A stretch of 64,000 nt of DNA from Deltaproteobacteria bacterium (GTDB lineage Bacteria; Desulfobacterota; Binatia; UBA1149; JAJCZL01). Where the stretch lies: positions 1 to 64,000 of the forward strand of contig JAJCZL010000071.1 of assembly GCA_029262415.1 (NCBI GenBank), written 5' to 3'. How positions within the stretch are numbered: the first letter of the stretch is position 1; each line of letters opens with the position of its first letter. The position numbers and the translations under genes are program-made. The notes under the pieces are model-generated. The model did no database searches. It was not told where the DNA came from and was given only the letters and a program-made list of their open reading frames with translations. Below are positions 1-64,000 of the stretch, piece after piece.

Positions 1-129
1 ACGATGATCTACACGCATGTCCTCAACCGCGGACGCCTCGGCGTACGCAGCCCATTGGACACCGTCCCGGCGCCGAATAATCCTAGCCGGGCGGCCCGAG
101 CCGTACCGCTACCGAACCCGACGTATTGA
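1..129 (+). CDS. Integron-integrase-like tyrosine recombinase, C-terminal end (partial at left edge)
   Basis: Frame 1 is open from the first base to a TGA at 127-129 and encodes 42 residues. They begin [11 protein letters not shown] and continue LGVRSPLD. This matches the end of integron integrases and related tyrosine recombinases, where the Tyr in 'TMIYTHV' is the nucleophile that attacks the DNA. About 22 unrelated Pro/Ala-rich residues follow the conserved part. The rest of the gene lies to the left of the window. Its last 47 bases overlap the convergent gene at 83-484. In an integron the cassettes would lie beyond the 5' end of this gene, so outside this window. It could also be a stand-alone recombinase of the same family. 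Confidence 0.75.
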
Positions 130-484
130 TAAGCAGCCCCACCCATACGTCGCGCAGTCCGTACTTCTCGCGCAGCAGGCCGCGGATCTTAGCGTGCGAG
201 TCATCGCCGGGGAGAACTTCGCCACGGTAAACACCGGACCGCTGCGAAGCCGAGAACCGAATCCACGGATCGCGCCGTAGGTCGTCGAACCACGGGCTAG
301 CGAGACTGCCGGCCTCGAGCCAAAGCTCACCGTCGGGCTCAGCAAACCATACCCGCGTTGAGCGCAGCGTTCCGTCGTCCGCACGGGTCTCGACCACCGC
401 AACTCCGCCGCACTCCAGCGCCGCAACGGTCACGACGACTAACCCCGCGACTAAACCAAACAACGCAAGGGGCAACTTCTTCAT
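83..484 (-). CDS. Small membrane-anchored split-barrel protein (PNPOx/nitroreductase-like), hypothetical
   Basis: 133 residues from an ATG. Residues 4-23 form one hydrophobic N-terminal helix that could anchor the protein or act as a signal peptide. The remainder resembles small split beta-barrel proteins of the pyridoxamine-phosphate-oxidase/DUF385 group: a turn [13 protein letters not shown], then ELWLEAG, then a [13 protein letters not shown] stretch, and REKYGLRD near the end. Some relatives bind FMN or F420, but no cofactor residue can be assigned from sequence alone. It lies between the recombinase tail (convergent, overlapping 47 bases) and HigA (same strand, 53 bases upstream). The family call is by pattern only. 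Confidence 0.6.
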
Positions 485-537
485 TGTTGCGCTACTTTCC
501 TGATCCGTTGCTTCCGGGGGTCGCGTCGGCGCAGATG

Positions 538-825
538 CTAGGCGGCGGAAAGCCTCTTGACGTTGAGCCGACCCAAGCTCTTCTTAGCCACCCACAGGTC
601 GTACTGCATCTGCTGTTCAAGCCAGCTCTCCGCCGAGGTTTCGAACGCTTTTGAAAGGCGCAACGCCATTTCAGGACTGATTCCGGCCCGGCAGTTGAGA
701 ATCGCCGACAGCGTTTTGCGGCTCACGCCGAGCGCCTCAGCCGCAGCAGTGACGCTTAACCCAAGTGGGTCGAGGCAAAGCTCGCGCAGGATTTCACCTG
801 GGTGTGGCGGGTTGTGCATCTTCAT
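538..825 (-). CDS. higA: HigA family antitoxin (HTH, Xre type)
   Basis: 95 residues starting at ATG 825. The start of the conserved family pattern, [12 protein letters not shown], is followed by a Cro/C1-type helix-turn-helix ([20 protein letters not shown]) and the C-terminal [12 protein letters not shown] seen in HigA/VapI antitoxins. It neutralises the ribosome-dependent mRNA interferase HigB and, with it, represses its own promoter. The toxin gene lies immediately upstream on the same strand with a 10-base gap, which is the usual hig order of toxin first. Longer readings extend into the toxin gene and add residues unlike the family. Confidence 0.93.
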
Positions 826-835
826 ACGTGAGCCC

Positions 836-1114
836 TCAGTGGTAGTCCTCGTAGTCGACGTCAACGACGTCTTTCCCATCGAACTTGAATGTGACCCGCC
901 AATTCCCACTCACCCGTACCGACCAGGTCCCCCGACGGCGTCCTCTCAATTCATGCAGAAAAAGACCCGGTAGGTTCACATCCTTTAGCGAGGTCGAAAC
1001 GCTCAAGCGTCCCAGGATCAGCCGGAGCCGATCGGCGTAAGCCGGATGTACGCCTGAACGAGCGCCGCTCTCGAACAGTTTCTCCAACCCGGCGTGCCTG
1101 AATCGACGAAACAC
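836..1114 (-). CDS. higB: HigB family toxin (mRNA interferase, RelE superfamily)
   Basis: 92 residues from a GTG at 1114. The N-terminus [11 protein letters not shown], the middle [14 protein letters not shown] and [11 protein letters not shown], the strand [15 protein letters not shown], and the terminal VDYEDYH match HigB toxins along the whole length. HigB cuts mRNA on the ribosome and is held inactive by HigA. The GTG start gives the usual family N-terminus. No Shine-Dalgarno sequence precedes it, and the predicted -10 element lies only four bases upstream, so the transcript may be leaderless. Confidence 0.93.
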
Positions 1115-1147
1115 GGTAATCGTAACCTATCCCGTAACGGGTTACAA
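1112..1147 (-). promoter_or_regulatory. Predicted higBA promoter with nested palindromes in the spacer
   Basis: Read on the minus strand there is TTGTAA (1147-1142), exactly 17 bases, then TACGAT (1124-1119): each matches four of six sigma-70 consensus bases. The spacer holds CCCGTTACGGG (1141-1131), and a wider pair GTAACC/GGTTAC (1122-1127 and 1140-1145) brackets it. An operator placed between -35 and -10 fits autorepression by HigA. Predicted transcription would start at about the GTG of higB. This is inferred from sequence only. Confidence 0.5.
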
Positions 1148-1292
1148 TCGGTAAAATCGGAAAGCCTGCGCCTCGAATTCATGGCCTGTGATCGTTGCCC
1201 GTTCCCTGGGGCTGCGGCAAGCAGAGCAGCGAGGACATTACACCTCAGTCATAGACGGACTTAGAGAACGGAGTCCTCTCAGCCCGGACCTG

Positions 1293-1958
1293 TCACCGAC
1301 TCCGCTCAACCCCAATCCGCGCACACCACTTGGCAATCGTACACGTCGAACAAATCGGTGAGGTCGGCCGACAGTGGGTCTGCCCGTAAGACACCAACAA
1401 GTCGTTGATCTCCAACCAATACTTCTTCGGTAGTTTCTCGCGCAGCGCGGCCTCGGTCTTCTCGGGTGTCGTGGTTTTGACGTAGCCCCACAGGTTGGTG
1501 ATGCGGTGGACGTGGGTATCGACACAGATACCGGGCTTGCCGTATCCCATAGTGACAACCAAGTTGGCGGTCTTGCGACCCACTCCTTTAAAGGTAAGGA
1601 GTGTGTCTATATCATCAGGGACGCGGCCTTCATGTTCCACGCAGATACGGCGGGCCATCGCGATCAGTTGCGGGGCTTTGGTTTTGTAAAAGCCGACCGG
1701 ATAGATGGCTTTTTCGAGTTTGTTGACGTCGCATGCTGCAAGCGCCTCGACGTCGGGCGCCAATGCAAACAAGCGCTTGCTTGCTTCGGCGGTAACCTGG
1801 TCTTGGGTTCGCAGGCTTAGAATGCACGAGGTCAGCACCTTGTAGGGCTCGCGCGTTGTAACGGCGATCAGCGTTACGATCGGTGCGTCTTTCTTGCCGT
1901 ACTCCGCGCGCAGCCGCTTGACGACGTATGGCAGATTGCGGTTGTTGACGCCGGGCAC
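1293..1958 (-). CDS. nth: Endonuclease III (DNA glycosylase/AP lyase)
   Basis: 221 residues, close to the usual 211-220. Base-excision enzyme that removes oxidised pyrimidines and cuts the abasic strand. The helix-hairpin-helix carries the catalytic lysine (GVGRKTAN, Lys129), and the catalytic aspartate is Asp147 in VDTHVHR. The C-terminal cysteines 196, 203, 206 and 212 have the C-x6-C-x2-C-x5-C spacing that holds the [4Fe-4S] cluster. The start is a GTG without a clear ribosome-binding site. The plus-strand oxidoreductase gene begins 49 bases away, divergently. All key residues are intact. Confidence 0.96.
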   Translation of the reverse strand: MPGVNNRNLPYVVKRLRAEYGKKDAPIVTLIAVTTREPYKVLTSCILSLRTQDQVTAEASKRLFALAPDVEALAACDVNKLEKAIYPVGFYKTKAPQLIAMARRICVEHEGRVPDDIDTLLTFKGVGRKTANLVVTMGYGKPGICVDTHVHRITNLWGYVKTTTPEKTEAALREKLPKKYWLEINDLLVSYGQTHCRPTSPICSTCTIAKWCARIGVERSR

Positions 1959-2007
1959 CGGCGGGGATTAAAGGTGGCACAGAGCGAATGCAAGGTAGCG
2001 ACCACAG

Positions 2008-3024
2008 ATGAAACCACTTCGCACAGCCATCGTCGGCGTCGGGCGCCACGGCAGCCGTTATGCCAAGCACGCCGCCAACGACATTGACGGGATCGAACTT
2101 GTCGCCGTCAGCCGCCGCAACGAGACCGAAGGAGGCGCGCTCGCGCGCGAGCTTGGCTGCGAGTTTACGCCCGAGGCGCGCTCGCTGTGCGAACGCGATG
2201 ACATCGACGCGGTCATCTTCGTTACGGTGCCCGCGGTGCTCGACGAGCTCGTGCCGATCGCGGCAGCGAACGGCAAACGGCTGCTCGTCGAGAAGCCTGT
2301 CGCCCGCGACCTCGCCTCAGGCCGTAGGATCTTGCAGGCCATCGACGATGCCGGCGTCTACTGCATGGCGGGCCAGACGCTGCGCTTCAACGCGGTCGCC
2401 GAGGCGATGCGCGATCGCGTCGCTCAACTCGGACGAATCGACTCACTGGTGTTCAGCCAGCGTTACCCGCCGCAACTAGGGCACGCGTGGCTCGACGACC
2501 CGGCGCGCTCGGGCGGTGGCAACATCCTTCACACCGGCGTGCACTGCTTTGACTTGATCCGTTTTATCACCGGGCTGGAGCCGGAGAGCGTTGCATGCTC
2601 GATGCACAGCGTTTACACCGAGCACACCGAAGACAACTTCGCGGCGACGATCCGTCTGCGCGCCGCCAACACCGAAACTGCGGAACTCGGCGCGCAAACC
2701 CACCCTGCCCTCGCACTCGTAACCTGCTCGCGCTCCTCACAGGCGCGCAACGGGTTGATCGAGATCAGCGGCGAGAACGGCCAACTGATCGGCGACCACG
2801 TGCTCAACACCCTGGCGGAGATCACATCTGCAGGCCGCCGCGTAATCGAGGTCGGCCGCGCGCGGATGACAGTGCTCGAAACGCTGGGCCGTTTCGCCGC
2901 CGACGCGCTCGCCGACGCACCCTCGCCGATCGCCTACCGCGACGCCCTACAGGCTGTTGCCGTGGCCGAGGCCTGCTACCGAGCCAATCGCCGCGGCTCC
3001 TTCGAGAAGATTGAAAGAGCCTGA
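2008..3024 (+). CDS. Gfo/Idh/MocA family NAD(P)-dependent oxidoreductase
   Basis: 338 residues from ATG 2008. N-terminal Rossmann fold with GVGRHGSRYAKHA (residues 10-22), followed by the family EKP motif (residues 95-97 in LLVEKPVARD), where the lysine contacts nicotinamide and substrate. The C-terminal alpha/beta substrate domain includes GGNILHTGVHCFDLIRF, whose HTGVH region normally holds the catalytic histidine. The substrate is unknown; relatives act on sugars, inositols or biliverdin. It is the first gene of a plus-strand run (2008-6594) with gaps of 5-78 bases, so co-transcription with the DHH and Nudix genes is likely, although no common pathway is evident. Confidence 0.88.
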   Translation: MKPLRTAIVGVGRHGSRYAKHAANDIDGIELVAVSRRNETEGGALARELGCEFTPEARSLCERDDIDAVIFVTVPAVLDELVPIAAANGKRLLVEKPVARDLASGRRILQAIDDAGVYCMAGQTLRFNAVAEAMRDRVAQLGRIDSLVFSQRYPPQLGHAWLDDPARSGGGNILHTGVHCFDLIRFITGLEPESVACSMHSVYTEHTEDNFAATIRLRAANTETAELGAQTHPALALVTCSRSSQARNGLIEISGENGQLIGDHVLNTLAEITSAGRRVIEVGRARMTVLETLGRFAADALADAPSPIAYRDALQAVAVAEACYRANRRGSFEKIERA

Positions 3025-3102
3025 CTGCCGCGCAACGCAGCGCGCCGAACAGCCAAACAACATGAATTTGTTGTGTTGTGGTTCACTCGGTGCGCGCATA
3101 CT

Positions 3103-4089
3103 ATGGCGGCCATGCCGTCTGACCCCCGCCGCGTCACTGTCATAAGCCACGGACCCAACTGCCTCGACGGTCTCACCTGCGCAGTTGTTATCACCCGCAA
3201 CTTCGCCGGACGCCGTGTTGATACAACATTCGCGGGCAACAACGACATCGACACCGCGATCCAGAACTACTCGCCTGCCGATCCCGCGCGCGAAGAACTC
3301 TGGGTCACCGACATCTCCTGGCGTGAAGACGCGACCGACGGACACCTGAACCGCCTGGTCGACCGGGGCCTCGACTTCTACTGGATCGATCATCACAAGT
3401 CGGCGATTGATCGCAAAGCCGACGGCCACCTCACCGTCTCCTTTACCGATCACGTACTCGACGACAAATACTGCGCGAGCCGTCTATTGTTCGAGTTTCT
3501 TTGCGAACGTGCGCAAGCACGCGGCGAATCGCACCCCGGCCTGCTCGCGCTGAAGAATCTTGTGATGCTCGCCGACGACGTTGACCGCTGGGTGCTGGAG
3601 ATCGAAGGCTCCCGCGAATTGGCTCTTGCAGTACGTACGATGAGCCAAAACGATGCATACCGTGTGCTGCTGTCGATGGACTCGAACCTCACTTACGGTG
3701 CCGAACTGCGTCGCGCGCTCGAACGTGTAGAACGCGAACTGGAAAGAACGCTGTCGTTGGCCGGCCAGACCCGCCACGAACGCGAAGTGTCCGCGCGAGG
3801 CCTCTCGGTCGTCACCGCCGAGTGCGACGGCTTTACCGGCGAGGTCGCCGATCGCTGGAATCAGAACCGCAGCCGCACGGTTTACGCGCTTTACGATAGA
3901 CGAACCCACGGGATCAGCATGCGCCGTTCACCGGACTGCACGGTCGACCTCTCGCGCCTTGCGGGATTTTTCGGCGGCGGCGGCCATGCGGCGGCGGCCG
4001 GCTGCAACATCCACGCATCGTCCGGCAATCGCTCCTCTGAAATAGCCGAACAAGTTGCCGACGCCTTAAATAAGGGTGCGGACGGATAG
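3103..4089 (+). CDS. DHH/DHHA1 family phosphoesterase
   Basis: About 328 residues from ATG 3103; ATG 3112 and an upstream GTG 3073 are alternatives. The N-terminal domain has SHGPNCLDG (degenerate form of the first metal-binding motif) and the diagnostic DHH at residues 96-98 in WIDHHKSA. The C-terminal DHHA1 substrate domain carries GGGGHAAAAG (291-300). Such proteins hydrolyse phosphodiester bonds in short oligonucleotides (NrnA/RecJ type) or cyclic dinucleotides. The overall layout is closest to single-domain oligoribonuclease or phosphoesterase members, not RecJ, because no OB domain is present. It lies 16 bases before the Nudix gene. Confidence 0.85.
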   Translation: MAAMPSDPRRVTVISHGPNCLDGLTCAVVITRNFAGRRVDTTFAGNNDIDTAIQNYSPADPAREELWVTDISWREDATDGHLNRLVDRGLDFYWIDHHKSAIDRKADGHLTVSFTDHVLDDKYCASRLLFEFLCERAQARGESHPGLLALKNLVMLADDVDRWVLEIEGSRELALAVRTMSQNDAYRVLLSMDSNLTYGAELRRALERVERELERTLSLAGQTRHEREVSARGLSVVTAECDGFTGEVADRWNQNRSRTVYALYDRRTHGISMRRSPDCTVDLSRLAGFFGGGGHAAAAGCNIHASSGNRSSEIAEQVADALNKGADG

Positions 4090-4105
4090 ATATGGGACGC
4101 TTACG

Positions 4106-4663
4106 ATGAGCGAACTCTCGCGTTCAGTCGAGGAAGCCGCGACCAAGTACGGCAAGCCACAGCGCATCATCTGCGAACTTCCTTCGCTCGACTTCCCACC
4201 GGTTAGCGAACGCAAACACGGCGAGGTTTGCATGGCGGTGCGCAGGCGCAGCGGCGCGTTTCTTTTGCAAACCAAACGTTCCTATCCGAACTCGATCATG
4301 CGTTTACCGACCGGTGGTATCAAAGCCAAAGAGAATGTCGAAGACGCACTGATGCGCGAAATTTGGGAAGAGACCAACCTTAACGTCAAAGTCGATGCCT
4401 TTGTCGCCGAGATCGGATACGGGTGCGGCGACGATATATCTTTCTTCAAGACTTATATGTTCGTTTGCGAGGAGATCGACGGTACGCTGCAGAGTAACGA
4501 CCCCAACGAACAGATCTCCGACTGGGCCGAGGCACACCCCGAACAACTCACAGACTACGCCGAGCAACTGCGCGGCATCGTTTCGAGTTGGTCTGACTGG
4601 GGGCAGTTCCGTGCCGCGGCACTCGACATCCTCGCGGCACACTGCGCCTCGCGCGCGGCTTGA
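4106..4663 (+). CDS. Nudix hydrolase
   Basis: 185 residues from ATG 4106. The Nudix box starts at Gly70 (GGIKAKENVEDALMREIWEE) and shows GX5EX7REUXEEX, with Asn in place of the usual glycine near the end. The REXXEE core that binds Mg2+ is intact. These enzymes hydrolyse nucleoside diphosphates linked to another moiety; the substrate cannot be deduced. An N-terminal extension of about 35 residues precedes the fold. Flanked closely by the DHH gene (16 bases) and the DASS carrier (18 bases) on the same strand. Confidence 0.88.
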   Translation: MSELSRSVEEAATKYGKPQRIICELPSLDFPPVSERKHGEVCMAVRRRSGAFLLQTKRSYPNSIMRLPTGGIKAKENVEDALMREIWEETNLNVKVDAFVAEIGYGCGDDISFFKTYMFVCEEIDGTLQSNDPNEQISDWAEAHPEQLTDYAEQLRGIVSSWSDWGQFRAAALDILAAHCASRAA

Positions 4664-4681
4664 ATCGCGCACCGGCCTACG

Positions 4682-6184
4682 ATGGTTTCACGCATCGGCC
4701 TCCTTGCCGGCCTCATCGTTTTCGCACTAATAGTACTTCTGCCCGCGCCTGTGGGCATGGATCGCCCTGCGCAGCTAACCGCCGCGGTCGCCGCTCTGAT
4801 GGCGATTTGGTGGCTGAGTGAAGCGGTTCCCGTGCCGGTCACCGGCATGGTCCCGCTGGTCGGTATGCCGCTAACCGGGGTGATGTCTGCCGCCGATATC
4901 TCGGCACCGTACGCGAGCAAAACCAACATGCTCTTTCTAGGCGGTCTGGTTATCGCAACCGCGATCGAACGCTGGGGACTGCACCGGCGCATCGCTCTGA
5001 CGACGATCGCGCGCTTCGGTACCAGCCCGGCCGGGCTGTTACTCGGTTTCATGACGGCAACGGCGGCAATCTCTATTTGGATCTCCAACTCGGCGACCAC
5101 CATGATGATGCTGCCGATCGCGACAGCCGTCACAGCAGAGTTCAAACGCGACGACCCGGCTTTCGAAGAGGTGCTCGGGCCGGTGCTCATGCTGGGAATT
5201 GCCTACTCGGCGACCATCGGCGGACTCGGAACCATCGTCGGTACGCCGCCCAACGCGGTTTTCATCGGCGCCCTTCCCCGGCTGTTCCCCGACGCGCCGC
5301 AGATCGGCTTTCTGCAATGGATGATGGTCGGTATACCGCTGGTGCTGATCATGATCCCGCTCACCTGGGCCTACCTCACCTGGATCGGCTCACGACTCGG
5401 CCGCGAACGCGCGCACGTAGACGCCGGCGCCATTCGCCGCCAAATCACCGAGCTAGGACCGGTGAGCAAAGCCGAACGCCGCGTTCTCGTGGTCTTCGTG
5501 TGCACGGCCCTGCTGTGGATGTTCCGCCGTAAACTCGAACTCGGCGCGATCACCGTCCCCGGATGGTCGCTGTTGCTGCCCGCGCCTTCGCTGGTCGGCG
5601 ACTCAACCGTCGCGATCGGAATGGCGCTGTTGTTGTTCGTACTGCCCGCAGGTGACGAGCAAGGCTCGCGGCTGCTCGATTGGGAATGGGCGGTGCGACT
5701 GCCCTGGGGAGTCATCATCCTACTCGGCGGCGGCTTCGCGTTGGCCGAAGCGATCCGGGTCTCTGGTCTTGCGGCATGGCTCGGCGAGCAGCTTGCATGG
5801 GTCGGTAGCGCACCCCCGCTGGTCAGTATCGCGACGATCGCGGTGATCATCAGCTTCACCACCGAGGTCACGACCAACACCGCGATTACCACGATCATGA
5901 TGCCGATCCTCGCGGCAAGCGCGGTCTCGGGCGGCTGCGATCCGTTGTTGCTGATGGTCCCGTGCACGCTGGCCGCCTCGCTGTGCTTCATGATGCCGTC
6001 TGGAACGGCTCCCAACGCGATTGTGTTTTCGAGCGGAAACCTCCGTGTTGCGCACATGGCCCGCGTCGGCTTCGGCCTCAACCTCTTGGCCGTGGTAGTG
6101 GTGATTCTTGTTACCTACTTTATCGCTATTCCTGTTTTCGGGATCTCGCTCGACTCCACACCCGCTTGGGCCGTGGTAAACTGA
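4682..6184 (+). CDS. DASS/SLC13 family Na+-coupled anion symporter
   Basis: 500 residues with about 11 hydrophobic helices. The two re-entrant 'SNT' type signatures of the divalent anion:sodium symporter family are visible: SNSATTMMMLPIA (from residue 135) and TEVTTNTAITTIMMPIL in the second half. TIVGTPPNAVF and MPSGTAPNAIVF are the paired inverted-repeat segments that line the substrate site. It probably imports dicarboxylates, sulfate or phosphate with Na+ across the inner membrane; which anion is not readable. The start ATG is 18 bases after the Nudix stop, in the same run. Confidence 0.92.
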   Translation: MVSRIGLLAGLIVFALIVLLPAPVGMDRPAQLTAAVAALMAIWWLSEAVPVPVTGMVPLVGMPLTGVMSAADISAPYASKTNMLFLGGLVIATAIERWGLHRRIALTTIARFGTSPAGLLLGFMTATAAISIWISNSATTMMMLPIATAVTAEFKRDDPAFEEVLGPVLMLGIAYSATIGGLGTIVGTPPNAVFIGALPRLFPDAPQIGFLQWMMVGIPLVLIMIPLTWAYLTWIGSRLGRERAHVDAGAIRRQITELGPVSKAERRVLVVFVCTALLWMFRRKLELGAITVPGWSLLLPAPSLVGDSTVAIGMALLLFVLPAGDEQGSRLLDWEWAVRLPWGVIILLGGGFALAEAIRVSGLAAWLGEQLAWVGSAPPLVSIATIAVIISFTTEVTTNTAITTIMMPILAASAVSGGCDPLLLMVPCTLAASLCFMMPSGTAPNAIVFSSGNLRVAHMARVGFGLNLLAVVVVILVTYFIAIPVFGISLDSTPAWAVVN

Positions 6185-6189
6185 ACGAC

Positions 6190-6594
6190 GTGAACCCGAC
6201 GCTTACACACGTCGCTATCCTCGCACGAGACATAGAACGCGCAGTCGCGTTCTATAGTAACTATGTCGGCCTGGTCGAGGTTCACCGACGTACCGAACAC
6301 CAGGTGACGGTGGTGTGGCTGGGCGAGAAAGGACGCGAGCGCGAATTCGTGATCGTACTGATCGGCGCCGACCACGCCGATGCCGTTGAGCCGGCCCCGC
6401 TCGCCCACCTCGGCTACTCGGTAGACAGCCGCAAACAGGTTGATGAGATTGCGGCGCGCGCGGCGGCAGAAGCTATTCTCAAAGAACCCGCCGTCGACGG
6501 CGGCAAGATCGTCGGTTACTTCTGCATCGTTTCCGATCCCGACGGCAACCTCGTCGAGTTCAGCCACGGCCAACAACTCGGCCCTACTTCTTAG
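6190..6594 (+). CDS. VOC superfamily protein (glyoxalase I-like)
   Basis: 134 residues from a GTG five bases after the DASS stop. The first beta-alpha-beta unit begins LTHVAILARDIERAVAFYS, with the metal-ligand His. The second ends with the typical SDPDGNLVEFSH, where Glu is the usual ligand. The pattern is that of lactoylglutathione lyase/bleomycin-resistance type proteins. A single-domain member would act as a dimer. Substrate unknown. Its last 11 bases overlap the convergent lipoprotein gene. Confidence 0.85.
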   Translation: MNPTLTHVAILARDIERAVAFYSNYVGLVEVHRRTEHQVTVVWLGEKGREREFVIVLIGADHADAVEPAPLAHLGYSVDSRKQVDEIAARAAAEAILKEPAVDGGKIVGYFCIVSDPDGNLVEFSHGQQLGPTS

Positions 6595-7609
6595 CCGGGG
6601 CCTTCACGCCCTTTCCTTTGTGCGCGTCATCACGATGCGCCTCGATCTCGGAAGCCTCGGCGTCTTCAGTCTTTGGTACGGCGTCGATCAGATCACGGCG
6701 AACCACGAACCGGAGTGAGCTGTCGTCGAGTGCGCGCAGATCGCCGCCGGCAACGACGACAAGAGACGGCTCGAGTTCGGCAAATTTCTTGACCCGCCAG
6801 ACGGTGTCCCACCAGGCCTTGGTATCGAACGAGAACCGCGGCGGTGACGTCTGCCGCCAACTTGCCTGCGTGTAGGCGGCGTTAGCGAGCAACAGTACCG
6901 GGCGCCGACAACGTACGAGCATGCCGAGTGACCCGCGGGCGTGACCGGGAAGCGGCACCAACACGATACTACCATCGCCGAAGAGATCGTGGCGCGACGC
7001 AAGCGTGGCGAAACGTTCTCCGTCGAACTGCAGTTCCTGCCAGTTGCGTACACCATCAAAATCCGACGCGACCATCCGCGAGAACGTGCCGTCAGGCGAT
7101 GCGGCGCCGGCCCGCTGCCGGGCGGATACGACGATCTTTGCATCCGGGAAAGACTCAACGTCGCCGGTGTTGTTGAAGTCGAGATCGGAGAGCACGACAT
7201 GAGAAACCGTTTTGGGATCGAGGCCCGCCTCCCTCATCTGTTCGTGCAGCGGACCGCGTTCGCTGCGGCGAACCTCGGCCGCCAAGCCCACCCCCCAAGA
7301 AAGCGCCGGGCCGGTTTGCGACTGCGTACCGAGCCCGGTGTTGAAGACAACGACCCCGTGTTTCGGATGGTCAATGGCAAAAGATACGACGGCCAACTCG
7401 CGCGAGCGCCCCGGCGGCGCCGCGGCGAAGATCACAAAGTTGCTCAGGTCGATCGTGCCGGTCGTGAATACGTGAATCTTGATGGCGGGGTCGCCAACGT
7501 AGGGCCGCTCCCAATCATGCAGCACGGGTTCGATGCGCGGCACGCGCAACTCGGGCTCACAAGAACAAACCAGAGCGAGCGAGGCGCACAGCAGTGTGCG
7601 AAAGAACAC
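6584..7609 (-). CDS. Lipoprotein with metallo-beta-lactamase fold lacking the metal ligands
   Basis: About 341 residues if started at GTG 7609, which places a lipoprotein signal at the N-terminus: a hydrophobic stretch, then LALVCSC with Cys17 as the lipidated residue. The body resembles N-acyl-homoserine-lactonase-like MBL proteins (VVVFNTGLG, then VSHVVLSDLDFNNTG, then LPGHARGSLGMLV). The metal site is destroyed. The usual S-H-x-H-x-D-H is S-D-L-D-F-N-N (141-147), the usual Asp before 'AAY' is Asn243, and the last His is replaced by Gly (VVAGGD). Only the His of PGH (223) survives. The C-terminus is Lys/Ala-rich. Longer reading from 7807 is possible but loses the signal peptide position. 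Confidence 0.8.
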   Translation of the reverse strand: MFFRTLLCASLALVCSCEPELRVPRIEPVLHDWERPYVGDPAIKIHVFTTGTIDLSNFVIFAAAPPGRSRELAVVSFAIDHPKHGVVVFNTGLGTQSQTGPALSWGVGLAAEVRRSERGPLHEQMREAGLDPKTVSHVVLSDLDFNNTGDVESFPDAKIVVSARQRAGAASPDGTFSRMVASDFDGVRNWQELQFDGERFATLASRHDLFGDGSIVLVPLPGHARGSLGMLVRCRRPVLLLANAAYTQASWRQTSPPRFSFDTKAWWDTVWRVKKFAELEPSLVVVAGGDLRALDDSSLRFVVRRDLIDAVPKTEDAEASEIEAHRDDAHKGKGVKAPAKK

Positions 7610-7643
7610 GCCTTGCAGAGGCGCGGCGCGAGAACTGCCTACC

Positions 7644-8015
7644 TTAGGCCCAGTAACAGCCGAATGGATCGCGCGATATTTCGCAGAGACTCTCGGCAAG
7701 ACATCCGACAAACCGGTCACCGCGTTCGTCATAGTACGCGGCCCAACGTCCGTTGCCTTTCTTCCAGTACAGTTGGTAGGTATCGGTGTCGGGTCGCAAT
7801 TGCGCAATACGGTGCTCGACTACATCGCTCGCACAAGCATCGCGGACTCGATGAATGATGGTGATGACGCCACTGCTTGCCTCTTGCGCTAACAGAATTC
7901 CGCGCGGGCCTACCCGCCATCCGAGCACACGGCGAACGAGGAACGGCACGAACTCATAGACCGCCGCTGCGCCTTGCGCTTTCTTTGAAACAGAGTTGCG
8001 CGCGATTCGTGCCAT
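7644..8015 (-). CDS. DUF3024-like protein, hypothetical
   Basis: 123 residues from ATG 8015. The central and C-terminal parts match the pattern of DUF3024: FVPFLVRRVLGWRVG, then LYWKKGNGRWAAYYD, then SLCEISRDPFGCYWA, which ends with the family's D..GCFW-like sequence. No function is known to me. It lies 34 bases upstream of the MBL-like lipoprotein gene on the same strand and divergently from asd, with a 201-base intergenic space. An upstream TTG at 8054 is an alternative start but adds residues unlike the family. Confidence 0.72.
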   Translation of the reverse strand: MARIARNSVSKKAQGAAAVYEFVPFLVRRVLGWRVGPRGILLAQEASSGVITIIHRVRDACASDVVEHRIAQLRPDTDTYQLYWKKGNGRWAAYYDERGDRFVGCLAESLCEISRDPFGCYWA

Positions 8016-8216
8016 TGAAATTACGAGGATAGCGATGCACGACGAGGGGGGCAAGCGTGGAACTCATGCAATTGCAGCGAAGTGGAAATCGCTCACGAAG
8101 CCGCTATGCTGCGTGCGTTTGACGCCCTGCGACAGACGCTCACGAAAGTGGCAGGCATGGGCGTGTAGTGTAGCGAGTAGATCCGCGAAAACACAAGGAC
8201 AAGGACTTAGAAACCA

Positions 8217-9299
8217 ATGGCCAAGAAGCGAGTCGCCCTGATCGGTGCAACAGGAATCGCGGGACAACAATTTATAGCGGCACTTGCCGACCACCCCTGG
8301 TTCAAACTCACTCGCTTGGGGGCTTCGTCGCGCTCGGCGGGCAAGCCCTACAGCCAAGCGATCCGCGATGCCGACACCGGCCAAGTGCGTTGGTGGGCCG
8401 AGGGCGAACCGCCGGCATCGGTCGCCGACATCGTCGTCGAAGAAGGCGCGAAGATGGACGCACGCGGCGTCGACCTGGTTTTTTCTGCAGTCGAGTCAGA
8501 CGTTGCCCGCGAACTCGAGCCGATGTTTGCCGAGCACGTACCTGTGGTATCGACTGCATCTGCGTTTCGTTACGAGGACGACATTCCGCTTCTTCTCGCC
8601 GGCGTGAGCATGGAGCACACCAAGCTCATCAAGCGTCATCAAAAGCTGCGTGGGTGGAAGGGATATATCCTTCCACAGCCTAACTGCACGGTAATCGGCC
8701 TGGCAATCACCTTAAAGCCGCTGCATGACGCTTACTGCGTCAAGCGCGTATCGGTCGTCTCGATGCAAGGAATCTCCGGGGCCGGGCGTTCTCCGGGTGT
8801 TGCCGGGCTTGATGTTATCGACAACATCATCCCCTACATTCCCGGCGAGGAAGAAAAGGTTGCCAGAGAGGCGCGCAAGCTTCTCGGCACCGCAACCCCG
8901 TCGGGGTTCTCGGCTGCCAACATCGAGGTCTCGGCGACCTGTACCCGAGCCGCAGTTCTCGAGGGCCACACCGAAGCCGTCTCTGTCGAGTTTGCAAAGC
9001 ACGCGTCCCCCCAGGACGTCGCCCGTACGCTGCTTAAAGCCGGCGCCAAGCCGGCCAAGCTCGGGCTGCCATCGATGCCCGAAAACCTCATCCGGGTGCA
9101 CGACGATCCGTTCCGCCCCCAGCCGCGCCTCGACCGCGACGGCGGCGGCGGGATGGTCACCTCGGTGGGGCGAATTCGGCCTGAGCCGCTCTACAAGCAC
9201 GGCGTCAAGTACGTTCTGGTATCGCACAATACGAAGATGGGCGCCGCCAAAGGAGCGATCCTAGTGGCGGAGTATCTTCGCGAGAAAGGGCTCCTTTAA
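8217..9299 (+). CDS. asd: Aspartate-semialdehyde dehydrogenase, archaeal/fungal type
   Basis: 360 residues from ATG 8217, preceded by AAGGA eleven bases upstream. Converts aspartyl-phosphate to aspartate semialdehyde with NADPH, the branch point for Lys, Met, Thr and diaminopimelate. The NADP fold has IGATGIAGQQF. The nucleophile is Cys157 in QPNCTVIGLAI and the acid/base is His251 in EGHTE. The regions RGWKGYILPQPNC, IIPYIPGEEEKV and RPQPRLDRD are characteristic of the archaeal/fungal form, not the common proteobacterial one. Malonyl-CoA reductase of carbon-fixing archaea is a paralogue of this form, but no other gene of that pathway is present here. Confidence 0.92.
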   Translation: MAKKRVALIGATGIAGQQFIAALADHPWFKLTRLGASSRSAGKPYSQAIRDADTGQVRWWAEGEPPASVADIVVEEGAKMDARGVDLVFSAVESDVARELEPMFAEHVPVVSTASAFRYEDDIPLLLAGVSMEHTKLIKRHQKLRGWKGYILPQPNCTVIGLAITLKPLHDAYCVKRVSVVSMQGISGAGRSPGVAGLDVIDNIIPYIPGEEEKVAREARKLLGTATPSGFSAANIEVSATCTRAAVLEGHTEAVSVEFAKHASPQDVARTLLKAGAKPAKLGLPSMPENLIRVHDDPFRPQPRLDRDGGGGMVTSVGRIRPEPLYKHGVKYVLVSHNTKMGAAKGAILVAEYLREKGLL

Positions 9300-9332
9300 C
9301 GCGCTGCTCCGCCGGCTCGCTGCAGCATATGC

Positions 9333-9376
9333 GTGGATAGTCCACACACGAGTGCCTCCTGCTGAGGCACTCGTGT
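9333..9376 (+). terminator. Adjacent twin hairpins after asd (possible terminator)
   Basis: A short hairpin GTGGA-TAG-TCCAC (9333-9345) directly abuts a perfect 13-bp stem: ACACGAGTGCCTC (9346-9358), loop CTGCT, GAGGCACTCGTGT (9364-9376). It starts 34 bases after the asd stop and ends 60 bases before the next gene. No T-run follows on either strand (CGAAAAACCC follows on plus), so it is not a classical intrinsic terminator. It may be a transcript-stabilising or factor-assisted structure. Confidence 0.4.
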
Positions 9377-9436
9377 CGAAAAACCCATTCCAACAACACC
9401 GTTGCGACGATACTATTTAGTGTCAGAGACAGCGTC

Positions 9437-10414
9437 GTGAAGCTTCGCAGAAGAATAAAACACCGCATCGCAAACTTCTTGATCAAGCATCTGACCAAGG
9501 AGAGACCGGGGTACACCCAGCGTTTCCCCAACGACATCGAGCTACTGGTGAGCTCCCTCAAGCCCGGCGACGTAGTGCTCATCGAGGGTTCACAACGCGT
9601 GAGTGAGGTCATCAAGTACCTCACTCAGAGCTGCTGGTCGCACGCGGCGCTCTACGTAGGCGATTCGCTTCTCAGTCGTGGCGGGCCGATGGCCGAGCAT
9701 CTACGCGCGACCTACGGCTCCGAGGCGGAATCGATGCTGGTTGAAGCCACCGCCGAGTCGGGTGTCGTCGCTGTACCGATCTCCAAATACCGCAACCACA
9801 ACATCCGCGTTTGCCGGCCGATCAGGTTACGCCCCGGCGACCTGAGCAGCGTTCTGCAAACCGTCATCTCACAGATCGGCATGGCCTACTCGGTTCGCCA
9901 CATCGTCGACCTGCTCCGCTACTTCTTCCCAGTAACGCTCATCCCCGGACGCTTGAGAAGAACCGCCTTGGAGAGTGCCGGCCAATTCTCCAAGCAAGTG
10001 ATCTGCTCGACGCAGATCACGATGGCTTTCCAGAACGTGCGCTACCCGATTCTCCCGCGCATCGAACACTCCATGGAAGGCGCGCTGCAACCAGGAGGAC
10101 TCGTAGAGCGTTTTCTTGCGCCGATGCGCCGACACAGATCTGCAGCGACGCCTGCGATGGCGGCGGCCGGGGTGTTTACTCCGTGCAATCCGAGGCTGGT
10201 TACGCCGCGTGATTTCGATCTCTCACCGTACTTCGAAATAGTAAAGTTCAACAACCGTAGAGCCGGCACCGACTTTGACTACAAGAAAATCGTATGGGCG
10301 ACAGTGGACGCGCACCTGGAAGTCGATCCTGCAACACCCGAAGGTGCCGCGGCCGAAGCGCCCCCTTCACGACAAGCCGCGTACTCGATCGTCAAGAAAA
10401 CCTCAGTGGCCTAG
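9437..10414 (+). CDS. YiiX/YebB-like permuted papain-fold hydrolase (NlpC/P60-like)
   Basis: 325 residues from a GTG. The order of catalytic elements is that of circularly permuted NlpC/P60 enzymes. KPGDVVLIEG comes first, then His69 in SCWSHAALYVGD, an acidic residue in MLVEATAESGV, and the nucleophilic Cys190 in VICSTQITMAFQN near the middle of the chain. Members hydrolyse peptidoglycan peptides, lipids or amide bonds; the substrate is unknown. A basic amphipathic N-terminus (residues 1-22) and an unmatched 90-residue C-terminal extension flank the core. It converges on the trypsin gene with only 12 bases between them. Confidence 0.8.
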   Translation: MKLRRRIKHRIANFLIKHLTKERPGYTQRFPNDIELLVSSLKPGDVVLIEGSQRVSEVIKYLTQSCWSHAALYVGDSLLSRGGPMAEHLRATYGSEAESMLVEATAESGVVAVPISKYRNHNIRVCRPIRLRPGDLSSVLQTVISQIGMAYSVRHIVDLLRYFFPVTLIPGRLRRTALESAGQFSKQVICSTQITMAFQNVRYPILPRIEHSMEGALQPGGLVERFLAPMRRHRSAATPAMAAAGVFTPCNPRLVTPRDFDLSPYFEIVKFNNRRAGTDFDYKKIVWATVDAHLEVDPATPEGAAAEAPPSRQAAYSIVKKTSVA

Positions 10415-10426
10415 CCGACGAGCGCG

Positions 10427-12154
10427 CTACGGGGCGAAACAGTTGTTCTGAATCTCGATCTCGGGAACGGTCGAGGCAGGGTCCAGCGTATCTGCCCGCG
10501 CAATCTGCTTGGCCACGACCGTGACTTTGATGTAACCCCGCTTCTCAATCCGGTCATTGACACGCACGCGGCGGACGCCGCCGAGATCTCCCTTCCACTT
10601 GTACCGACCTCTGGCAGGGGCGCTCTTCAGCCAGCCCAGGTCGAAGTCGGGAAGCGCCAGTACCAGCTGCTGAACGCCGTCATCGAGCACCGCCTCGAAA
10701 GCCTCGCGCGGGTCGAGGCCGACAAGAAAGGGCGCGGCGGGATCCTCGTACAACCGTACCTTCAGAGAGGTCTTCTCTGAGCGTACGGTCAGCTTACGGA
10801 CTTCGGCGACGCCGGTCTTACAAACGCGCGGACACGTACAATCGCTTGCGCATGCGCCTTCGCACTCGGCATCGTCGCCGGCGTCGCACTTCTCACCGGG
10901 CTCGCGTATCTCATTTCCGCACACCGACGGGTTACCGCCGAGCACAGTGCCGTTGAACTGAAACTCGCCGTCGCCGTGACCGAGCTTGACGGTCGCATAC
11001 CAGGTGCCCGGCGAGGGAGACTCAAACCGGCAATCACCGAACTGCCCGCTGCCGATCGTCGCGCAATCATATTCGGTGTCGGTCGGCGGCGCGCCGTAAC
11101 GCACGTAGAAATCGAAGTCGGCAAGAACACCCGAAGTAGGATTGCGCCCGTTAAACGTCGTGACGAGCCGTCCGGCACCGGTCGGCACCAACACCTCGTA
11201 TGTCCGCGATTGCGGCCACGACCCGAGATATCCATCAGCCGACGTGATCGACGCTCCCGCAGAACCCACCGTGGGCAGGCCGCCGCAAGCGACAACGGAA
11301 TCGGCGCCGAGTTGCTGCAAAACAAAATCTTTGTAGTGCTCAACGCTGGTCTGGTAGCTCAGGTCGTCGGCCAAGCAGGTGAAGTTCGTGCCGCCCGAGG
11401 TCACCCCGGCAAGCATCGGCCCCGTCCCGAAATCGATGAACAGCGGCCCGCCCGAATCGCCATGACAAGTGTTCGAACTCAGACCGGGCTCCGCGACCGG
11501 CTTTTCGAAAGACCAACACACAAGTTCGTCGTTGCCTCCGAATGGCGGCGCCGGGGTTTGGTCGCAAGTATCGGTGGTTATCTGACCGACGCGCTTGATA
11601 TTGAAGTCGTTGCCGCCCACCCGGGTCTGACCGAAGCCGACGATGGTACCCGGCAACGGGACAAACGGGTCATAGGGACCGAGTTCAAACTGATTGATGG
11701 GAGTCGGCGTGATCGACTCCACAGGAGTCGCGAGTTTCAGCACCGCAATATCGGCGAGTGGGAACGGGAGGTTGTCAGCGTCGGGGTGCTGAGCAACTCC
11801 GCTGACGGCGAACATCCCCGCGTGCTGCAGAAAAACACCGTAAAGCGCGGGGTCGAAAATCGCGCCCAGACAGTGGGCGGCGGTGACGAACGTGCTGCAA
11901 CCGATCAGCGTACCGGTGCAAAAGTGGTCGGCCGCGGCTGGATCGGGACCAGTGGCCACGGCACCGACGGTCTCCCATGCGTTAGTAATGAGACCGTTGA
12001 CGATTCTCGGCGCGGGGGGCGTTGCGCCACCGGTTAAAACGCCGTCAGCATGGGCGATACCGGCAAATACCAGGCCGCCCGCAGCCACCAGCGTCAAAGC
12101 AAGCGAGAACAGCCCGAGCCTGGGCGCTGTTCTGGCGCAGCGCGCCAGAGGCAT
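10427..12154 (-). CDS. Secreted trypsin-like serine protease with PPC-like and Cys-rich modules
   Basis: 575 residues from ATG 12154, with GGGAG seven bases upstream. A signal peptide (residues 1-36, likely cut after GIAHA) precedes RIVNG, the typical mature start of trypsins. The triad is complete: His94 (VTAAHCLG), Asp135 (ADIAVLKL), Ser234 (CHGDSGGPL). After the S1 domain comes a beta-rich region like a pre-peptidase C-terminal domain (FDFYVRYGAPPTD, SPGTWYATVKLG). A Cys-rich CGNEIREPGEKCDAGDD repeat of the kind common in Myxococcota surface proteins follows, then about 120 unrecognised residues. Probably secreted or surface-bound. A longer TTG start at 12178 would precede the signal peptide. 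Confidence 0.92.
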   Translation of the reverse strand: MPLARCARTAPRLGLFSLALTLVAAGGLVFAGIAHADGVLTGGATPPAPRIVNGLITNAWETVGAVATGPDPAAADHFCTGTLIGCSTFVTAAHCLGAIFDPALYGVFLQHAGMFAVSGVAQHPDADNLPFPLADIAVLKLATPVESITPTPINQFELGPYDPFVPLPGTIVGFGQTRVGGNDFNIKRVGQITTDTCDQTPAPPFGGNDELVCWSFEKPVAEPGLSSNTCHGDSGGPLFIDFGTGPMLAGVTSGGTNFTCLADDLSYQTSVEHYKDFVLQQLGADSVVACGGLPTVGSAGASITSADGYLGSWPQSRTYEVLVPTGAGRLVTTFNGRNPTSGVLADFDFYVRYGAPPTDTEYDCATIGSGQFGDCRFESPSPGTWYATVKLGHGDGEFQFNGTVLGGNPSVCGNEIREPGEKCDAGDDAECEGACASDCTCPRVCKTGVAEVRKLTVRSEKTSLKVRLYEDPAAPFLVGLDPREAFEAVLDDGVQQLVLALPDFDLGWLKSAPARGRYKWKGDLGGVRRVRVNDRIEKRGYIKVTVVAKQIARADTLDPASTVPEIEIQNNCFAP

Positions 12155-12260
12155 ACTTGCTCCCGTATAAACTTCCAAGATCGCCCCTGATCCTTACGCG
12201 GGGAGCCGCACTTTCGCGACGCCCCTCGTAGAACATGCCACACGACATGAGACCAGGCCA

Positions 12261-12301
12261 GGCAGTTTCTTTTTTACTGCCCACCACCCCCCCTTTAGGG
12301 G
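12261..12301. repeat. Two inverted repeats in a divergent intergenic region
   Basis: GGCAGT (12261-12266) pairs with ACTGCC (12276-12281) across a T-rich loop, and CCCC-TTTA-GGGG lies at 12290-12301. Both sit between the divergent protease and P-type-ATPase-like genes (12155-12343), 43 bases before the latter's ATG. They could be an operator or part of a structured leader. No metal-regulator box (CueR, CsoR, ArsR) is recognisable. Confidence 0.3.
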
Positions 12302-12343
12302 TAACCGGCCTAGCGCCACTCAGATACACTAGATTGAGTTCGC

Positions 12344-14482
12344 ATGGGCACACTCGAACACGTCTATACCTGCCCCGCTCATCCGCATCTCCGCATTCAA
12401 CGACGCGCGATTTGCCCGAGTTGCGGCATATCGCTGGAGCCGGTGCATCGCGGGCTGGCCGGCATTGAGCCGATCCAAGCAGACGAGTTCGCCGACCTCA
12501 CGCACCGTCTCGCTACCGCCGCAGCCCTAACCCTACCGGTTGTTTTTCTCGCGCTAGCCGACGCACTGCCGGGAAAACCGGTCGATCGTGCGGTCGGCCG
12601 CGAGATCGGAATGGCTGTGCAGCTCGCGTTTACCTCAGCCATCGTACTTTGGGCCGGCCTCCCGTTGTCGCACCGCGCGCTGTGGTCGCTGGTTCGTCTG
12701 CGACTGAACAGCTACACGCTCACGGTTCTGGGCACCGGCCTCGCCTATGCCTACAGCGCTGTAGCAGTGCTGCGCCCCGAGTGGATCCCCAACTCCTTCC
12801 GCGCCGAAGACGGTACGCTGCCGCTGTACTTCCACGCCGCGGCGGTGGTAACCGCACTTGTGCTGCTCGGACAGGTCGCCGAGCTGCGTGCGCGTTCCAG
12901 AACGCACAAATGGATCGGCGACCTGCTTGCCGCGCAGCCGAAGGTCGCGCACCGCGTAACCGAAGAAGACGATGAGATAGAAGTACCCGCTTACCGCGTA
13001 TGGCGCGGCCACCGATTGCGCGTCGGAGTGGGAATGCAGATCCCAACCGACGGAATCGTAATCGACGGCAACTGCAAGATCGACCAATCTTTGATTACCG
13101 GAGATAGGCGTCCGGTCGCTAAGAAATCCGGCGATCACGTTTTCGGCGCGACCACGGTCTGCGAAGGTGTCGCGGTAGTTCGCGCGACAGACACCGGCGA
13201 AGATACCGTACTCGCGCAGATCGTACGTGCAGCGGGTAACGCACAGCGAAGCAAAGCACCGGTACAAGCAGGCGCCGACAAAGTTTCGCGGTCCTTCGTG
13301 CCCGCGGTGATTGTTACCGCCGCGTTAACCTTCTTGGCATGGTCGGCAATCGGCCCGGAGCCGAGGATGGCGATAGCACTCATGAATGCTGTGGCCGTGC
13401 TGATTGTCGCTTGCCCCTGCGCACTCGCGCTCGCGGCGCCGACTGCGATCAGCGTCGCAACAGGGGTGGGTGCGAAGCACGGCATTTTGTTCCGAAATGC
13501 CGAGGCCATGGAGACCATGGCTAACATCGACACTCTGGTTATCGGCAAGACCGGAATCCTCACCGAGGGCTCACCCGAGCTGACGACCATAGAAACTACC
13601 GGCAGCCCGTCCTCGAGCGAGATTCTCGCGCTGGCCGCTGCCGTAGAACAACCCGGCGACCACCCGATCGCAACGGCCATCGTCCACGCCTGCCGGCAGC
13701 GGGGCATGGATATTGGTGAAGTCGCCACCCGCCGTTCGTTACCCGGGCGCGGAGTAACCGGCACCGTCGGCGCGCATCGAATCGTCGTCGGCAACCGGCG
13801 CTTGCTCAACGAGATGCAGATCGACACCGCATCTCTCAGCAGTTGGGCGGATGCGCTGCGCAAGAGAGCGCAAACCGCAGTGTTCGTCGCTGTAGACGGC
13901 AAGGTTGCCGGACTCATCGGACTCGCCGATCCGATCAAACATTCAACGCGCGAGGCTTTGGCGCGTCTGAAGCGCGCGCGGGTCGACGTCGTCATGGTTA
14001 CCGGTGACGATCGTGCCACCGGCGATGCCTTGGCGGCCGAACTCGGTATCAAGAACTACCAGGCAGAAGCTTCGTCCGAGACGCGCAGTGAGACGGTGAG
14101 CCGCCTGCAAGCTGAGGGACGCGTCGTCGCAGTCGCCGGCACCCTCGAAGCCAATGCCCCTGCGATGACACGCGCGCACTTGAGCATCGGAACCTACCGA
14201 CCCGACAAGTTCGATGCGGCGGCGACCGACGTGACCTTGGTCGGCGGCGATCTCGGTGCCATCGCACGTGCGCGAAAGCTGAGCAGCTCGGGGATGCGCA
14301 AGACACGCCAGAACTTGTTCTTTGCGTTCTTCTACAATGCGCTCGCGTTGCCTATCGCAGCCGGACTTCTCTACCCGCTGACCGGATCGATGCTGAGCCC
14401 TATGTTGGCTGGGGCAACGATGACGTTCAGCTCGGTACTCGTCATCAACAACGCGCTCCGCCTGAACAAGCTGAAAATCTAG
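12344..14482 (+). CDS. P1B-type (copper-type) ATPase homologue, predicted catalytically dead
   Basis: 712 residues with the full CopA-like layout. It has a heavy-metal-binding N-terminus (YTCPAHP...CPSCG, Cys10/24/27), about eight membrane helices, actuator, P and N domains, and the transmembrane CPC site (357-359, IVACPCALALAAPT). However, the invariant phosphorylated Asp of DKTGT is Gly401 (GKTGIL). TGES is TGD (252-254), GDGxND is GTLEAN (599-604), and the P-domain Lys before it is Arg. The nucleotide-domain His-Pro (440-441) and FFYN are kept. The CPMHP and CGM methionines of the N-terminal domain are Ala and Ile. It should not form the phosphoenzyme. The frame is intact, so it is not a simple pseudogene; it may be a metal sensor, chaperone or partner subunit. 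Confidence 0.9.
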   Translation: MGTLEHVYTCPAHPHLRIQRRAICPSCGISLEPVHRGLAGIEPIQADEFADLTHRLATAAALTLPVVFLALADALPGKPVDRAVGREIGMAVQLAFTSAIVLWAGLPLSHRALWSLVRLRLNSYTLTVLGTGLAYAYSAVAVLRPEWIPNSFRAEDGTLPLYFHAAAVVTALVLLGQVAELRARSRTHKWIGDLLAAQPKVAHRVTEEDDEIEVPAYRVWRGHRLRVGVGMQIPTDGIVIDGNCKIDQSLITGDRRPVAKKSGDHVFGATTVCEGVAVVRATDTGEDTVLAQIVRAAGNAQRSKAPVQAGADKVSRSFVPAVIVTAALTFLAWSAIGPEPRMAIALMNAVAVLIVACPCALALAAPTAISVATGVGAKHGILFRNAEAMETMANIDTLVIGKTGILTEGSPELTTIETTGSPSSSEILALAAAVEQPGDHPIATAIVHACRQRGMDIGEVATRRSLPGRGVTGTVGAHRIVVGNRRLLNEMQIDTASLSSWADALRKRAQTAVFVAVDGKVAGLIGLADPIKHSTREALARLKRARVDVVMVTGDDRATGDALAAELGIKNYQAEASSETRSETVSRLQAEGRVVAVAGTLEANAPAMTRAHLSIGTYRPDKFDAAATDVTLVGGDLGAIARARKLSSSGMRKTRQNLFFAFFYNALALPIAAGLLYPLTGSMLSPMLAGATMTFSSVLVINNALRLNKLKI

Positions 14483-14620
14483 ACGCCGCGAAGAGCCCTC
14501 CTGTGGGGTGAGTGGTATTTCCGCTGGTGCGCCTATACAGATGGTGGGAGTTCGCAGCCGGCTAACCAGTCGGCGAGCGCACGATAACAACCCACGCCGG
14601 GGGCACCGGCGCTATCAAAG

Positions 14621-15973
14621 ATGGCCGATCTTGCCGAAGAGGACGCTATGCGTCGTACGCAGATCGGTTCGCTGTTTGCTGAGGGCCGAATCACGGAGGT
14701 CCGCCGACGACTCGCAGACCTCCACTCCGCTGACATCGCCGACCTTCTCGACAAGCTCGATGAGGCAGACGAGAAACTCAGACTCTATGCGCTACTCGAG
14801 CCCGACGTCGCCTCTGACGTAATTCGCGACGTCGGCGACACCTCACGCGACATCATCCTCGAACATCTATCCGACGACCGTCTCGCCGAGGTCGTCGAAC
14901 GGCTCGACACCGACGACGCGACCGACCTCATCGGCGGACTGCCGCACGAGCGACGAGGAACGGTTCTCGACCAGGCAAGCCCGGAAACCCGGCGCGAAGT
15001 CGAAGACCTACTCGCCTACCCGCCCGACACCGCCGGCGGGATCATGAAGAAAGAGGTCGCGGCGGTAACAGTCGGTTCAACTGTTGCCGAGGTAATCGCG
15101 CAGATACGTGCACGTGCCGACATCTACCACGACATCCACAACGTTTTCGTTATCGACTTCCGCGGACACTTGGTCGGGGTGATTCCACTGCGCCGCCTGA
15201 TCCTCGCCGACACCGGGATACCGGTCGAACAGGTGATGGACACCGACATGATCTCTATCCCGGTCGACCTCGATCAAGAGCATGCCGCGCAACGCTTCGA
15301 AAAATACGACCTCTTATCGGTACCGGTGGTCGACCCGATTGGACGGCTGGTCGGCCGTATCACCATCGACGACATCGTCGACGTAATCGCGGAAGAGGCC
15401 ACCGAAGACATCCTGGCATTGGGCGGCCTGGGACTCGAGGCCGCAAGGCCTATGACAGCGATGAGTGCAATCCGCGTCCGTTTGCCGTGGCTCGGGCTCA
15501 ACCTGCTCACCGCGACGGCTGGTGCCGCGACGGTCGCGCTGTTCGAAGAAACCATCGCCACGCTCGCGATCGCCGCGGCGTTCATGAATATCGTTGCCAT
15601 CCAAGGCGGCAATGCAGGCGTGCAAACCATGACGCTCATCGTCCGCGGACTGGCGCTCGGCGAGATCGAGGGCAAAGATGCCGGACGGCTGCTCGGCCGT
15701 GAGCTTTTGACGGCACTCGCAAACGGAGCCGTACTTGGGTTGGTCTCGGCTGCAATGGCGTACGCATGGACCGGGAACGCTCAACTCAGCGTCGTACTCG
15801 GCATCGCACTACTCGTTAACTTGCTCATCGCCGCAGTGCTCGGAAGTCTGGTGCCGATCGGATTGAAAAAAGTCGGCGTCGATCCGGCAGTGTCATCGAA
15901 TGTATTCGTGACGGCTGGGACCGATATTCTCGGTTTCTTCGTGTTTTTGGGTATGCTGGCGCTGCTAATCTAG
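14621..15973 (+). CDS. mgtE: Magnesium transporter MgtE
   Basis: 450 residues, the normal MgtE length. The N-terminal superhelical domain (about 1-125, with ADIADLLDKLDE and LPHERRG) is followed by AGGIM and a pair of CBS domains (about 140-260) that sense cytoplasmic Mg2+. Five membrane helices (275-450) include IQGGNAGVQTMTLIVRG and SSNVFVTAGTDILGFF, whose Asp belongs to the conserved ion-binding site. It takes up Mg2+ and possibly Co2+. The 138-base leader contains small hairpins, but I could not recognise an M-box riboswitch in it. It converges on the deacetylase gene with a 9-base gap. Confidence 0.95.
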   Translation: MADLAEEDAMRRTQIGSLFAEGRITEVRRRLADLHSADIADLLDKLDEADEKLRLYALLEPDVASDVIRDVGDTSRDIILEHLSDDRLAEVVERLDTDDATDLIGGLPHERRGTVLDQASPETRREVEDLLAYPPDTAGGIMKKEVAAVTVGSTVAEVIAQIRARADIYHDIHNVFVIDFRGHLVGVIPLRRLILADTGIPVEQVMDTDMISIPVDLDQEHAAQRFEKYDLLSVPVVDPIGRLVGRITIDDIVDVIAEEATEDILALGGLGLEAARPMTAMSAIRVRLPWLGLNLLTATAGAATVALFEETIATLAIAAAFMNIVAIQGGNAGVQTMTLIVRGLALGEIEGKDAGRLLGRELLTALANGAVLGLVSAAMAYAWTGNAQLSVVLGIALLVNLLIAAVLGSLVPIGLKKVGVDPAVSSNVFVTAGTDILGFFVFLGMLALLI

Positions 15974-15982
15974 CTGCGTCGT

Positions 15983-16825
15983 TCAGCCGAGGCCTTCGGC
16001 CAAGTCGCGGTAAGAGGTCATCTCAATCTCATTCGAACTGAGTGCCGCGCGTACCAGCGGGCTGGTTACGATCGCGGCCTCGCCGCGCCCGTCGTAGCGC
16101 CCACGCAGCGATCCAGGGTGACACACGAGCTCGGTCACACCTGAGGGCAGTGCCTGCAGCCGGTCGACAACTTCATGCTCAGTGACCGGACGTTGCTGGC
16201 AAAGCGGCTCGGAGCGGTCAGGACCAAGAAACTTTCCAGCTCGCATGCGTCCCCAGCCCAACGTCGGTCGCATCAGCGCCGCCTCGATGTTTTTTTGCCA
16301 ACCCGGTAACCCGTGATGGCGCGAGTACCGCCATAACCGACCGCACGGTTTGCGCAAAGCGGAGATCGGATACTCGATGGCCAGCTCTTTGATGATCGAG
16401 AGAACCGTTGGGTGAAGGTGCAGGTGCTGGTCGGCAGAGACGTAAGAAAGAAACAGCCCTCCACTCAAGAAGCGCTCGATCTGCGCGCGTATCTCGGCAG
16501 AGAGCTCCTTGCGTAAGCCGCCGCGTCGGCGATACAGCCACGCGGCTTCGAGCGGTCGGTCGACGAAGTTCCCAGAGGAATCGACCAGGTTGGGGATATG
16601 GCGCGCCGGCAGTGTTGCCTTGCCGCCGCACAGCACCAAGTGGAGCCCGACTCCGAGTTGTGGACGCATCGCCGCCGAGACCATCGCCGTCGCCGAAGCC
16701 GGCGAGCCGACGCGCAAACCCGCACTGGTTACAATGCCGTTGTCGTAACCGGCGAAAACCGCGTCGTTGACCTCGGGCCACATACCGAGGTCGTCGGCCG
16801 TTATGATGAGAGATTTATTTGCCAC
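15983..16825 (-). CDS. YdjC/ChbG-family carbohydrate deacetylase (HpnK-like)
   Basis: 280 residues from GTG 16825 (GTG 16849 is an alternative). The YdjC fold is shown by SLIITADDLGM near the N-terminus (Asp pair and metal), GVGLHLVL, and the metal-binding DQHLHLHP. These enzymes remove acetyl groups from N-acetylglucosamine-containing sugars. In many bacteria the HpnK branch deacetylates hopanoid head groups, and this sequence resembles that branch (LRKPCGR, VTELVCHPG). No other hopanoid gene is in the window, so chitooligosaccharide deacetylation is equally possible. Neither start has a clear ribosome-binding site. Confidence 0.82.
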   Translation of the reverse strand: MANKSLIITADDLGMWPEVNDAVFAGYDNGIVTSAGLRVGSPASATAMVSAAMRPQLGVGLHLVLCGGKATLPARHIPNLVDSSGNFVDRPLEAAWLYRRRGGLRKELSAEIRAQIERFLSGGLFLSYVSADQHLHLHPTVLSIIKELAIEYPISALRKPCGRLWRYSRHHGLPGWQKNIEAALMRPTLGWGRMRAGKFLGPDRSEPLCQQRPVTEHEVVDRLQALPSGVTELVCHPGSLRGRYDGRGEAAIVTSPLVRAALSSNEIEMTSYRDLAEGLG

Positions 16826-16882
16826 GTAGTGTTGGTCCGGCCGGTACACACGGCTTTGACGCGTGGCGGCTAGGAAGACAAA

Positions 16883-18712
16883 TCAGTCGTAGAGTTTCCT
16901 TGCAAACAGCCGCTTCTGGTAAAAGCTCTGAAGCGCCGACCGCGACAGCATTCCCACGACCTTTTTCGGGTTATCCTCGTCGACGACAACCAGCTGCCCC
17001 ATGTCACGCAGGCTGAAGATTTTCATCGCATCATAGAGAGAATCCGATCCCTTGATAGTCACTACCTTCGGGTTGGAGATCTCAGAGACCACCACCAACG
17101 GCCATGCCTCGCGTTTCATCAGCAGGCCTCGGATATCGTTCATGCCGACAATGCCCGTCAGTTCGCCCGATTTGTTGACTACCGGAAAGAAGTTGTGGTG
17201 GCTGTTGGTCAGATACCGTACAAAGTCGCTGAGCTTCATCGTCTCGGGAATCTGCCGGAAGTCCTTGCTCACCAGACCGCGCACAAAGAGCTTGCGCAAC
17301 AGGTTGGTCTCGCTGCCGGCATGAATGTCGAGCCCGCGTTTGGTGAGTTCATAGGTGTCGATGCTGTCGTGCATCACGCGGCGCGACACCATCGTAGCGG
17401 CGAACCCGGTAATCATGATGGGCAGGCCGACGTTGTAGTCGCGCGTGAGTTCGATCAGAAGAAAGATTGCCGTCAGCGGCGCGTGCGTTGCGGCGGCCAG
17501 AAACGCTCCCATCCCGATCATCGCAAACCCGCCCGGGTTAGCGATCACGCCGGGAATCAACTGGTTGCAAAGCCCGGCGAACCCTCCGCCAAGCACGGTA
17601 CCGATGAACATCGCCGGCGCGAACACCCCGCCCGCGCCGCCTGCACCGAGCGTGATGGATGTCGCGACCATTTTGACGACGACAAGTGCAAGTAGGAGAC
17701 CCGCAGGCATCCCTCCGCGGAAAGCCTGGTTCATCGTCTCGTAGCCGCTCGAGCTTACCTGCGGGAAGAAGATCAAGATGATCCCGACCAGCAGGCCGCC
17801 GACCAAAGGCTGAATGACCTGGGGTATACGCGAGCGCTGAAAGTACTCGCGTATGCCGTAAAACACGCGAATGAAACCAACCGCCAGCAACCCGCAGATG
17901 AGCCCCATCAACAAGTAAAAAAGAATCTCGTGGTTGATCGGGAACTCGTAGAACGGCGCCGACAGAATCGCTTCGTCAGAGTGTAGGTACTGGGAAACCA
18001 CTGCCGCCGTTCCCGACGCCAATACGATCAGAGCCATCGAGCCGGTGTTAAACTCACCAACCAAGACGATCTCTTGAGCAAAAAACACTCCCGCGATCGG
18101 GCTGGCAAACGACGCCGAGATCGCAGACGCCGAGCCGCAAGCGATCAGCACGCGCAGTTTTTCGTACGCCGGCCGTAGGCCACGGCCGACCGTAGAACCG
18201 ATAGAGCCGCCGATCTGTGCGATCGGTCCTTCTATCCCTGCGCTCATTCCCGAGCCGAGTGTGATCGCACTCGATATCGTTTTCAGCGTGATCCAACGCC
18301 TTCGCAGGTAGCCGCCACGAAAGTTTACGATCTCGAGAAAGGTGGGCAGGCCGTAGCCTTTAATCTGGCCGGGGAACCACCGGTCGAGGATCACGATGAC
18401 CAACATCCCGAGCATCGGGATACACGGGATGTACCACCAGTGCGCAGGCATACCCGCCCAACCGGTTGCAAAGATGTTGTCGGTCGCGTGCTGCTTGCCG
18501 ATGCCGAGCTTGCCGCCTATGTCGCTCCAGAAAAACTCGTGGGTGGAATCGATGGCCCAGTGAAAGCCAACGTTGGCGAGAGCCGTCAGAGCACCGATCA
18601 AGATCGCTGCCGCGAGCATCACGCCGTTGTTTTCGGCCAACGCCCTGCGCCACCCAGAGACCGAGGCGTCGCCCTCGTCTACTTTGAAGCTGTCGGTGTG
18701 TTCCCCCTTCAC
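16883..18712 (-). CDS. ClC-type chloride channel/transporter with CBS pair
   Basis: 609 residues from a GTG. The ClC core has GYGLP (variant of GSGIP), AGIEGPIAQIGG (variant of GREGP, keeping the gating Glu), and AGGVFAPAMF (variant of GxFxP). The second half of the inverted repeat has GMGAFLAAATHAPLTAIFLLIEL. Residues from about 480 form a cytoplasmic CBS pair (FFPVVNKSGELTGIVGMND and GQLVVVDEDNPKKVVGML). It conducts Cl- or exchanges it for H+ across the inner membrane; CBS domains usually gate by nucleotide binding. The transcript start region is shared with nothing obvious; the next gene upstream ends 63 bases away on the same strand. Confidence 0.94.
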   Translation of the reverse strand: MKGEHTDSFKVDEGDASVSGWRRALAENNGVMLAAAILIGALTALANVGFHWAIDSTHEFFWSDIGGKLGIGKQHATDNIFATGWAGMPAHWWYIPCIPMLGMLVIVILDRWFPGQIKGYGLPTFLEIVNFRGGYLRRRWITLKTISSAITLGSGMSAGIEGPIAQIGGSIGSTVGRGLRPAYEKLRVLIACGSASAISASFASPIAGVFFAQEIVLVGEFNTGSMALIVLASGTAAVVSQYLHSDEAILSAPFYEFPINHEILFYLLMGLICGLLAVGFIRVFYGIREYFQRSRIPQVIQPLVGGLLVGIILIFFPQVSSSGYETMNQAFRGGMPAGLLLALVVVKMVATSITLGAGGAGGVFAPAMFIGTVLGGGFAGLCNQLIPGVIANPGGFAMIGMGAFLAAATHAPLTAIFLLIELTRDYNVGLPIMITGFAATMVSRRVMHDSIDTYELTKRGLDIHAGSETNLLRKLFVRGLVSKDFRQIPETMKLSDFVRYLTNSHHNFFPVVNKSGELTGIVGMNDIRGLLMKREAWPLVVVSEISNPKVVTIKGSDSLYDAMKIFSLRDMGQLVVVDEDNPKKVVGMLSRSALQSFYQKRLFARKLYD

Positions 18713-18775
18713 GCGGCTAATTCGCTCCGCGCGGATCTTATCGGGACTTCACCTTCATTCAACACGATTCGACAC

Positions 18776-20590
18776 CTATCTGAGTGCTTTCGCCACAGCG
18801 TTGAGCACGCTTTCGACACCGGCCTCACCTGCGTCCAGATCGTAGCGCACCACTACGGCCCGATCTGGGCGTGGTAGCGAACGCACCCAGTTTGCCAGGA
18901 TGCTTGCCGCATCGGCTCTTTCGGCTCTCTCGCCACGCGTCGTGCGCCGGCTCTCGACGCCGATCAAAAGAGCCCTGACGCCCTCGAGGTCGGCGGCGGA
19001 ATCGGGATGCACGACGCCGGCCAGTCGCCCCTGCCTAACTACCACCACGCATCCTGCTGCGCGCACCGATGGCAACACCGCCGCATAGGTATGACGATCG
19101 ACCAGCCAGTCGTGCGACTCGTGCAGACGGGCGAGGCGACGCAGCGCGCCGAGAGACTTGCGTCCATCGCTGCGAGAATCGGCGGCTTGCTTGGCCGCCG
19201 CGATCACAGCATCGGGTCCGTCTTCGAGCAACGCAGCCAGCCGCCGAGCGGCATCCGGATCGTGGCCGGCCGGTGCTTCGGGGCGGTTCGCCGACAACGA
19301 ATGTGCGGCGTGCGCACGCGATCCGACTTCGGGTTGCCCAAGCTCGACGCCGAACAATCCCGACAACACCGAGGCCGCCTGTTCGGCAAAAGCACGGTTC
19401 TTCAGCGGGCCGATGTAGCGCGCCCCATCCGCCCCGACACGAGAGGCCGCCATGATTCTGGGCGGATCAGCCTCAGCGGCCAGCTTGACGAAGAAGGTCT
19501 TGGGCACGTGTTTGCCGCCGCGATTATACGAAGGATCGAAACGGCGGATCCATGCCGCTTCTTCGAGGACCGTCTCGAGATACGAACCTGTCGCTGTCGC
19601 GTCGATCTCACGCGTACGGTCAATCATTTCGAGTTGCCGTTTGCCCAACCGATCGGCGTTCAAGTACATCTGCACGAGCTTCTCGCGCACGTCGCCCGCG
19701 CGCGCCACGAACAGCGTCGCTCCTTGTTCGTCAATCAGCCGATAGACTCCCGGGCCCTGCGGCAGAGACTCGAGCCGCGACTGCGGTAGATAGACACCCA
19801 GCCGCGCAGTCGCCAACGGCGCGCCGTCCTTGTCGCACAGTTCGTCAAGCGTACGAACACCGCGCTTCTCGAGTTCGCCAAGCGCTCGATACAAAACTTT
19901 GCCGGTCATTTCTGCGTCGGCTACCGCGCGATGACGGGTTGGCTGTTCGATCTCGAAGTGCTCGGCCAACCATTCGAGCGAAGTGCGCTCGAGGTCAGGA
20001 TAGGCGTAGCGGACCAAGTCGATCGTACACAACGCCGGACACGCCAGCGGCCGGCCCAGCACCCGCCAGACGGCTTGATCGAGAACACCAAAGTCGAAGG
20101 CCGCGTTGTGCGCGACAACTACTGAGCCCTGGGCAAAATCGTAGAAGCCCTCGATCACGTCCTCGATTGGCGGCGCGTCGCGCACCATCTCGTTGGTGAT
20201 GCCGGTCAGCTTCTCCACGTAGGGGGGGATACGGGAGCCCGGATTGACCAATTGCTCAAAACGGCCCTCATCCTTGCCACCGATCATTTTCACCGCACCG
20301 ATCTCGGTGACACCGGTCGAGGCACCGGGACTGTGATCACCCGTGGCCTCCAGGTCTACAATGACAAAGGGAACCTCGGCGATAGGGATCGAGAACAGGT
20401 GCCCTTCGGTAAGCCCCCAAGTCCCGTCGGCGCTGCGCTCGACGCGAGGATCGCCGGCGAGCAGCCTGTCGATGAAAGTGCGGCTGAAGTCGTTGTCGAC
20501 AGAACCGGCCGGAAACAACACCCGCCCGATGTCATCATAACCGGCTCCATCCGGTTTCTGCGAGAGAAGGTCTCTAACCGAAACTCTCAC
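18776..20590 (-). CDS. DEDDh 3'-5' exonuclease fused to UvrC-like GIY-YIG domain
   Basis: 604 residues from GTG 20590, which has GAGGTG seven bases upstream; a longer GTG at 20632 lacks this. Residues 1-65 look like a winged-helix-type region. The exonuclease (about 72-235) has all DEDDh motifs: VDLEATG (Asp79, Glu81), VVAHNAAFDFGVLD and HRAVADAEMTG. The GIY-YIG domain (from about 280) reads GPGVYRLIDE, then LFVARAGDVREKL, then YLETVLEEAAWIRRFDPSYN. It keeps the Arg and Glu but has Ala for the Gly of YVG. The remaining 200 residues resemble the middle of UvrC-like proteins. Proofreading-like plus Cho/UvrC-like architecture is known in actinobacteria and others; a DNA-repair role is likely. 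Confidence 0.88.
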   Translation of the reverse strand: MRVSVRDLLSQKPDGAGYDDIGRVLFPAGSVDNDFSRTFIDRLLAGDPRVERSADGTWGLTEGHLFSIPIAEVPFVIVDLEATGDHSPGASTGVTEIGAVKMIGGKDEGRFEQLVNPGSRIPPYVEKLTGITNEMVRDAPPIEDVIEGFYDFAQGSVVVAHNAAFDFGVLDQAVWRVLGRPLACPALCTIDLVRYAYPDLERTSLEWLAEHFEIEQPTRHRAVADAEMTGKVLYRALGELEKRGVRTLDELCDKDGAPLATARLGVYLPQSRLESLPQGPGVYRLIDEQGATLFVARAGDVREKLVQMYLNADRLGKRQLEMIDRTREIDATATGSYLETVLEEAAWIRRFDPSYNRGGKHVPKTFFVKLAAEADPPRIMAASRVGADGARYIGPLKNRAFAEQAASVLSGLFGVELGQPEVGSRAHAAHSLSANRPEAPAGHDPDAARRLAALLEDGPDAVIAAAKQAADSRSDGRKSLGALRRLARLHESHDWLVDRHTYAAVLPSVRAAGCVVVVRQGRLAGVVHPDSAADLEGVRALLIGVESRRTTRGERAERADAASILANWVRSLPRPDRAVVVRYDLDAGEAGVESVLNAVAKALR

Positions 20591-20671
20591 CGGGTCACAC
20601 CTCGCCCACCGAGACGGGGCCCGGCAGCCCACACGTGTTCATCACCGGCGAGGTCGTTGACAAGCCGGGGT

Positions 20672-21511
20672 TCAACCGAACATCGACTTTTTGGGAGGCT
20701 CGGTAAGATCAGCGAGGATCTCCGCGACTTCGCAATCGACCGCATCGCGGACTTTCTTGGTGTTCGCCGCAAAGCGCCGCTCTTCGGTTTCGGTCAGGTC
20801 GTTGTGCCGATCGACCTCTGCGTTGTAGCTGTCGGCGTAGGTTTCGAGTCGCTTACCGACCGCCAAGTACATGCGTTGCGTAGGCGCAAAGGAGGTCTGG
20901 CAAACCGGGCAGCGCAAAACCGTGCCGGGAGTGAGAAACTTGTAAGCAACCGTGAACAAAGAATCGCAACTGCGACACGGAATCGGCACCTCGTAGTCCT
21001 CGAGCCGCGCAGCCGCAGGTGTGGCCGGCGCCGCGCTTTGCGTGGACCCCGCTACCGGGGCAGGCGCAGGCGCGGGAGCAGCCGAGGGTACGGGGGGTGC
21101 CGGTGCCGGTGCGGCCGCGGGTACGGGTACCGGTACGGGTGCCGGTGCGGCCTTTGCGGCATCGCCCGCAGGCGCGCCGCCACCATCTTTGAACCGCGAC
21201 GCGAAGTCGGCCGGGAACTCGTTATCAGGATGCAACTGTTTCGCGCGCACCAGCAAAACCTCTTCGGATTCTGGACGCGCCGGGTCGGGTACGCAGCAGT
21301 CAACAGGGCACACGGCCGCGCAGGCTTCTTGGTCGAAAAAGCCGACGCACTCGGTACACTTCTCAGGGACGATGTAGAAGAAATCCTCGGACAGAGCCTT
21401 CTGCTCCCCCTGCCAGTCGTACTCGACCCCACCCTGGTAGATGGCGGTATTCGGGCATTCCGGCTCACAAGCGCCGCAGTTGATGCATTCCTCGGTGATA
21501 ACGGTGGCCAT
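20672..21511 (-). CDS. YfhL-type 2[4Fe-4S] ferredoxin fused to an MJ0042-type zinc ribbon
   Basis: 279 residues from an ATG. The N-terminus is a two-cluster ferredoxin: Cys9/12/15/19-Pro, then Cys52/55/64/68-Pro with the eight-residue insertion typical of YfhL-type ferredoxins. A Pro/Ala linker (about 110-168) consists largely of PVP and APAP repeats. It leads to a zinc ribbon (IPCRSC, LRCPVC) of the kind found before signalling or chemosensory domains. A charged helical C-terminus follows. The combination is unusual. It is divergent from the ExbBD/vWA operon, with 173 bases between. It may deliver electrons or act as an Fe-S/Zn sensor. Confidence 0.85.
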   Translation of the reverse strand: MATVITEECINCGACEPECPNTAIYQGGVEYDWQGEQKALSEDFFYIVPEKCTECVGFFDQEACAAVCPVDCCVPDPARPESEEVLLVRAKQLHPDNEFPADFASRFKDGGGAPAGDAAKAAPAPVPVPVPAAAPAPAPPVPSAAPAPAPAPVAGSTQSAAPATPAAARLEDYEVPIPCRSCDSLFTVAYKFLTPGTVLRCPVCQTSFAPTQRMYLAVGKRLETYADSYNAEVDRHNDLTETEERRFAANTKKVRDAVDCEVAEILADLTEPPKKSMFG

Positions 21512-21684
21512 AACCCCCCGAGATTAGCAGGACCGCGTCCACAGAGGCAATCGAATCCAGCTCTCCCGCCTGACGTCTACCCACTTGAAACAAGAGGGGT
21601 TTCGAGGTGTTCTCACCGGGTTGCCCGTGGCGCGCAGGAAACCTCCTTGTGTGCAGGAAGAAACCGCGGTAGGCTGCTAAGGCA

Positions 21685-22791
21685 TTGAATATTAAGAACT
21701 TTTTTGCCAAGCTGTGGCACAAGGACGACCTCAAGCAGCGCCTCGAAGGCTACACCGTCTCGGCTCTCTTCCATCTCATCCTCCTGTTTATACTCGCCAC
21801 CATCACGATCTCTGCCGGAAGCGAGGGCTTCGGTCTGGGCCCGCGGCCCAAGGGCGCAAAGGTGCAGTTGGCGTTCCGCGAGGAGAACATCAGCGACACA
21901 GATCTCGAAGAACTTATCGAAGACGTCGAGATCAAGCCGTTCGAAGTCGAGCGCATCAAACCCCGGCGGGTCGAGTTGCCGGAGTTACCCAGCTTCTCGG
22001 CGCCGCGGCCGAGCTCGGAACGGCTTACCAAGATCAGCACGCGATTCTCACCGGCGGTCAGCACCGGCGGACTTTCGGGTCAGTTCGGCAGCTTTATTAT
22101 TGGTCTACGTAAGAGCGGGCTGGACATCGTAATCGTGATCGACGCCACCGCGAGTATGAAGTACGTGATCGATGACATCAAAGCGCGCGTCGCCGGTCTG
22201 GTGGAGAACATCCAAGCTCTGGTCCCGATTGCACGCGTCGGCATCGTCGCCTTCCGCGACCAAGGTGAACAGTTCTCGGTTAAGTGGACGGATCTCAGCT
22301 TCCACGCGTCGAAGATCCGCACGTTTATTCAAAACCTCGAAGCCGACGGCGGCGGCGACTACGAGGAAGGCGTGCGCCAGGGGCTGGAAGCAGCTATCGA
22401 CGAACTGAGCTGGCGCAAACGATCCAAGCGGGTGATTATCCTGGTCGGCAGCTCACCACCTCACAAAGAAGACGTCCCCGCTGTGCAGGCACTCGCCAAA
22501 GAATGGAAAGACACCGGCGGCGTGCTCAGCGCCATCGATCTGTCACAACGCATGCACGAAGAATACGAATACAAGTACCACATGGCACGGTTTGGAAAGC
22601 CGCCCGAGCGCTACTCGCCGCTGCCGAAGTTCTATCAAGATATTCGTAAATCATTCCGCGACACATCGGCGGCGGGCGGCGGTGAGCTCGCATCGCTGGG
22701 CGGACGCCAGGAACTCACCGAACAAATTCTATACTTCGCCTTCGGGTCGAAGTGGAAGAGCGAAGTCGCCCGCTACACGGCGAAGAAATGA
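21685..22791 (+). CDS. TonB/TolA-like anchored von Willebrand factor A domain protein
   Basis: 368 residues from a TTG. Residues 1-22 are cytoplasmic and charged, and residues 23-45 form one membrane helix containing S26-ALF-H30. This is the SxxxH motif through which TonB and TolA are energised by ExbBD/TolQR. A periplasmic acidic-basic-Pro region (60-115) is followed by a vWA domain (about 145-345) with the metal-binding motif D153-A-T-A-S157 in VIVIDATASM. A DGGGDYEEGV segment lies in the expected place further along. The C-terminus is not TonB-like. The gene opens an operon with exbB, two exbD genes and a repeat protein, so this is probably the energised element of an ExbBD-type motor. Confidence 0.85.
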   Translation: MNIKNFFAKLWHKDDLKQRLEGYTVSALFHLILLFILATITISAGSEGFGLGPRPKGAKVQLAFREENISDTDLEELIEDVEIKPFEVERIKPRRVELPELPSFSAPRPSSERLTKISTRFSPAVSTGGLSGQFGSFIIGLRKSGLDIVIVIDATASMKYVIDDIKARVAGLVENIQALVPIARVGIVAFRDQGEQFSVKWTDLSFHASKIRTFIQNLEADGGGDYEEGVRQGLEAAIDELSWRKRSKRVIILVGSSPPHKEDVPAVQALAKEWKDTGGVLSAIDLSQRMHEEYEYKYHMARFGKPPERYSPLPKFYQDIRKSFRDTSAAGGGELASLGGRQELTEQILYFAFGSKWKSEVARYTAKK

Positions 22792-22811
22792 GACAAAAAA
22801 GGAGCCCGTCC

Positions 22812-23561
22812 ATGACCCTCGCCCCTGCGATCCCCACACGTATCGTCACACGCATACTGGCACTGCCCCTGACACTGGCCGCACCGGCCACGGCGTTCGC
22901 ACAGAGCGCCGGCAAAGGCGCCGGACTTAACTACAGCCTGATCGATCTGATCAAATTTGGTGGTCTGGTCGGCTACATCATCATCTTCATGTCGGTGGTA
23001 GCGGTCGCGCTCGTCGTTGAGTACGCGCTGTCGATTCGCGCCAAGCGTCTTGCGCCCGAAGATGAAGTATCCAAGTTGCGCGAAATGGTCGCGCTCGGCG
23101 AGTACGACGCGGTCGAGAAACACGCCGACGAAGACGGTGCATCCTTTGTCGCTAAGGTTGTTGCCGAAGGGGTCAAAGAACGCTCGCGCGGATACGGCGC
23201 GGTGGTGAAATCCATGGAAGACACCGCCGATTCCGAGACCGGCAAACTCCTGCGCAAGATCGAGCACCTTAACATCATCGCCAACATCGCACCGATGCTC
23301 GGCCTACTCGGCACTGTGATGGGTATGGTCAATTCCTTCAACCAGATCTCAGTTGCCGTCGGCGGCGTTGACCCACGGCGTCTGGCGGGCGGCATCTTCG
23401 AAGCACTGATGACGACGGTGATGGGCCTCATCGTAGCCATTCCAGCGCTTTATATGTTCGGAATTTTTCGCAACCGCGTCGACTCGATCGTCTCCGACGC
23501 GAGCTCTGAAGCAGCCGGCATCGTCGAGCCCCTCAAGAACCATCGGGGTGCGGTCGGTTGA
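22812..23561 (+). CDS. exbB: ExbB/TolQ/MotA family proton channel protein
   Basis: 249 residues from ATG 22812, with AAGGAG seven bases upstream (22799-22804); ATG 22788 overlaps the previous stop but lacks this site. The N-terminus (1-31) looks like a signal peptide ending ATAFAQ. Three membrane helices follow (about 43-65, 150-172, 190-215) with the family signatures IANIAPMLGLLGTVMGMV and LMTTVMGLIVAIPALYMF. It forms the pentameric proton channel around ExbD and uses proton motive force to move a TonB/TolA-like partner. Here that partner is presumably the vWA protein encoded just upstream. Confidence 0.93.
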   Translation: MTLAPAIPTRIVTRILALPLTLAAPATAFAQSAGKGAGLNYSLIDLIKFGGLVGYIIIFMSVVAVALVVEYALSIRAKRLAPEDEVSKLREMVALGEYDAVEKHADEDGASFVAKVVAEGVKERSRGYGAVVKSMEDTADSETGKLLRKIEHLNIIANIAPMLGLLGTVMGMVNSFNQISVAVGGVDPRRLAGGIFEALMTTVMGLIVAIPALYMFGIFRNRVDSIVSDASSEAAGIVEPLKNHRGAVG

Positions 23562-23575
23562 GATCCGCCCACTCC

Positions 23576-23986
23576 ATGCGGCCGCGCTCGATCTCTTTCA
23601 AGGCGACGGCCATGATCGACATGGCTTTCCTGTTGATCACGTTCTTCATCATGTCGATCCGCTTTGGGCAGGCCGGCGAAGAAGAAGTAAAGCTGCCTGA
23701 CGCCGACCAAGCCAACGAAGTGACCGATGAACGCACCGAACTCATCACAGTCAACGTGACCAAAGACGGCTTGTACATCGTCGGCGGCGTCCAACAATCG
23801 GGCGGCGACATCTTCAAGTACCTAAAGCTGCGCAAAGAAGAGAGCACCAAGAACCTCGAGCTCGTCGTCCGCGGCGACCGCAAGAGCGAATTCAACGCGA
23901 TTCAACGTATCATGAGGATCAGCGCCGAGTCCGGTGTCACCAATGTAAGCTTGGCCGCGTTGCAACAAGACGACGGAGGCGGATGA
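23576..23986 (+). CDS. exbD: ExbD/TolR family biopolymer transport protein (copy 1)
   Basis: 136 residues from ATG 23576. A TTG at 23558, overlapping the exbB stop, would add six residues and has GGGG in a suitable position. A short cytoplasmic N-terminus leads to the membrane helix MIDMAFLLITFFIM, with the essential proton-carrying Asp at residue 15. A periplasmic domain of about 100 residues follows, with LELVVRGDRKSEFNAIQRIMRI, the part that binds peptidoglycan or partner in TolR/ExbD. It is one of two tandem exbD genes, separated by a single base. Confidence 0.92.
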   Translation: MRPRSISFKATAMIDMAFLLITFFIMSIRFGQAGEEEVKLPDADQANEVTDERTELITVNVTKDGLYIVGGVQQSGGDIFKYLKLRKEESTKNLELVVRGDRKSEFNAIQRIMRISAESGVTNVSLAALQQDDGGG

Positions 23987-23987
23987 G

Positions 23988-24449
23988 ATGCGCACTTCGC
24001 ACCGCGCCCGTCGCGCCGGAGGCGCCGAAGACCTACAGATGGCTCCGCTCATCGACATCGTCTTTCTGTTGCTTACGTACTTCTTATTCACCATTTCGCT
24101 GTCTACCATCGAAGGACTGCTCCCTTCTGAACTCGCGCTCGGCAGCGACAGCCAAGAGCGCAAACAAGACCTAAAAGAAGAAGAGAAAGAAGTCGTCATC
24201 CGCGTCGTGCGCACCGGCGACGCGGCACAGTACTTCATCGACGACTGGCCGGTCACCGACTTCGCAAAGGTCGTCGATCACATCGCCGGGCTGAAACCGG
24301 AAACACTTGTCGTCATCGATGCCGGTGCACGCGTCGCATACGAGCACGTCGTGCGGCTCTACAACCAGTGCCTGCGCTCAAACATTTCGAACGTGGTCTT
24401 CCCGCTGAGTTCCGCGGTCGGTGCCACCGGGGCGGCGCCGCGCCTGTGA
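23988..24449 (+). CDS. exbD: ExbD/TolR family biopolymer transport protein (copy 2)
   Basis: 153 residues from ATG 23988, preceded by GGAGG. The N-terminal helix MAPLIDIVFLLLTYFLF carries the conserved Asp23. The periplasmic domain has a charged segment (DLKEEEKEVVIRVV) and ETLVVIDAGARVAYEHVVRLYN, equivalent to the region in copy 1. It is clearly diverged from copy 1, suggesting a heteromeric ExbD pair in the channel, as seen in other systems with tandem exbD genes. The next gene begins 10 bases after its stop. Confidence 0.92.
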   Translation: MRTSHRARRAGGAEDLQMAPLIDIVFLLLTYFLFTISLSTIEGLLPSELALGSDSQERKQDLKEEEKEVVIRVVRTGDAAQYFIDDWPVTDFAKVVDHIAGLKPETLVVIDAGARVAYEHVVRLYNQCLRSNISNVVFPLSSAVGATGAAPRL

Positions 24450-24459
24450 GGCGAGCGGA

Positions 24460-26634
24460 GTGAGCGCAGCTAGAATCTTGTCAGCCGCCGCTGTGGCCAT
24501 GGCCACAGCCATGGCCACGCTGGTCGCACCGTCACTCCTCTGCGCGGCTGCAGCCGGCGAACTGTCTTCGCGCGTCAACCAGTTGCGCAACCTCTCCGAT
24601 TCACTCGGGCGACGGAGTTGGGACAACGCCGCGGAAACCGGACTGGTCGACGGCATCGACCGTGCAGCCGACACTTTTCACGACCTCGCCGGCCGCGGCA
24701 CCAGCATGACAAGCACCGCCGTAGCAGTGCTCGCGCTTATGGAGTCGGCGCACGAACGCTACGCCGAAGGCATCGAAGCGATGCAGGCCGAGGTGATCCG
24801 CCGAGACGGAAATCTCGAAGAGGTTCAAGACAGCGCGGCGTGGCGCGAACGCGAGATGCTCGCGATGCGCCTACTGTACCGCATCAACTGGGTCCGCTAC
24901 GAGATCGCGATGCGCTACGAGCGCAGCAGCGGAAAACGCAAGGTTCTCTTGGAACGCGCACGCGACGGGTTCGCACAGTTCCTTGCCACCGGCGATCGCC
25001 AACTCACGATCGAATCGTTGCTCGGCCATGGGCTTACCAGTAAGGCGCTCAGGAACTACGACGCCGCTATCAACGACTTCAATGCAGCACTACGCGAGAA
25101 CCCCGACGCACAGACCGTAACCAAGCTCAGACTCTCACTCGCGGAGATCTACGTAACACGCGGAAAGATCGGCGATGCGCTGATGCAATCAAAGAAACTC
25201 ATTGATAGTGCAAGCGGTGATACCCGCAACCAGACGTTATTCTTGCGCTCGAAAGTCTTGCTGCTCGCGATCGGCAAGTACCGCCACCACTACAAGGCAT
25301 CTACGCGCGGAACCTACCGAGCAGAAGCCGCCAACACCTTGGAGCGCCTATACAAGGTTAACTCGTACTGGCGCGGCAAAGTCATCCAACTCATCGACGC
25401 CGGCATCGAAGACCCGCTCGAATGGGCGGCCGGCAACACGTCCTCGTTCGTCAAGTTCCTGATCGCCAGCTCGCTACGCCGTCGCGGCCAGTGTGACGAG
25501 GCCGTCACGCTGTACAACGCATTGCTCGAGCAGGGCTCGTACGAATCCGAGTCTTACTACGGCACCGGTTTCTGCGCGTTTCACGAGGGTCAATACCAGA
25601 CCGCTATCGAACGTCTCAGCAGTTTTCTCGACCAAGCATCCGGCAACGAAACCTTCCTGGGACAAGCCGCCTACTTACGCTTCAAAGCCGCCGAAAGCTT
25701 GTACCTCCGCGACACCGACAACGCCCAACCCGAAGTCGGTGAACCCGTGGGCGCCGCGACCGTCGGCGGCCAGGGTGCCCAGGCCGCCGACTCCCCTGGA
25801 AAGGCAGCTGCGGGCAGTGGCGCGGGCGAAGCCGAGAGAAACTACATCGCGTTCCTGAAAGACTTTCTCGATCGTGCCGCCGGGCACGCCAACGCCTATG
25901 AAGCGTGGTTCCGACTCGGTGAGTGGTACCGGGGCGAGGGCCAACTTTTAAAAGCCGCCGAGGCGTACGGAAAAGTCGAAGGCGACCCGGCGTTCCGAGT
26001 AAAGGCCGGCTTTCAATCGGCGCAGTCTTACTTCGAAGCGATTATCGAGCAGAGTAAGAGCGGCTCCCCGGACCCCGAGGTTCTCGCTACCGCTCTCGAT
26101 GCAATCGATGGCTTTGTCGCCAGTGCCGAAGAGTTCCGTAAAGGACGACCTGAAGGGGGCGCTGCGGAAACGCTGACCGCGCCATTAATGGCGAAAGCTA
26201 CCGTGATGGGAGCTGCGATCGCAGCCGGTGCTGAGCAGGGGATGCAGAAACGCCTGCAGCGACTCGAAGGCTTCGAAGAACGCTTCGCGGGGCAGGCCGA
26301 CCTGTTCGGGGAGATAACCTCGCTGCGCATCGTTGCCCATCGCAGGCTCGGCGACCTCGAAGCCGCAGGTGTCGAGTTGGAAAAGCTTTTGGCAATGGAC
26401 GGTGCCGGCGGTTACCAATCCGACGCACTGAAAAAGCTCGGCGTCGTCTTTCTTAAAGAAGCCGCCACCCGCGAAGAAAACGGCGACTTCGAATCCGCCA
26501 AGCCGATCAAACGCGTCGCGCTGCGAATCTACGAGCGGCTTCTCGAGCACGCGCGTCGCGAAGGCAGTGAAACGCCCCCGCTTGCCGGCCTCGAACAACT
26601 GATCGACGACCTGCGTCGCCAAATAGACGGTTAA
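24460..26634 (+). CDS. Large exported tetratricopeptide-like repeat protein of the Exb/vWA operon
   Basis: About 724 residues from GTG 24460, preceded by GAGG eight bases upstream. The signal peptide is ARILSAAAVAMATAMATL followed by VAPSLLCAAAAG. The rest is almost entirely helical, with several TPR-like pairs, for example around ALRNYDAAINDFNAALRENP, CDEAVTLYNALLEQGSYESE and AYEAWFRLGEWYRGEGQLLK. A Gly/Ala/Gln-rich low-complexity insert lies near residues 425-465. It is probably periplasmic and a scaffold for the ExbBD-vWA complex. No enzyme motif is visible. It ends 6 bases before the convergent lipoprotein gene. Confidence 0.85.
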   Translation: MSAARILSAAAVAMATAMATLVAPSLLCAAAAGELSSRVNQLRNLSDSLGRRSWDNAAETGLVDGIDRAADTFHDLAGRGTSMTSTAVAVLALMESAHERYAEGIEAMQAEVIRRDGNLEEVQDSAAWREREMLAMRLLYRINWVRYEIAMRYERSSGKRKVLLERARDGFAQFLATGDRQLTIESLLGHGLTSKALRNYDAAINDFNAALRENPDAQTVTKLRLSLAEIYVTRGKIGDALMQSKKLIDSASGDTRNQTLFLRSKVLLLAIGKYRHHYKASTRGTYRAEAANTLERLYKVNSYWRGKVIQLIDAGIEDPLEWAAGNTSSFVKFLIASSLRRRGQCDEAVTLYNALLEQGSYESESYYGTGFCAFHEGQYQTAIERLSSFLDQASGNETFLGQAAYLRFKAAESLYLRDTDNAQPEVGEPVGAATVGGQGAQAADSPGKAAAGSGAGEAERNYIAFLKDFLDRAAGHANAYEAWFRLGEWYRGEGQLLKAAEAYGKVEGDPAFRVKAGFQSAQSYFEAIIEQSKSGSPDPEVLATALDAIDGFVASAEEFRKGRPEGGAAETLTAPLMAKATVMGAAIAAGAEQGMQKRLQRLEGFEERFAGQADLFGEITSLRIVAHRRLGDLEAAGVELEKLLAMDGAGGYQSDALKKLGVVFLKEAATREENGDFESAKPIKRVALRIYERLLEHARREGSETPPLAGLEQLIDDLRRQIDG
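24490..24509. repeat. Perfect 20-base palindrome inside a signal-peptide coding region
   Basis: GCTGTGGCCATGGCCACAGC reads the same on both strands. It starts 30 bases downstream of the GTG of the repeat-protein gene and overlaps a short tandem copy of ATGGCCAC. It may be a by-product of Ala/Met-rich coding, or it may form a hairpin that tunes translation of the last operon gene. Confidence 0.5.
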
Positions 26635-26640
26635 GGCCGG

Positions 26641-27708
26641 CTAAAACTCGACGATAAAGCCTTCGGTTTCGCCGGTGGCAACATCAATCATCGTCACGCG
26701 GGCGCGATCGTAGTTGTCCAGGGCGTAATAGAGATAGCCGCTGGTGCTGCCGCCGGCTCGCAGCCGCGCCGTACCGAGCCGGTTGCCGTCGACGATTCGG
26801 ATCGCTGCACCGATGTCACCGAGCTGGCTCGGCGACAGCGGGTCTGCGGGAGGCGCGCCTTGCTCTGTCGTGAGCTGCACACGGTTGGCCTCGCGCAATC
26901 TCGAAACCGTTTCACCGGGCGTAAGCGGTTTGCTGCGTGAGCGACTTCCCGCTTTGCGCAAAATAATGTCGGCCGGATCGAACTCGTAGGTCCGACGGGT
27001 GTTGTTGAAGATCGTGACTTTGATCGGCAAGACGCCCGCAGCGCTCAAGTCGGCCTCAAAATCCAAGACCGTCGCAAAACCGCGCACCGGCACCAGCTTT
27101 ACCGAGACGCCCGCCTCTTGTTTCACTTCGCGACGCTCGCGCACCAGGCCGCCACGGTTCGGACTCGCTGCCTCCGTAGCCGCCGCCGACGTAGTTGAAC
27201 CGTCCGATGGACTGCTCGCGGCAGCGGTGCCGCCGACACCGGTGCTGTCGCCGGCAGTGCCCGGACTCGCATTGGAAGCTCCCGAATTCGTCGTATTCTT
27301 GTTCGCGAACGGATCGGGCTTGGAGAGTCCCGCGCGACCGGTAACCGAGAGGTACACACCGCGGGTCATCACCTTGTCGCCCGCCAGCCCGTCTTCGTCG
27401 GTCTGGATACGGACACCGCCGGCGCTGCAATCGATGTTGACCGTGCCGCTGTTGGTCCCCGCCGAGGTGGTCCTAGTGGCTCGCACGTAGCCGGGAATAC
27501 CCGGCTTTGCGAGTTTGAACCCCGTCACCGTCATCTTCATCCCGATCACCGCATCGTAAACATAGCGGTTCGCCTCGTCGCAGGTCAGATCCATGGTCTC
27601 AATGGCGAGTTGCTGGGATGCCGGCTTTACACAAGCGGCTGCCGCCACGGACAATAGCCCGAGAGCTACCACTGACAGTAATGAGGAATGACGCTCCGTG
27701 AAAAGCAT
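26641..27708 (-). CDS. Lipoprotein with Ser/Thr/Gly-rich linker, unknown function
   Basis: 355 residues from ATG 27708. The lipoprotein signal is a hydrophobic stretch ending VAAAAC, with the Cys near residue 26. A first domain (about 30-130) has two conserved-looking cysteines (LTCDEANRYV, NIDCSAGG). A low-complexity linker rich in Ser, Gly, Thr and Ala (about 140-185) joins it to a second beta-rich domain with TVLDFEADLSAAGVLPIKV, VTIFNNTRRTYEFDPADI and STSGYLYYALDNYDRA. I recognise no family. It is last in a minus-strand block behind a CDP-alcohol phosphatidyltransferase (82-base gap) and converges on the Exb operon. Confidence 0.8.
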   Translation of the reverse strand: MLFTERHSSLLSVVALGLLSVAAAACVKPASQQLAIETMDLTCDEANRYVYDAVIGMKMTVTGFKLAKPGIPGYVRATRTTSAGTNSGTVNIDCSAGGVRIQTDEDGLAGDKVMTRGVYLSVTGRAGLSKPDPFANKNTTNSGASNASPGTAGDSTGVGGTAAASSPSDGSTTSAAATEAASPNRGGLVRERREVKQEAGVSVKLVPVRGFATVLDFEADLSAAGVLPIKVTIFNNTRRTYEFDPADIILRKAGSRSRSKPLTPGETVSRLREANRVQLTTEQGAPPADPLSPSQLGDIGAAIRIVDGNRLGTARLRAGGSTSGYLYYALDNYDRARVTMIDVATGETEGFIVEF

Positions 27709-27790
27709 AGACGAACTACCGTCCGGCCATTGATCCACAGCGCCGCTCAAATAGCCAGATTCAGTCGTTCGCGCAGACGCCCCAGGTCGT

Positions 27791-28417
27791 CTACGCGGGC
27801 TTGGTGAAGCGCGCCCGCAACCAGATGCTCAGGTTCTCGGCACCGGCCGAGAGATTTAGTAGCGAGACGGTTACGAAGATCGGCTCGAGAATCCAAGGTG
27901 TGATCAACACCCCAGGCCAGACCGCGACGCCGCCGAGCAGGCACAACAGATAGTTCGCGATGCCCGCGGTGTGGCCTTGCGGCGAACCGGCCGGCGCACG
28001 GCCTTGCGCTTCGAGCGGCCAGCGCAACATGTAGATGCCGAACGACACTGCCAGACCGAGAACCGGCAACCAGTTGGCGTACTGCGAATAGCGCATCGCA
28101 GAACCGATGACAGGCAGACTCCAGGTTTGCGCGATCGCGAAACCGCTGAGTGCGAAGCCGAGGAAGGCCGCGTCGCAAAGGTTGTCGATATAACGCCCGG
28201 AACGCGAGACTTCTTGGCGTTCACGTGCAACGCGGCCGTCTGCCAAATCGGTAAGACAGGCGATCACCACAACCGGAAGCACCAGCGTCGAAGTGTCGGC
28301 GTGTGAGAGTTGGTTGAATACGAAACCGCCGAGCAGCAGTCTCGCGAAGCTCAAAATATGTTGCGGTCTCAGCAATGCCGCCGCCGCGACGCTTGCGACA
28401 TCGATGCTTCCCAGCAC
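27791..28417 (-). CDS. CDP-alcohol phosphatidyltransferase family membrane enzyme
   Basis: 208 residues from a GTG. The complete family signature D-x2-D-G-x2-A-R-x8-G-x3-D-x3-D is present (Asp57, Asp60-Gly61, Ala64-Arg65, Gly74, Asp78, Asp82). About six membrane helices are visible. It transfers a phosphatidyl group from CDP-diacylglycerol to an alcohol such as glycerol-phosphate, serine, inositol or a phosphosugar; which one cannot be told. Its first 49 bases overlap the end of the propeller gene upstream, so the two are probably translationally coupled. Confidence 0.88.
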   Translation of the reverse strand: MLGSIDVASVAAAALLRPQHILSFARLLLGGFVFNQLSHADTSTLVLPVVVIACLTDLADGRVARERQEVSRSGRYIDNLCDAAFLGFALSGFAIAQTWSLPVIGSAMRYSQYANWLPVLGLAVSFGIYMLRWPLEAQGRAPAGSPQGHTAGIANYLLCLLGGVAVWPGVLITPWILEPIFVTVSLLNLSAGAENLSIWLRARFTKPA

Positions 28418-29604
28418 GCGAAGTGCCCGGCAGCGAGACGCTGCGGCTGCATCGCCCCGTCGATCGGCGTCAAGTATACGCCGCTCTCGCTTTCTTTCTG
28501 TCCTGCGTCGACGTTTGACGTACTACCGGCAAACACGAGGCTACGACCGTCGGGCGAAATCAACGGATGCGAGACGGCGAATTGGTCGAAGAACTGGCAG
28601 AAATACATGAAGTCGTTGGTCGGATAGAACGGCTCGCCCTGCCCGAGTGTGCATCCGCGGGTGTCGAGCACACCCCAACGCATCCCGCGGTCGTCGTCGA
28701 GTTCGATCAGGATGATTCGCCCTGAAGAGGGTGACCAGAAGAATCCTATGAACTCGCAGTCGCTTACGACTTCACGCCGGCCGGTTCGAACATCGACTAG
28801 GCTCAAGCCTACATAAACGTGCGGCGCATTGCCGACCGAGTGTGCAACCGCGAGCGTTTTCCCGTCTGGTGACCATAGAAACGCACAGTGCGAATCCACC
28901 GACGACACGATTTCGGTGGCGCCATCGTCGATCCGATACATCGCGAGTTGTTCGTGCTTGCCGCTCGCGTCGATGTAAGCCATACGACGGCCGTCGGGCG
29001 ACCAAGCGGGTGTGCGAAAATCTCCGGGCACCAACGTCGCGACCGGTTCGAAGCCGTCTTCTAAGTTAACAAGCTTGAGCTGGGCGTCCCCGTTCTGACG
29101 GCGACTGCCGCCTGCGTGCACGGCAATCACGCTGCCGGACGGAGACCACGACCAGAACAGCGGCGCGGCTTGAACGATCGGAACGGCATGGCCGGGGTTA
29201 AGGACGTCGGCAACCTCTAGGGCTAGTCGGTTCTCGTGCTGACAGAGTAGCGCGATGTACCTGGAGTCATAGGACCAGCTCTCACAGATCGGTAAGGCTT
29301 CAGTTGCCGACCAAACCTCAGACATCCGCACACCGTCGCCATCAACCGCGAACAATGAGGCTTCGGTTGTCGCGCCGGGACGTAGTCCGAAGCAGGCAAC
29401 AGAGTTTCCGTCTGGTGAGAATGTGGGCCAAACGTAGTGGAGACGCTCGGGTTCGTCGTCGTCGAACCAGCCGCAGGTAAGCTTGGCGCTACCGCTGCCT
29501 TGCGTGGCACGGTACACGTCACCGTCAGAACCGACGTAGACGAGTCTTGGGGACTGCTCCCGCACTTTATCCAACCTTGCCTCCACCAGCACGGCCTCGG
29601 TCAA
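28369..29604 (-). CDS. WD40-like/TolB-like beta-propeller protein
   Basis: 411 residues from a TTG that overlaps the stop of the Smr gene. At least six repeats of the TolB/PD40 kind are visible: TFSPDGNSVACFG, ESWSYDSRYIALL, FWSWSPSGSVIAVH, PAWSPDGRRMAYID, LWSPDGKTLAVAH and LISPDGRSLVFAG. No signal peptide is evident, so unlike TolB it may be cytoplasmic. Such propellers serve in protein binding or, fused to a hydrolase domain, in peptidases; no hydrolase domain is present. Overlaps with both neighbours indicate one transcript. Confidence 0.82.
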   Translation of the reverse strand: MTEAVLVEARLDKVREQSPRLVYVGSDGDVYRATQGSGSAKLTCGWFDDDEPERLHYVWPTFSPDGNSVACFGLRPGATTEASLFAVDGDGVRMSEVWSATEALPICESWSYDSRYIALLCQHENRLALEVADVLNPGHAVPIVQAAPLFWSWSPSGSVIAVHAGGSRRQNGDAQLKLVNLEDGFEPVATLVPGDFRTPAWSPDGRRMAYIDASGKHEQLAMYRIDDGATEIVSSVDSHCAFLWSPDGKTLAVAHSVGNAPHVYVGLSLVDVRTGRREVVSDCEFIGFFWSPSSGRIILIELDDDRGMRWGVLDTRGCTLGQGEPFYPTNDFMYFCQFFDQFAVSHPLISPDGRSLVFAGSTSNVDAGQKESESGVYLTPIDGAMQPQRLAAGHFACWEASMSQASRRRHC

Positions 29605-30422
29605 TCGCCGATTCCGCCTGTCACCACATCGATCCTGCTCTTACGCCCCAATCGGTTGCGCAACAGAACATAGATCGCGCCACTACCTCCGTCGCAAGGC
29701 CTCGCGGTCACGAATGCGAGCACCAAACGCGAACTCGGCCCTCGGGCCAGCCAGTGAGGGATTGCCTCCCTCAGGACTCCGGTCTGACGGACCGAATTCT
29801 TACCTTTTCCAGTGATGATGAGAACGCAACGAAACCCGCGACTGTGGCAATCCGTAAGAAAACGGTCGACCTCAGCCGTGGCATCCTCCACCACCATGCC
29901 GTGTAGGTCCAAGTGGCCCCGGACGGCAAACTCACCACATTCCAGCTTCCGAATAGTGTCGAGACTGACGCCTTCGGAACTCCCCCGTATGTATTGGTCA
30001 GAATAGCGGATGTCAAAGTTTTTAAGCTCAACCATCTCGACGAGTTCTGCATCAGCTGCGGCTTGGCGGGCTTGTTCGATCGATTCGAGGTCGGCAACCG
30101 GCCGCATCGCAATCCTAGCTGCACCGCGGTCGATGGGAACCACGCCTCGCACGACATCCTCGAAGCGCAGTGGAGACTCGTCCGCGCCGTCCTCCGCAGT
30201 GCTATTGGTAACCAAATCGGATGGTGCGCGGTCGGCATCGCCGCCATGGGTCTCGGCGGCAATACGCCGGTCGAACGCGCGCTTTTTGCGCTTGGCCAGC
30301 TGCGACTTGATCGCCCGCGCAGTGACCGCGAACGGGTTGTTGAACGCGGTCTCGGTAAACGCGCGTTCGCTGCGGGACTGCCCCGCGTGGACGGCGGGTT
30401 GTTTGGAGCGGCGACGGGCCAT
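29601..30422 (-). CDS. Smr domain protein (putative DNA endonuclease)
   Basis: 273 residues from ATG 30422. A basic N-terminus (ARRRSKQP) and a long charged central region lead to a C-terminal Smr domain with its signatures LDLHGM, RCVLIITGKGKNS and GGSGAIYVLLR. The Smr domain is shared with MutS2 and has been shown in some proteins to nick branched DNA or RNA; the LDLH and TGKG motifs are intact. It opens the minus-strand block and lies divergent from the luciferase-like oxidoreductase gene (79 bases between starts). Confidence 0.92.
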   Translation of the reverse strand: MARRRSKQPAVHAGQSRSERAFTETAFNNPFAVTARAIKSQLAKRKKRAFDRRIAAETHGGDADRAPSDLVTNSTAEDGADESPLRFEDVVRGVVPIDRGAARIAMRPVADLESIEQARQAAADAELVEMVELKNFDIRYSDQYIRGSSEGVSLDTIRKLECGEFAVRGHLDLHGMVVEDATAEVDRFLTDCHSRGFRCVLIITGKGKNSVRQTGVLREAIPHWLARGPSSRLVLAFVTARPCDGGSGAIYVLLRNRLGRKSRIDVVTGGIGD

Positions 30423-30501
30423 GGTCGAAAATCCCCTGGAGCCGTTCCATCGTGCCAGCAATCGGGGTACACAGCCAAATCACCAGTACACGGAGGTTCC
30501 C

Positions 30502-31434
30502 ATGGCGGAGACCCGACCTACATTTTCACTTTTTCTACCCCAGGCGGGCTCGAGCTTCGAGATGATCCGTGAACGTGCAGCCCTGCTCGAAGAACTCGGC
30601 TATGACGGGCTTTGGCTCGTTGACCACTTTTTCGCGGCTGGGATGCCCGATCTCGACTATCTCGAGGGCTGGACGGCGCTGGCCGCGCTGGCCGAGGCCA
30701 CCGAAAAGCTCAGGCTCGGGCTGATGGTGACCTGCCAAAGCTACCGAAACCCTGCGCTGCTCGCAAAGATGGCGTGCACCGTCGACCAAATATCGGGCGG
30801 CCGCCTCGAACTCGGAATCGGTGCCGGGTGGATGGAGGAAGAGTATCAGGCCTATGGCTGGGAGTTCCCTTCGATGGGCAAGCGCCTGGCCCAACTCGGC
30901 GAGGCGCTCGAGATCATAAACGGAATGCTTACACAGGGGCGCACGACATTTAGCGGTAAACACTACCGCGTCGAGGATGCCCCTTGTGCACCCAAACCTG
31001 TACAAAAACGCTTGCCTATCACTATTGGCGGTGCAGGCGAGAAGATACTACTCAAACTCGCCGCCAAGTACGCCACGCGTTGGAACTGCCCGATGACCAA
31101 CGCGCACGACATAAAACGGCTGCACGGGGTGCTCGCCGCTCACTGCGAGACGGTTGGCACCAACGTCGGCGACATCGTCGTCAGCGAGCAGCTCCCGATC
31201 ATACTCGGCCGCGATGAGGCCTCACTGAAAGAGAAACGCGGCATCGCAAAAATGATGATCGGCAGCTGGGTCGACATCAAGAAAATGGCGATCGTCGGAA
31301 CACCTGATCAAGTGGCTGAAGGCCTGCGCGCGAAGATGGCAAACGGCGTAACCGACTTCGCCATCGTATTCGGCGATCTAGGAATGCCGGATACCCTCGA
31401 AACCTTTGCCAAAGAAGTCATTCCCGCTCTTTGA
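30502..31434 (+). CDS. LLM-class (luciferase-like) F420- or flavin-dependent oxidoreductase
   Basis: 310 residues from ATG 30502, with GGAGG five bases upstream. TIM-barrel bacterial-luciferase-like fold: LWLVDHFF, LGLMVTCQSYRNPALLAKM, RLELGIGAGWMEEEY, then LPITIGGAGEKILLK. The pattern is that of F420-dependent LLM oxidoreductases of actinobacteria and related groups, but FMN-dependent members look alike. Substrate unknown. Its last 17 bases overlap the convergent LysR gene. Confidence 0.9.
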   Translation: MAETRPTFSLFLPQAGSSFEMIRERAALLEELGYDGLWLVDHFFAAGMPDLDYLEGWTALAALAEATEKLRLGLMVTCQSYRNPALLAKMACTVDQISGGRLELGIGAGWMEEEYQAYGWEFPSMGKRLAQLGEALEIINGMLTQGRTTFSGKHYRVEDAPCAPKPVQKRLPITIGGAGEKILLKLAAKYATRWNCPMTNAHDIKRLHGVLAAHCETVGTNVGDIVVSEQLPIILGRDEASLKEKRGIAKMMIGSWVDIKKMAIVGTPDQVAEGLRAKMANGVTDFAIVFGDLGMPDTLETFAKEVIPAL

Positions 31435-32335
31435 GAGCGGGCGTCTTCCTATTCGGGCTTTCCAACTGTAGGTACTCGATAAAGCGCTCCGCCGCCGGGC
31501 TGAAGTGCTTGCCGGTGCGGTGGACAATACCGATCGGGCGGGTAACGCCCAAGTCGGTGAGTTCAATCTTCGCCAGCGTCCCCGCCTGCACCTCGTGGAC
31601 GCAGCTCTTGTCGGGAATCACCGCCACGCCTGCACCGACCTCGGCCAGACGCTTGACCATCTCGATGTTGTCGAGTTCAGCGACGTGCTGCACGACAACC
31701 TCGTTCTCGACAAACATCCGGTCAAGCGCGAGACGTGTTGGGATTCCTTTTTCGAAGCCCACGAACTTTTCTCCATCGAGTTCGCGCAGTGACATCTCCG
31801 TACGCTCCGCCAGCGGATGACTCGGGGCGCAGACAACGACGAGACGGTCGGTCACAAAGTCGAGCACGGTGATCTGCGCACGTGCGGTCGGATAAGCCAC
31901 GACGCCGAAATCTACGTTGCCGCGCAGCACTTGCTCGTAGATGTGACTCGAGCGGTCATACTCGAGATACACGTTCACGTAGGGGAAATCGGCGAAGTAC
32001 GCCTTGAGTGGTGCACTGAGTTCGTAGAGCCCGACACTATGGACGGTGCCGACACGGACGCTGCCCGTGACCACGTTGCTGAGACCTTGCAGCCGCGCTT
32101 CCATCTCGTTGAAAAGATGAATGAGTTCACGGCTCATGTTGTGAAGAATCTCGCCCGCCGCCGTCGGACGCACACTGCCACGCTTGCGCTCGAGCAACCG
32201 TTTGCCGTAGCGCTCTTCCAAGCCGCGGATCTGCTGACTAACCGCAGACTGGGTAATGAAGTTCTGCGAAGCCGCAAGCGAGAAGCTTTGGTTCTCAACA
32301 ACGTCACAGAAGATCTTGAGCGTCTCGATATGCAT
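31418..32335 (-). CDS. LysR-family transcriptional regulator
   Basis: 305 residues from an ATG. Winged helix-turn-helix at 1-60 (SFSLAASQNFITQSAVSQQI) and a periplasmic-binding-like effector domain (GSVRVGTVHSVGLYEL, LDNIEMVKRLAEVGAGVAVIPD) of the CysB/CbbR-like subgroup. LysR regulators usually control themselves and a divergent gene. Here the divergent gene is the D-Ala-D-Ala ligase, 257 bases away, while the convergent LLM gene overlaps its 3' end. I see no clear T-N11-A pair that would identify the target. Confidence 0.93.
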   Translation of the reverse strand: MHIETLKIFCDVVENQSFSLAASQNFITQSAVSQQIRGLEERYGKRLLERKRGSVRPTAAGEILHNMSRELIHLFNEMEARLQGLSNVVTGSVRVGTVHSVGLYELSAPLKAYFADFPYVNVYLEYDRSSHIYEQVLRGNVDFGVVAYPTARAQITVLDFVTDRLVVVCAPSHPLAERTEMSLRELDGEKFVGFEKGIPTRLALDRMFVENEVVVQHVAELDNIEMVKRLAEVGAGVAVIPDKSCVHEVQAGTLAKIELTDLGVTRPIGIVHRTGKHFSPAAERFIEYLQLESPNRKTPALKERE

Positions 32336-32592
32336 GGTACCGGCCCCGCGTGAGAGTAAGCGCGATTAATCCATTTTCGCACAAACTCACTGTCCTCTTA
32401 TAGCCCCTCGCCATCGCCTGTCCAACTACTAATCCTCAGGTGAAGCTCCGCTGGTGAGAAAACCGCACCGACCTCTTCGTTTGCCTGTCTCGGCCGGTTC
32501 TTCGCGCTGTTAGGTACCGAGCGCGCACTCCGGGCGGCCTTTAGGACAAGCCTCCGTGGCGCGGCCGGGCACCCGGTGATAGAGATGACCCG

Positions 32593-33693
32593 GTGGCAGG
32601 CGGCGGTTTGAACGTGGTCGTGCTGATGGGGGGACCGTCGGCCGAACATCCCATTTCCCTGCGCTCAGCAGCGACGGTGGTCGGTGCGCTGCGCGCGGGC
32701 GGCCACCACGTCACCACAGTCGGGATCGCCAAGAACGGCTGCTGGCGAAGTGCGGATTTCACCGACCTTTTGGCCGACGCACGCACATCCTTGGTCGAGG
32801 TCGGTGCCGACACAGGAGACCCGGTCTCGCCGGTCTGGAGAGGTAATCGCGCAGTGATCGCCTCGAGCGACGATCCAAGCTCGGCGGTTCTCCAGGATAT
32901 AGACGTTGTCTTCCCGGTGTTGCACGGACCCGGAGGGGAGGACGGTCGCATTCAGGGCCTACTCGACTCCTTGGGCTTCGCTTATGTCGGATCGGGCTGC
33001 CAGGCCTCGGCGCTGGCCATGGACAAGCTGGCGATGAAACTGTTGTGCGCGGGCGCAGGCGTGCCGCAGGCCGATTTCATTGAGGCGGGCACGGCCGGTG
33101 CCGATGAACTGGCCGCACGCGTCGCGGCGAGTTTCGGCTTCCCCTGTTTCATAAAGCCCTGCAACCTCGGCTCTTCGGTAGGAATCACCAAGGCGACAGG
33201 CGCACGCGACCTAGGCAAAGGCCTTGAGCTGGCGCGTTCTTTTGATCCACGGGTGATCATCGAAAGGGCCATCGATGCGCGTGAGGTCGAAGTTGCCGTT
33301 CTCGACGCCGCCCCGGCATCGGTGTCAACCGAGATCGACGTCTCCCCCCCTGGTGAGATCGTACCGGCGGGCGAGTTCTACGACTTTGATGCCAAGTATG
33401 TCCATGACGACGCCGAACTCATCGCGCCCGCGAAGATTGACCCTGCGATTCACCGCCAACTCGGCCAATACGCCCGCGAGATTTGGCGTTTGGTGGGCTG
33501 CAAAGGCCTCGCGCGCGTCGACTTTTTCGTCGAACATCAAACCGGGCAGGTATTGTTCAACGAAATCAATACCCTGCCCGGTTTTACGGAGATCAGCATG
33601 TTCCCGCGCCTGTGGAAAGAAGGCGGTCTCGGCCCGACTGAGTTGTTCGACCGTATCGTTCGCAAGGCGGCGAGCGAAAAAACACCGATTTGA
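32593..33693 (+). CDS. ddl: D-alanine--D-alanine ligase
   Basis: 366 residues from a GTG. ATP-grasp enzyme that makes D-Ala-D-Ala for peptidoglycan. Motifs in order: GGPSAEHPISLRSA at the N-terminus, FPVLHGPGGEDGRIQG, IKPCNLGSSVGI (P-loop-like ATP site), YDFDAKY, and FNEINTLPGFTEISMFP, where Glu/Asn bind Mg2+. The context is isolated: not part of a mur/fts cluster, with a regulator gene divergent. An intrinsic terminator follows. D-lactate-adding variants cannot be excluded without structural comparison, but YDFDAKY fits D-Ala. Confidence 0.95.
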   Translation: MAGGGLNVVVLMGGPSAEHPISLRSAATVVGALRAGGHHVTTVGIAKNGCWRSADFTDLLADARTSLVEVGADTGDPVSPVWRGNRAVIASSDDPSSAVLQDIDVVFPVLHGPGGEDGRIQGLLDSLGFAYVGSGCQASALAMDKLAMKLLCAGAGVPQADFIEAGTAGADELAARVAASFGFPCFIKPCNLGSSVGITKATGARDLGKGLELARSFDPRVIIERAIDAREVEVAVLDAAPASVSTEIDVSPPGEIVPAGEFYDFDAKYVHDDAELIAPAKIDPAIHRQLGQYAREIWRLVGCKGLARVDFFVEHQTGQVLFNEINTLPGFTEISMFPRLWKEGGLGPTELFDRIVRKAASEKTPI

Positions 33694-33803
33694 GGCCCGA
33701 GCCGGAAACCCCCTGTCTAAGTCTGCTGCGATCCGATAAATTTTTTACTAGCCGAGACAAACGAGCATCGTTCCGGCTTCCCCCGGACGGGACGGTGTCT
33801 CGA

Positions 33804-33835
33804 AAGCCCTCCGCGCCTAACGGTGCGGGGGGCTT
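33804..33835. terminator. Intrinsic terminator between ddl and the acyl-CoA synthetase gene
   Basis: Stem arms 33804-33817 and 33822-33835 (AAGCCCTCCGC against GCGGGGGGCTT plus three inner pairs) enclose a TAAC loop; two pairs are G-T. ATTTATTTA follows on the plus strand. It starts 110 bases after ddl and abuts the stop of the minus-strand gene, so it may serve both convergent genes. Confidence 0.75.
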
Positions 33836-35432
33836 ATTTATTTAAGGTTAGCGCCCGCCGGACCTCACGCCTGAGGATTTTTCCTGAAGCGTTTTTCGGC
33901 AACGCGCTAACCACGCGTAGAGTGCGCGGCTTCTTGAAACGGGCTATTCGCGCGGTGGTATGTTCGATGAGTTCTTCACGGTCTACCCGGGCACCGGGCC
34001 TCAAGACGACATCGGCATGCACCCGCTCCCCCCAATCCGGATCGGGCAAGCCAACGACGGCCGATTCGAGCACGGCGGGATGCGTGGAGAGCGCAGCCTC
34101 AACATCTGCGGGGTAGATATTGAAACCACCACTGACGATCATGTCGTGCATCCGATCGATGATGGTGACGAACCCCTGCGTATCGATCACAGCGATATCG
34201 CCCGTGTGCATCCAGCCTCCGGCGTCGAGGCCTTTAGTCGCCGCCGTTGTGTCTACTCGATCAACAACGGCACTATCGAGCGTCGCTACGGGCCTACAAT
34301 CCGGGCCCGCCCAGTAACCCACCATCGTGTTGCGACCACGCACAACCAACTCCCCGGCTTCGCCGGCGCGGAGTGTCGCGCCGTCTCGAGCGACAATACG
34401 CACCTCGCCGACACTCGTAGGCTTACCGCACGAGCGCAGTCGCGCCGCACGTTGTTCTTCGTCACCGCCGAGGGGATGTTCTTCGCGCCGCAACGCGGTC
34501 ACCGGCCAAGTCGATTCGGTTAGCCCGTAGATCTGCACGAAAATCTGCCCGTAGCGGTCGATCCCGGCTACCAAACGATCGGTCGGCATCGGTGCACCGC
34601 CGTAAACTATGGTGCGCAACGACCGCAACCTTTCCGGCTCGGACAGCTCAAGAACACGCACGAGCATGGTCGGCACCAAGAATACTGTCGTCGCAGAATG
34701 TGCCGCTACCGTTTCGGCGAACGCGTCGGCGTCGAAGCGGTCGAGCAACACCGCACGCGCACCCGCTGCCAGGTGCGGAAGTAACAACGCCCCGGCGGCA
34801 TGCGTCATCGGCGCGGCTTGGACGAGAACATCGTCGCGCTCAACCGGCGCTATGACATCATTGACCGCCTCGACCGACGCCGCATAACCCTCACCGGTGA
34901 TCACCGCACCCTTGGCGCGACCGGAAGTCCCTGAGGTATAGCGGATCCGCACCGGCGCAGCTGCGTCGGGGAACTCTCCGGTGTCTGCCGTTGTCGCGAG
35001 CAGTTCGGACCACGCCGTCGTTGCGGTCTCGATCAGTACTGTCGCTGCCGCCGGCCCTGCGCCGATCGCCGCTTCACGTGTGCTCGCATCGACGATCAAA
35101 ACACGCGGTGTCGCATCCTCCAGAATCTCGCGGAGCTCGGCTGTCGAGGAACGCGTGCTCAGCGCAACCCAGAGCATGCCGCTCAAGAGACACGCCCACT
35201 CGGTCAACACCAAATCCGCACCGTTAGGTAGAAGAACCGCGATACGGTCGCCGGGCGAGGCTCGATGACGCTCGCGCAAGCCGGCGGCTAACGCGCAACT
35301 TTGCTCGAAGGTCTCACCGTAGCTAAGTGTTCGCGCGACGGCCCGCGGCGACTCACTCGACACGCACGCAAGCAGCTGACGATCGGCGAACCGGCGGCAG
35401 GAATCTGCGATCAGCCGCGCAACCGCAGACAA
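33834..35432 (-). CDS. Acyl-CoA synthetase / AMP-dependent ligase (ANL superfamily)
   Basis: 532 residues from a TTG one base downstream of the coaE stop. The ANL motifs are complete: RYTSGTSGRAKG (AMP/phosphate loop), VQIYGLTEST, GGWMHTGDIA, RMHDMIVSGGFNIYP and, near the C-terminus, KNASGKILRR with the adenylation lysine. It activates a carboxylic acid to acyl-AMP and then acyl-CoA. The overall pattern fits medium- or long-chain or aromatic acids, and the exact substrate is not readable. It sits directly behind dephospho-CoA kinase, which makes its co-substrate CoA. Confidence 0.92.
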   Translation of the reverse strand: MSAVARLIADSCRRFADRQLLACVSSESPRAVARTLSYGETFEQSCALAAGLRERHRASPGDRIAVLLPNGADLVLTEWACLLSGMLWVALSTRSSTAELREILEDATPRVLIVDASTREAAIGAGPAAATVLIETATTAWSELLATTADTGEFPDAAAPVRIRYTSGTSGRAKGAVITGEGYAASVEAVNDVIAPVERDDVLVQAAPMTHAAGALLLPHLAAGARAVLLDRFDADAFAETVAAHSATTVFLVPTMLVRVLELSEPERLRSLRTIVYGGAPMPTDRLVAGIDRYGQIFVQIYGLTESTWPVTALRREEHPLGGDEEQRAARLRSCGKPTSVGEVRIVARDGATLRAGEAGELVVRGRNTMVGYWAGPDCRPVATLDSAVVDRVDTTAATKGLDAGGWMHTGDIAVIDTQGFVTIIDRMHDMIVSGGFNIYPADVEAALSTHPAVLESAVVGLPDPDWGERVHADVVLRPGARVDREELIEHTTARIARFKKPRTLRVVSALPKNASGKILRREVRRALTLNK

Positions 35433-35433
35433 T

Positions 35434-36036
35434 TCAGTCCTGCTCCAAGGTACGCCACAGATGCGAGACCTGCCCCTCGAGATCTTCGATAGAACCGTTG
35501 TTCTCGATCACCCGGTCGGCGAACCGGCGCCGCACATCGTTGCTGGTCTGTGCGGCCATGCGCAAGCGCACGTCTTCGGCTTCCATACCGCGCAGCTGGA
35601 TCAGACGCATCGCTGCGATCTCCGGCTTTGAAATGACGACCCACATTTCACCAGCCGAACCCGTCCACCCGGTCTCGGTCATGAGTGCAGCCTCAATCAC
35701 GACAATTGCATCCTCGTCGTCGCGCATGATTTCCGCGATACGCCCGGCAACGTCGCGCCTGACTAAGGGATGAATTATCGCATTCAGATCAGCAAGGGCC
35801 TTCGCATCGTTGAATACAAGTGCGCCCAATTCACCACGGTCGATCGAGCCGCTCTCGCCGAGAACGCCGGGGCCGAAGCGCTCCAGGATCTTGTGGAAGC
35901 CTTCCTTGCCCGGTTCGTAGATCTCATGGGCGATCTTGTCGGCATCGACGACGTAAGCCCCGAGCTCGGCCAGCATCGCGCCCACGGTTGACTTGCCCGA
36001 ACCGATACCGCCTGTAAGTCCGATCATCTTTCCCAT
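35434..36036 (-). CDS. coaE: Dephospho-CoA kinase
   Basis: 200 residues, the normal length, from an ATG. P-loop GLTGGIGSGKST (residues 6-17), then VVDADKIAHEIY, and HPLVRRDVAGRI, all typical of CoaE, which phosphorylates dephospho-CoA in the last step of CoA synthesis. The lid and C-terminal helices are present (RMAAQTSNDVRRRFADRVIENN). Divergent from the GT-C-like membrane protein with only 51 bases between starts; the acyl-CoA synthetase follows immediately. Confidence 0.96.
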   Translation of the reverse strand: MGKMIGLTGGIGSGKSTVGAMLAELGAYVVDADKIAHEIYEPGKEGFHKILERFGPGVLGESGSIDRGELGALVFNDAKALADLNAIIHPLVRRDVAGRIAEIMRDDEDAIVVIEAALMTETGWTGSAGEMWVVISKPEIAAMRLIQLRGMEAEDVRLRMAAQTSNDVRRRFADRVIENNGSIEDLEGQVSHLWRTLEQD

Positions 36037-36087
36037 AGATCTATTCTAAACAGGAAGCCGCCCCTGCGAACAAACGCGGCCTTTGCA

Positions 36088-37617
36088 GTGCAGACCAGCC
36101 ATCATACAGCGCCCCCCGGCACCGAACCCGATTCCCTGACGCGCGCCGACCTCGGCTTGGCCACCATGGTATTCGCGGCCGGCCTCGCCTTGCTCCTCTG
36201 TTTTGATCCATACCACGCCCCGATCGCGCGCGATCCGGCAACCTGGAGCTACATGTCGATCGAAATCGCACGCGGAATGATCCCACACCGCGACATCTTC
36301 GTACACAAGACGCCGGGCGGTGCCCTGCTCGGCGCGATCGGGGCATGGCTGGCTCCGCGCCTATCGGGTGCCGACCCACTAGCCGGTGCACGAACAGTGT
36401 TCCTGCTGCTCGGCGCGATCGCACCGGCACTGCTCTATCTGGTCTGCAAACCGAGCATGGGAAAACTCGCCGCGCTCGCGGCAGCCGCGTTCATGATCGG
36501 CTACGACCAGTGGCCGGTCGCGGTATTCGAAGCGGTGCGCCCCAAGGTTGCCGTGGTCAGCTTCGGATTGGCAGGCATCCTTGCAGCGCAGAACGGGCGT
36601 GCCGCGCTCGCCGGTGCGGCTGCGAGCGCAAGCGTGCTTTGCTGGCAACCGGGGCTGTGTTTCGTAGCGGGCGCGGGCGCGTCGCTCACCGGCTATCTGC
36701 GCGCCGGTGGCACGGCGTTGGTCGGCCCGCTCGCGAGATTCGCACTCGGCGGGATAGTTCCCGTGGTCATGCTCAGCACATGGCTTGCCGCGAACGGTGC
36801 ATTCGGTGACTTCATCGCTCAGACCATCGGTTTTAACGTCACCTATGTCTCTAACAAGGCGCTGACGCCGACCGCGACAGTGATGCGACTCGCCGATGTT
36901 TTCCACCGTTGGAATCCGCTCGAGTGCGTGTTGTTGCTACCGGCGCTCCTCGGTGTGGCGCTGTACCGGCCGCGACCATCGCTCGGGGTTGTGGTGTCGG
37001 GACTCGCCTACCTGGCCCTCACTTTCGCGAACCTGCAAGCATGGCCTGACACCGTCTTGTTCGTGCCGATGGTCGCGGCCGTTCTTGCAGCCGGCCTGTG
37101 TGGACTCGCTACACGCGGATACACGGGCCTTGGTCGCGGCGCTTCGACGACGATGCAAGTCGGCGCGATCGCAGTCCTGGTCGGCGCGAGTGTTGTTGCT
37201 GTGCAGCCCGGGTCGGCACGATTGCATCCAGCGGTTAGCCTAGAGGAGCAGCGACGCTTCTACGCCGGTCTCGGCGCGGGCGTGTCGGCGTCACAAGCGG
37301 TCGTCGCAATCAGCATGCCCGAGTTTCTGATCCACAACGATCGGCGTTCGCAATGGAAATGGCCGTTCATGTTTAACGGCGTCGATCGGTTCGCAGCCAA
37401 GGAGTACGGCGGTTTTAAGGGGATGCTCGCCGAACTCGAGCAGCTAGATCCGCAACTGATTATGCTCGGACGGCGCTGGCTCGGTGTGGGCCGAAACCAC
37501 TTCGAGCGCTGGGCCGCCGAGCGATACGAACGCCGCGAACACAAGTTCCTTCCCTACTCACGGCCGATCGTCGAGTTCCGTCGTAAGACGCAACCGATCA
37601 ACGGGACCAAGAACTAG
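36088..37617 (+). CDS. GT-C-like integral membrane protein, putative glycosyltransferase
   Basis: 509 residues from a GTG. About ten hydrophobic helices run from residue 24 to about 375, followed by a soluble 130-residue C-terminal part. The first loop has ARDPATWSYMSIEIARGMIPHRDIF and HKTPGG. This resembles the first extracytoplasmic loop of ArnT/PMT-type glycosyltransferases, where an Asp takes part in catalysis. No specific family is certain. Its last bases overlap the convergent glyoxalase II gene by four. Confidence 0.72.
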   Translation: MQTSHHTAPPGTEPDSLTRADLGLATMVFAAGLALLLCFDPYHAPIARDPATWSYMSIEIARGMIPHRDIFVHKTPGGALLGAIGAWLAPRLSGADPLAGARTVFLLLGAIAPALLYLVCKPSMGKLAALAAAAFMIGYDQWPVAVFEAVRPKVAVVSFGLAGILAAQNGRAALAGAAASASVLCWQPGLCFVAGAGASLTGYLRAGGTALVGPLARFALGGIVPVVMLSTWLAANGAFGDFIAQTIGFNVTYVSNKALTPTATVMRLADVFHRWNPLECVLLLPALLGVALYRPRPSLGVVVSGLAYLALTFANLQAWPDTVLFVPMVAAVLAAGLCGLATRGYTGLGRGASTTMQVGAIAVLVGASVVAVQPGSARLHPAVSLEEQRRFYAGLGAGVSASQAVVAISMPEFLIHNDRRSQWKWPFMFNGVDRFAAKEYGGFKGMLAELEQLDPQLIMLGRRWLGVGRNHFERWAAERYERREHKFLPYSRPIVEFRRKTQPINGTKN

Positions 37618-38396
37618 AATTCGTCTTTGAGTGAGCGGGTCGCGGCGAAGATAGCGACGTCGTCGTCCGCGGTACCGGGTCGCTTAGCCTGCACCGAACG
37701 GCGAAGCTCTTCGTTGTCGCTGCGCAAAAACGGGTTGACGGCCTTCTCCAGGCCGATCGTCGTCGGAACCGTCGGCTCTCCCAGCGCTCGCAACGCAGCG
37801 GCCTGCTTGCGCCATTCCTGCAGCCGCTCGTTGCCGGGCTCGAGTGTCGCGGCGAACGCAAGGTTGCCTTGGGTGTACTCATGCCCGCAGTACACACGCG
37901 TGTCGTCCGGAAGGCTCGCGAGGCGTTCCAACGAAGACTTCATCTGCGCCGCGTCACCCTCGAACATACGGCCACAGCCGGCGGCGAACAAGGTATCGCC
38001 GGTGAACACAACAGCATCGTTCTCGAAATAGTAAGCGACGTGCCCACTGGTGTGGGCCGGAATAAACAGCGCCCGACCGTGCAAAGAACCGAGGTTGAAC
38101 TCAGCGCCGTCGTCGAGCGGGTCGCTTATGCCGGGGATTCGCTCGGCGTCGGCAGCATAGCCGAACACACGAAGCGCGCCTACGCCAAGCGCGTTGATTA
38201 AGTCTTGGTTGCCGCCGACGTGGTCAAAGTGGTGGTGCGTGGAAAGTATGGCCGTGATGCGCACACCTTCGGCCTTGGCGGCTTCCAGTACCGGCTTTGC
38301 CTCGGCGACATCGACGATTGCGGCTTCGCCGGAAGCTTCGTCGATAATCAGGTAGCCGTAGTTATCGGCAAGTTGAGGGACGGGAACAACGCGCAT
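37614..38396 (-). CDS. gloB: Hydroxyacylglutathione hydrolase (glyoxalase II)
   Basis: 260 residues from an ATG. Intact metallo-beta-lactamase fold: STHHHFDHVGGN (His54, His56, Asp58, His59), AHTSGHVAYYF, FTGDTLFAAGCGRMFEG and the final CGHEYTQGN. The C-terminal helical domain (NPFLRSDNEELR) is that of glyoxalase II, which hydrolyses S-D-lactoylglutathione to lactate. The full metal site contrasts with the degenerate MBL protein at 6584-7609. The lipoprotein gene lies 15 bases upstream on the same strand. Confidence 0.95.
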   Translation of the reverse strand: MRVVPVPQLADNYGYLIIDEASGEAAIVDVAEAKPVLEAAKAEGVRITAILSTHHHFDHVGGNQDLINALGVGALRVFGYAADAERIPGISDPLDDGAEFNLGSLHGRALFIPAHTSGHVAYYFENDAVVFTGDTLFAAGCGRMFEGDAAQMKSSLERLASLPDDTRVYCGHEYTQGNLAFAATLEPGNERLQEWRKQAAALRALGEPTVPTTIGLEKAVNPFLRSDNEELRRSVQAKRPGTADDDVAIFAATRSLKDEF

Positions 38397-38411
38397 ACGA
38401 GGCCTCGACTG

Positions 38412-39011
38412 TTACTCGGCCGCGCCCTCACCTTCTTCGTCGTCATCGTCGAAGAAGGCGTCGTCCTCTTCTTCGGGGTCGGGACGGAACGGCCGTGAAG
38501 CCTCGACTGTATGAACCGACTCTCCGGTCTCGGGGTCAAAGTATTCGAGTTTCGAATTCTCAGTTTCGGCCTCAAAGTCATATTCAAGTGACTGGATCGA
38601 CATGGTACGGCCCTCGGCATCAAGCGTGGTGCGGGCGGTAACGTAGTAGATACCGTTGTCACCGATAAAACCGGAAGCCTCGATCATCTGGGTTCCGTTG
38701 ACCCAGGTTGCCAACGCAAACTTCTTGTCGTCGCCGGCCTTGAAGCCAACCAAGAAACCACGCGCACTCGGCTTGGATACCTCCCCCTGGAACTCGCCCA
38801 TGCGGTAGCGTCCGTATCCATCGGGTTTCATCACCGGTCCACCGACGTAGTACTTCCAGCCGGGGCGCGGCTCGATCTTGGTCGGAGCCGCAGCAGGCGC
38901 TTCTTCTTTGCTGACCAACCGCTTCACGTCCTCGCAGCCGCCGACGGCAGCTATGAGGCTTAGGCTGAAAACCGATACGAATAGAGAAGTGAGAATAGGG
39001 GTGAATTTCAT
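38412..39011 (-). CDS. Lipoprotein with acidic C-terminal tail, unknown function
   Basis: 199 residues from ATG 39011 (ATG 39020 adds three). The signal ends LIAAVGGC, a lipobox with Cys near residue 26. The mature part is a small domain with GWKYYVGGPVMKPDGYGRYR, FALATWVNGTQMIEASGF and YYVTARTTLDAEGRTMSIQS. The last 25 residues are almost all Asp/Glu. No family recognised. It precedes gloB on the same strand; the coiled-coil gene upstream stops 26 bases before its start. Confidence 0.78.
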   Translation of the reverse strand: MKFTPILTSLFVSVFSLSLIAAVGGCEDVKRLVSKEEAPAAAPTKIEPRPGWKYYVGGPVMKPDGYGRYRMGEFQGEVSKPSARGFLVGFKAGDDKKFALATWVNGTQMIEASGFIGDNGIYYVTARTTLDAEGRTMSIQSLEYDFEAETENSKLEYFDPETGESVHTVEASRPFRPDPEEEDDAFFDDDDEEGEGAAE

Positions 39012-39036
39012 GGATACCATTTGGGGTTGATCGCCG

Positions 39037-39930
39037 TCAGGAGTGAGCGGCCTGCGGGTCTATGCTTGAACTTACGGCCACTACCGTATCGCCACCCCCG
39101 ATGGCATTGGAGAGCCGTCCTTCTACCGAGGAGACGTGACGCGAGAGCGCGTCGAGGCGTCCGGATTTCACACGAGCTTCGCGCGAAATCTCTGCCATGC
39201 GTCCTTCGAGGCGGGTGAGCCGCTCGCGAACCAATTCCATGGTCTGAAGCGCGCCCTGGGTGCCTTGGGCCTGAAGCTTGCGGGTTTCGTCCACCGACGT
39301 CTCGAGCTTGCGCATGCGTCGGCGTATCTCGCCGAGCCTCGCGTTAACGGCCTCGTCGCGGGCGGGGTCCTCTCCGCTTCGTTCGAGCCGCGAAACTTTC
39401 TCCGATATGCGTTCAAGCTGTGAACGCTGCACGGTCAGGTCGCGGATCAGTCGCGTAATGTGTTCGTCGCGGCGCAGGGCAAGGTGTTCGAAGCTGCGCG
39501 TGGCATCAGCGGACGCGCGCATGCGCGAGAGATCGCGACCCTGTATGCGTGCAAGCCCGGCCAAGGCCTCCTGCACCTGCACACCGTGCGAGCGCAGCTC
39601 GGAAACGCCGCCTGCGAGCAGAACCTCGCGTTCGCGGAGCTGCGTAACTTCGGAGGAGATCCGTTCGAAGCCTTCGCAGACCACATCCAGTCGCCCGTGG
39701 AGGTCGGATCCGTCGCCGAACATGGAGGCCCAAACGCGCGCGACCGAGGCGCCGTCGACACCTTTGGACATCGCCGACTTGGCTAACCGTGCGATGGCAC
39801 CAGAAGGAACCGACTCGGCCACTTTAGACACAATCATCGACACTTCACTCTCAAGGCTCCGAAATGCTCCGAGCAGACTCTGAAACGATTTATTAAGGGT
39901 CGTAGGACCCAATCCTTCGTCTACAACCAT
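39037..39930 (-). CDS. Coiled-coil protein, unknown function
   Basis: 297 residues from ATG 39930, which has GAGGGGTG eight bases upstream. Heptad-rich, charged helices dominate residues 70-280 (for example RLIRDLTVQRSQLERISEK and RLGEIRRRMRKLETSVDETR). The N-terminus (1-70) is a mixed helical region and the last 20 residues are Gly/Ser-rich. No transmembrane segment or signal peptide is visible, so it is probably cytoplasmic. Predicted elongated, possibly a structural or polar-localisation factor, but the sequence gives no function. Confidence 0.75.
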   Translation of the reverse strand: MVVDEGLGPTTLNKSFQSLLGAFRSLESEVSMIVSKVAESVPSGAIARLAKSAMSKGVDGASVARVWASMFGDGSDLHGRLDVVCEGFERISSEVTQLREREVLLAGGVSELRSHGVQVQEALAGLARIQGRDLSRMRASADATRSFEHLALRRDEHITRLIRDLTVQRSQLERISEKVSRLERSGEDPARDEAVNARLGEIRRRMRKLETSVDETRKLQAQGTQGALQTMELVRERLTRLEGRMAEISREARVKSGRLDALSRHVSSVEGRLSNAIGGGDTVVAVSSSIDPQAAHS

Positions 39931-40062
39931 CGCCACACCCCTCACGTCCGTCTGGACCGGACCGCAAAATCAACGGAGCTAGTGCGAGGATACAACCTTT
40001 GACCGGACGATGGCAAACCGTGGTATGTGCGAAATGGCGAGAAACTCGCGCTTTTTCCGTTT

Positions 40063-41553
40063 TCAGTGGGAGAGTTCTTCGAGAAGTAAGAGCATCCGAA
40101 CGACACCGGCGCGGAGTTCATCGGCACGGACACGCTCATTGGGAGCGTGAATCGTCGCCTCTTCCTGTCGCGTAATAACGATCGGCGCAAACCCGTAGGC
40201 CTCGATGCCTTTATCGCGGAAAAAATGACTGTCAGTAAATCCGGTGAGCATGGTCGGCAACACTACCGAGGGCCGTTTCTCGGCGGCAGCAACCCGTTCG
40301 ACTGCACGGGTAAGTGCGTTATCGAAGCCCGAGTTTGACGAGGGAATCGACAAGATCGGAGTTACCGTAACCTCGGCGTCATCGATTACTTCGCTGACAT
40401 CTCTCAGGAAGTCTTCGCAGTTGTGTCCCGGCAACAGGCGGCTATCGATCTCCGCGCTTGCGTGAGTGGGAACGCTGTTAACTTTTCGCGAGCCTTTAAG
40501 GACGTTCGGCACCAACGTGTCGTGGATGAGCGCGGCGGCGCTGGGATCGGATACAAACCATTCGTAGAACTCCTGATCGGCGAGCGAACGCTCGAGTTGA
40601 CGGAATTGGCGGGCGCGGTCTGCATCGAAGGAGGCGTATGCTGCGTAGTAGCCGGCAACGACCGCACCCACCTCCCACGGTCGCTCCCAGGTACGCAGTT
40701 TGTGCAGCGCATCGATGAGACGGGTAGTGGCGGTGGTCTGCGCGGGCCGCGATCCGTGGCCGGGCGGCCCGGTGGCATTAAGCCGGAACCAGCAGGGCCC
40801 CTTCTCGGCAACGTCGAGCTTATAGATGAGGGGTTTGCCTTCCTCTTCGATGATCCAGCCGCCCTCTGTGAGGACGTATTCGGCATCGGAGAACAGATTG
40901 AAGTGGTTCTCGACCATCCAGCCCGCACCGGCTTTGCCACCGGCCTCTTCGTCGGCAGTCGCGAGAAAGATAACGTCGCGGCCAAGATCGATTCCCGCAC
41001 GCTTGGCCGCAACCATGGCGAGCAGGTGGGTCATGCCCACAGCTTTTGCGTCGAGCGCACCGCGGCCGTAGAGCGCCCCGTCGCGAATGTGTCCCTCGTA
41101 CGGAGCTTCGCTCCAACGCGCTGCGTCGGCCGGCACCACGTCAATGTGGCTGAGAAGGATAATAGGCTTGTGGCGCCCGCCTTCTTTCGCTTTCAGGCGG
41201 GCTACGACGTTGGCGCGGCCGGTCTTCGACTCGAGCACCCGCACTTTGATCCCCTCGGACTCAAGCAGTTCGGACAGAAACCGAGCGCCCTCGACTTCGT
41301 TGCCAGGTGGGTTGGTGGTGTCAACGCGGATATAGCGCGACAAAAGCACGGGAGCGGCAGACGCAACCGCACCGACGATCGCATCGCGTCCTTGCGCATC
41401 GGCGCCCGGTATCAATACAGCCGCGGACTGGGTCGCAACCGGTCGATCGAGCGCTTCTTCTTCGAGAGCAGGGACGTCCGTTGGTGCGCCAATCGGGGCG
41501 GCCAAGAGTAGGGCGACCAGGAACTCGGCTTTGAGCTTCCCCCGTAGGGTCAT
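40063..41553 (-). CDS. Exported M20-family metallopeptidase
   Basis: 496 residues from ATG 41553. A signal peptide (AEFLVALLLAAPIGAPTDVPA) is followed by an M20/ArgE/CPS1-like fold: LLSHIDVVPAD (His, Asp), YGRGALDAKA (bridging Asp), FLATADEEAGG (Glu-Glu), GPPGHGSRP in the dimerisation domain, and GFTDSHFFR for the last His. The catalytic set is complete. It resembles yeast CPS1-like carboxypeptidases and N-acyl-amino-acid hydrolases; the substrate is unknown. The minus-strand SIMPL gene ends 96 bases upstream. Confidence 0.92.
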   Translation of the reverse strand: MTLRGKLKAEFLVALLLAAPIGAPTDVPALEEEALDRPVATQSAAVLIPGADAQGRDAIVGAVASAAPVLLSRYIRVDTTNPPGNEVEGARFLSELLESEGIKVRVLESKTGRANVVARLKAKEGGRHKPIILLSHIDVVPADAARWSEAPYEGHIRDGALYGRGALDAKAVGMTHLLAMVAAKRAGIDLGRDVIFLATADEEAGGKAGAGWMVENHFNLFSDAEYVLTEGGWIIEEEGKPLIYKLDVAEKGPCWFRLNATGPPGHGSRPAQTTATTRLIDALHKLRTWERPWEVGAVVAGYYAAYASFDADRARQFRQLERSLADQEFYEWFVSDPSAAALIHDTLVPNVLKGSRKVNSVPTHASAEIDSRLLPGHNCEDFLRDVSEVIDDAEVTVTPILSIPSSNSGFDNALTRAVERVAAAEKRPSVVLPTMLTGFTDSHFFRDKGIEAYGFAPIVITRQEEATIHAPNERVRADELRAGVVRMLLLLEELSH

Positions 41554-41649
41554 CGGGCGCCCATTGTACGCGTGGGCACGCCGGAACGCGATACGCACGG
41601 CAGATACATGTGCATTTCCCTGCGCGGAGTTGCGCACGCTCGCGCGCGA

Positions 41650-42405
41650 TCAGTCAATCGCGAACAGCACTTGCACCGTCGCCGACACGTTGACGTCCCC
41701 GGGCTCGATCGGGGTATCGGCTTCGGCCGCCATCGATCGCATCGCAAGCATCTTAGGCTGAGGTCCGATCGGGACCGCCATCGAGGACGATGCGTGCAGG
41801 ACTTCCCCAAGACCTATGCCGAGCGATTCTGCGATGGCATCAGCTTCGGCGCGCGCCTTGCGGCCGGCCTCGACCAGGGCCTGCCGACGGGCACCTGTCG
41901 TGTCCTCCCGGAAGAACGAGACCGAACCTGCGCCGGTCGCTCCCGCGCCGACCGCTTCGTCGATCAACTTCCCGACCTGCTGCAGATCAGAGGTCACAAC
42001 GCTCAGACTGTTGGTTGCTACGTAGCCGATCAGTGTCCGCTCACGTGCACCGCTGCGCTCGCCGTAGCGATACTCGGGGCTGAGATTGTAGCCCGAGGTC
42101 GAAACTTCGCCCTTCCCTTTGACGGCGGCCTTCATCGCGCGCACCACACGGTCGGTCGCGTTCGCGTTTCCCTGCACCGCAAGCTCGGCTGTTTTTGCGT
42201 TGGTCTGCACGTCGAACGTGACGCGCGCTCGATCGGGTGCCGCTTTTACCTGAACCGTGCCCGAGACGGAGATCGTTCGTTGTTCGGCTTTCGCCCTCAT
42301 ACCTTCTTGCGCCGCCGACGCCGGGCCGAGACCCGCCGCACCGTCCACGGCCATAACCGCAGTGCATGCCAACGCTGTGATCGCTGCAAAGTGTTGTGCT
42401 CTCAT
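41650..42405 (-). CDS. SIMPL domain (DUF541) periplasmic protein
   Basis: 251 residues from ATG 42405, with GAGAGG nine bases upstream. A signal peptide (to about residue 33, ending PASAA) precedes the SIMPL/DUF541 domain: TISVSGTVQVKAAPDRARVTF, VSTSGYNLSPEYRY, LIGYVATNSLSVVTSDL and ARAEADAIAESLGIGLGEV. These proteins form oligomeric periplasmic shells in some bacteria, and other members are linked to oxidative stress; the role here is unknown. It starts 13 bases after the AEC transporter stop, within a minus-strand block. Confidence 0.9.
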   Translation of the reverse strand: MRAQHFAAITALACTAVMAVDGAAGLGPASAAQEGMRAKAEQRTISVSGTVQVKAAPDRARVTFDVQTNAKTAELAVQGNANATDRVVRAMKAAVKGKGEVSTSGYNLSPEYRYGERSGARERTLIGYVATNSLSVVTSDLQQVGKLIDEAVGAGATGAGSVSFFREDTTGARRQALVEAGRKARAEADAIAESLGIGLGEVLHASSSMAVPIGPQPKMLAMRSMAAEADTPIEPGDVNVSATVQVLFAID

Positions 42406-42418
42406 CGCGACAAGCCTC

Positions 42419-43294
42419 TCATATTCCAAACGCCAGGACCAAAGGGATCGCGATAGCCGAGACCACGGTGCTGACCACCACAGCACCGGCGACAATCCCG
42501 GATTCGTTGCCGTACTTCTCGGCAAATACGAAATTGACGACAGCCGCCGGCATAACAGAAGCCAGCAGCAAGACGTCGCGCGGGATGCCTTCGACACCGA
42601 ACAGATCAACGAACGTACGGCCGACCAGGTAACCACCGACGAGTCGAAATGTCGCTGCTACAGCCGGGCCGCGCCACTCCTGCAGGCTTACGCTACGCAG
42701 GCGCAGTCCGAGCGAGATCAGCATCAACGGCACGGCAAGTTCGGCGAGAAGCGCAAGCGGCCGCATGACCACGCGTGGGACCTCTGAACCCGTGTACTGG
42801 AGAGCAAGCCCCGCCACAGCGGCGTAAACGTAGGGAAGCTTGAACGTCTCGTCCAGCCTGACCCGGCCGCTGGCTATCGCTACGCCAAGCGATGACTGCA
42901 ACAGCGCCGCAATCGAGAAAACAATCACGCCGTAGCGCAGCCCCGGTTGGCCGAAGGCAAACAACGAGAGCGGCAACAACATGTTCCCGGCGTTGAAGAA
43001 CATCGCCGGAAGATACAGTCCCGCAGCGTCACGACCGCTCAGCCGTGCACAGGCGCGCAACAAGAGGCCGACCCCACCGACGATGAACGCAGTGCCGAAT
43101 GCTGTAAGCGCAACGTCACCCGGTTCCATATGGCCTCCGGCCAGCGATGTGAACACGAGTGCGGGGCCGCCCAGATAGACGACGATCTCGGTCAATGAGA
43201 ACAAGTCGATCTGCCGCACCGCACCGAACCCGTAGCCCACCGCGATCAGGACAAATACAGGGAATACGGTTTCGACTACGGCGAGAAAGTTCAC
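42419..43294 (-). CDS. AEC (auxin efflux carrier) family transporter
   Basis: 291 residues from a GTG that overlaps the stop of the RlmE gene (GTGA). About nine to ten membrane helices. The pattern is that of bacterial auxin-efflux-carrier/malonate-type transporters: VFVLIAVGYGFGAV at the start, PALVFTSLAGG, MFFNAGNMLLPLSLFAFG (crossover with conserved Asn-Gly) and VMPAAVVNFVFAEKYG near the end. Probably exports or imports an organic anion; the substrate is unknown. Confidence 0.9.
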   Translation of the reverse strand: MNFLAVVETVFPVFVLIAVGYGFGAVRQIDLFSLTEIVVYLGGPALVFTSLAGGHMEPGDVALTAFGTAFIVGGVGLLLRACARLSGRDAAGLYLPAMFFNAGNMLLPLSLFAFGQPGLRYGVIVFSIAALLQSSLGVAIASGRVRLDETFKLPYVYAAVAGLALQYTGSEVPRVVMRPLALLAELAVPLMLISLGLRLRSVSLQEWRGPAVAATFRLVGGYLVGRTFVDLFGVEGIPRDVLLLASVMPAAVVNFVFAEKYGNESGIVAGAVVVSTVVSAIAIPLVLAFGI

Positions 43295-43929
43295 GCGCGT
43301 GGCTCGCCTGAGACGTCGCCGCCGCGTGGGCGCACGGCGTTGCGCGGCCGCCTGCCGAGAGCGTAGATCTCCGAAGAGCCCTTACGGGTCGTGCTCGGCC
43401 GCACCTTAGAGACTTCTTCGAAGGTCTTGCGCATGAGCGCGGTCATCTGCGACTCGCACGTAGAGAATAACTTGATCAGAGCTGCGCCGTGGGGACTGAG
43501 AGCTGCGGCCGCCGTTTGCACGGCGATCTCGACCAACGCCTCGTGGCGCGCGTCGTCGGCTGTTCTGATTCCGCTGAGTTTGGGCGCAAGGTCGCTTAGC
43601 AGGACGTCGGCACGGCCCCCGAGTTCCGCCAGCGTTCGTTTGACGACGGCCGGATCGCGAACATCGCCGACCACAGTACTCACGTTCACCAAGCCGAGGG
43701 GCTCAACCGCAGCGAGGTCTACGCCAACAACGCGACCGTTGTCGCCGACGGCCATCGAGGCAATCTGTAGCCAGCCGCCCGGCCAGCAGCCGAGTTCGAC
43801 TACGCGGGCACCGGGCGCAAACAAACGAAAGCGTTGATCGAGTTCGCGCAGTTTGAGAGCTGCGCGGGAACGAAGGCCTTGGTCTTTGGCAGCACGATAG
43901 GCTGCGTCTTTCCTGTCGTATTTCGGCAC
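43291..43929 (-). CDS. rlmE: 23S rRNA 2'-O-methyltransferase RlmE (FtsJ/RrmJ)
   Basis: 212 residues from GTG 43929, close to the 209 of the E. coli enzyme; the reading from 44025 would add 32 unmatched residues. The SAM site is VVELGCWPGGWLQ. The K-D-K-E catalytic residues are visible: Lys26 (RSRAALKL), Asp113 (LLSDLAPKLSG), Lys153 (ALIKLF), Glu187 (SSEIYA). It methylates U2552 in the A loop of 23S rRNA in late 50S assembly. Divergent from uvrD with 139 bases between. Confidence 0.95.
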   Translation of the reverse strand: MPKYDRKDAAYRAAKDQGLRSRAALKLRELDQRFRLFAPGARVVELGCWPGGWLQIASMAVGDNGRVVGVDLAAVEPLGLVNVSTVVGDVRDPAVVKRTLAELGGRADVLLSDLAPKLSGIRTADDARHEALVEIAVQTAAAALSPHGAALIKLFSTCESQMTALMRKTFEEVSKVRPSTTRKGSSEIYALGRRPRNAVRPRGGDVSGEPRA

Positions 43930-44068
43930 TATCGCTCGACCGCAGCCATTCTCGCCCGCGAGGCATACGCCGCGCTCGGTACTACGTGGCCGCAAACCTA
44001 CCCTGCGCTGCGCTGCAATACACACGAGGGCTTGCCCGCCCGATCAGCCTCGGGCACCATCGCGCGCA

Positions 44069-46249
44069 GTGTCGCTCAATCCCGGTCAGACCGAAGCCGT
44101 CACACACGGAGACGGTCCTCTTCTCGTCCTCGCCGGCGCCGGCAGCGGCAAAACCCGTGTGCTCGTCCATCGTATCGCGCGATTGATCGGCGAGTGCGGC
44201 ATCCCGCCTTGGCGCATCCTCGCCGTCACCTTTACCAACAAGGCAGCGCGTGAGCTGACCGAGCGTTGTCAGCAACTGGTCGGCCCCGAAGCCGCCGACT
44301 TATGGGTCGGCACATTTCACGGCATCTCCGCACGCCTGTTACGCCGCCACGCCGAGGCGATCGGTTACACGCAGCGCTTTACTATCTACGACACCGACGA
44401 CCAGATGCGCATACTCAAGGAGCTGGTCGCCGAACGGAACCTGAGCGACACGTTGTTCAGACCGGACGCCATACGAAGCGCGATCGACGGCGCAAAAAAT
44501 GAAGCACTGTCTCCGCAGGCGATGGCCCGGCGTAGCACCGACCCGTTCATCGAAAAGTCAGCCGAAATCTACACCGCCTACCAGGGGCGCTTGAAGGCGG
44601 CCAATGCAATGGACTTCGGCGACCTGATCACCAACATGCTCGTTCTATTCGACGAGCACCCCGATATTCTCGCGCACTACCAGGAGAAATTCGGGCACGT
44701 TCTGGTCGACGAGTACCAAGACACCAACCACGCGCAGTATTTGATTGTCTCGCGCCTGGCCGCGAGCCACGGCAACCTGTGCGTCGTCGGCGACGATGAC
44801 CAGTCAATTTACGGATGGCGTGGCGCGAATATTCGCAATATCCTCGAGTTTGACCACGACTTCCCCAGTGCGAATGTCGTGTGTCTCAACATCAACTACC
44901 GTTCGACCGCAAACATCATCGAGGCCGCACACGCGGTAATTTCCAACAACGAAGGGCGCCGTGAGAAGCACATGCGCACCGATAACGCGGCAGGTGAGAA
45001 GGTGCAGGTCTACACCGCTTCCGATGAGCGCGACGAGGCGCGCTACATCATCGACGGCGTACACGCGGTATCGAACGACGAAAGCGTGGTGATTTTCTAC
45101 CGTACCCACGCCCAGTCTCGCGCGGTCGAAGAGGCGCTGCTCCGCCATGGCATCCGTTACGCGGTCGTCGGCGGCCTTAAGTTCTACGACCGCAAAGAGA
45201 TCCGTGACCTGATCGCCTATCTGCGCTTCGTCAACAACCCAGACGACGATCAAGCGCTCGCGCGGATCATCAATGTACCCGCCCGACAGGTCGGCAAGAC
45301 GACTTGGGGCAAGCTCAACGCGGAGGCACGCAGCCGCGGCTGCTCAGTTTGGAAAGTCATCTGCTCCGACGAGTCCGTTGCGGGGGTTGCCGGTGCCCCG
45401 CGCACGCGCATCGCCAAGTTCTCTACCCTTGCACAGCCGTGGTTCGAGATGCGAGACGGCAACGTCGCCGATGCGGTGCAAAAGATCACCGAAGATACCG
45501 CCTACGTCGACTACCTCCAGGCCTTGCCCGGCGGCAACGGCGATGCGCGCGTCGAGAACGTTCGCGAGTTGGTAACGGCAGCACAGAACTTCGACGCCGA
45601 CTACGACGCGCGCGAGTTCAGCGACGAAGACCCCGATCTCGGCGCACTCGGCACCTTCTTAGAGCAAGTCGCACTGCAAGCAGACGTCGATCAGTACGAC
45701 GGCAACGCGCGCGTGGTCACGCTGATGACACTGCACAACTCCAAAGGTCTCGAATTCGATCACGTCTTTATCGCGGGGATGGAAGAAGGACTCTTCCCCC
45801 ACTCGCGTTCGATCGACGACGCCGGAATCGAAGAAGAACGCCGCCTCGCCTACGTCGGCATGACACGCGCGCGCAAAACACTCAGCCTGCTTCGCGCGCG
45901 GCGCCGCCACCTGTATGGCACGACACAGCGTAACCTGGCTTCACGTTTCCTCGACGAACTACCCGATGAATTGACGGAGCGTGAATTCGCACCGGTAGAA
46001 CCCGGTGGCTCAGGCGGACCCTTCTTGAATAAGAGCTACGGCTCTTTTGACGCAGCCAAGCCTGAGCCGGTAAAGAGCTACTCGGCCGGAACCTACGAGG
46101 TCGGCATGAGAGTAGCTCACCCACTGTTCGGTGTCGGAACCGTGAGGCGCTCCGACGGTACCGGGGATGCAGAAAAACTGGTCGTGCAGTTCACGCGCGT
46201 CGGCTTCAAAAAACTAGTCGCCCGCTACGCGAAACTCGAGATCGTCTAG
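44069..46249 (+). CDS. UvrD/PcrA-type superfamily 1A DNA helicase
   Basis: 726 residues from a GTG. Motifs in order: I LAGAGSGKTRVL, Ia TFTNKAA, Ib VGTFH, II LVDEYQDTN, III VVGDDDQSIYGWRGA, IV NYRST, V MTLHNSKGLEFDHVF, VI YVGMTRARKTL. The C-terminal region has a PcrA-like Tudor-type segment (GMRVAHPLFGVGTVRRSDG), which in PcrA and UvrD binds RNA polymerase. A 3'-5' helicase for nucleotide-excision and mismatch repair. Either uvrD or pcrA would be a reasonable name. uvrA lies 2.3 kb downstream on the same strand. Confidence 0.95.
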   Translation: MSLNPGQTEAVTHGDGPLLVLAGAGSGKTRVLVHRIARLIGECGIPPWRILAVTFTNKAARELTERCQQLVGPEAADLWVGTFHGISARLLRRHAEAIGYTQRFTIYDTDDQMRILKELVAERNLSDTLFRPDAIRSAIDGAKNEALSPQAMARRSTDPFIEKSAEIYTAYQGRLKAANAMDFGDLITNMLVLFDEHPDILAHYQEKFGHVLVDEYQDTNHAQYLIVSRLAASHGNLCVVGDDDQSIYGWRGANIRNILEFDHDFPSANVVCLNINYRSTANIIEAAHAVISNNEGRREKHMRTDNAAGEKVQVYTASDERDEARYIIDGVHAVSNDESVVIFYRTHAQSRAVEEALLRHGIRYAVVGGLKFYDRKEIRDLIAYLRFVNNPDDDQALARIINVPARQVGKTTWGKLNAEARSRGCSVWKVICSDESVAGVAGAPRTRIAKFSTLAQPWFEMRDGNVADAVQKITEDTAYVDYLQALPGGNGDARVENVRELVTAAQNFDADYDAREFSDEDPDLGALGTFLEQVALQADVDQYDGNARVVTLMTLHNSKGLEFDHVFIAGMEEGLFPHSRSIDDAGIEEERRLAYVGMTRARKTLSLLRARRRHLYGTTQRNLASRFLDELPDELTEREFAPVEPGGSGGPFLNKSYGSFDAAKPEPVKSYSAGTYEVGMRVAHPLFGVGTVRRSDGTGDAEKLVVQFTRVGFKKLVARYAKLEIV

Positions 46250-46263
46250 CCACCCAATGCCGC

Positions 46264-46313
46264 AGCGGCGCCGGTCTTGCCCCAGGCGGCGCGTCTTAGC
46301 GGCGCCGGTCTTG
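46264..46313. repeat. 16-base direct repeat after the helicase gene
   Basis: AGCGGCGCCGGTCTTG occurs at 46264-46279 and 46298-46313, with 18 bases between the copies. The second copy overlaps the stop of the minus-strand gene. Each copy contains the palindrome GGCGCC. It may be a remnant of slippage. Confidence 0.6.
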
Positions 46314-46646
46314 ATAGGACTGCTTCGCCGCCTGCGCCCCCGCGCAGGCGCGGGCCTCGCCGAAGCACGATTCAGGTGGCACAAACGACCGCGCTACAAG
46401 GTGCAACGGTCGAAGTAGACCGTACTCAAGGGCCGCGCCGGCCGGGTAGAGAACATAGCGCAGCAGTGCGAGCGGATGATCGTGTCGGCCGCGTTGATAT
46501 TGCTCAGGCTTCGCGGCACTCGCCAACGTCGGCACCACCAGCGGAGCCGCCAGCAGCGCGGCGATAACGGCAGCAGCCACCCACAGAGTCGTTTTGCGTG
46601 GATTGGTCGCCGGTTGCGTCCCGGCTTGTTCGTGTTCGTTGTTCAT
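46296..46646 (-). CDS. Small single-pass membrane protein, unknown function
   Basis: 116 residues from ATG 46646, with GGAGGTG seven bases upstream, a strong site that decides the start. The N-terminal 20 residues are polar (NEHEQAGTQPATNPRK). Residues about 21-43 form one hydrophobic helix (TLWVAAAVIAALLAAPLVV) followed by a second weak segment (LALLRYVLYPAGAALEYGLL) and a basic tail. No family recognised. Divergent from the acyltransferase gene with a 217-base gap. Confidence 0.7.
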   Translation of the reverse strand: MNNEHEQAGTQPATNPRKTTLWVAAAVIAALLAAPLVVPTLASAAKPEQYQRGRHDHPLALLRYVLYPAGAALEYGLLRPLHLVARSFVPPESCFGEARACAGAQAAKQSYQDRRR

Positions 46647-46863
46647 CGAGGTACACCTCCGCAGAACGCGCCCTGCGTCGCTCAGCATGTTAGGGGAGGT
46701 CACCGCCGAAGCGACCACACCCACGGTCGATACTGTAGCCCGACAGCCTTGACGGAGTCCAGCCCGCCCGCGCGCTCGGGCGCTCTCCTGGTCTGCGCCC
46801 CCCTCATGGCAGCGCGAGCCGAACTGGGAACGGCAGCGCGCATGGGGTTAAACAGCTCGCGCG

Positions 46864-47799
46864 ATGAATCAAGCGAGGTTCACCAGAATAGAAAAGCTTT
46901 CAGCATGGCGGCGGATCGCGCTGCACATCTGGGGGCGCCCGACCGACCCGACCGTTTACGGCAACCTTGAAATCAATATGCGCGAAGCTGTGCGCTACCT
47001 TAAAGAGGTCAACCAACGGTTTCCCGAAACCCAAGTCACGGTCACTCACCTGGTCGTCAAAGCCATCGCAAAAGCGCTGGCAGCCTGGCCGCAGTCCAAC
47101 GCGATCGTGTCACGCCACCGGCTATATATGCGCGACAGTGCCGACGTGTATTGTCAGGTGGCCACCGAATCGGGCAACGATCTGTCGGGGGTAAAGATCA
47201 CCAAGGCCGATACCAAATCGACGGTTGATATCGCCACTGAACTCGCCACCCGGGTACAGCGCGTGCATAGCCGTCAAGACGCGGGTTCGGAACAGACCAA
47301 GAAGGCGCTCGCGCGCATTCCCCACCAATTACTGGGCCGCATCCTACGTGTAACCGAGTGGCTGACCTACGATCTGCGGCTCGATCTGTCCAGGTTCGGC
47401 ATTGCCTACGACCAGTTCGGTGGCGCGATGGTTTCTAATGTGGGCGTATTCGGCATCGGTCACGGCCTCGCACCGCTGGTACCCGTCAGCCGGACGCCGA
47501 TCGTACTGCTCGTCGGCCAGCTCAAAGACAAGCCGATCGCCGAAGACGGCAAGATCGTGATTGCGCCAATGCTGAACATCGGTGCGACGTTCGACCACCG
47601 TGTTATCGACGGCTTTCAGGCCGGCCGCATGGCCAAGATCGTTATCGGCTCCCTCGAAGATCCGTATCGACACTTCGGTCTTCCCAACCGATCCAACTCA
47701 GCTGACGTCCCGGGTCACGGGGATCGCGCCGGTACGAATGGTAAAGATCCGGGTGACACCGCGTGCACGGACCCACCAGCGAAATCTTCTCGGGGGTAA
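46864..47799 (+). CDS. Lipoyl-less 2-oxoacid dehydrogenase acyltransferase (E2-like) domain protein
   Basis: 311 residues from an ATG. It matches only the C-terminal catalytic domain of E2 acyltransferases: NINMR-like substrate loop (NLEINMREAVRYL), VTHLVVKAIAKAL, VSNVGVFGIGHGLAPL and the active-site FDHRVIDGFQAGRMA, with His245 and Asp249 intact. No lipoyl domain and no E1/E3-binding domain are present. It therefore resembles CAT-like free-standing acyltransferases that use CoA esters directly. A helix-rich insert lies at about 120-175. The last 40 residues (Gly/Asp/Thr-rich) are unmatched and encoded where the convergent pgeF gene overlaps for 158 bases. Confidence 0.85.
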   Translation: MNQARFTRIEKLSAWRRIALHIWGRPTDPTVYGNLEINMREAVRYLKEVNQRFPETQVTVTHLVVKAIAKALAAWPQSNAIVSRHRLYMRDSADVYCQVATESGNDLSGVKITKADTKSTVDIATELATRVQRVHSRQDAGSEQTKKALARIPHQLLGRILRVTEWLTYDLRLDLSRFGIAYDQFGGAMVSNVGVFGIGHGLAPLVPVSRTPIVLLVGQLKDKPIAEDGKIVIAPMLNIGATFDHRVIDGFQAGRMAKIVIGSLEDPYRHFGLPNRSNSADVPGHGDRAGTNGKDPGDTACTDPPAKSSRG

Positions 47800-48463
47800 G
47801 ACCGCAGGCGAGCAGGCGAAAGCGGTTGATTCGGCGCAGGTCGAGACGAGGTTTGGCGCCTGTCGGCTCGCCTGCGGGGTAACCGGCGTCGCGAAAACCG
47901 GCTGCAACTTCTGCGGAAACCTCGTAACAGCACGGTCCGATCGACGGACCGAGCGCGGCGAATATGTCGCCCGGCTCGATGCTCGGCCCGGCGGCTCGGC
48001 CGTGCGCGAAGGCGTGCGCAACCGCGGCATCGACGACGCCGGCAATAGTGCCGCGCCATCCAGCGTGAACAGCGGCGGCCCAACGCGGCTCGCCGGTGAT
48101 CGTCGTCGCGAACATCAAGACAGGCACGCAATCTGCCGTGCGCACCGCACCGAATACGCCCGGACGTCCAACCGAGATGGCGTCGGCGGCAACGGCTAAT
48201 GAGAAATCGACGGGTTGTGCTGAACGGTTGGCGCTCGTCGCGAAGGTCAGAGACGGGTCGTCCGCATCGACGACATCTGCACCGTGGACCTGACGTACCT
48301 GAACTGCGCCCTCGGGCGCCGCGTCTCCTCTGCGGCCGAACCCGAACACCAACCCCGGAACGTTTGGCCAGCCGGGAGGGACACTGGTCGATAACTGTGC
48401 ATTGGCAGACGACGCAGGCGGTGCCGTCGGCGAATCCCCCAGGCGGTTTCGAGAATCTTCCAT
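47642..48463 (-). CDS. pgeF: PgeF/YfiH family purine nucleoside phosphorylase-like (laccase domain) protein
   Basis: 273 residues from ATG 48463. Family motifs: QVRQVHGADVVDA, VRTADCVPVLMF, AVHAGWRGTIAG, GPSIGPCCYEV and CTRCHPDLYHSYRRD, which supply the His-Cys-His metal site. Members have been shown to act on adenosine/inosine or on UDP-MurNAc-peptide errors. The conserved core ends at about 47684. The last 13 residues and the tail of the acyltransferase gene share 158 bases on opposite strands. Confidence 0.9.
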   Translation of the reverse strand: MEDSRNRLGDSPTAPPASSANAQLSTSVPPGWPNVPGLVFGFGRRGDAAPEGAVQVRQVHGADVVDADDPSLTFATSANRSAQPVDFSLAVAADAISVGRPGVFGAVRTADCVPVLMFATTITGEPRWAAAVHAGWRGTIAGVVDAAVAHAFAHGRAAGPSIEPGDIFAALGPSIGPCCYEVSAEVAAGFRDAGYPAGEPTGAKPRLDLRRINRFRLLACGLTPEKISLVGPCTRCHPDLYHSYRRDPRDPGRQLSWIGWEDRSVDTDLRGSR

Positions 48464-48560
48464 GAAAACAGCGGCTAACCACACTGGTTGCCAGTGCCAA
48501 TCGCTATGATAGCCTCACGGGTTTGTCCACGCCTCACGCCCTGCACGTGGGAAGGCAACC

Positions 48561-51449
48561 GTGAAGAAGCCCATCAAAATCAGCGGCGCGCGCACGCACA
48601 ACCTCAAGGGAATCAGCTGCAAGTTCCCCGCGCGCAAGACCTCCGTGGTCACCGGCGTCTCCGGGTCGGGCAAGTCTTCGCTGGTGTTCGATACGCTATA
48701 CGCCGAGGGCCAACGGCGTTACGTGCAGTCGCTGTCCACCTACGCACGACTGTTCCTCGAACAGATGGAGCGTCCCGACGTAGATTCGATCAGCGACATA
48801 CCGCCGGCGATCGCGCTGGAGCAGAAGAACGCGATAAAAAACGCGCGTTCGACCGTCGGCACTATCACCGAGGTTCACGATTACCTGCGCCTGCTGCTGA
48901 CCCACGCCGGCGAAATGGCTTGCCTGTCTTGCAAAGGCGAGGTCGGCAACAACGACACCGGATCGGTCACCAAAGCGCTGCTCGAATGGCCCGAGGGCAC
49001 CCGCGTGATGTTCCATGCACGCCTTGCCTTCTTTGCGATGGAGCGCAAGGCAGTGCTGGCCACACTGGCCGAGCAGGGCTACGGCAGGATCGTCGTCGAT
49101 GGTAATGCCGTTGAACTGTCCGAGATCCCCTCAGAACGCGTAGACTTCGAAGGCGTAGACGTCGTGATCGATCGGTTGCGAATCGAGCCGGACCGACGCA
49201 CGCGAATCGCCGAAGCAGTCGAGAAAGGATTCCAACTCGGCGGCGGTACGCTCAGCGTCACATCGCTCGACGACAACCGTACGGAAGAGTTCGTCAAAGC
49301 CTTCGCGTGCCGCGCGTGTCGCCGCGAGTATACTCCACCAAGCGCACACCTGTTTAGCTTCAACAGCCCGCTCGGGGCGTGCACAGCTTGCGAAGGCTTC
49401 GGACGCCTCGTCGATATCGACTACGATAAGGTGATACCGAATAAGCGCCTGTCGCTGAGCGACGGCGCAGTCGCCGCATGGAACACTCCGGCTTTCTCCG
49501 ACGTGCAGCAGGAATTCCTTGCGGCCGCGGAGCGCAAAGGCTATTCGACCGAGCTTCCCTTCAACCAGTTAACTGACGAGGCCAAGGAGTGGGTGGTCGA
49601 AGGCGACAGAGAGAGCCCCGGGATCAAAGGGTTCTTCAAGTGGCTCGAGCAACGTCGTTACAAGACCCACGTGCGCATCCTTCTCGCGCGCTACCGCGCC
49701 TACCACGCCTGCGACCGATGCGAAGGACGCCGACTTAAACCCGAAGCACTGGCGGTACGCATCGGCAGGCGCAACATCGCCGACTTTTGCGCGCTACCGA
49801 TCTCGGAGCTGTCCTCGGCGATCGCGCGGCTTAAGCTTCCGGAAGACGCCAAGGAGCGCACAACATCGGTCATCCGCGAGATCCGCAACCGACTCGGTTA
49901 CCTCGAAGAAGTAGGCCTCGGCTACCTCACCCTCGACCGCCAAGCGCGCACGTTGTCGGGCGGCGAGGCACAACGCATTCACCTCGCGTCAGCGCTCGGA
50001 AGCTCGTTAACCGACACGCTTTATGCGCTCGATGAACCCACCGTCGGGCTGCACCCCCGCGACAGTAAGCGTTTACTCAAAGTTCTCAAGCACATGAACA
50101 AGATGGGCAACACCGTCGTGGTCGTCGAACACGACCCGACGATCATCGAAGGCGCCGATCACGTCATCGATCTCGGCCCGGGCGGCGGACGCAACGGCGG
50201 AGAACTCCTCTACGAAGGAAAACCGTCGGGTCTCAAATCGGTAGAAACCGCAACCGGCCGGCTTCTACTCATTCGCACGCTTCACCGGCAGAAGAAGCGC
50301 GCGACCTCACCGTCTGACCGTGCCATCACGATACGCGGCGCGTCCGAAAACAATCTGAACATCCCACAAGTCGACATCCCGCTCGGCCGACTCGTATGCG
50401 TGACCGGCGTGTCGGGCTCGGGCAAATCTACGCTCGTCGACAAAGTTCTTTATGAGAACTGGCTCAAGGAGAAAGGCCGGGGCGGACAAGAGGCGGGCGC
50501 GTGCGAAGGAGTTGACGGATTTAAGTATGTCGAAGACGTCTTGATGATGAGCCAGGCACCAATCGGCCGTTCGGCACGTTCGAACCCGGCGACCTATTTG
50601 AAGATCTACGATGACATCCGCAAATTGTTCGCGGCTACGCCCGAGGCCAAACGCGGCCGCATCTCCCCGGGCGCGTTTTCGTTCAACACCGTCGGCGGAC
50701 GCTGCGAGCACTGCCAGGGAACCGGGACGATCACGCTCGAGATGCATTTCATGGCCGACATTGAAGTTGCCTGCGATGAGTGCGGAGGCAAACGCTTCAA
50801 GCAAGCGGTGCTCGACGTGCAATACCACGGCATGAATATCACCGACGTACTCGGCATGACGGTCGATGAGGCGCATGAGTTCTTCGCCGACCGCGCAGCC
50901 GTTCGCATGAAGCTGCAGTCGCTACGCTTGGTCGGCCTCGGCTACCTGCAGCTCGGCCAATCGACCTCGACGCTTTCAGGCGGTGAAGCGCAACGACTCA
51001 AGCTGTCTGCGTTTCTCGGCACCGAAGGACTCACACGCGGCAACCTGTTCATTTTCGATGAGCCGACGACGGGCCTGCACTTACAGGACGTCCACACGCT
51101 GATCTCGGTCATGGACGGCCTGGTCGAACACGGCCATTCGGTTCTGGTCGTCGAACACCACACCGATTTCATCTCGCACGCCGATCACATCATCGACCTC
51201 GGCCCTGAAGGCGGTGACGGCGGCGGGAAGATCGTCGTCCAAGGCTCACCCGTCGAAGTCGCCGAGTGCCAAGCCTCCTACACCGGTCACGAACTCAAAA
51301 CGCTGCTTGGGATGAATGAGTCGGAAGCGCCCGGCTCAGCCAAGTCCGGCGACGCCACAAGCAAAACTAACACCAAGCAGACCATGCAAACGACAAAGAA
51401 GGCGGCAGCAAAGGCCCGCCGCACACGCTCGGCGGGAACACCTTCCTAA
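48561..51449 (+). CDS. uvrA: Excinuclease ABC subunit UvrA (UvrA-like)
   Basis: 962 residues from a GTG preceded by GGAAGG. Two ABC modules: Walker A TGVSGSGKSSLVFDTLYAEG and TGVSGSGKSTLVDKVLYENW; signatures TLSGGEAQRIHL and TLSGGEAQRLKL; Walker B LYALDEPTVGLHP and LFIFDEPTTGLHL. Zinc-binding cysteine pairs include CLSCKG, CRACRREY, CTACEGFG, CEHCQGTG and CDECGGKRF. It recognises bulky DNA damage. The second zinc region (EMHFMADIEVACDEC) differs from the canonical EMxFLPDVYVPC, so this may be a UvrA paralogue. A 45-residue Lys/Thr/Ala-rich basic tail is present at the C-terminus. Confidence 0.93.
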   Translation: MKKPIKISGARTHNLKGISCKFPARKTSVVTGVSGSGKSSLVFDTLYAEGQRRYVQSLSTYARLFLEQMERPDVDSISDIPPAIALEQKNAIKNARSTVGTITEVHDYLRLLLTHAGEMACLSCKGEVGNNDTGSVTKALLEWPEGTRVMFHARLAFFAMERKAVLATLAEQGYGRIVVDGNAVELSEIPSERVDFEGVDVVIDRLRIEPDRRTRIAEAVEKGFQLGGGTLSVTSLDDNRTEEFVKAFACRACRREYTPPSAHLFSFNSPLGACTACEGFGRLVDIDYDKVIPNKRLSLSDGAVAAWNTPAFSDVQQEFLAAAERKGYSTELPFNQLTDEAKEWVVEGDRESPGIKGFFKWLEQRRYKTHVRILLARYRAYHACDRCEGRRLKPEALAVRIGRRNIADFCALPISELSSAIARLKLPEDAKERTTSVIREIRNRLGYLEEVGLGYLTLDRQARTLSGGEAQRIHLASALGSSLTDTLYALDEPTVGLHPRDSKRLLKVLKHMNKMGNTVVVVEHDPTIIEGADHVIDLGPGGGRNGGELLYEGKPSGLKSVETATGRLLLIRTLHRQKKRATSPSDRAITIRGASENNLNIPQVDIPLGRLVCVTGVSGSGKSTLVDKVLYENWLKEKGRGGQEAGACEGVDGFKYVEDVLMMSQAPIGRSARSNPATYLKIYDDIRKLFAATPEAKRGRISPGAFSFNTVGGRCEHCQGTGTITLEMHFMADIEVACDECGGKRFKQAVLDVQYHGMNITDVLGMTVDEAHEFFADRAAVRMKLQSLRLVGLGYLQLGQSTSTLSGGEAQRLKLSAFLGTEGLTRGNLFIFDEPTTGLHLQDVHTLISVMDGLVEHGHSVLVVEHHTDFISHADHIIDLGPEGGDGGGKIVVQGSPVEVAECQASYTGHELKTLLGMNESEAPGSAKSGDATSKTNTKQTMQTTKKAAAKARRTRSAGTPS

Positions 51450-51465
51450 CATTCGGAGGTCTCAC

Positions 51466-52482
51466 ATGCAGCACAGACGACTCGGTAAAAGCGCAATCTA
51501 CGTATCCGACATCTGTATGGGTACGATGACTTTCGGCACACAGGTAGACGAAAAGATGTCGCTGCGCGTACTCGACCAATCGCTCGACGCCGGTATCAAT
51601 TTTTTCGATACGGCCGAGAACTACCCGGTGCCGCCCAAGGAAGAATGGGCGGGCGTCACCGAAGAGATCGTCGGACGTTGGTTGAAAACCAAGAACCGCG
51701 ACGCGGTTATCATCGCAACTAAGGTTTGCGGGCCGAGCCACGGCTGGATTCGTGGCTCGATGCGAGCCGGCATGACAGCGCTCGATCGGCACAACATCAA
51801 ACACGCGATAGAGGGCAGCCTCAAGCGCTTGGGAACCGACTACGTCGATCTTTACCAAACCCACTGGCCGGACCACGGTACGGACTACGACGAAACAATG
51901 GAGACACTCGACGAACTGGTGCGCGACGGTAAGGTTCGCGTGCTCGGCTGTAGCAACGAGACGAGTTGGGGCTTGATGAAAAGCATCGAAGCATCCGAGC
52001 GCAACGGTTTCGCGCGCTACCGAACCATCCAAAACAATTTCAGTCTGAACAACCGTCGATTCGAAGATGAGTTGGCGCAAGTCTGCCGCCACGAAGGCGT
52101 GAGCCTGCTCTCCTACTCTCCGATCGGCGGCGGTGTACTCTCAGGCAAGTACAACGACGGCAAGACCCCCGAGGGCGCGCGCTTTAGCAGCTACCTCGAG
52201 CATGGCGGACGGCAGGCCGCAATGGTCAAACGCTTCGTCAACGAACGAACGCTGGCCGCAACCGAGCGATTCATGGCGATCGCCGCCGACGCAGACATGT
52301 CGCCGGTAACGATGGCTACCGCGTGGTCGAAACAACACGACTTCGTCGCCTCGACGCTCGTCGGCGTCTCGCACCAAGATCAACTGCCCGAGATATTTGC
52401 CGCAGCCGACCTGAAGCTCGATCAAGACCTGCTCGAGGCGATCGACGGGGTCTCCAAGGAAATCATGTACCCGATGGGCTGA
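51466..52482 (+). CDS. Aldo/keto reductase
   Basis: 338 residues from ATG 51466, with GGAGG six bases upstream. The TIM-barrel AKR tetrad is present: Asp in FFDTAENYP, Tyr three residues later, Lys in IIATKVCG, His in YQTHWPDHG. The NADPH-binding end is LVGVSHQDQLPEI. The subgroup resembles YghZ/Tas-type NADP-dependent reductases with THWPDHGTDYDETM. Substrate unknown. Starts 16 bases after uvrA. Confidence 0.93.
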   Translation: MQHRRLGKSAIYVSDICMGTMTFGTQVDEKMSLRVLDQSLDAGINFFDTAENYPVPPKEEWAGVTEEIVGRWLKTKNRDAVIIATKVCGPSHGWIRGSMRAGMTALDRHNIKHAIEGSLKRLGTDYVDLYQTHWPDHGTDYDETMETLDELVRDGKVRVLGCSNETSWGLMKSIEASERNGFARYRTIQNNFSLNNRRFEDELAQVCRHEGVSLLSYSPIGGGVLSGKYNDGKTPEGARFSSYLEHGGRQAAMVKRFVNERTLAATERFMAIAADADMSPVTMATAWSKQHDFVASTLVGVSHQDQLPEIFAAADLKLDQDLLEAIDGVSKEIMYPMG

Positions 52483-52566
52483 TCGCTCTGGATCGAACTT
52501 CATTCGCCGGTGACAAATGGGATCACGTCAGATAGGATCCGTATTGAACATACCGGAGGTACCGTC

Positions 52567-52818
52567 ATGAATTCGACAGGCTTGATAGCATTCTTAGCAA
52601 TAGGGGCACTTGCAGGCTGGTTGGCTGGAACCATGATGAAAGGCGGCGGCTTCGGCTTGCTCGGCAATATTGCTGTCGGCGTGGTCGGGGCGGTCGTCGG
52701 CGGTTTCGTATTCGGCTTGCTCGGTATTTCGGCCGGAGGTCTCATCGGTTCGATCATTATGGCGACTGCAGGCGCTGCGCTCCTCCTGTTTATCGTAGGG
52801 AAAGTTAAACGCGCGTAG
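52567..52818 (+). CDS. YeaQ/GlsB (transglycosylase-associated) small membrane protein
   Basis: 83 residues from ATG 52567, with GGAGGT six bases upstream. Three hydrophobic helices, very Gly-rich, with the family patterns GALAGWLAGTMMKGGGFG and GNIAVGVVGAVVGGFVFG. Members are stress-associated inner-membrane proteins of unknown mechanism. Confidence 0.93.
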   Translation: MNSTGLIAFLAIGALAGWLAGTMMKGGGFGLLGNIAVGVVGAVVGGFVFGLLGISAGGLIGSIIMATAGAALLLFIVGKVKRA

Positions 52819-52843
52819 CACCGGGGTGGCACCGTTTGGTTCT

Positions 52844-53123
52844 GTGAAAGACATCTCGCTCGAAACCAACAAAGTGCTCGTGCAACGTTTGTTCGAGGAA
52901 GTTATTGACGGCTTCGTCCACCTGCGGTTTGAAGCAAGGCTGCGCGGCGGGTCATGGAGGTTATCAACATTCCGCGCGGAATGTGCAGCCGGGCCTGTCA
53001 TTGAACGGCATCTGTCCCTGGGTTTCGCGCCGGCCCTAGTGCCGCTTGAACCGCTCCGTCTCGCTCATGCCGATGAGTCTACATCACCGCCTCTGAAACT
53101 TTGGGCAGTCTTGGGTCAGTCGC
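52844..53123 (+). pseudogene. Gene-poor 305-base gap with a possible SnoaL-like remnant
   Basis: Between the YeaQ gene and the amidohydrolase stop. From a GTG at 52844 the plus strand encodes VKDISLETNKVLVQRLFEEVIDG, 23 codons that closely resemble the start of SnoaL-like cyclase/NTF2-fold proteins. The match then stops, and the frame continues with unrelated, Arg-rich residues to 53158, inside the next gene. The likely reading is a decayed or truncated SnoaL-like gene. The rest of the gap shows nothing else recognisable. Confidence 0.4.
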
Positions 53124-53930
53124 CTAGCCGAGAAACACGCGTTCGGCGTTGCCGCTGAGAAACTGCTCCTTGGCCTCGTCATCCAAGCCAAGAGCAGCGA
53201 CTCCTTCGAGAGCCTTGGACGGCATGATCATCGGGTAGTTGGTGCCGAACATGACCTTCGTGCGGCCGTGACCGCGCATGTACTCAACCAACGGCGCCGG
53301 GTACCGCTTTGCGGTGTAGGCCGAAGTGTCGATGTAAACGTTCGGGTGCTTGGTCGCGACGGCGATCGCTTCATCCGTCCACGGATAGCCGATGTGACCG
53401 GCTACGATCACCAGTTCAGGAAAATCGAGCGCGACCTGATCGAGATAGATCGGGCGGCCCACTTCCGAGGGCATTAGCGGGCCGGTGTGGCCAATCTGCG
53501 TGCAGAACGGCACCCCGTGCTCACAGCACGCGGCATACACCGGATAAAAGCGACGATCGGTCGGCGGCACTCCCCACAGCCACGGCAGCACGCGGATCGC
53601 TTTGAACCGGAGTTGTTCGATGCAGCGGCGAACCTCGCGCACCGCATCCATCGGACGAGAGATATCGACCGAACCGACACCGGCCAAGCGATCGGGATAC
53701 TCGCCGACAAACCCCGCAACTTCGTCGTTCGAGATCATCACGCTGCGGGGCGCGACCCAGGCGGAGATCAGACTTAGATCGACCGCGGCCGCGTCCATCG
53801 CGGCAATCGTCAAAGAGACCGGCAGTTCTTCGCTCGGCGCCTGCATGTGCGTCCAGCGCAACAGCGATTCGAAGATCGGGTCTTGAATGTGCCGTAGTGT
53901 CGGATGCTGCGCCCAGGCGTCAATGATCAT
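53124..53930 (-). CDS. Amidohydrolase-2 (ACMSD-like) family protein with altered metal site
   Basis: 268 residues from an ATG. TIM-barrel of the amidohydrolase-2 family: GHIGYPWTDEAIAVA, HPNVYIDTSAY and the C-terminal FGTNYPMI. The usual N-terminal D-x-H-x-H is IDAWAQHP, so the two metal-binding histidines are Trp6 and Gln8, and the usual Asp of FGTDYP is Asn. The same variant pattern is, to my recollection, found in a whole subgroup of actinobacterial proteins, so it may be a stable subfamily with changed chemistry. It lies 16 bases downstream of the dCMP deaminase gene on the same strand. Confidence 0.85.
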   Translation of the reverse strand: MIIDAWAQHPTLRHIQDPIFESLLRWTHMQAPSEELPVSLTIAAMDAAAVDLSLISAWVAPRSVMISNDEVAGFVGEYPDRLAGVGSVDISRPMDAVREVRRCIEQLRFKAIRVLPWLWGVPPTDRRFYPVYAACCEHGVPFCTQIGHTGPLMPSEVGRPIYLDQVALDFPELVIVAGHIGYPWTDEAIAVATKHPNVYIDTSAYTAKRYPAPLVEYMRGHGRTKVMFGTNYPMIMPSKALEGVAALGLDDEAKEQFLSGNAERVFLG

Positions 53931-53946
53931 CTCAGGTCAGCAACCG

Positions 53947-54405
53947 CTACTCCGGCGCGAGGCCGATCAACTTCACGCCGCTTTTGACGCGCAGTTCTTC
54001 GATGGTCTCGAGCTTGTACGGCTTCGTATAGTAGATCGCATCGACACCGGTATTGACCAGCACCTTGAAGCAGTGGATGCACGGCGAGTGCGTTACATAG
54101 AAAGCTGCGCCGTCGATGCTCACTCCGTTGCGCGCGGCTTGCGCGATCGCGTTCATCTCGGCGTGGATCGTACGGAAGCAGTTTTGTTCGAGATCGCCCG
54201 ACGGCGTAGTCGACTCATAGACGAGACACCCGACATCGAGGCAATGCGGCATCCCGCTGGGTGCACCGTTGTAGCCGGTAGCCAGGATGCTGCGGTCACG
54301 GGTGATCACCGCGCCGACTTTGGCCCGCGTACAGGTCGAGCGCTCGGCCACCTGATGGGTGATGGTCATGAAGTATTGATCCCAACTCGGACGCGTATCG
54401 GCCAT
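53947..54405 (-). CDS. dCMP deaminase (ComEB/CDA family)
   Basis: 152 residues from ATG 54405. The zinc deaminase signature is complete: IHAEMNAIAQA (His, catalytic Glu) and SPCIHCFKVL (two Cys). TGYNGAPSGMPHC and the extra Cys/His site before it are typical of dCMP deaminases, which make dUMP for thymidylate synthesis. Longer readings from 54504 would run toward the tRNA and add unmatched residues. Confidence 0.93.
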   Translation of the reverse strand: MADTRPSWDQYFMTITHQVAERSTCTRAKVGAVITRDRSILATGYNGAPSGMPHCLDVGCLVYESTTPSGDLEQNCFRTIHAEMNAIAQAARNGVSIDGAAFYVTHSPCIHCFKVLVNTGVDAIYYTKPYKLETIEELRVKSGVKLIGLAPE

Positions 54406-54525
54406 CGGCACCGTGTAGCACAGCCCCGCAGCGGTGCGAACGGTGCCACCACCGTAGTTCTCAACGACGCCGCCGACGCCGCGCCTTGAACTGAGCGCGG
54501 CCATGCCGCATATTCGCAGGCGAGT

Positions 54526-54600
<75 letters not shown>

Positions 54601-54606
54601 TTTTTC

Positions 54607-54636
54607 GGGAAGGGATCAGACGGCTGACCCCTTCCC
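54607..54636 (+). terminator. Hairpin after tRNA-Gly
   Basis: GGGAAGGGATCAG (54607-54619) pairs with CTGACCCCTTCCC (54624-54636) except for one A-C mismatch, around an ACGG loop. A pyrimidine-rich CTCTCTTTCTCTTTCT follows. It starts seven bases after the tRNA and 35 bases before the MMPL gene, so it probably ends the tRNA transcript. Confidence 0.65.
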
Positions 54637-54670
54637 ACTCTCTTTCTCTTTCTGACAGCGCGCCGGAGTC

Positions 54671-57001
54671 ATGCCGCGTCCTTACAACATCATCACTCGC
54701 TACCCGGTCATGATCATCGCCGGATTCGTCGCGGCGTGCGCAGCCGCAGTAGTCGTCCACTCGCACTACCAACACTACGAGTTCAGCTTCGAAACGATGG
54801 CGCCCACCGGGACCCAGGAGTTCACGGAGTACCGACGCTTCATCGATTCGTTCGGCCCATCCGACACCATCTATATCATCGCATTTCGCGACCACGACCT
54901 GCTACGCAACGAAAACCTGGTGATGATCGACGCAATCACGCGCGGCGTTGAAGAACTCGCCGAGACCTTCACGGCCACCAGCCTCACCAACGTGCTCGAC
55001 GTTCGCGGTGAGGCCGGAACGTTGAACATCAGTGAATTCGTCGAGAGCATCCCACTGCCCGCCGACCGCTTCGCTTCGCTGCGCGCGCGATTGATCGCCG
55101 ACCCGCTGGCGATCGGCAACCTTATATCCGAAGACGCGGAAACGACGACCATCGTCGTACGCATGGACGAGTACGTCCAAAACCCCGCGGCGCTGTCGGC
55201 GTATTTCGATAAGGTGCAAGCCGTGCTGGATCGCTACGGGCGCGCCGGCATCAAGTTCCACTTGGCCGGCGGCCAGTTCATGACCGCGCACGTTTATCGA
55301 CACATGGTCCGTGACAGCAACAGGATGTTGATGCTGACGTTGTTGGTGCTCGGCGTACTGATGCGGCTCGCCTTCGGTCAGACCCGCGCGGTGTGGATGC
55401 CGTTGGTGCCGCTCGTCGTCGCCGCCGTACTGACCATGGGCACACTGTCGGGTTCGGGCGCGCCGATGACGATACTGACCGGGCAAGGCGTATTGACGGT
55501 ACTGATCATCGTTATCGGTCTTTCCGACGCGGTACATCTTCTTAACCGCTACCGCGAGGATCTCGACAACGCCGCTGCCGGCGGCAGTCTCGGCGCGCTG
55601 AAATCGACGCTCTCGCATGTGGGGTTTGCGTGCTTTCTCACCAGCCTGACGACCGGAATCGGCTTCGCGTCGCTGGCCGCCGCCGACATACCGACGATAC
55701 GTGATTTCGGAATCTTCGGAGCCTTCGGCATCGCCTACGCATACGTCGCTGCGCTGGTGTGCCTGCCCGCACTGATCGTTGTTATGGAACGCCGGCGTCC
55801 TTCGAAGCCCCGCCCGAACCGCGGCCGTGACCTCCTCGACCGTATTCTGGCCGCGGCGGCGGAGTTCGCGATCGCACGCCCCGCAACGATCATCGCCGGC
55901 GGTGCGTTGCTGTTGGTGGGCTCAATCGCCGCCGCCCCGCTGGTACGCATCGACAACCGTTACACCGAAGACCTGCGACGTAGTGACCCCGGCGTTGTCT
56001 CGCTGAACTTTTTGGAAGAGCACCTCGGTGGCCCCTTCCCGATCCACATCGTCGTGCGCGGTTCCCGGCCGGACGCGATCAAGGACCCCGGCGTACTCGC
56101 CGACATGGCCGCGGTCGAAGAGGAACTGGTGGGGATGCCGGAGATCAGCAAGGTAATCTCACCGGCGCTGTTCGTAAAGAAAATGAACCGCGCGATGAAT
56201 GACGACCACCCGGAGGCCTACACTCTGCCGGCAACTCGCGAATCGGTCGCGCAATACCTGTTGCTATTCGAGATGGACGGAGGCGATTCCGAGTTCGACC
56301 GCCTCGTCACCTATGACTACTCAACGGCAATCATCGAAGTGTTCGCCTACAACATCACCCCCGAGCAGTACGAGATGGTGCTCGACCGGTTGACCGCAGT
56401 CACCAAAGACAGGTTCGAAGGGTTAGAAGTCGTCGCGGCGGGCAACATGGCGCTCTTCCATTCGATAGCAACGCGACTCATCTCCACGTTGATCCGCAGT
56501 CTCTACCTCGCGATGCCACTCATCTTCATCGTCACCTGTCTCACCTTTCGATCGCTGAAACTCGGACTTGTAGCGATGATTCCGAACCTTCTCCCGCTCA
56601 CTGTCGGACTCGGGTTTCTCGGCCTGAGCGACATCAGTCTACGCTTCGCCACCATGGTTGGGTTCCCGGTTGCGTTCGGACTCGCCGTGGACGATACCAT
56701 TCACCTGCTGGTGCGCTACCGCGAGGAAATCGCCGCGGGCCGCACGATCGAAGATGCGATTCGCGTCTCACTGGCGACTTCCGGCCGCGCGATGCTCATG
56801 ACTACGGTGTTCTTGATCGCCGGCTTCTCGGTGATGCTGACCTCGAGCTTTCTCGCCGCAATTCACATCTCGATGGTGATCTGCGTTATCCTCGCCGCCG
56901 CTCTGCTCGGCGACCTGCTGCTGCTGCCGGCGCTATTGGTGAAAATGCCCACCGTATCGCACACGCTCGGCCGGCCACGCTCGGCGCAGCCGACACCCTA
57001 G
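54671..57001 (+). CDS. MMPL/RND family exporter (plus-strand copy)
   Basis: 776 residues from an ATG. Two repeats, each of one helix, a large periplasmic loop and five helices (twelve helices in all). The proton-relay region appears twice: GLSDAVHLLNRY in the first half and AVDDTIHLLVRY in the second, with the Asp residues in place. The family is the HpnN/MmpL-like RND group, which moves lipids, hopanoids or hydrophobic compounds to or across the envelope. There is no neighbouring membrane-fusion protein or outer-membrane channel. It shares its stop tetranucleotide CTAG with the opposite-strand exporter. Confidence 0.93.
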   Translation: MPRPYNIITRYPVMIIAGFVAACAAAVVVHSHYQHYEFSFETMAPTGTQEFTEYRRFIDSFGPSDTIYIIAFRDHDLLRNENLVMIDAITRGVEELAETFTATSLTNVLDVRGEAGTLNISEFVESIPLPADRFASLRARLIADPLAIGNLISEDAETTTIVVRMDEYVQNPAALSAYFDKVQAVLDRYGRAGIKFHLAGGQFMTAHVYRHMVRDSNRMLMLTLLVLGVLMRLAFGQTRAVWMPLVPLVVAAVLTMGTLSGSGAPMTILTGQGVLTVLIIVIGLSDAVHLLNRYREDLDNAAAGGSLGALKSTLSHVGFACFLTSLTTGIGFASLAAADIPTIRDFGIFGAFGIAYAYVAALVCLPALIVVMERRRPSKPRPNRGRDLLDRILAAAAEFAIARPATIIAGGALLLVGSIAAAPLVRIDNRYTEDLRRSDPGVVSLNFLEEHLGGPFPIHIVVRGSRPDAIKDPGVLADMAAVEEELVGMPEISKVISPALFVKKMNRAMNDDHPEAYTLPATRESVAQYLLLFEMDGGDSEFDRLVTYDYSTAIIEVFAYNITPEQYEMVLDRLTAVTKDRFEGLEVVAAGNMALFHSIATRLISTLIRSLYLAMPLIFIVTCLTFRSLKLGLVAMIPNLLPLTVGLGFLGLSDISLRFATMVGFPVAFGLAVDDTIHLLVRYREEIAAGRTIEDAIRVSLATSGRAMLMTTVFLIAGFSVMLTSSFLAAIHISMVICVILAAALLGDLLLLPALLVKMPTVSHTLGRPRSAQPTP

Positions 57002-59316
57002 CGGTCGTCACGGTCGACTATTGTCAACAACGCAGGCGCCAGAATCACGTCGGCGAAGAAAGCAGTAACGATCGCGAACGCGAGCAAAGCGCCGAATTGC
57101 TTCATGTTCTGCATCGACGCGACCGTGAACACCGAGAAGCCTGCCGCCAACGCAGTGGTGGTAACGAGCAGCGCCGGTCCCGTGGTTGCGGCGACGCCGT
57201 CGATCGCTTGAGCCACAGTCAGCCCTCGTGCCCGCAACCTTTCATACCCCGATAGGAAATGGATCGTGTCATCCACCGCTAGGCCGACTGCAATACATGC
57301 GACCAACAGCGTGGTCGCATCCAGCCCCATGCCGGCCCATCCCATCAGGCCGAGAGTCAAGACAATCGGGAGTATGTTCGGAGCGGCACTGACCAAACTC
57401 GATCGCCTACTCCCCAGGCAAAGCGCCATAAGCGGCGTGATCAATACGAAGCATAAAGCGTAGCTGCGGACGAGACTCGCGAGCAAGTGATCGACGGTGC
57501 GGCTCATGACCACCGTCGCTCCGGTAATGACGGTTTCATATGCGTCGCCGAATACACCGTCTACAGCGTCGCCGAGTGACGCTAAGAAAGCTGGGTAGTA
57601 AATCGCATCGACCCAGGGGATACGCACCGAGATTCGCGCGCTGCTCAAGTCGTTACCGGCCACCCGTTCAAGGTCGGCCGAGCCGCCGGCTTCAAACAGA
57701 AGTAACTCTTGGGCGATCTCGCGGCGGGTGGTGGGGAGTTGGTAGCGGCGCGGATCGCCGTCGTGGAGAGCTTGGTGTATCTCCTTTACGATATCGGTAA
57801 CCGCCAACGTATTACCGACGCGCAGGCCGCCGCCGTCGAGCAATCCCGCCCGTGTGGAGAGTGCGTCGATTCTCGAAAGCACGTCCGGTTCATGGATCCC
57901 GTCCGCGACTCCGGTTTTGACCAGCACCTCAGCCGACATAATCGCCGAGAAACTCCGATCGATACGCTCAACCGCGACGCGCAGTTCGTGGCCACGCGGT
58001 AACCACTGCAAGGGATCGTGGGAGATACGTACGCCGAAAGCGCCGACGGCGGCGACGACGGCGAGCGCCGAGGAGACCGCGATGACCGATCTCGGGTAGC
58101 GGGTTCCCAATCGACAGCACCATCGAACAAACCGCGCCCAGAATGCCTGCGGCTTACGGGCCTTACTTGGTTGCAACGGCAGCACCATGAGCAACGCGGC
58201 CAAGGCTGACACCGTGTACAAATACGCGAGAACCACGCCCAGCGCTCCGTAGACGCCGAACTCGGCAAGCGGAACGAGCTCGGCAACGGCGAATGCTACG
58301 ATCCCGGTAGCCGTGGTAAGCGACGTCAGCGTAATCGCCCGCCCGCACTGATCGAACGCAGCGACGACCGCATCTCGTCGCACGGCGCCGCGATCCAGCG
58401 CTGCGTAGAACAGCGCCAAGACATGCACCGAGTCGCAAACCCCGACCGCCAGCAGGAACGAGGGCAGAATCTGCGTGGGCGTCCTCAGCGGAACACCGGT
58501 CGCGGCCATCGCCCCAACGCAGGAAAGCACAGAAGCAGAAACTACACCCAGCGGTAGCAACACCGCGGACACCCGTCGGAACATCGCGCCGAGTAAGACC
58601 GCGATCACCATGATCGAGGCGGTGACGAAGCGCCGAATATCGCGCTTGACGATGCTTTGGACCTCGGCCGCGATGATCGATGCGCCCGCGAACCGCACCC
58701 GGAACGAGGACGTGTCGTGTCGTTGCACCACGCGCGCGAGCGCTTGGTGAATTGCGTGTTCCTCCTTAGGGCCTATCCAACGATCGCCGACGTAGGCTTC
58801 GGTTCTAAGTAGGATCGCCGCCGTCCGCCCGTCCTCCGACACGACGTAATTGCGATAGAGAGGATGCGCTAGAACTCGATCTCGGAACCTGGCCAAGCCC
58901 CCGGACTCGGTGGGCCAATCCTCACCCAGCGAATGCACGTCAAGATCGCCGTCGGCCCCACGCACCGACCTGATACTGAGCAGACTGGTAGTTTCATCGA
59001 GCAACGGTACATCGGCCACGATCTCTTCGTGCAGCGCGCGGAGCTTCGCGAGAAACTCAAGCGTGAAGACATCCGCGCCCTCAGCGACGACCACCGTCGG
59101 CGTCGAGCGACCGAACTCGCGGCGGAACTCATCGTGCGCAGCGAGCGCAGGGTCATCGGCTTTGAGGAACCCGGTGCTGCTGGTGTCCAGCTGCAGCCCA
59201 GGTAGCGCCGCGGTCAATGACAGCGTAACAACTAACGAAACCGCAAGAACGGCGTACGGATGCGAACAGACGAACCGCGCCCACCGACCGAACACACCTA
59301 GAGGTAGGTCTTGCAT
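56998..59316 (-). CDS. MMPL/RND family exporter (minus-strand copy)
   Basis: 772 residues from an ATG. Same twelve-helix RND layout as its convergent neighbour, with GVCDSVHVLALF and AVDDTIHFLSGY as the paired relay regions. The periplasmic loop begins TSSTGFLKADDPALAAHDEF, typical of MMPL proteins. It has about the same length and the same helix signatures as the 54671-57001 protein, but little obvious identity in the periplasmic loops, so it is a paralogue, not a recent duplicate. Substrate unknown; a lipid or hydrophobic solute is likely. Confidence 0.93.
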   Translation of the reverse strand: MQDLPLGVFGRWARFVCSHPYAVLAVSLVVTLSLTAALPGLQLDTSSTGFLKADDPALAAHDEFRREFGRSTPTVVVAEGADVFTLEFLAKLRALHEEIVADVPLLDETTSLLSIRSVRGADGDLDVHSLGEDWPTESGGLARFRDRVLAHPLYRNYVVSEDGRTAAILLRTEAYVGDRWIGPKEEHAIHQALARVVQRHDTSSFRVRFAGASIIAAEVQSIVKRDIRRFVTASIMVIAVLLGAMFRRVSAVLLPLGVVSASVLSCVGAMAATGVPLRTPTQILPSFLLAVGVCDSVHVLALFYAALDRGAVRRDAVVAAFDQCGRAITLTSLTTATGIVAFAVAELVPLAEFGVYGALGVVLAYLYTVSALAALLMVLPLQPSKARKPQAFWARFVRWCCRLGTRYPRSVIAVSSALAVVAAVGAFGVRISHDPLQWLPRGHELRVAVERIDRSFSAIMSAEVLVKTGVADGIHEPDVLSRIDALSTRAGLLDGGGLRVGNTLAVTDIVKEIHQALHDGDPRRYQLPTTRREIAQELLLFEAGGSADLERVAGNDLSSARISVRIPWVDAIYYPAFLASLGDAVDGVFGDAYETVITGATVVMSRTVDHLLASLVRSYALCFVLITPLMALCLGSRRSSLVSAAPNILPIVLTLGLMGWAGMGLDATTLLVACIAVGLAVDDTIHFLSGYERLRARGLTVAQAIDGVAATTGPALLVTTTALAAGFSVFTVASMQNMKQFGALLAFAIVTAFFADVILAPALLTIVDRDDR

Positions 59317-59359
59317 AGAGTTTACCTAAGGAGCGCGCACACAACGTTGGAGGAAAAAG

Positions 59360-59947
59360 TCAGCTGCCGGTGGCTTCGAGCTCTTTGTCTTCTTCGCGCA
59401 GGCGAATGCGACCTGTCTGCGCGGGGTGCTTGCCGAGCATGCCGGAGTAGAAGGCGCGGAACAGGTCCATGTCGCCCTTGATATCGCCGGACGGGGTCAG
59501 TGCAGGCCCAAACCCACCTCTCTTCGTCGCGTAGTCCAGATACGCCATGACGATTGGGACATTCGCAGCGCGGGCAATCTGGTAAAACCCAGACTTCCAA
59601 TACTCCACGTAGGAGCGCGTCCCTTCGGTTGGTACGCCCAAAGCCAACTTTTCGCGCGCGGCAAAAAGCTCGCGCATCTGATCGACCATGTTACCACCGC
59701 CTTTTCGGTCGACGGGGATCCCGCCAAGTGACCGCAGCAACCTCTGAAACGGGAACCTGAACATCTCGCGTTTGCCGAGCCACGAGATCGTTACGCCGAA
59801 GGCTGCGGCGTAAGCGAGAAGGAAAATAAAATCCCAGTTAGAGGTATGCGGTGCCGTAACAAGAACGTACTTGGCAGGTGCGGGCGGGGCGCCGGTCGCC
59901 GACCACCCAAACAACCGCAGGGTAAACTTCCCGACAAGCTTGCGCAT
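59360..59947 (-). CDS. 1-acyl-sn-glycerol-3-phosphate acyltransferase-like protein
   Basis: 195 residues from ATG 59947. PlsC-type motifs: I, TAPHTSNWDF (His34-x4-Asp39); II, GKREMFRFPFQRLL; III, VPTEGTRSYV (Thr for the usual leading Phe/Pro context); IV, VPIVMAYLDY. Transfers an acyl chain to a lysophospholipid or related acceptor. A GGIPVDRKGGGNMVDQM segment is typical of the short, soluble-looking subgroup found near exporters and glyceride genes. 43 bases downstream of the MMPL gene start on the same strand. Confidence 0.9.
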   Translation of the reverse strand: MRKLVGKFTLRLFGWSATGAPPAPAKYVLVTAPHTSNWDFIFLLAYAAAFGVTISWLGKREMFRFPFQRLLRSLGGIPVDRKGGGNMVDQMRELFAAREKLALGVPTEGTRSYVEYWKSGFYQIARAANVPIVMAYLDYATKRGGFGPALTPSGDIKGDMDLFRAFYSGMLGKHPAQTGRIRLREEDKELEATGS

Positions 59948-60004
59948 CGTCAACGCCCGAGGCTTTAGCCAACCCCCGGCCAAGTCAACCCTGTGGCCCG
60001 CCGC

Positions 60005-60931
60005 TCAGGCAAACCGCGTTGCGATGTAAACGAAGTAACAAGCAAGCATGATCGCGCCTTCGGTGCGGTTCAACGTCAGCCCCGTCCACGCAAACGGCAG
60101 CAGCAGAACCGGGGCTGCAGCCATCGCGGCGAGGTCGACGGGAGTTATTCCGCTATCGGCGATAGGCGAAGCCAGGGCAGCCGCACCCAAGATCCCCAGG
60201 GTGTTAAAGACGTTGCTGCCCACCACGTTACCCATGGCGATATCACCATGACCACGCGCGGCAGCCAGCACGCAAGCCGACAGCTCGGGCAAGCTGGTGC
60301 CGAGCGCGACGACCGTCAAACCAATCACCACCTCGCTGACACCTACGCTCGTGGCCAGTTCGACAGCCCCGGCCACAAACAGCCGCGCGCCTCCCACCAG
60401 TGCGACCAAACCGACGAACAGAAGGACCCACTCGGGAATTCGATACAGGCCTGCAACCGGTGCGTGCGCTTCTGGATCTGCGGCTTCCCTATTCTCGCGC
60501 ACGACACTCGACCACGTATACAGGCCGAGGGCCGTCAGCAGTGCCGCACCCTCCAGCCGGGAGATACCGCCGCGCAGCACCAGCGGCAGACCGAGACTGC
60601 ACGCGATCAGAATCGGTACATCGACGCGCAACAGTTGACGACGCACGCCGATCGGACGGATGAGTGCCGAAAGACCGAGGACCAGGAACACGTTGGCAAT
60701 GTTCGACCCGACGACGTTGCCGACCGCGATATCCGACGCTCCTGAAAACGAAGCACCGACGCTCACTACCAACTCGGGCGCGCTGGTACCGAGCGACACC
60801 ACGGTAAGCCCGACGACCAGAGGACTGATGCGCATGCGCAGCGCAGTACGCACTGCGCCCGACACCAATGCTTCGCCGCCCAGATAGAGAAGCGCAACAC
60901 CGGCTAGAAGCTGCAAGAAAGACAGTTCCAT
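60005..60931 (-). CDS. Ca2+:cation (CaCA) family sodium/calcium exchanger
   Basis: 308 residues from ATG 60931 (ATG 60946 adds five). Ten to eleven helices in two inverted halves. Each half has an alpha repeat: GTSAPELVVSVGAS with GNVVGSNIANVF, and GTSLPELSACVLAA with GNVVGSNVFNTL. The ion-binding Glu residues are present in both. Exports Ca2+ in exchange for Na+ or K+/H+ (YrbG-like). It is the last gene behind the VOC dioxygenase gene on the minus strand, 77 bases away, with no obvious link to aromatic catabolism. Confidence 0.94.
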   Translation of the reverse strand: MELSFLQLLAGVALLYLGGEALVSGAVRTALRMRISPLVVGLTVVSLGTSAPELVVSVGASFSGASDIAVGNVVGSNIANVFLVLGLSALIRPIGVRRQLLRVDVPILIACSLGLPLVLRGGISRLEGAALLTALGLYTWSSVVRENREAADPEAHAPVAGLYRIPEWVLLFVGLVALVGGARLFVAGAVELATSVGVSEVVIGLTVVALGTSLPELSACVLAAARGHGDIAMGNVVGSNVFNTLGILGAAALASPIADSGITPVDLAAMAAAPVLLLPFAWTGLTLNRTEGAIMLACYFVYIATRFA

Positions 60932-61008
60932 AAGAGCTGCCTGCATACACGAATCGCGCCGCGAGTGCGCACTGAACACTTACACGAGAGGGCTTCTCGC
61001 ACCCAGGA

Positions 61009-61614
61009 TCAAAACCGCAGCATCTCGCTTGGATCTACCCCCTCGGGCAGCTGCGGCCGCTCACACAATAAAGAAAGAGGCTCACCGGCCTTGTAACGCT
61101 CGAGGAACTCGTCGGCGTCGAAAATGACACCAATCGGGTTCTTCGCGAATTCATCGCTGCGCATCCAGGTATCGATCGCCTCGCGGGTTGGAATCACATC
61201 GACCTGCAACTCGACTCGTCCACCGTCGGGGTCTTTGTAGTACATAGAAACCGTCGGGCCATGGTTGATGCACCAAAACGGTTCGATGCCCTCACCCTTC
61301 AGCCGCACGTAAGTCGACAAGAGATCGCCTAGGTCCGCATAGGTGTAGGCTATGTGATCAACGCCCACTGCCATCGGCGAGGCGTCTTCGAGTCCTGGGA
61401 GTGCAGCAATTGCAACGCGGTGGTGTTCATCGTCGTAAGTGAGAAAAGCGAGCATGGCGTCCGAGTGCACAACCTCGGCTTTCAGTACAGTCTGATACCA
61501 CCGGATACACTCCTCAAATTTCGAGGTGCGCCGCACGACATGGGCAAACTTCGCGGGCGCGATCGCCCCGCGATCAGAACTTAACTTTCTGGCCCGTTCG
61601 TCGATTTCACTCAT
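61009..61614 (-). CDS. VOC family extradiol-dioxygenase-like protein
   Basis: 201 residues from ATG 61614, with GGAGGT seven bases upstream. The likely 2-His-1-Glu site is His25 (KFAHVVRRT), His87 (GVDHIAYTY) and Glu135 (GGRVELQVDV), matching single-domain biphenyl-diol 1,2-dioxygenase-like enzymes. SMYYKDPDGGRVELQ is the family's final strand pattern. Probably cleaves a catechol ring next to the hydroxyls, downstream of the hydroxylase encoded next to it. The gap to the FAD hydroxylase is 44 bases on the same strand. Confidence 0.88.
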   Translation of the reverse strand: MSEIDERARKLSSDRGAIAPAKFAHVVRRTSKFEECIRWYQTVLKAEVVHSDAMLAFLTYDDEHHRVAIAALPGLEDASPMAVGVDHIAYTYADLGDLLSTYVRLKGEGIEPFWCINHGPTVSMYYKDPDGGRVELQVDVIPTREAIDTWMRSDEFAKNPIGVIFDADEFLERYKAGEPLSLLCERPQLPEGVDPSEMLRF

Positions 61615-61658
61615 TACGATACCTCCGTGTCGCGGGCCCACACCGGGCCGCGAATCGA

Positions 61659-63404
61659 TTACTCCAGCCGATGCCCCAACGATCGCAGCGCTGCCTCTTC
61701 TAGTTCAGCCGCCGCTGTATCGTCGGGTGCCGAGAAGCTTCGCCATGCAACGTGTCCGTCCGGGCGCACCAGCACTGCGCCGTCGGGCGTGTCGGCAAAG
61801 CCGTAGTCACGCCGCCAACTGCCGCCTAAGTCGACAAGGTCGGCACCACTGCCTTCCTCGCCGACGCTGTAGCGCTTAACCCCGACCGAGGCGACCGGGC
61901 CCGACCCGGGCAGCGCCGACGCCCAACGCGCGCCGTCCGCGCCGTGCGTCAGCAACACGAAACCGTCGTCGAAGAGATCATGAGCCGCGGTTCGGTCGGC
62001 GGCACCTGCATCGAACCAGCAGTGCGGCGCGCGCGCTCCGGGGCGCGCGTTCGGGATGTAGGTACTCACAGAATTCTCGACACCATGCTCGACCGCGTAA
62101 TGCGGCGTTCCATCGGGTGTGATCAGCGGCGAATCCCAGTAGCCGAAGCCGATCTCTTGACCGAGAAACACGAAATGCTTGGTCTGCTTAACGATTGCGC
62201 GCGCCTTTGCTTTGCGCTGGGCTTTCCCTTTGGGTGTATCGAGGTCGATCTCATCGTTATCGGGTATGGTACCGCCGAAGGTCGCTCCGGTGTCTCGAAT
62301 GTTCACAGCATTCTCGCGGCTCTGCTCGACGTTGAAGTCGGCAATCGGCCGACGCTCGCTGTGGTAGGTGTCGAGCAAAGCTTCGGGCGCATCGCCGCGC
62401 AGCACTGCTGCAAGTTTCCACGCCAGATTGTGCGTCTCTTGCATCCCGGTGTTGAAGCCAAACCCACCGGTCGGAATGTTCAGGTGCGCGGTATCGCCGC
62501 CGAAGAACACGCGGCCTTTGCGGTATTCGTCAACCACCTGGCCACACAGGACCCACGATCCGATCGACAGAATCTTGATCGGCAACGAGTCGTTTCCGAT
62601 TGCTGCGCGCACACGCTCCATTGCCCGTGTTTCGTCGAAGTCTTCGGGCTTCTCCCCCCGTTCAGGATGATAAGGCGTGTTGAAGCAGTAACGCCGATGC
62701 CCGCCACCCAACGCGATAAACGCACCAGGCGCTGTGGGCGTCGCCGTCCAGAACAGCGCCATGTCGCGTTCGTCAACGAGGCTTTCCAAGTCGGCCTCGA
62801 TGTAAATATTTATCGCGTGCCCGAACGGCGGCGGCCCCAGAAGTTTGGCACCGAGTTCATCGCGGGTGCTGCTGCGGACGCCCTCGCAAGCGACAACGTA
62901 GTCAGCCTCAATCGTAAACGTTTCGCCACTGTTACGGTTGAGCACTGTCGTGCGCACAGCGATCTCGTCCTGTTCGATCTTGGTTTTCTCGTGGCCGAAG
63001 CGCACATCTACGTGCGCAGCCGCGCTCGCGTGTCGGTGTAGGATCTCTTCGAGAACGACCTGCGAGCTGACGCACCCAGGTGTTGCCGTCGACTGCATCA
63101 CCGCGTTGATGTGCTCGGGGTAGTCCATCGCACTGAACACACCCAGCTTGTACCCGCAGAGCTTGGTGTAAAAGGCGGTCCCCGCGGGCATCAGCGCAGT
63201 TGCGTAAATCTCGTCGGCGATCCCGAGAATGCGCAGGATCTCCAACGTGCGCACGTTGAAGTAGGACGCCTTCGGATGAAACGCCGTGGTCGCGTGTTTC
63301 TCGATAAGGATACAGTCGATGCCTTGGCGGTCCAGATGCAGCGCCGTCGAAAGGCCGACCGGCCCACCACCGATCACAAGCACCGGGGTCTTTACCGTAT
63401 CCAT
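61659..63404 (-). CDS. FAD-dependent aromatic-ring monooxygenase (PheA/TfdB family)
   Basis: 581 residues from an ATG. FAD-binding Rossmann motif VLVIGGGPVGLSTALHLDRQG, the central DG-type signature (VVACEGVRSSTRDELG), and VFFGGDTAHLNIPTGGFGFN, where the Asp contacts FAD. The C-terminal thioredoxin-like domain (LVRPDGHVAWRS) is typical of phenol, chlorophenol or 3-HPP hydroxylases. Hydroxylates an aromatic ring with O2 and NAD(P)H. With the neighbouring dioxygenase and FAH hydrolase it forms a ring hydroxylation, cleavage and hydrolysis series. The substrate is unknown. Confidence 0.92.
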   Translation of the reverse strand: MDTVKTPVLVIGGGPVGLSTALHLDRQGIDCILIEKHATTAFHPKASYFNVRTLEILRILGIADEIYATALMPAGTAFYTKLCGYKLGVFSAMDYPEHINAVMQSTATPGCVSSQVVLEEILHRHASAAAHVDVRFGHEKTKIEQDEIAVRTTVLNRNSGETFTIEADYVVACEGVRSSTRDELGAKLLGPPPFGHAINIYIEADLESLVDERDMALFWTATPTAPGAFIALGGGHRRYCFNTPYHPERGEKPEDFDETRAMERVRAAIGNDSLPIKILSIGSWVLCGQVVDEYRKGRVFFGGDTAHLNIPTGGFGFNTGMQETHNLAWKLAAVLRGDAPEALLDTYHSERRPIADFNVEQSRENAVNIRDTGATFGGTIPDNDEIDLDTPKGKAQRKAKARAIVKQTKHFVFLGQEIGFGYWDSPLITPDGTPHYAVEHGVENSVSTYIPNARPGARAPHCWFDAGAADRTAAHDLFDDGFVLLTHGADGARWASALPGSGPVASVGVKRYSVGEEGSGADLVDLGGSWRRDYGFADTPDGAVLVRPDGHVAWRSFSAPDDTAAAELEEAALRSLGHRLE

Positions 63405-63424
63405 GCCCTCTTCCCCAAACGGCT

Positions 63425-64000
63425 CTACAAAAGCACCGTCTGCGCGGGTTCTTCGATAAATGCGTTTTCGAGCGCGCCGAGCTTTTCTATTTCGATGCGC
63501 ACAGTATCGCCGGCCTTCAAGAAGGCCGGAGGCTGCATCGCGCCGCCGACGCCCGCAGGGGTCCCGGTGGTGACAATGTCGCCGGGTTCGAGCGTGAAGG
63601 CGGTCGACAGATGCTCAACCTGCGCGAAGCAGTCAAAAATCAGGTGCTTGGTGTTGGAGTGCTGGCGTTCCTCGCCGTTGACCCAGGTGCGAAGCTCGAG
63701 CGCATGCGGATCACCGACCGCATCGGGCGTGACCAACCAAGGACCAATCGGTCCGTGGGTGTCGAAGGACTTGCCCATCGTCATGGTCGGCGTGCGTAGC
63801 TGCCAATCGCGCACGCTGACGTCGTTGGCCACCATATACCCTGCGATAACTTCATGGGCACGGTCGCGAGGAACGTGACGGCAGCGGCGGCCTATCACGA
63901 AAGCGAGTTCGCCTTCGTAGTCAACGAGTGCGGACGCGCGCGGCACGTGAACGGGAGCACCGGTACCGACCACACACGTCGCCTGCTTGTTAAAAAAGAT
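63425..64000 (-). CDS. Fumarylacetoacetate hydrolase (FAH) family protein (partial at right edge)
   Basis: The frame is open to the last base of the window; 191 residues are visible, starting IFFNKQATCVVGTG. The visible portion covers the FAH core: VDYEGELAFVIGRR (metal-binding Glu pair), VANDVSVRDWQ, GKSFDTHGPIGPW, and DIVTTGTPAGVG. Such enzymes hydrolyse the C-C bond of acylpyruvates or 2-hydroxy-dienoates that arise after aromatic ring cleavage. It would be transcribed before the FAD hydroxylase, with a 20-base gap. Confidence 0.92.
   Translation of the reverse strand: MFFNKQATCVVGTGAPVHVPRASALVDYEGELAFVIGRRCRHVPRDRAHEVIAGYMVANDVSVRDWQLRTPTMTMGKSFDTHGPIGPWLVTPDAVGDPHALELRTWVNGEERQHSNTKHLIFDCFAQVEHLSTAFTLEPGDIVTTGTPAGVGGAMQPPAFLKAGDTVRIEIEKLGALENAFIEEPAQTVLL

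Follow-up and report, generated by a model that had tools for sequence, protein, structure and literature searches.

To our knowledge, TonB and TolA are the only well-understood transducers of ExbBD/TolQR motors. A compact operon in a Binatota MAG (3.9 Mb assembly, 97% complete) raises the question whether a protein that ends in a von Willebrand A (vWA) domain is driven by such a motor as well. The operon lies on the forward strand at positions 21685-26634 of the stretch of 64,000 nucleotides analysed here (the window), and its five co-directional, tightly packed genes are those that an earlier note on this DNA had listed: a vWA protein followed by ExbB, two diverged ExbDs and a large exported repeat protein, all of them confirmed by Pfam matches and lying where the note had placed them (Table 1). 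An in-frame TAG is located just 5' of the start codon of the vWA gene. Intergenic gaps amount to 20 bp (vWA-ExbB), 1 bp (ExbD1-ExbD2) and about 10 bp (ExbD2-TPR), and ExbB and ExbD1 either overlap by 4 bp or are 14 bp apart, according to which ExbD1 start is used; judged by this spacing, the five genes form an operon. Among the neighbouring genes examined are those for ferredoxin, exonuclease and CDP-alcohol transferase, and conserved neighbours outside the five genes mostly reflected local synteny. None of the five window proteins reached the equivalog cut-offs for motor and transducer proteins (TonB, TolA, TolQ, ExbB, TolR), indicating that the window motor is diverged. A role in defence was rejected, as a PADLOC scan gave only weak ZorA/DruD matches (E ≥ 0.0018).

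Table 1. Features of the vWA-ExbBD operon in window coordinates.
Feature	Position	Strand	Basis and remarks
vWA force-transducer protein	21685..22791	+	368 aa, TTG start; Pfam VWA, AF2 model
SxxxH motif S26...H30, TM helix of vWA protein	21760..21774	+	Sequence; homologue conservation
Disordered linker, ~residues 43-130 of vWA protein, with possible motor-box strand VQLAF (residues 60-64)	21811..22074	+	pLDDT <50 mostly
vWA domain, residues 132-368	22078..22788	+	Pfam VWA, AF2 fold, family alignment
ExbB/TolQ-like channel subunit	22812..23561	+	PF01618 8e-29; channel Thr residues kept
ExbB Ser61, equivalent of E. coli ExbB Ser34	22992..22994	+	Ser in 64/64 vWA-linked ExbBs
ExbD1	23558..23986	+	Start TTG 23558 or ATG 23576; PF02472 3e-17; TM Asp codon 23618-23620
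ExbD2	23988..24449	+	PF02472 3e-15; TM Asp codon 24054-24056; clade distinct from ExbD1
TPR solenoid protein, N-terminal signal peptide	24421..26634	+	Likely start GTG 24460; TPR_16 1e-11

The first gene product had been described as carrying the energy-coupling motif SxxxH (Ser26, His30) in its only membrane helix. This is in agreement with the sequence, where both residues (TCG at 21760-21762 and CAT at 21772-21774) lie inside a single hydrophobic helix, and with an AF2 model built with 19 homologues, in which a helix spans residues 13-45. The SHLS pattern of TonB and TolA is followed at S26, H30 and L37, with T41 replacing the last Ser, and the helix contains no acidic residue. In the model, the linker (residues 43-130) is mostly of low and the vWA fold (residues 132-368) mostly of high confidence; this three-part layout of TM helix, disordered linker and globular domain is that of TonB and TolA. 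Pfam VWA matched residues 147-286 (2e-9), and the same scan found no TonB_C (PF03544), TolA or other C-terminal domain in the vWA protein, which bears out the claimed lack of a TonB C-terminal domain; PF03544 does match the real TonB of the genome. A PDB sequence search with the vWA protein gave no useful match.

The conservation of the motif was studied in loci sampled from relatives, named genome contigs and Planctomycetota, with vWA, ExbB, ExbD and TPR genes called by profiles grown from the window proteins. A relative of the vWA protein was found in 69 of 98 genomes (E ≤ 0.001), some of the weak matches being other vWA proteins. SxxxH was present in 64 of the 67 unique motor-linked vWA proteins; the exceptions are L183, which has Ala for Ser and keeps the His, L044, whose N-terminus is lost at a contig end, and L074. 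The latter belongs to a Myxococcales locus in which a TolQ-like gene adjoins a vWA protein without SxxxH and there is no ExbD. According to the earlier note, the motif would be coincidental if homologues lost SxxxH while keeping ExbBD. With L044 and L074 left out, SxxxH is present in 64 of 65 intact motor-linked homologues and the His in every one of the 65, and the proposed coupling thus passes this test. The two residues are the most conserved positions of the TM helix; between 12 residues before and 15 after the His, the position that ranks next reaches only 47/65. After clustering at 70% identity, SxxxH was found in 34 of 36 motor-linked and in 18 of 74 unlinked vWA proteins, with a Fisher p value of 6e-13 that is only indicative, as relatedness among the sequences remains. 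Secreted vWA homologues that are not motor-linked lack SxxxH, and the 18 unlinked carriers are mostly planctomycete proteins that are anchored in the membrane and have no motor gene next to them. The f12 proteins carry an extra TM helix.

The features of a 5:2 ExbB/ExbD motor (PF01618, PF02472, channel Thr residues and TM Asp) are all found in the window, whose ExbB has a hydrophobic N-terminal segment resembling a signal peptide. In cryo-EM structures from E. coli, Ser16 and His20 of TonB contact Ser34 and Trp38 in TM1 of ExbB, Ser18 and His22 of TolA contact Ser28 and Trp32 in TM1 of TolQ, and the TM3 Pro (Pro190 in ExbB) is next in line (PMC12215075). The contact of S26/H30 had initially been expected at ExbD, which does not agree with these structures; since the Ser and His of TonB and TolA touch TM1 of ExbB or TolQ, the predicted docking site is Ser61 of the window ExbB. 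The docking Ser and both channel Thr residues are kept in all 64 vWA-linked ExbBs. The TM3 Pro is present in 9/9 ExbBs of motor type I, which comprises the window type with L054 and the planctomycete locus L165, and in 0/55 of type II, a second motor lineage that usually has one ExbD. At these three positions, Ser, Trp and Pro are found in the TolQ of the same genome, and Ser, Leu and Pro in its TonB-linked ExbB. An equivalent of Trp38 is found in none of the 64 vWA-linked ExbBs, an absence that was counted against coupling and is shared by the genome's TonB-linked ExbB. Both window ExbDs retain the TM Asp, as does every ExbD of the Binatota vWA loci. The claimed divergence of the two ExbDs is real, each belonging to its own clade; a pair is not essential, as a single ExbD is encoded at most Binatota loci.

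In 57 of 61 Binatota loci vWA, ExbB, ExbD and usually TPR stay linked, across five gene orders: Q-R-vWA-TPR (29), Q-R-R-vWA (10), vWA-Q-R-TPR (7, and one more that is truncated at a contig end), vWA-TPR-Q-R (5) and vWA-Q-R-R-TPR (5), the last being that of the window. A survey for this order had been suggested in the earlier note; it does recur, but the four other orders occur as well.

A class of this make-up, with an SHLS-carrying vWA transducer, tolQ, two tolR and TPR, was predicted by Williams-Jones et al. 2025 (PMC12204202), in whose AF3 models the transducer docks through its conserved His where TolA and TonB bind. The vWA force-transducer class is thus already known and the window is a further member. 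The initial statement that no functional description exists holds in the literature searched for ExbB/TolQ with vWA, where no functional paper on the class was found, although the class itself had been published; Binatota are absent from the main text of PMC12204202. What seems new is the extension of the class to Binatota, the ExbB Ser/Trp/Pro pattern and the evidence for an exchange of motors.

It is likely, from sequence and by analogy to TonB, that the vWA protein is coupled to the ExbBD motor through SxxxH, as was originally proposed. This reading is well supported because of the near-invariant motif (64/65), the invariant docking Ser (64/64), the linkage in Binatota (57/61) and the published AF3 models, and because secreted, unlinked vWA proteins lack SxxxH and the genome's own TolA and TonB carry the motif beside their own motors.

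Phylogenetic trees point to more than one motor in the history of this transducer. In the vWA tree all Binatota members, together with one locus labelled Gemmatimonadota, form one clade (100/99) with the window type nested inside. In the ExbB tree, on the other hand, the window type joins the ExbBs of L054 and L165 (support 98/98 for the full and 100/96 for a reduced set). AU tests rejected both a tree in which all Binatota vWA-linked ExbBs are held together (p-AU 0.00135) and one in which the window-type vWA is held with the vWA proteins of L054 and L165 (p-AU 8.8e-7). Likewise, the ExbD2 of the window type clusters with the second ExbDs found at L054 and L165 (100/94 and 96/72), so that the ExbD1/ExbD2 pair is older than Binatota. 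Both kinds of motor are found in two genomes, G050 (L214, L173) and G067 (L036, L042/L174). The Binatota vWA proteins are therefore monophyletic, yet paired with two motor lineages. Motor exchange under a conserved transducer is the simplest reading of these trees, which have long branches, few columns and few outgroup loci, and in which groups were named after the first trees were seen. We consider it somewhat more probable than not that the vWA protein with SxxxH acts as a portable output module. One vWA lineage of Binatota would then have been coupled anew to a second lineage of 5:2 motors, retaining the SxxxH plug and the docking Ser of ExbB, with changes in the other relay residues (Trp38 and, in one type, Pro190) and in the number of ExbDs.

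Modelled on the known Ton and Tol structures, from which docking and force transfer are inferred, the operon would encode a dedicated proton-driven 5:2 motor with an ExbB pentamer around an ExbD1/ExbD2 pair. The vWA protein would dock its single TM helix on the outer face of ExbB via S26/H30, and its first linker strand would probably be held by the periplasmic domains of ExbD. A motor-box strand pattern was found in 35 of 65 homologues, compared to 11.6 expected from shuffles, counts in which the sequences are non-independent, some matches are Gly-rich and the match is weak. Ion flow would then turn the ExbD axle, and the linker would pull or reposition the periplasmic vWA domain. As its most likely direct partner we would guess, at even odds, the co-encoded periplasmic TPR protein, which could act as a scaffold, or as a receptor that faces the outer membrane or the peptidoglycan. 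Read from its sequence, the TPR protein has a signal peptide and no lipobox, and AF2 predicts a long all-helical solenoid (mean pLDDT 86). A fold search with this model gave generic TPR solenoids with a TM of about 0.2, among them PflA/PflB and SprE, which were uninformative.

In the vWA domain, a MIDAS-like DATAS motif had been noted. This first motif of the MIDAS was correctly read (D153-x-T-x-S157; D153 codon 22141-22143), and a further Asp, D225, lies within GGGD; D-x-S/T-x-S and the GGGD Asp are conserved family-wide. However, the MIDAS of the window protein is incomplete, since its last Asp, a ligand assigned from the family pattern rather than from structure, is replaced by Ser (GSSPPH compared to GDAPPH in L054 and others). 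Most members have Gly or Ser at this position, and the Asp is kept in about 16 of 66. Metal-dependent adhesion is thus not a safe reading, and the adhesion/switch module proposed initially is unsupported; the incomplete site speaks mildly against a classical metal-dependent adhesin, and the domain may be a plain protein-binding domain.

The Myxococcus AglRQS gliding motor consists of one TolQ-like and two TolR-like subunits, and by analogy with this motor and the vWA protein CglB the window system could power surface movement or adhesion; such a role appears unlikely. We know of no report of gliding for Binatota, most of whose loci have a single ExbD, and the loss of the last MIDAS Asp in most members also argues against this role. 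The combination of one Q and two R subunits with vWA and TPR parts would fit it, and it was suggested for the class in PMC12204202.

That SxxxH is coincidental, the vWA protein being merely a co-transcribed, membrane-anchored periplasmic protein, is very improbable considering that no other TM position is as conserved as the Ser and the His and that the linkage to a motor persists through five gene orders and two motor lineages. Some SxxxH vWA proteins without an adjacent motor would fit such a coincidence. More than a dozen of them are planctomycete proteins; together with the weak motor-box match they were counted against coupling, and their motors may be encoded elsewhere.

An equally improbable role is that of a stand-in for Tol-Pal or Ton in outer-membrane upkeep or nutrient import, although the class was found in one species without discernible TolA/TonB (PMC12204202). 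The locus indeed lacks a TolA C-terminal domain, TolB and Pal in a Pfam scan; the earlier statement that no TolB or Pal is present is right for the locus, but not for the genome. Three ExbB-type genes were found in the host, one in the window, one on contig C38 within TolQR-TolA-TolB-Pal and one on contig C68 within ExbBD-TonB. TolA carries SILGH and TonB carries SVFAH, each beside its own motor, and the vWA protein is thus the third SxxxH transducer of the host, each transducer having its own motor. Furthermore, TolB_N was detected in 92 of 98 relatives, among them almost every genome that has the vWA operon, so that replacement of Tol-Pal was rejected. Coexisting with Tol and Ton, the vWA operon has a task of its own.

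Even less credible is a Bat-type envelope system (BatA/BatB vWA and BatC TPR) with a borrowed motor. Apart from a TPR partner as in Bat, it is suggested by a fold comparison with the PDB, in which the vWA model matched BatB best (3ibs; E 3.5e-9); with 11% identity, and with Rpn10 and integrins close behind, this match reflects the generic fold of ordinary vWA domains, and no MoxR, BatA or BatD gene was found among the neighbours beside the window vWA gene. A second class of PMC12204202 (Fig. 4c,d) combines a TolQ-like protein with a vWA protein that carries a transpore helix (TPH-vWA), without SHLS and ExbD, and the Myxococcales locus L074 fits it; that the window vWA protein itself is the axle in place of ExbD is hardly conceivable given two ExbDs with TM Asp and a vWA helix free of acidic residues.

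Coupling of the vWA protein to ExbBD through SxxxH is therefore the reading that we retain. It adds to TonB and TolA a third, vWA-ending class of transducers that is widespread, yet for which no phenotype has been reported, names a residue pair for the coupling (S26/H30 of the vWA protein with Ser61 of ExbB) and comes with evidence that two different motors have driven one and the same transducer. If this is true, the transducer-motor joint would be a conserved plug that permits motor swapping, and a comparison of the two motor types would show which parts of the ExbB relay are needed for force transfer: the docking Ser is retained in every case, Trp38 and, in one type, Pro190 are not.

Compared to known systems, the window most closely recalls the Tichowtungia family (PMC12204202), with which it shares a TM helix with SHLS, a disordered linker of about 100 residues and a C-terminal vWA domain, as well as an adjoining tolQ-like gene, two tolR-like genes and a TPR gene. 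Locus L054 has the same gene set, and the planctomycete L165 has Q-R-R adjoining vWA. In contrast to the Tichowtungia family, in which vWA follows the TPR, Q and R genes, vWA comes first in the window operon, and in many of the Binatota members it is paired with a single ExbD and with another motor lineage. With ExbB-ExbD-TonB the system has in common the 5:2 motor genes, an SxxxH TM anchor, a periplasmic linker and the docking Ser on ExbB, but the window has two ExbD genes and lacks a TonB C-terminal domain, a receptor gene at the locus and the ExbB Trp38. TolQ-TolR-TolA similarly combines a motor with an SxxxH transducer, and the TPR gene recalls CpoB; the window locus differs in having no TolA domain, TolB or Pal, tol-pal being separate in the genome. 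The TPH-vWA class (PMC12204202) also has a vWA protein driven by a TolQ-like pentamer, whereas the window has two ExbDs, SxxxH and a vWA TM helix without an acidic residue. Finally, Myxococcus AglRQS with CglB resembles the window in having one Q-like and two R-like subunits and a vWA protein in the machinery; CglB, however, is an outer-membrane lipoprotein, whereas the window vWA protein is anchored by its SxxxH helix.

The probable lipoprotein gene is convergent with the TPR gene of the vWA operon, their stop codons lying 6 bp apart, and it is kept at the same position beside the TPR gene in four loci. As in the window, the RNase T-type exonuclease gene lies upstream of this operon in three relatives.

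Features in the window and at two other vWA loci
Location	Strand	Feature	Remark
window 18776-20632	-	RNase T-type exonuclease	long C-terminal extension
window 20672-21511	-	ferredoxin	C-terminal CxxC zinc-ribbon-like part
window 26641-27750	-	lipoprotein (probable)	no Pfam match
L056:6898-7557		second ExbD of vWA locus	alphaproteobacterial
L074:5863-8678		TolQ-like gene and adjoining TM-vWA gene	Myxococcales

Both motor types, i.e., the ExbB lineage of the window (type I, TM3 proline kept) and the lineage without this proline (type II), occur within one genome in G050 (loci L214 and L173) and in G067 (L036 and L042/L174), and in both genomes a separate vWA and TPR gene is present for each type. 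A vWA protein that falls within the Binatota group is encoded on a contig labelled Gemmatimonadota (L053), due to either transfer or a binning error.

In the second ExbD of L056, the proton-binding Asp appears to be replaced by Asn (PLINVVFLL), and therefore the ExbD pair would hold a single Asp. Two tandem ExbDs, which look like a later duplication, are encoded in the f12 family of Binatota loci (L198-L210), where a profile search found no TPR gene. The f12 vWA proteins possess an additional TM helix preceding the SxxxH helix, and in most of them GGGE/NGGE replaces the GGGD of the MIDAS pattern.

Membrane-anchored vWA proteins of Planctomycetota (L154-L172) carry SxxxH, or AxxxH in three cases, and neither ExbB nor ExbD was found within about 6 kb of their genes. 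At the Myxococcales locus L074, which is without ExbD, the TM-vWA gene product lacks SxxxH, and this locus probably belongs to the transpore-helix vWA class (PMC12204202), in which a TolQ-like protein and a vWA protein occur without the SHLS motif and ExbD.
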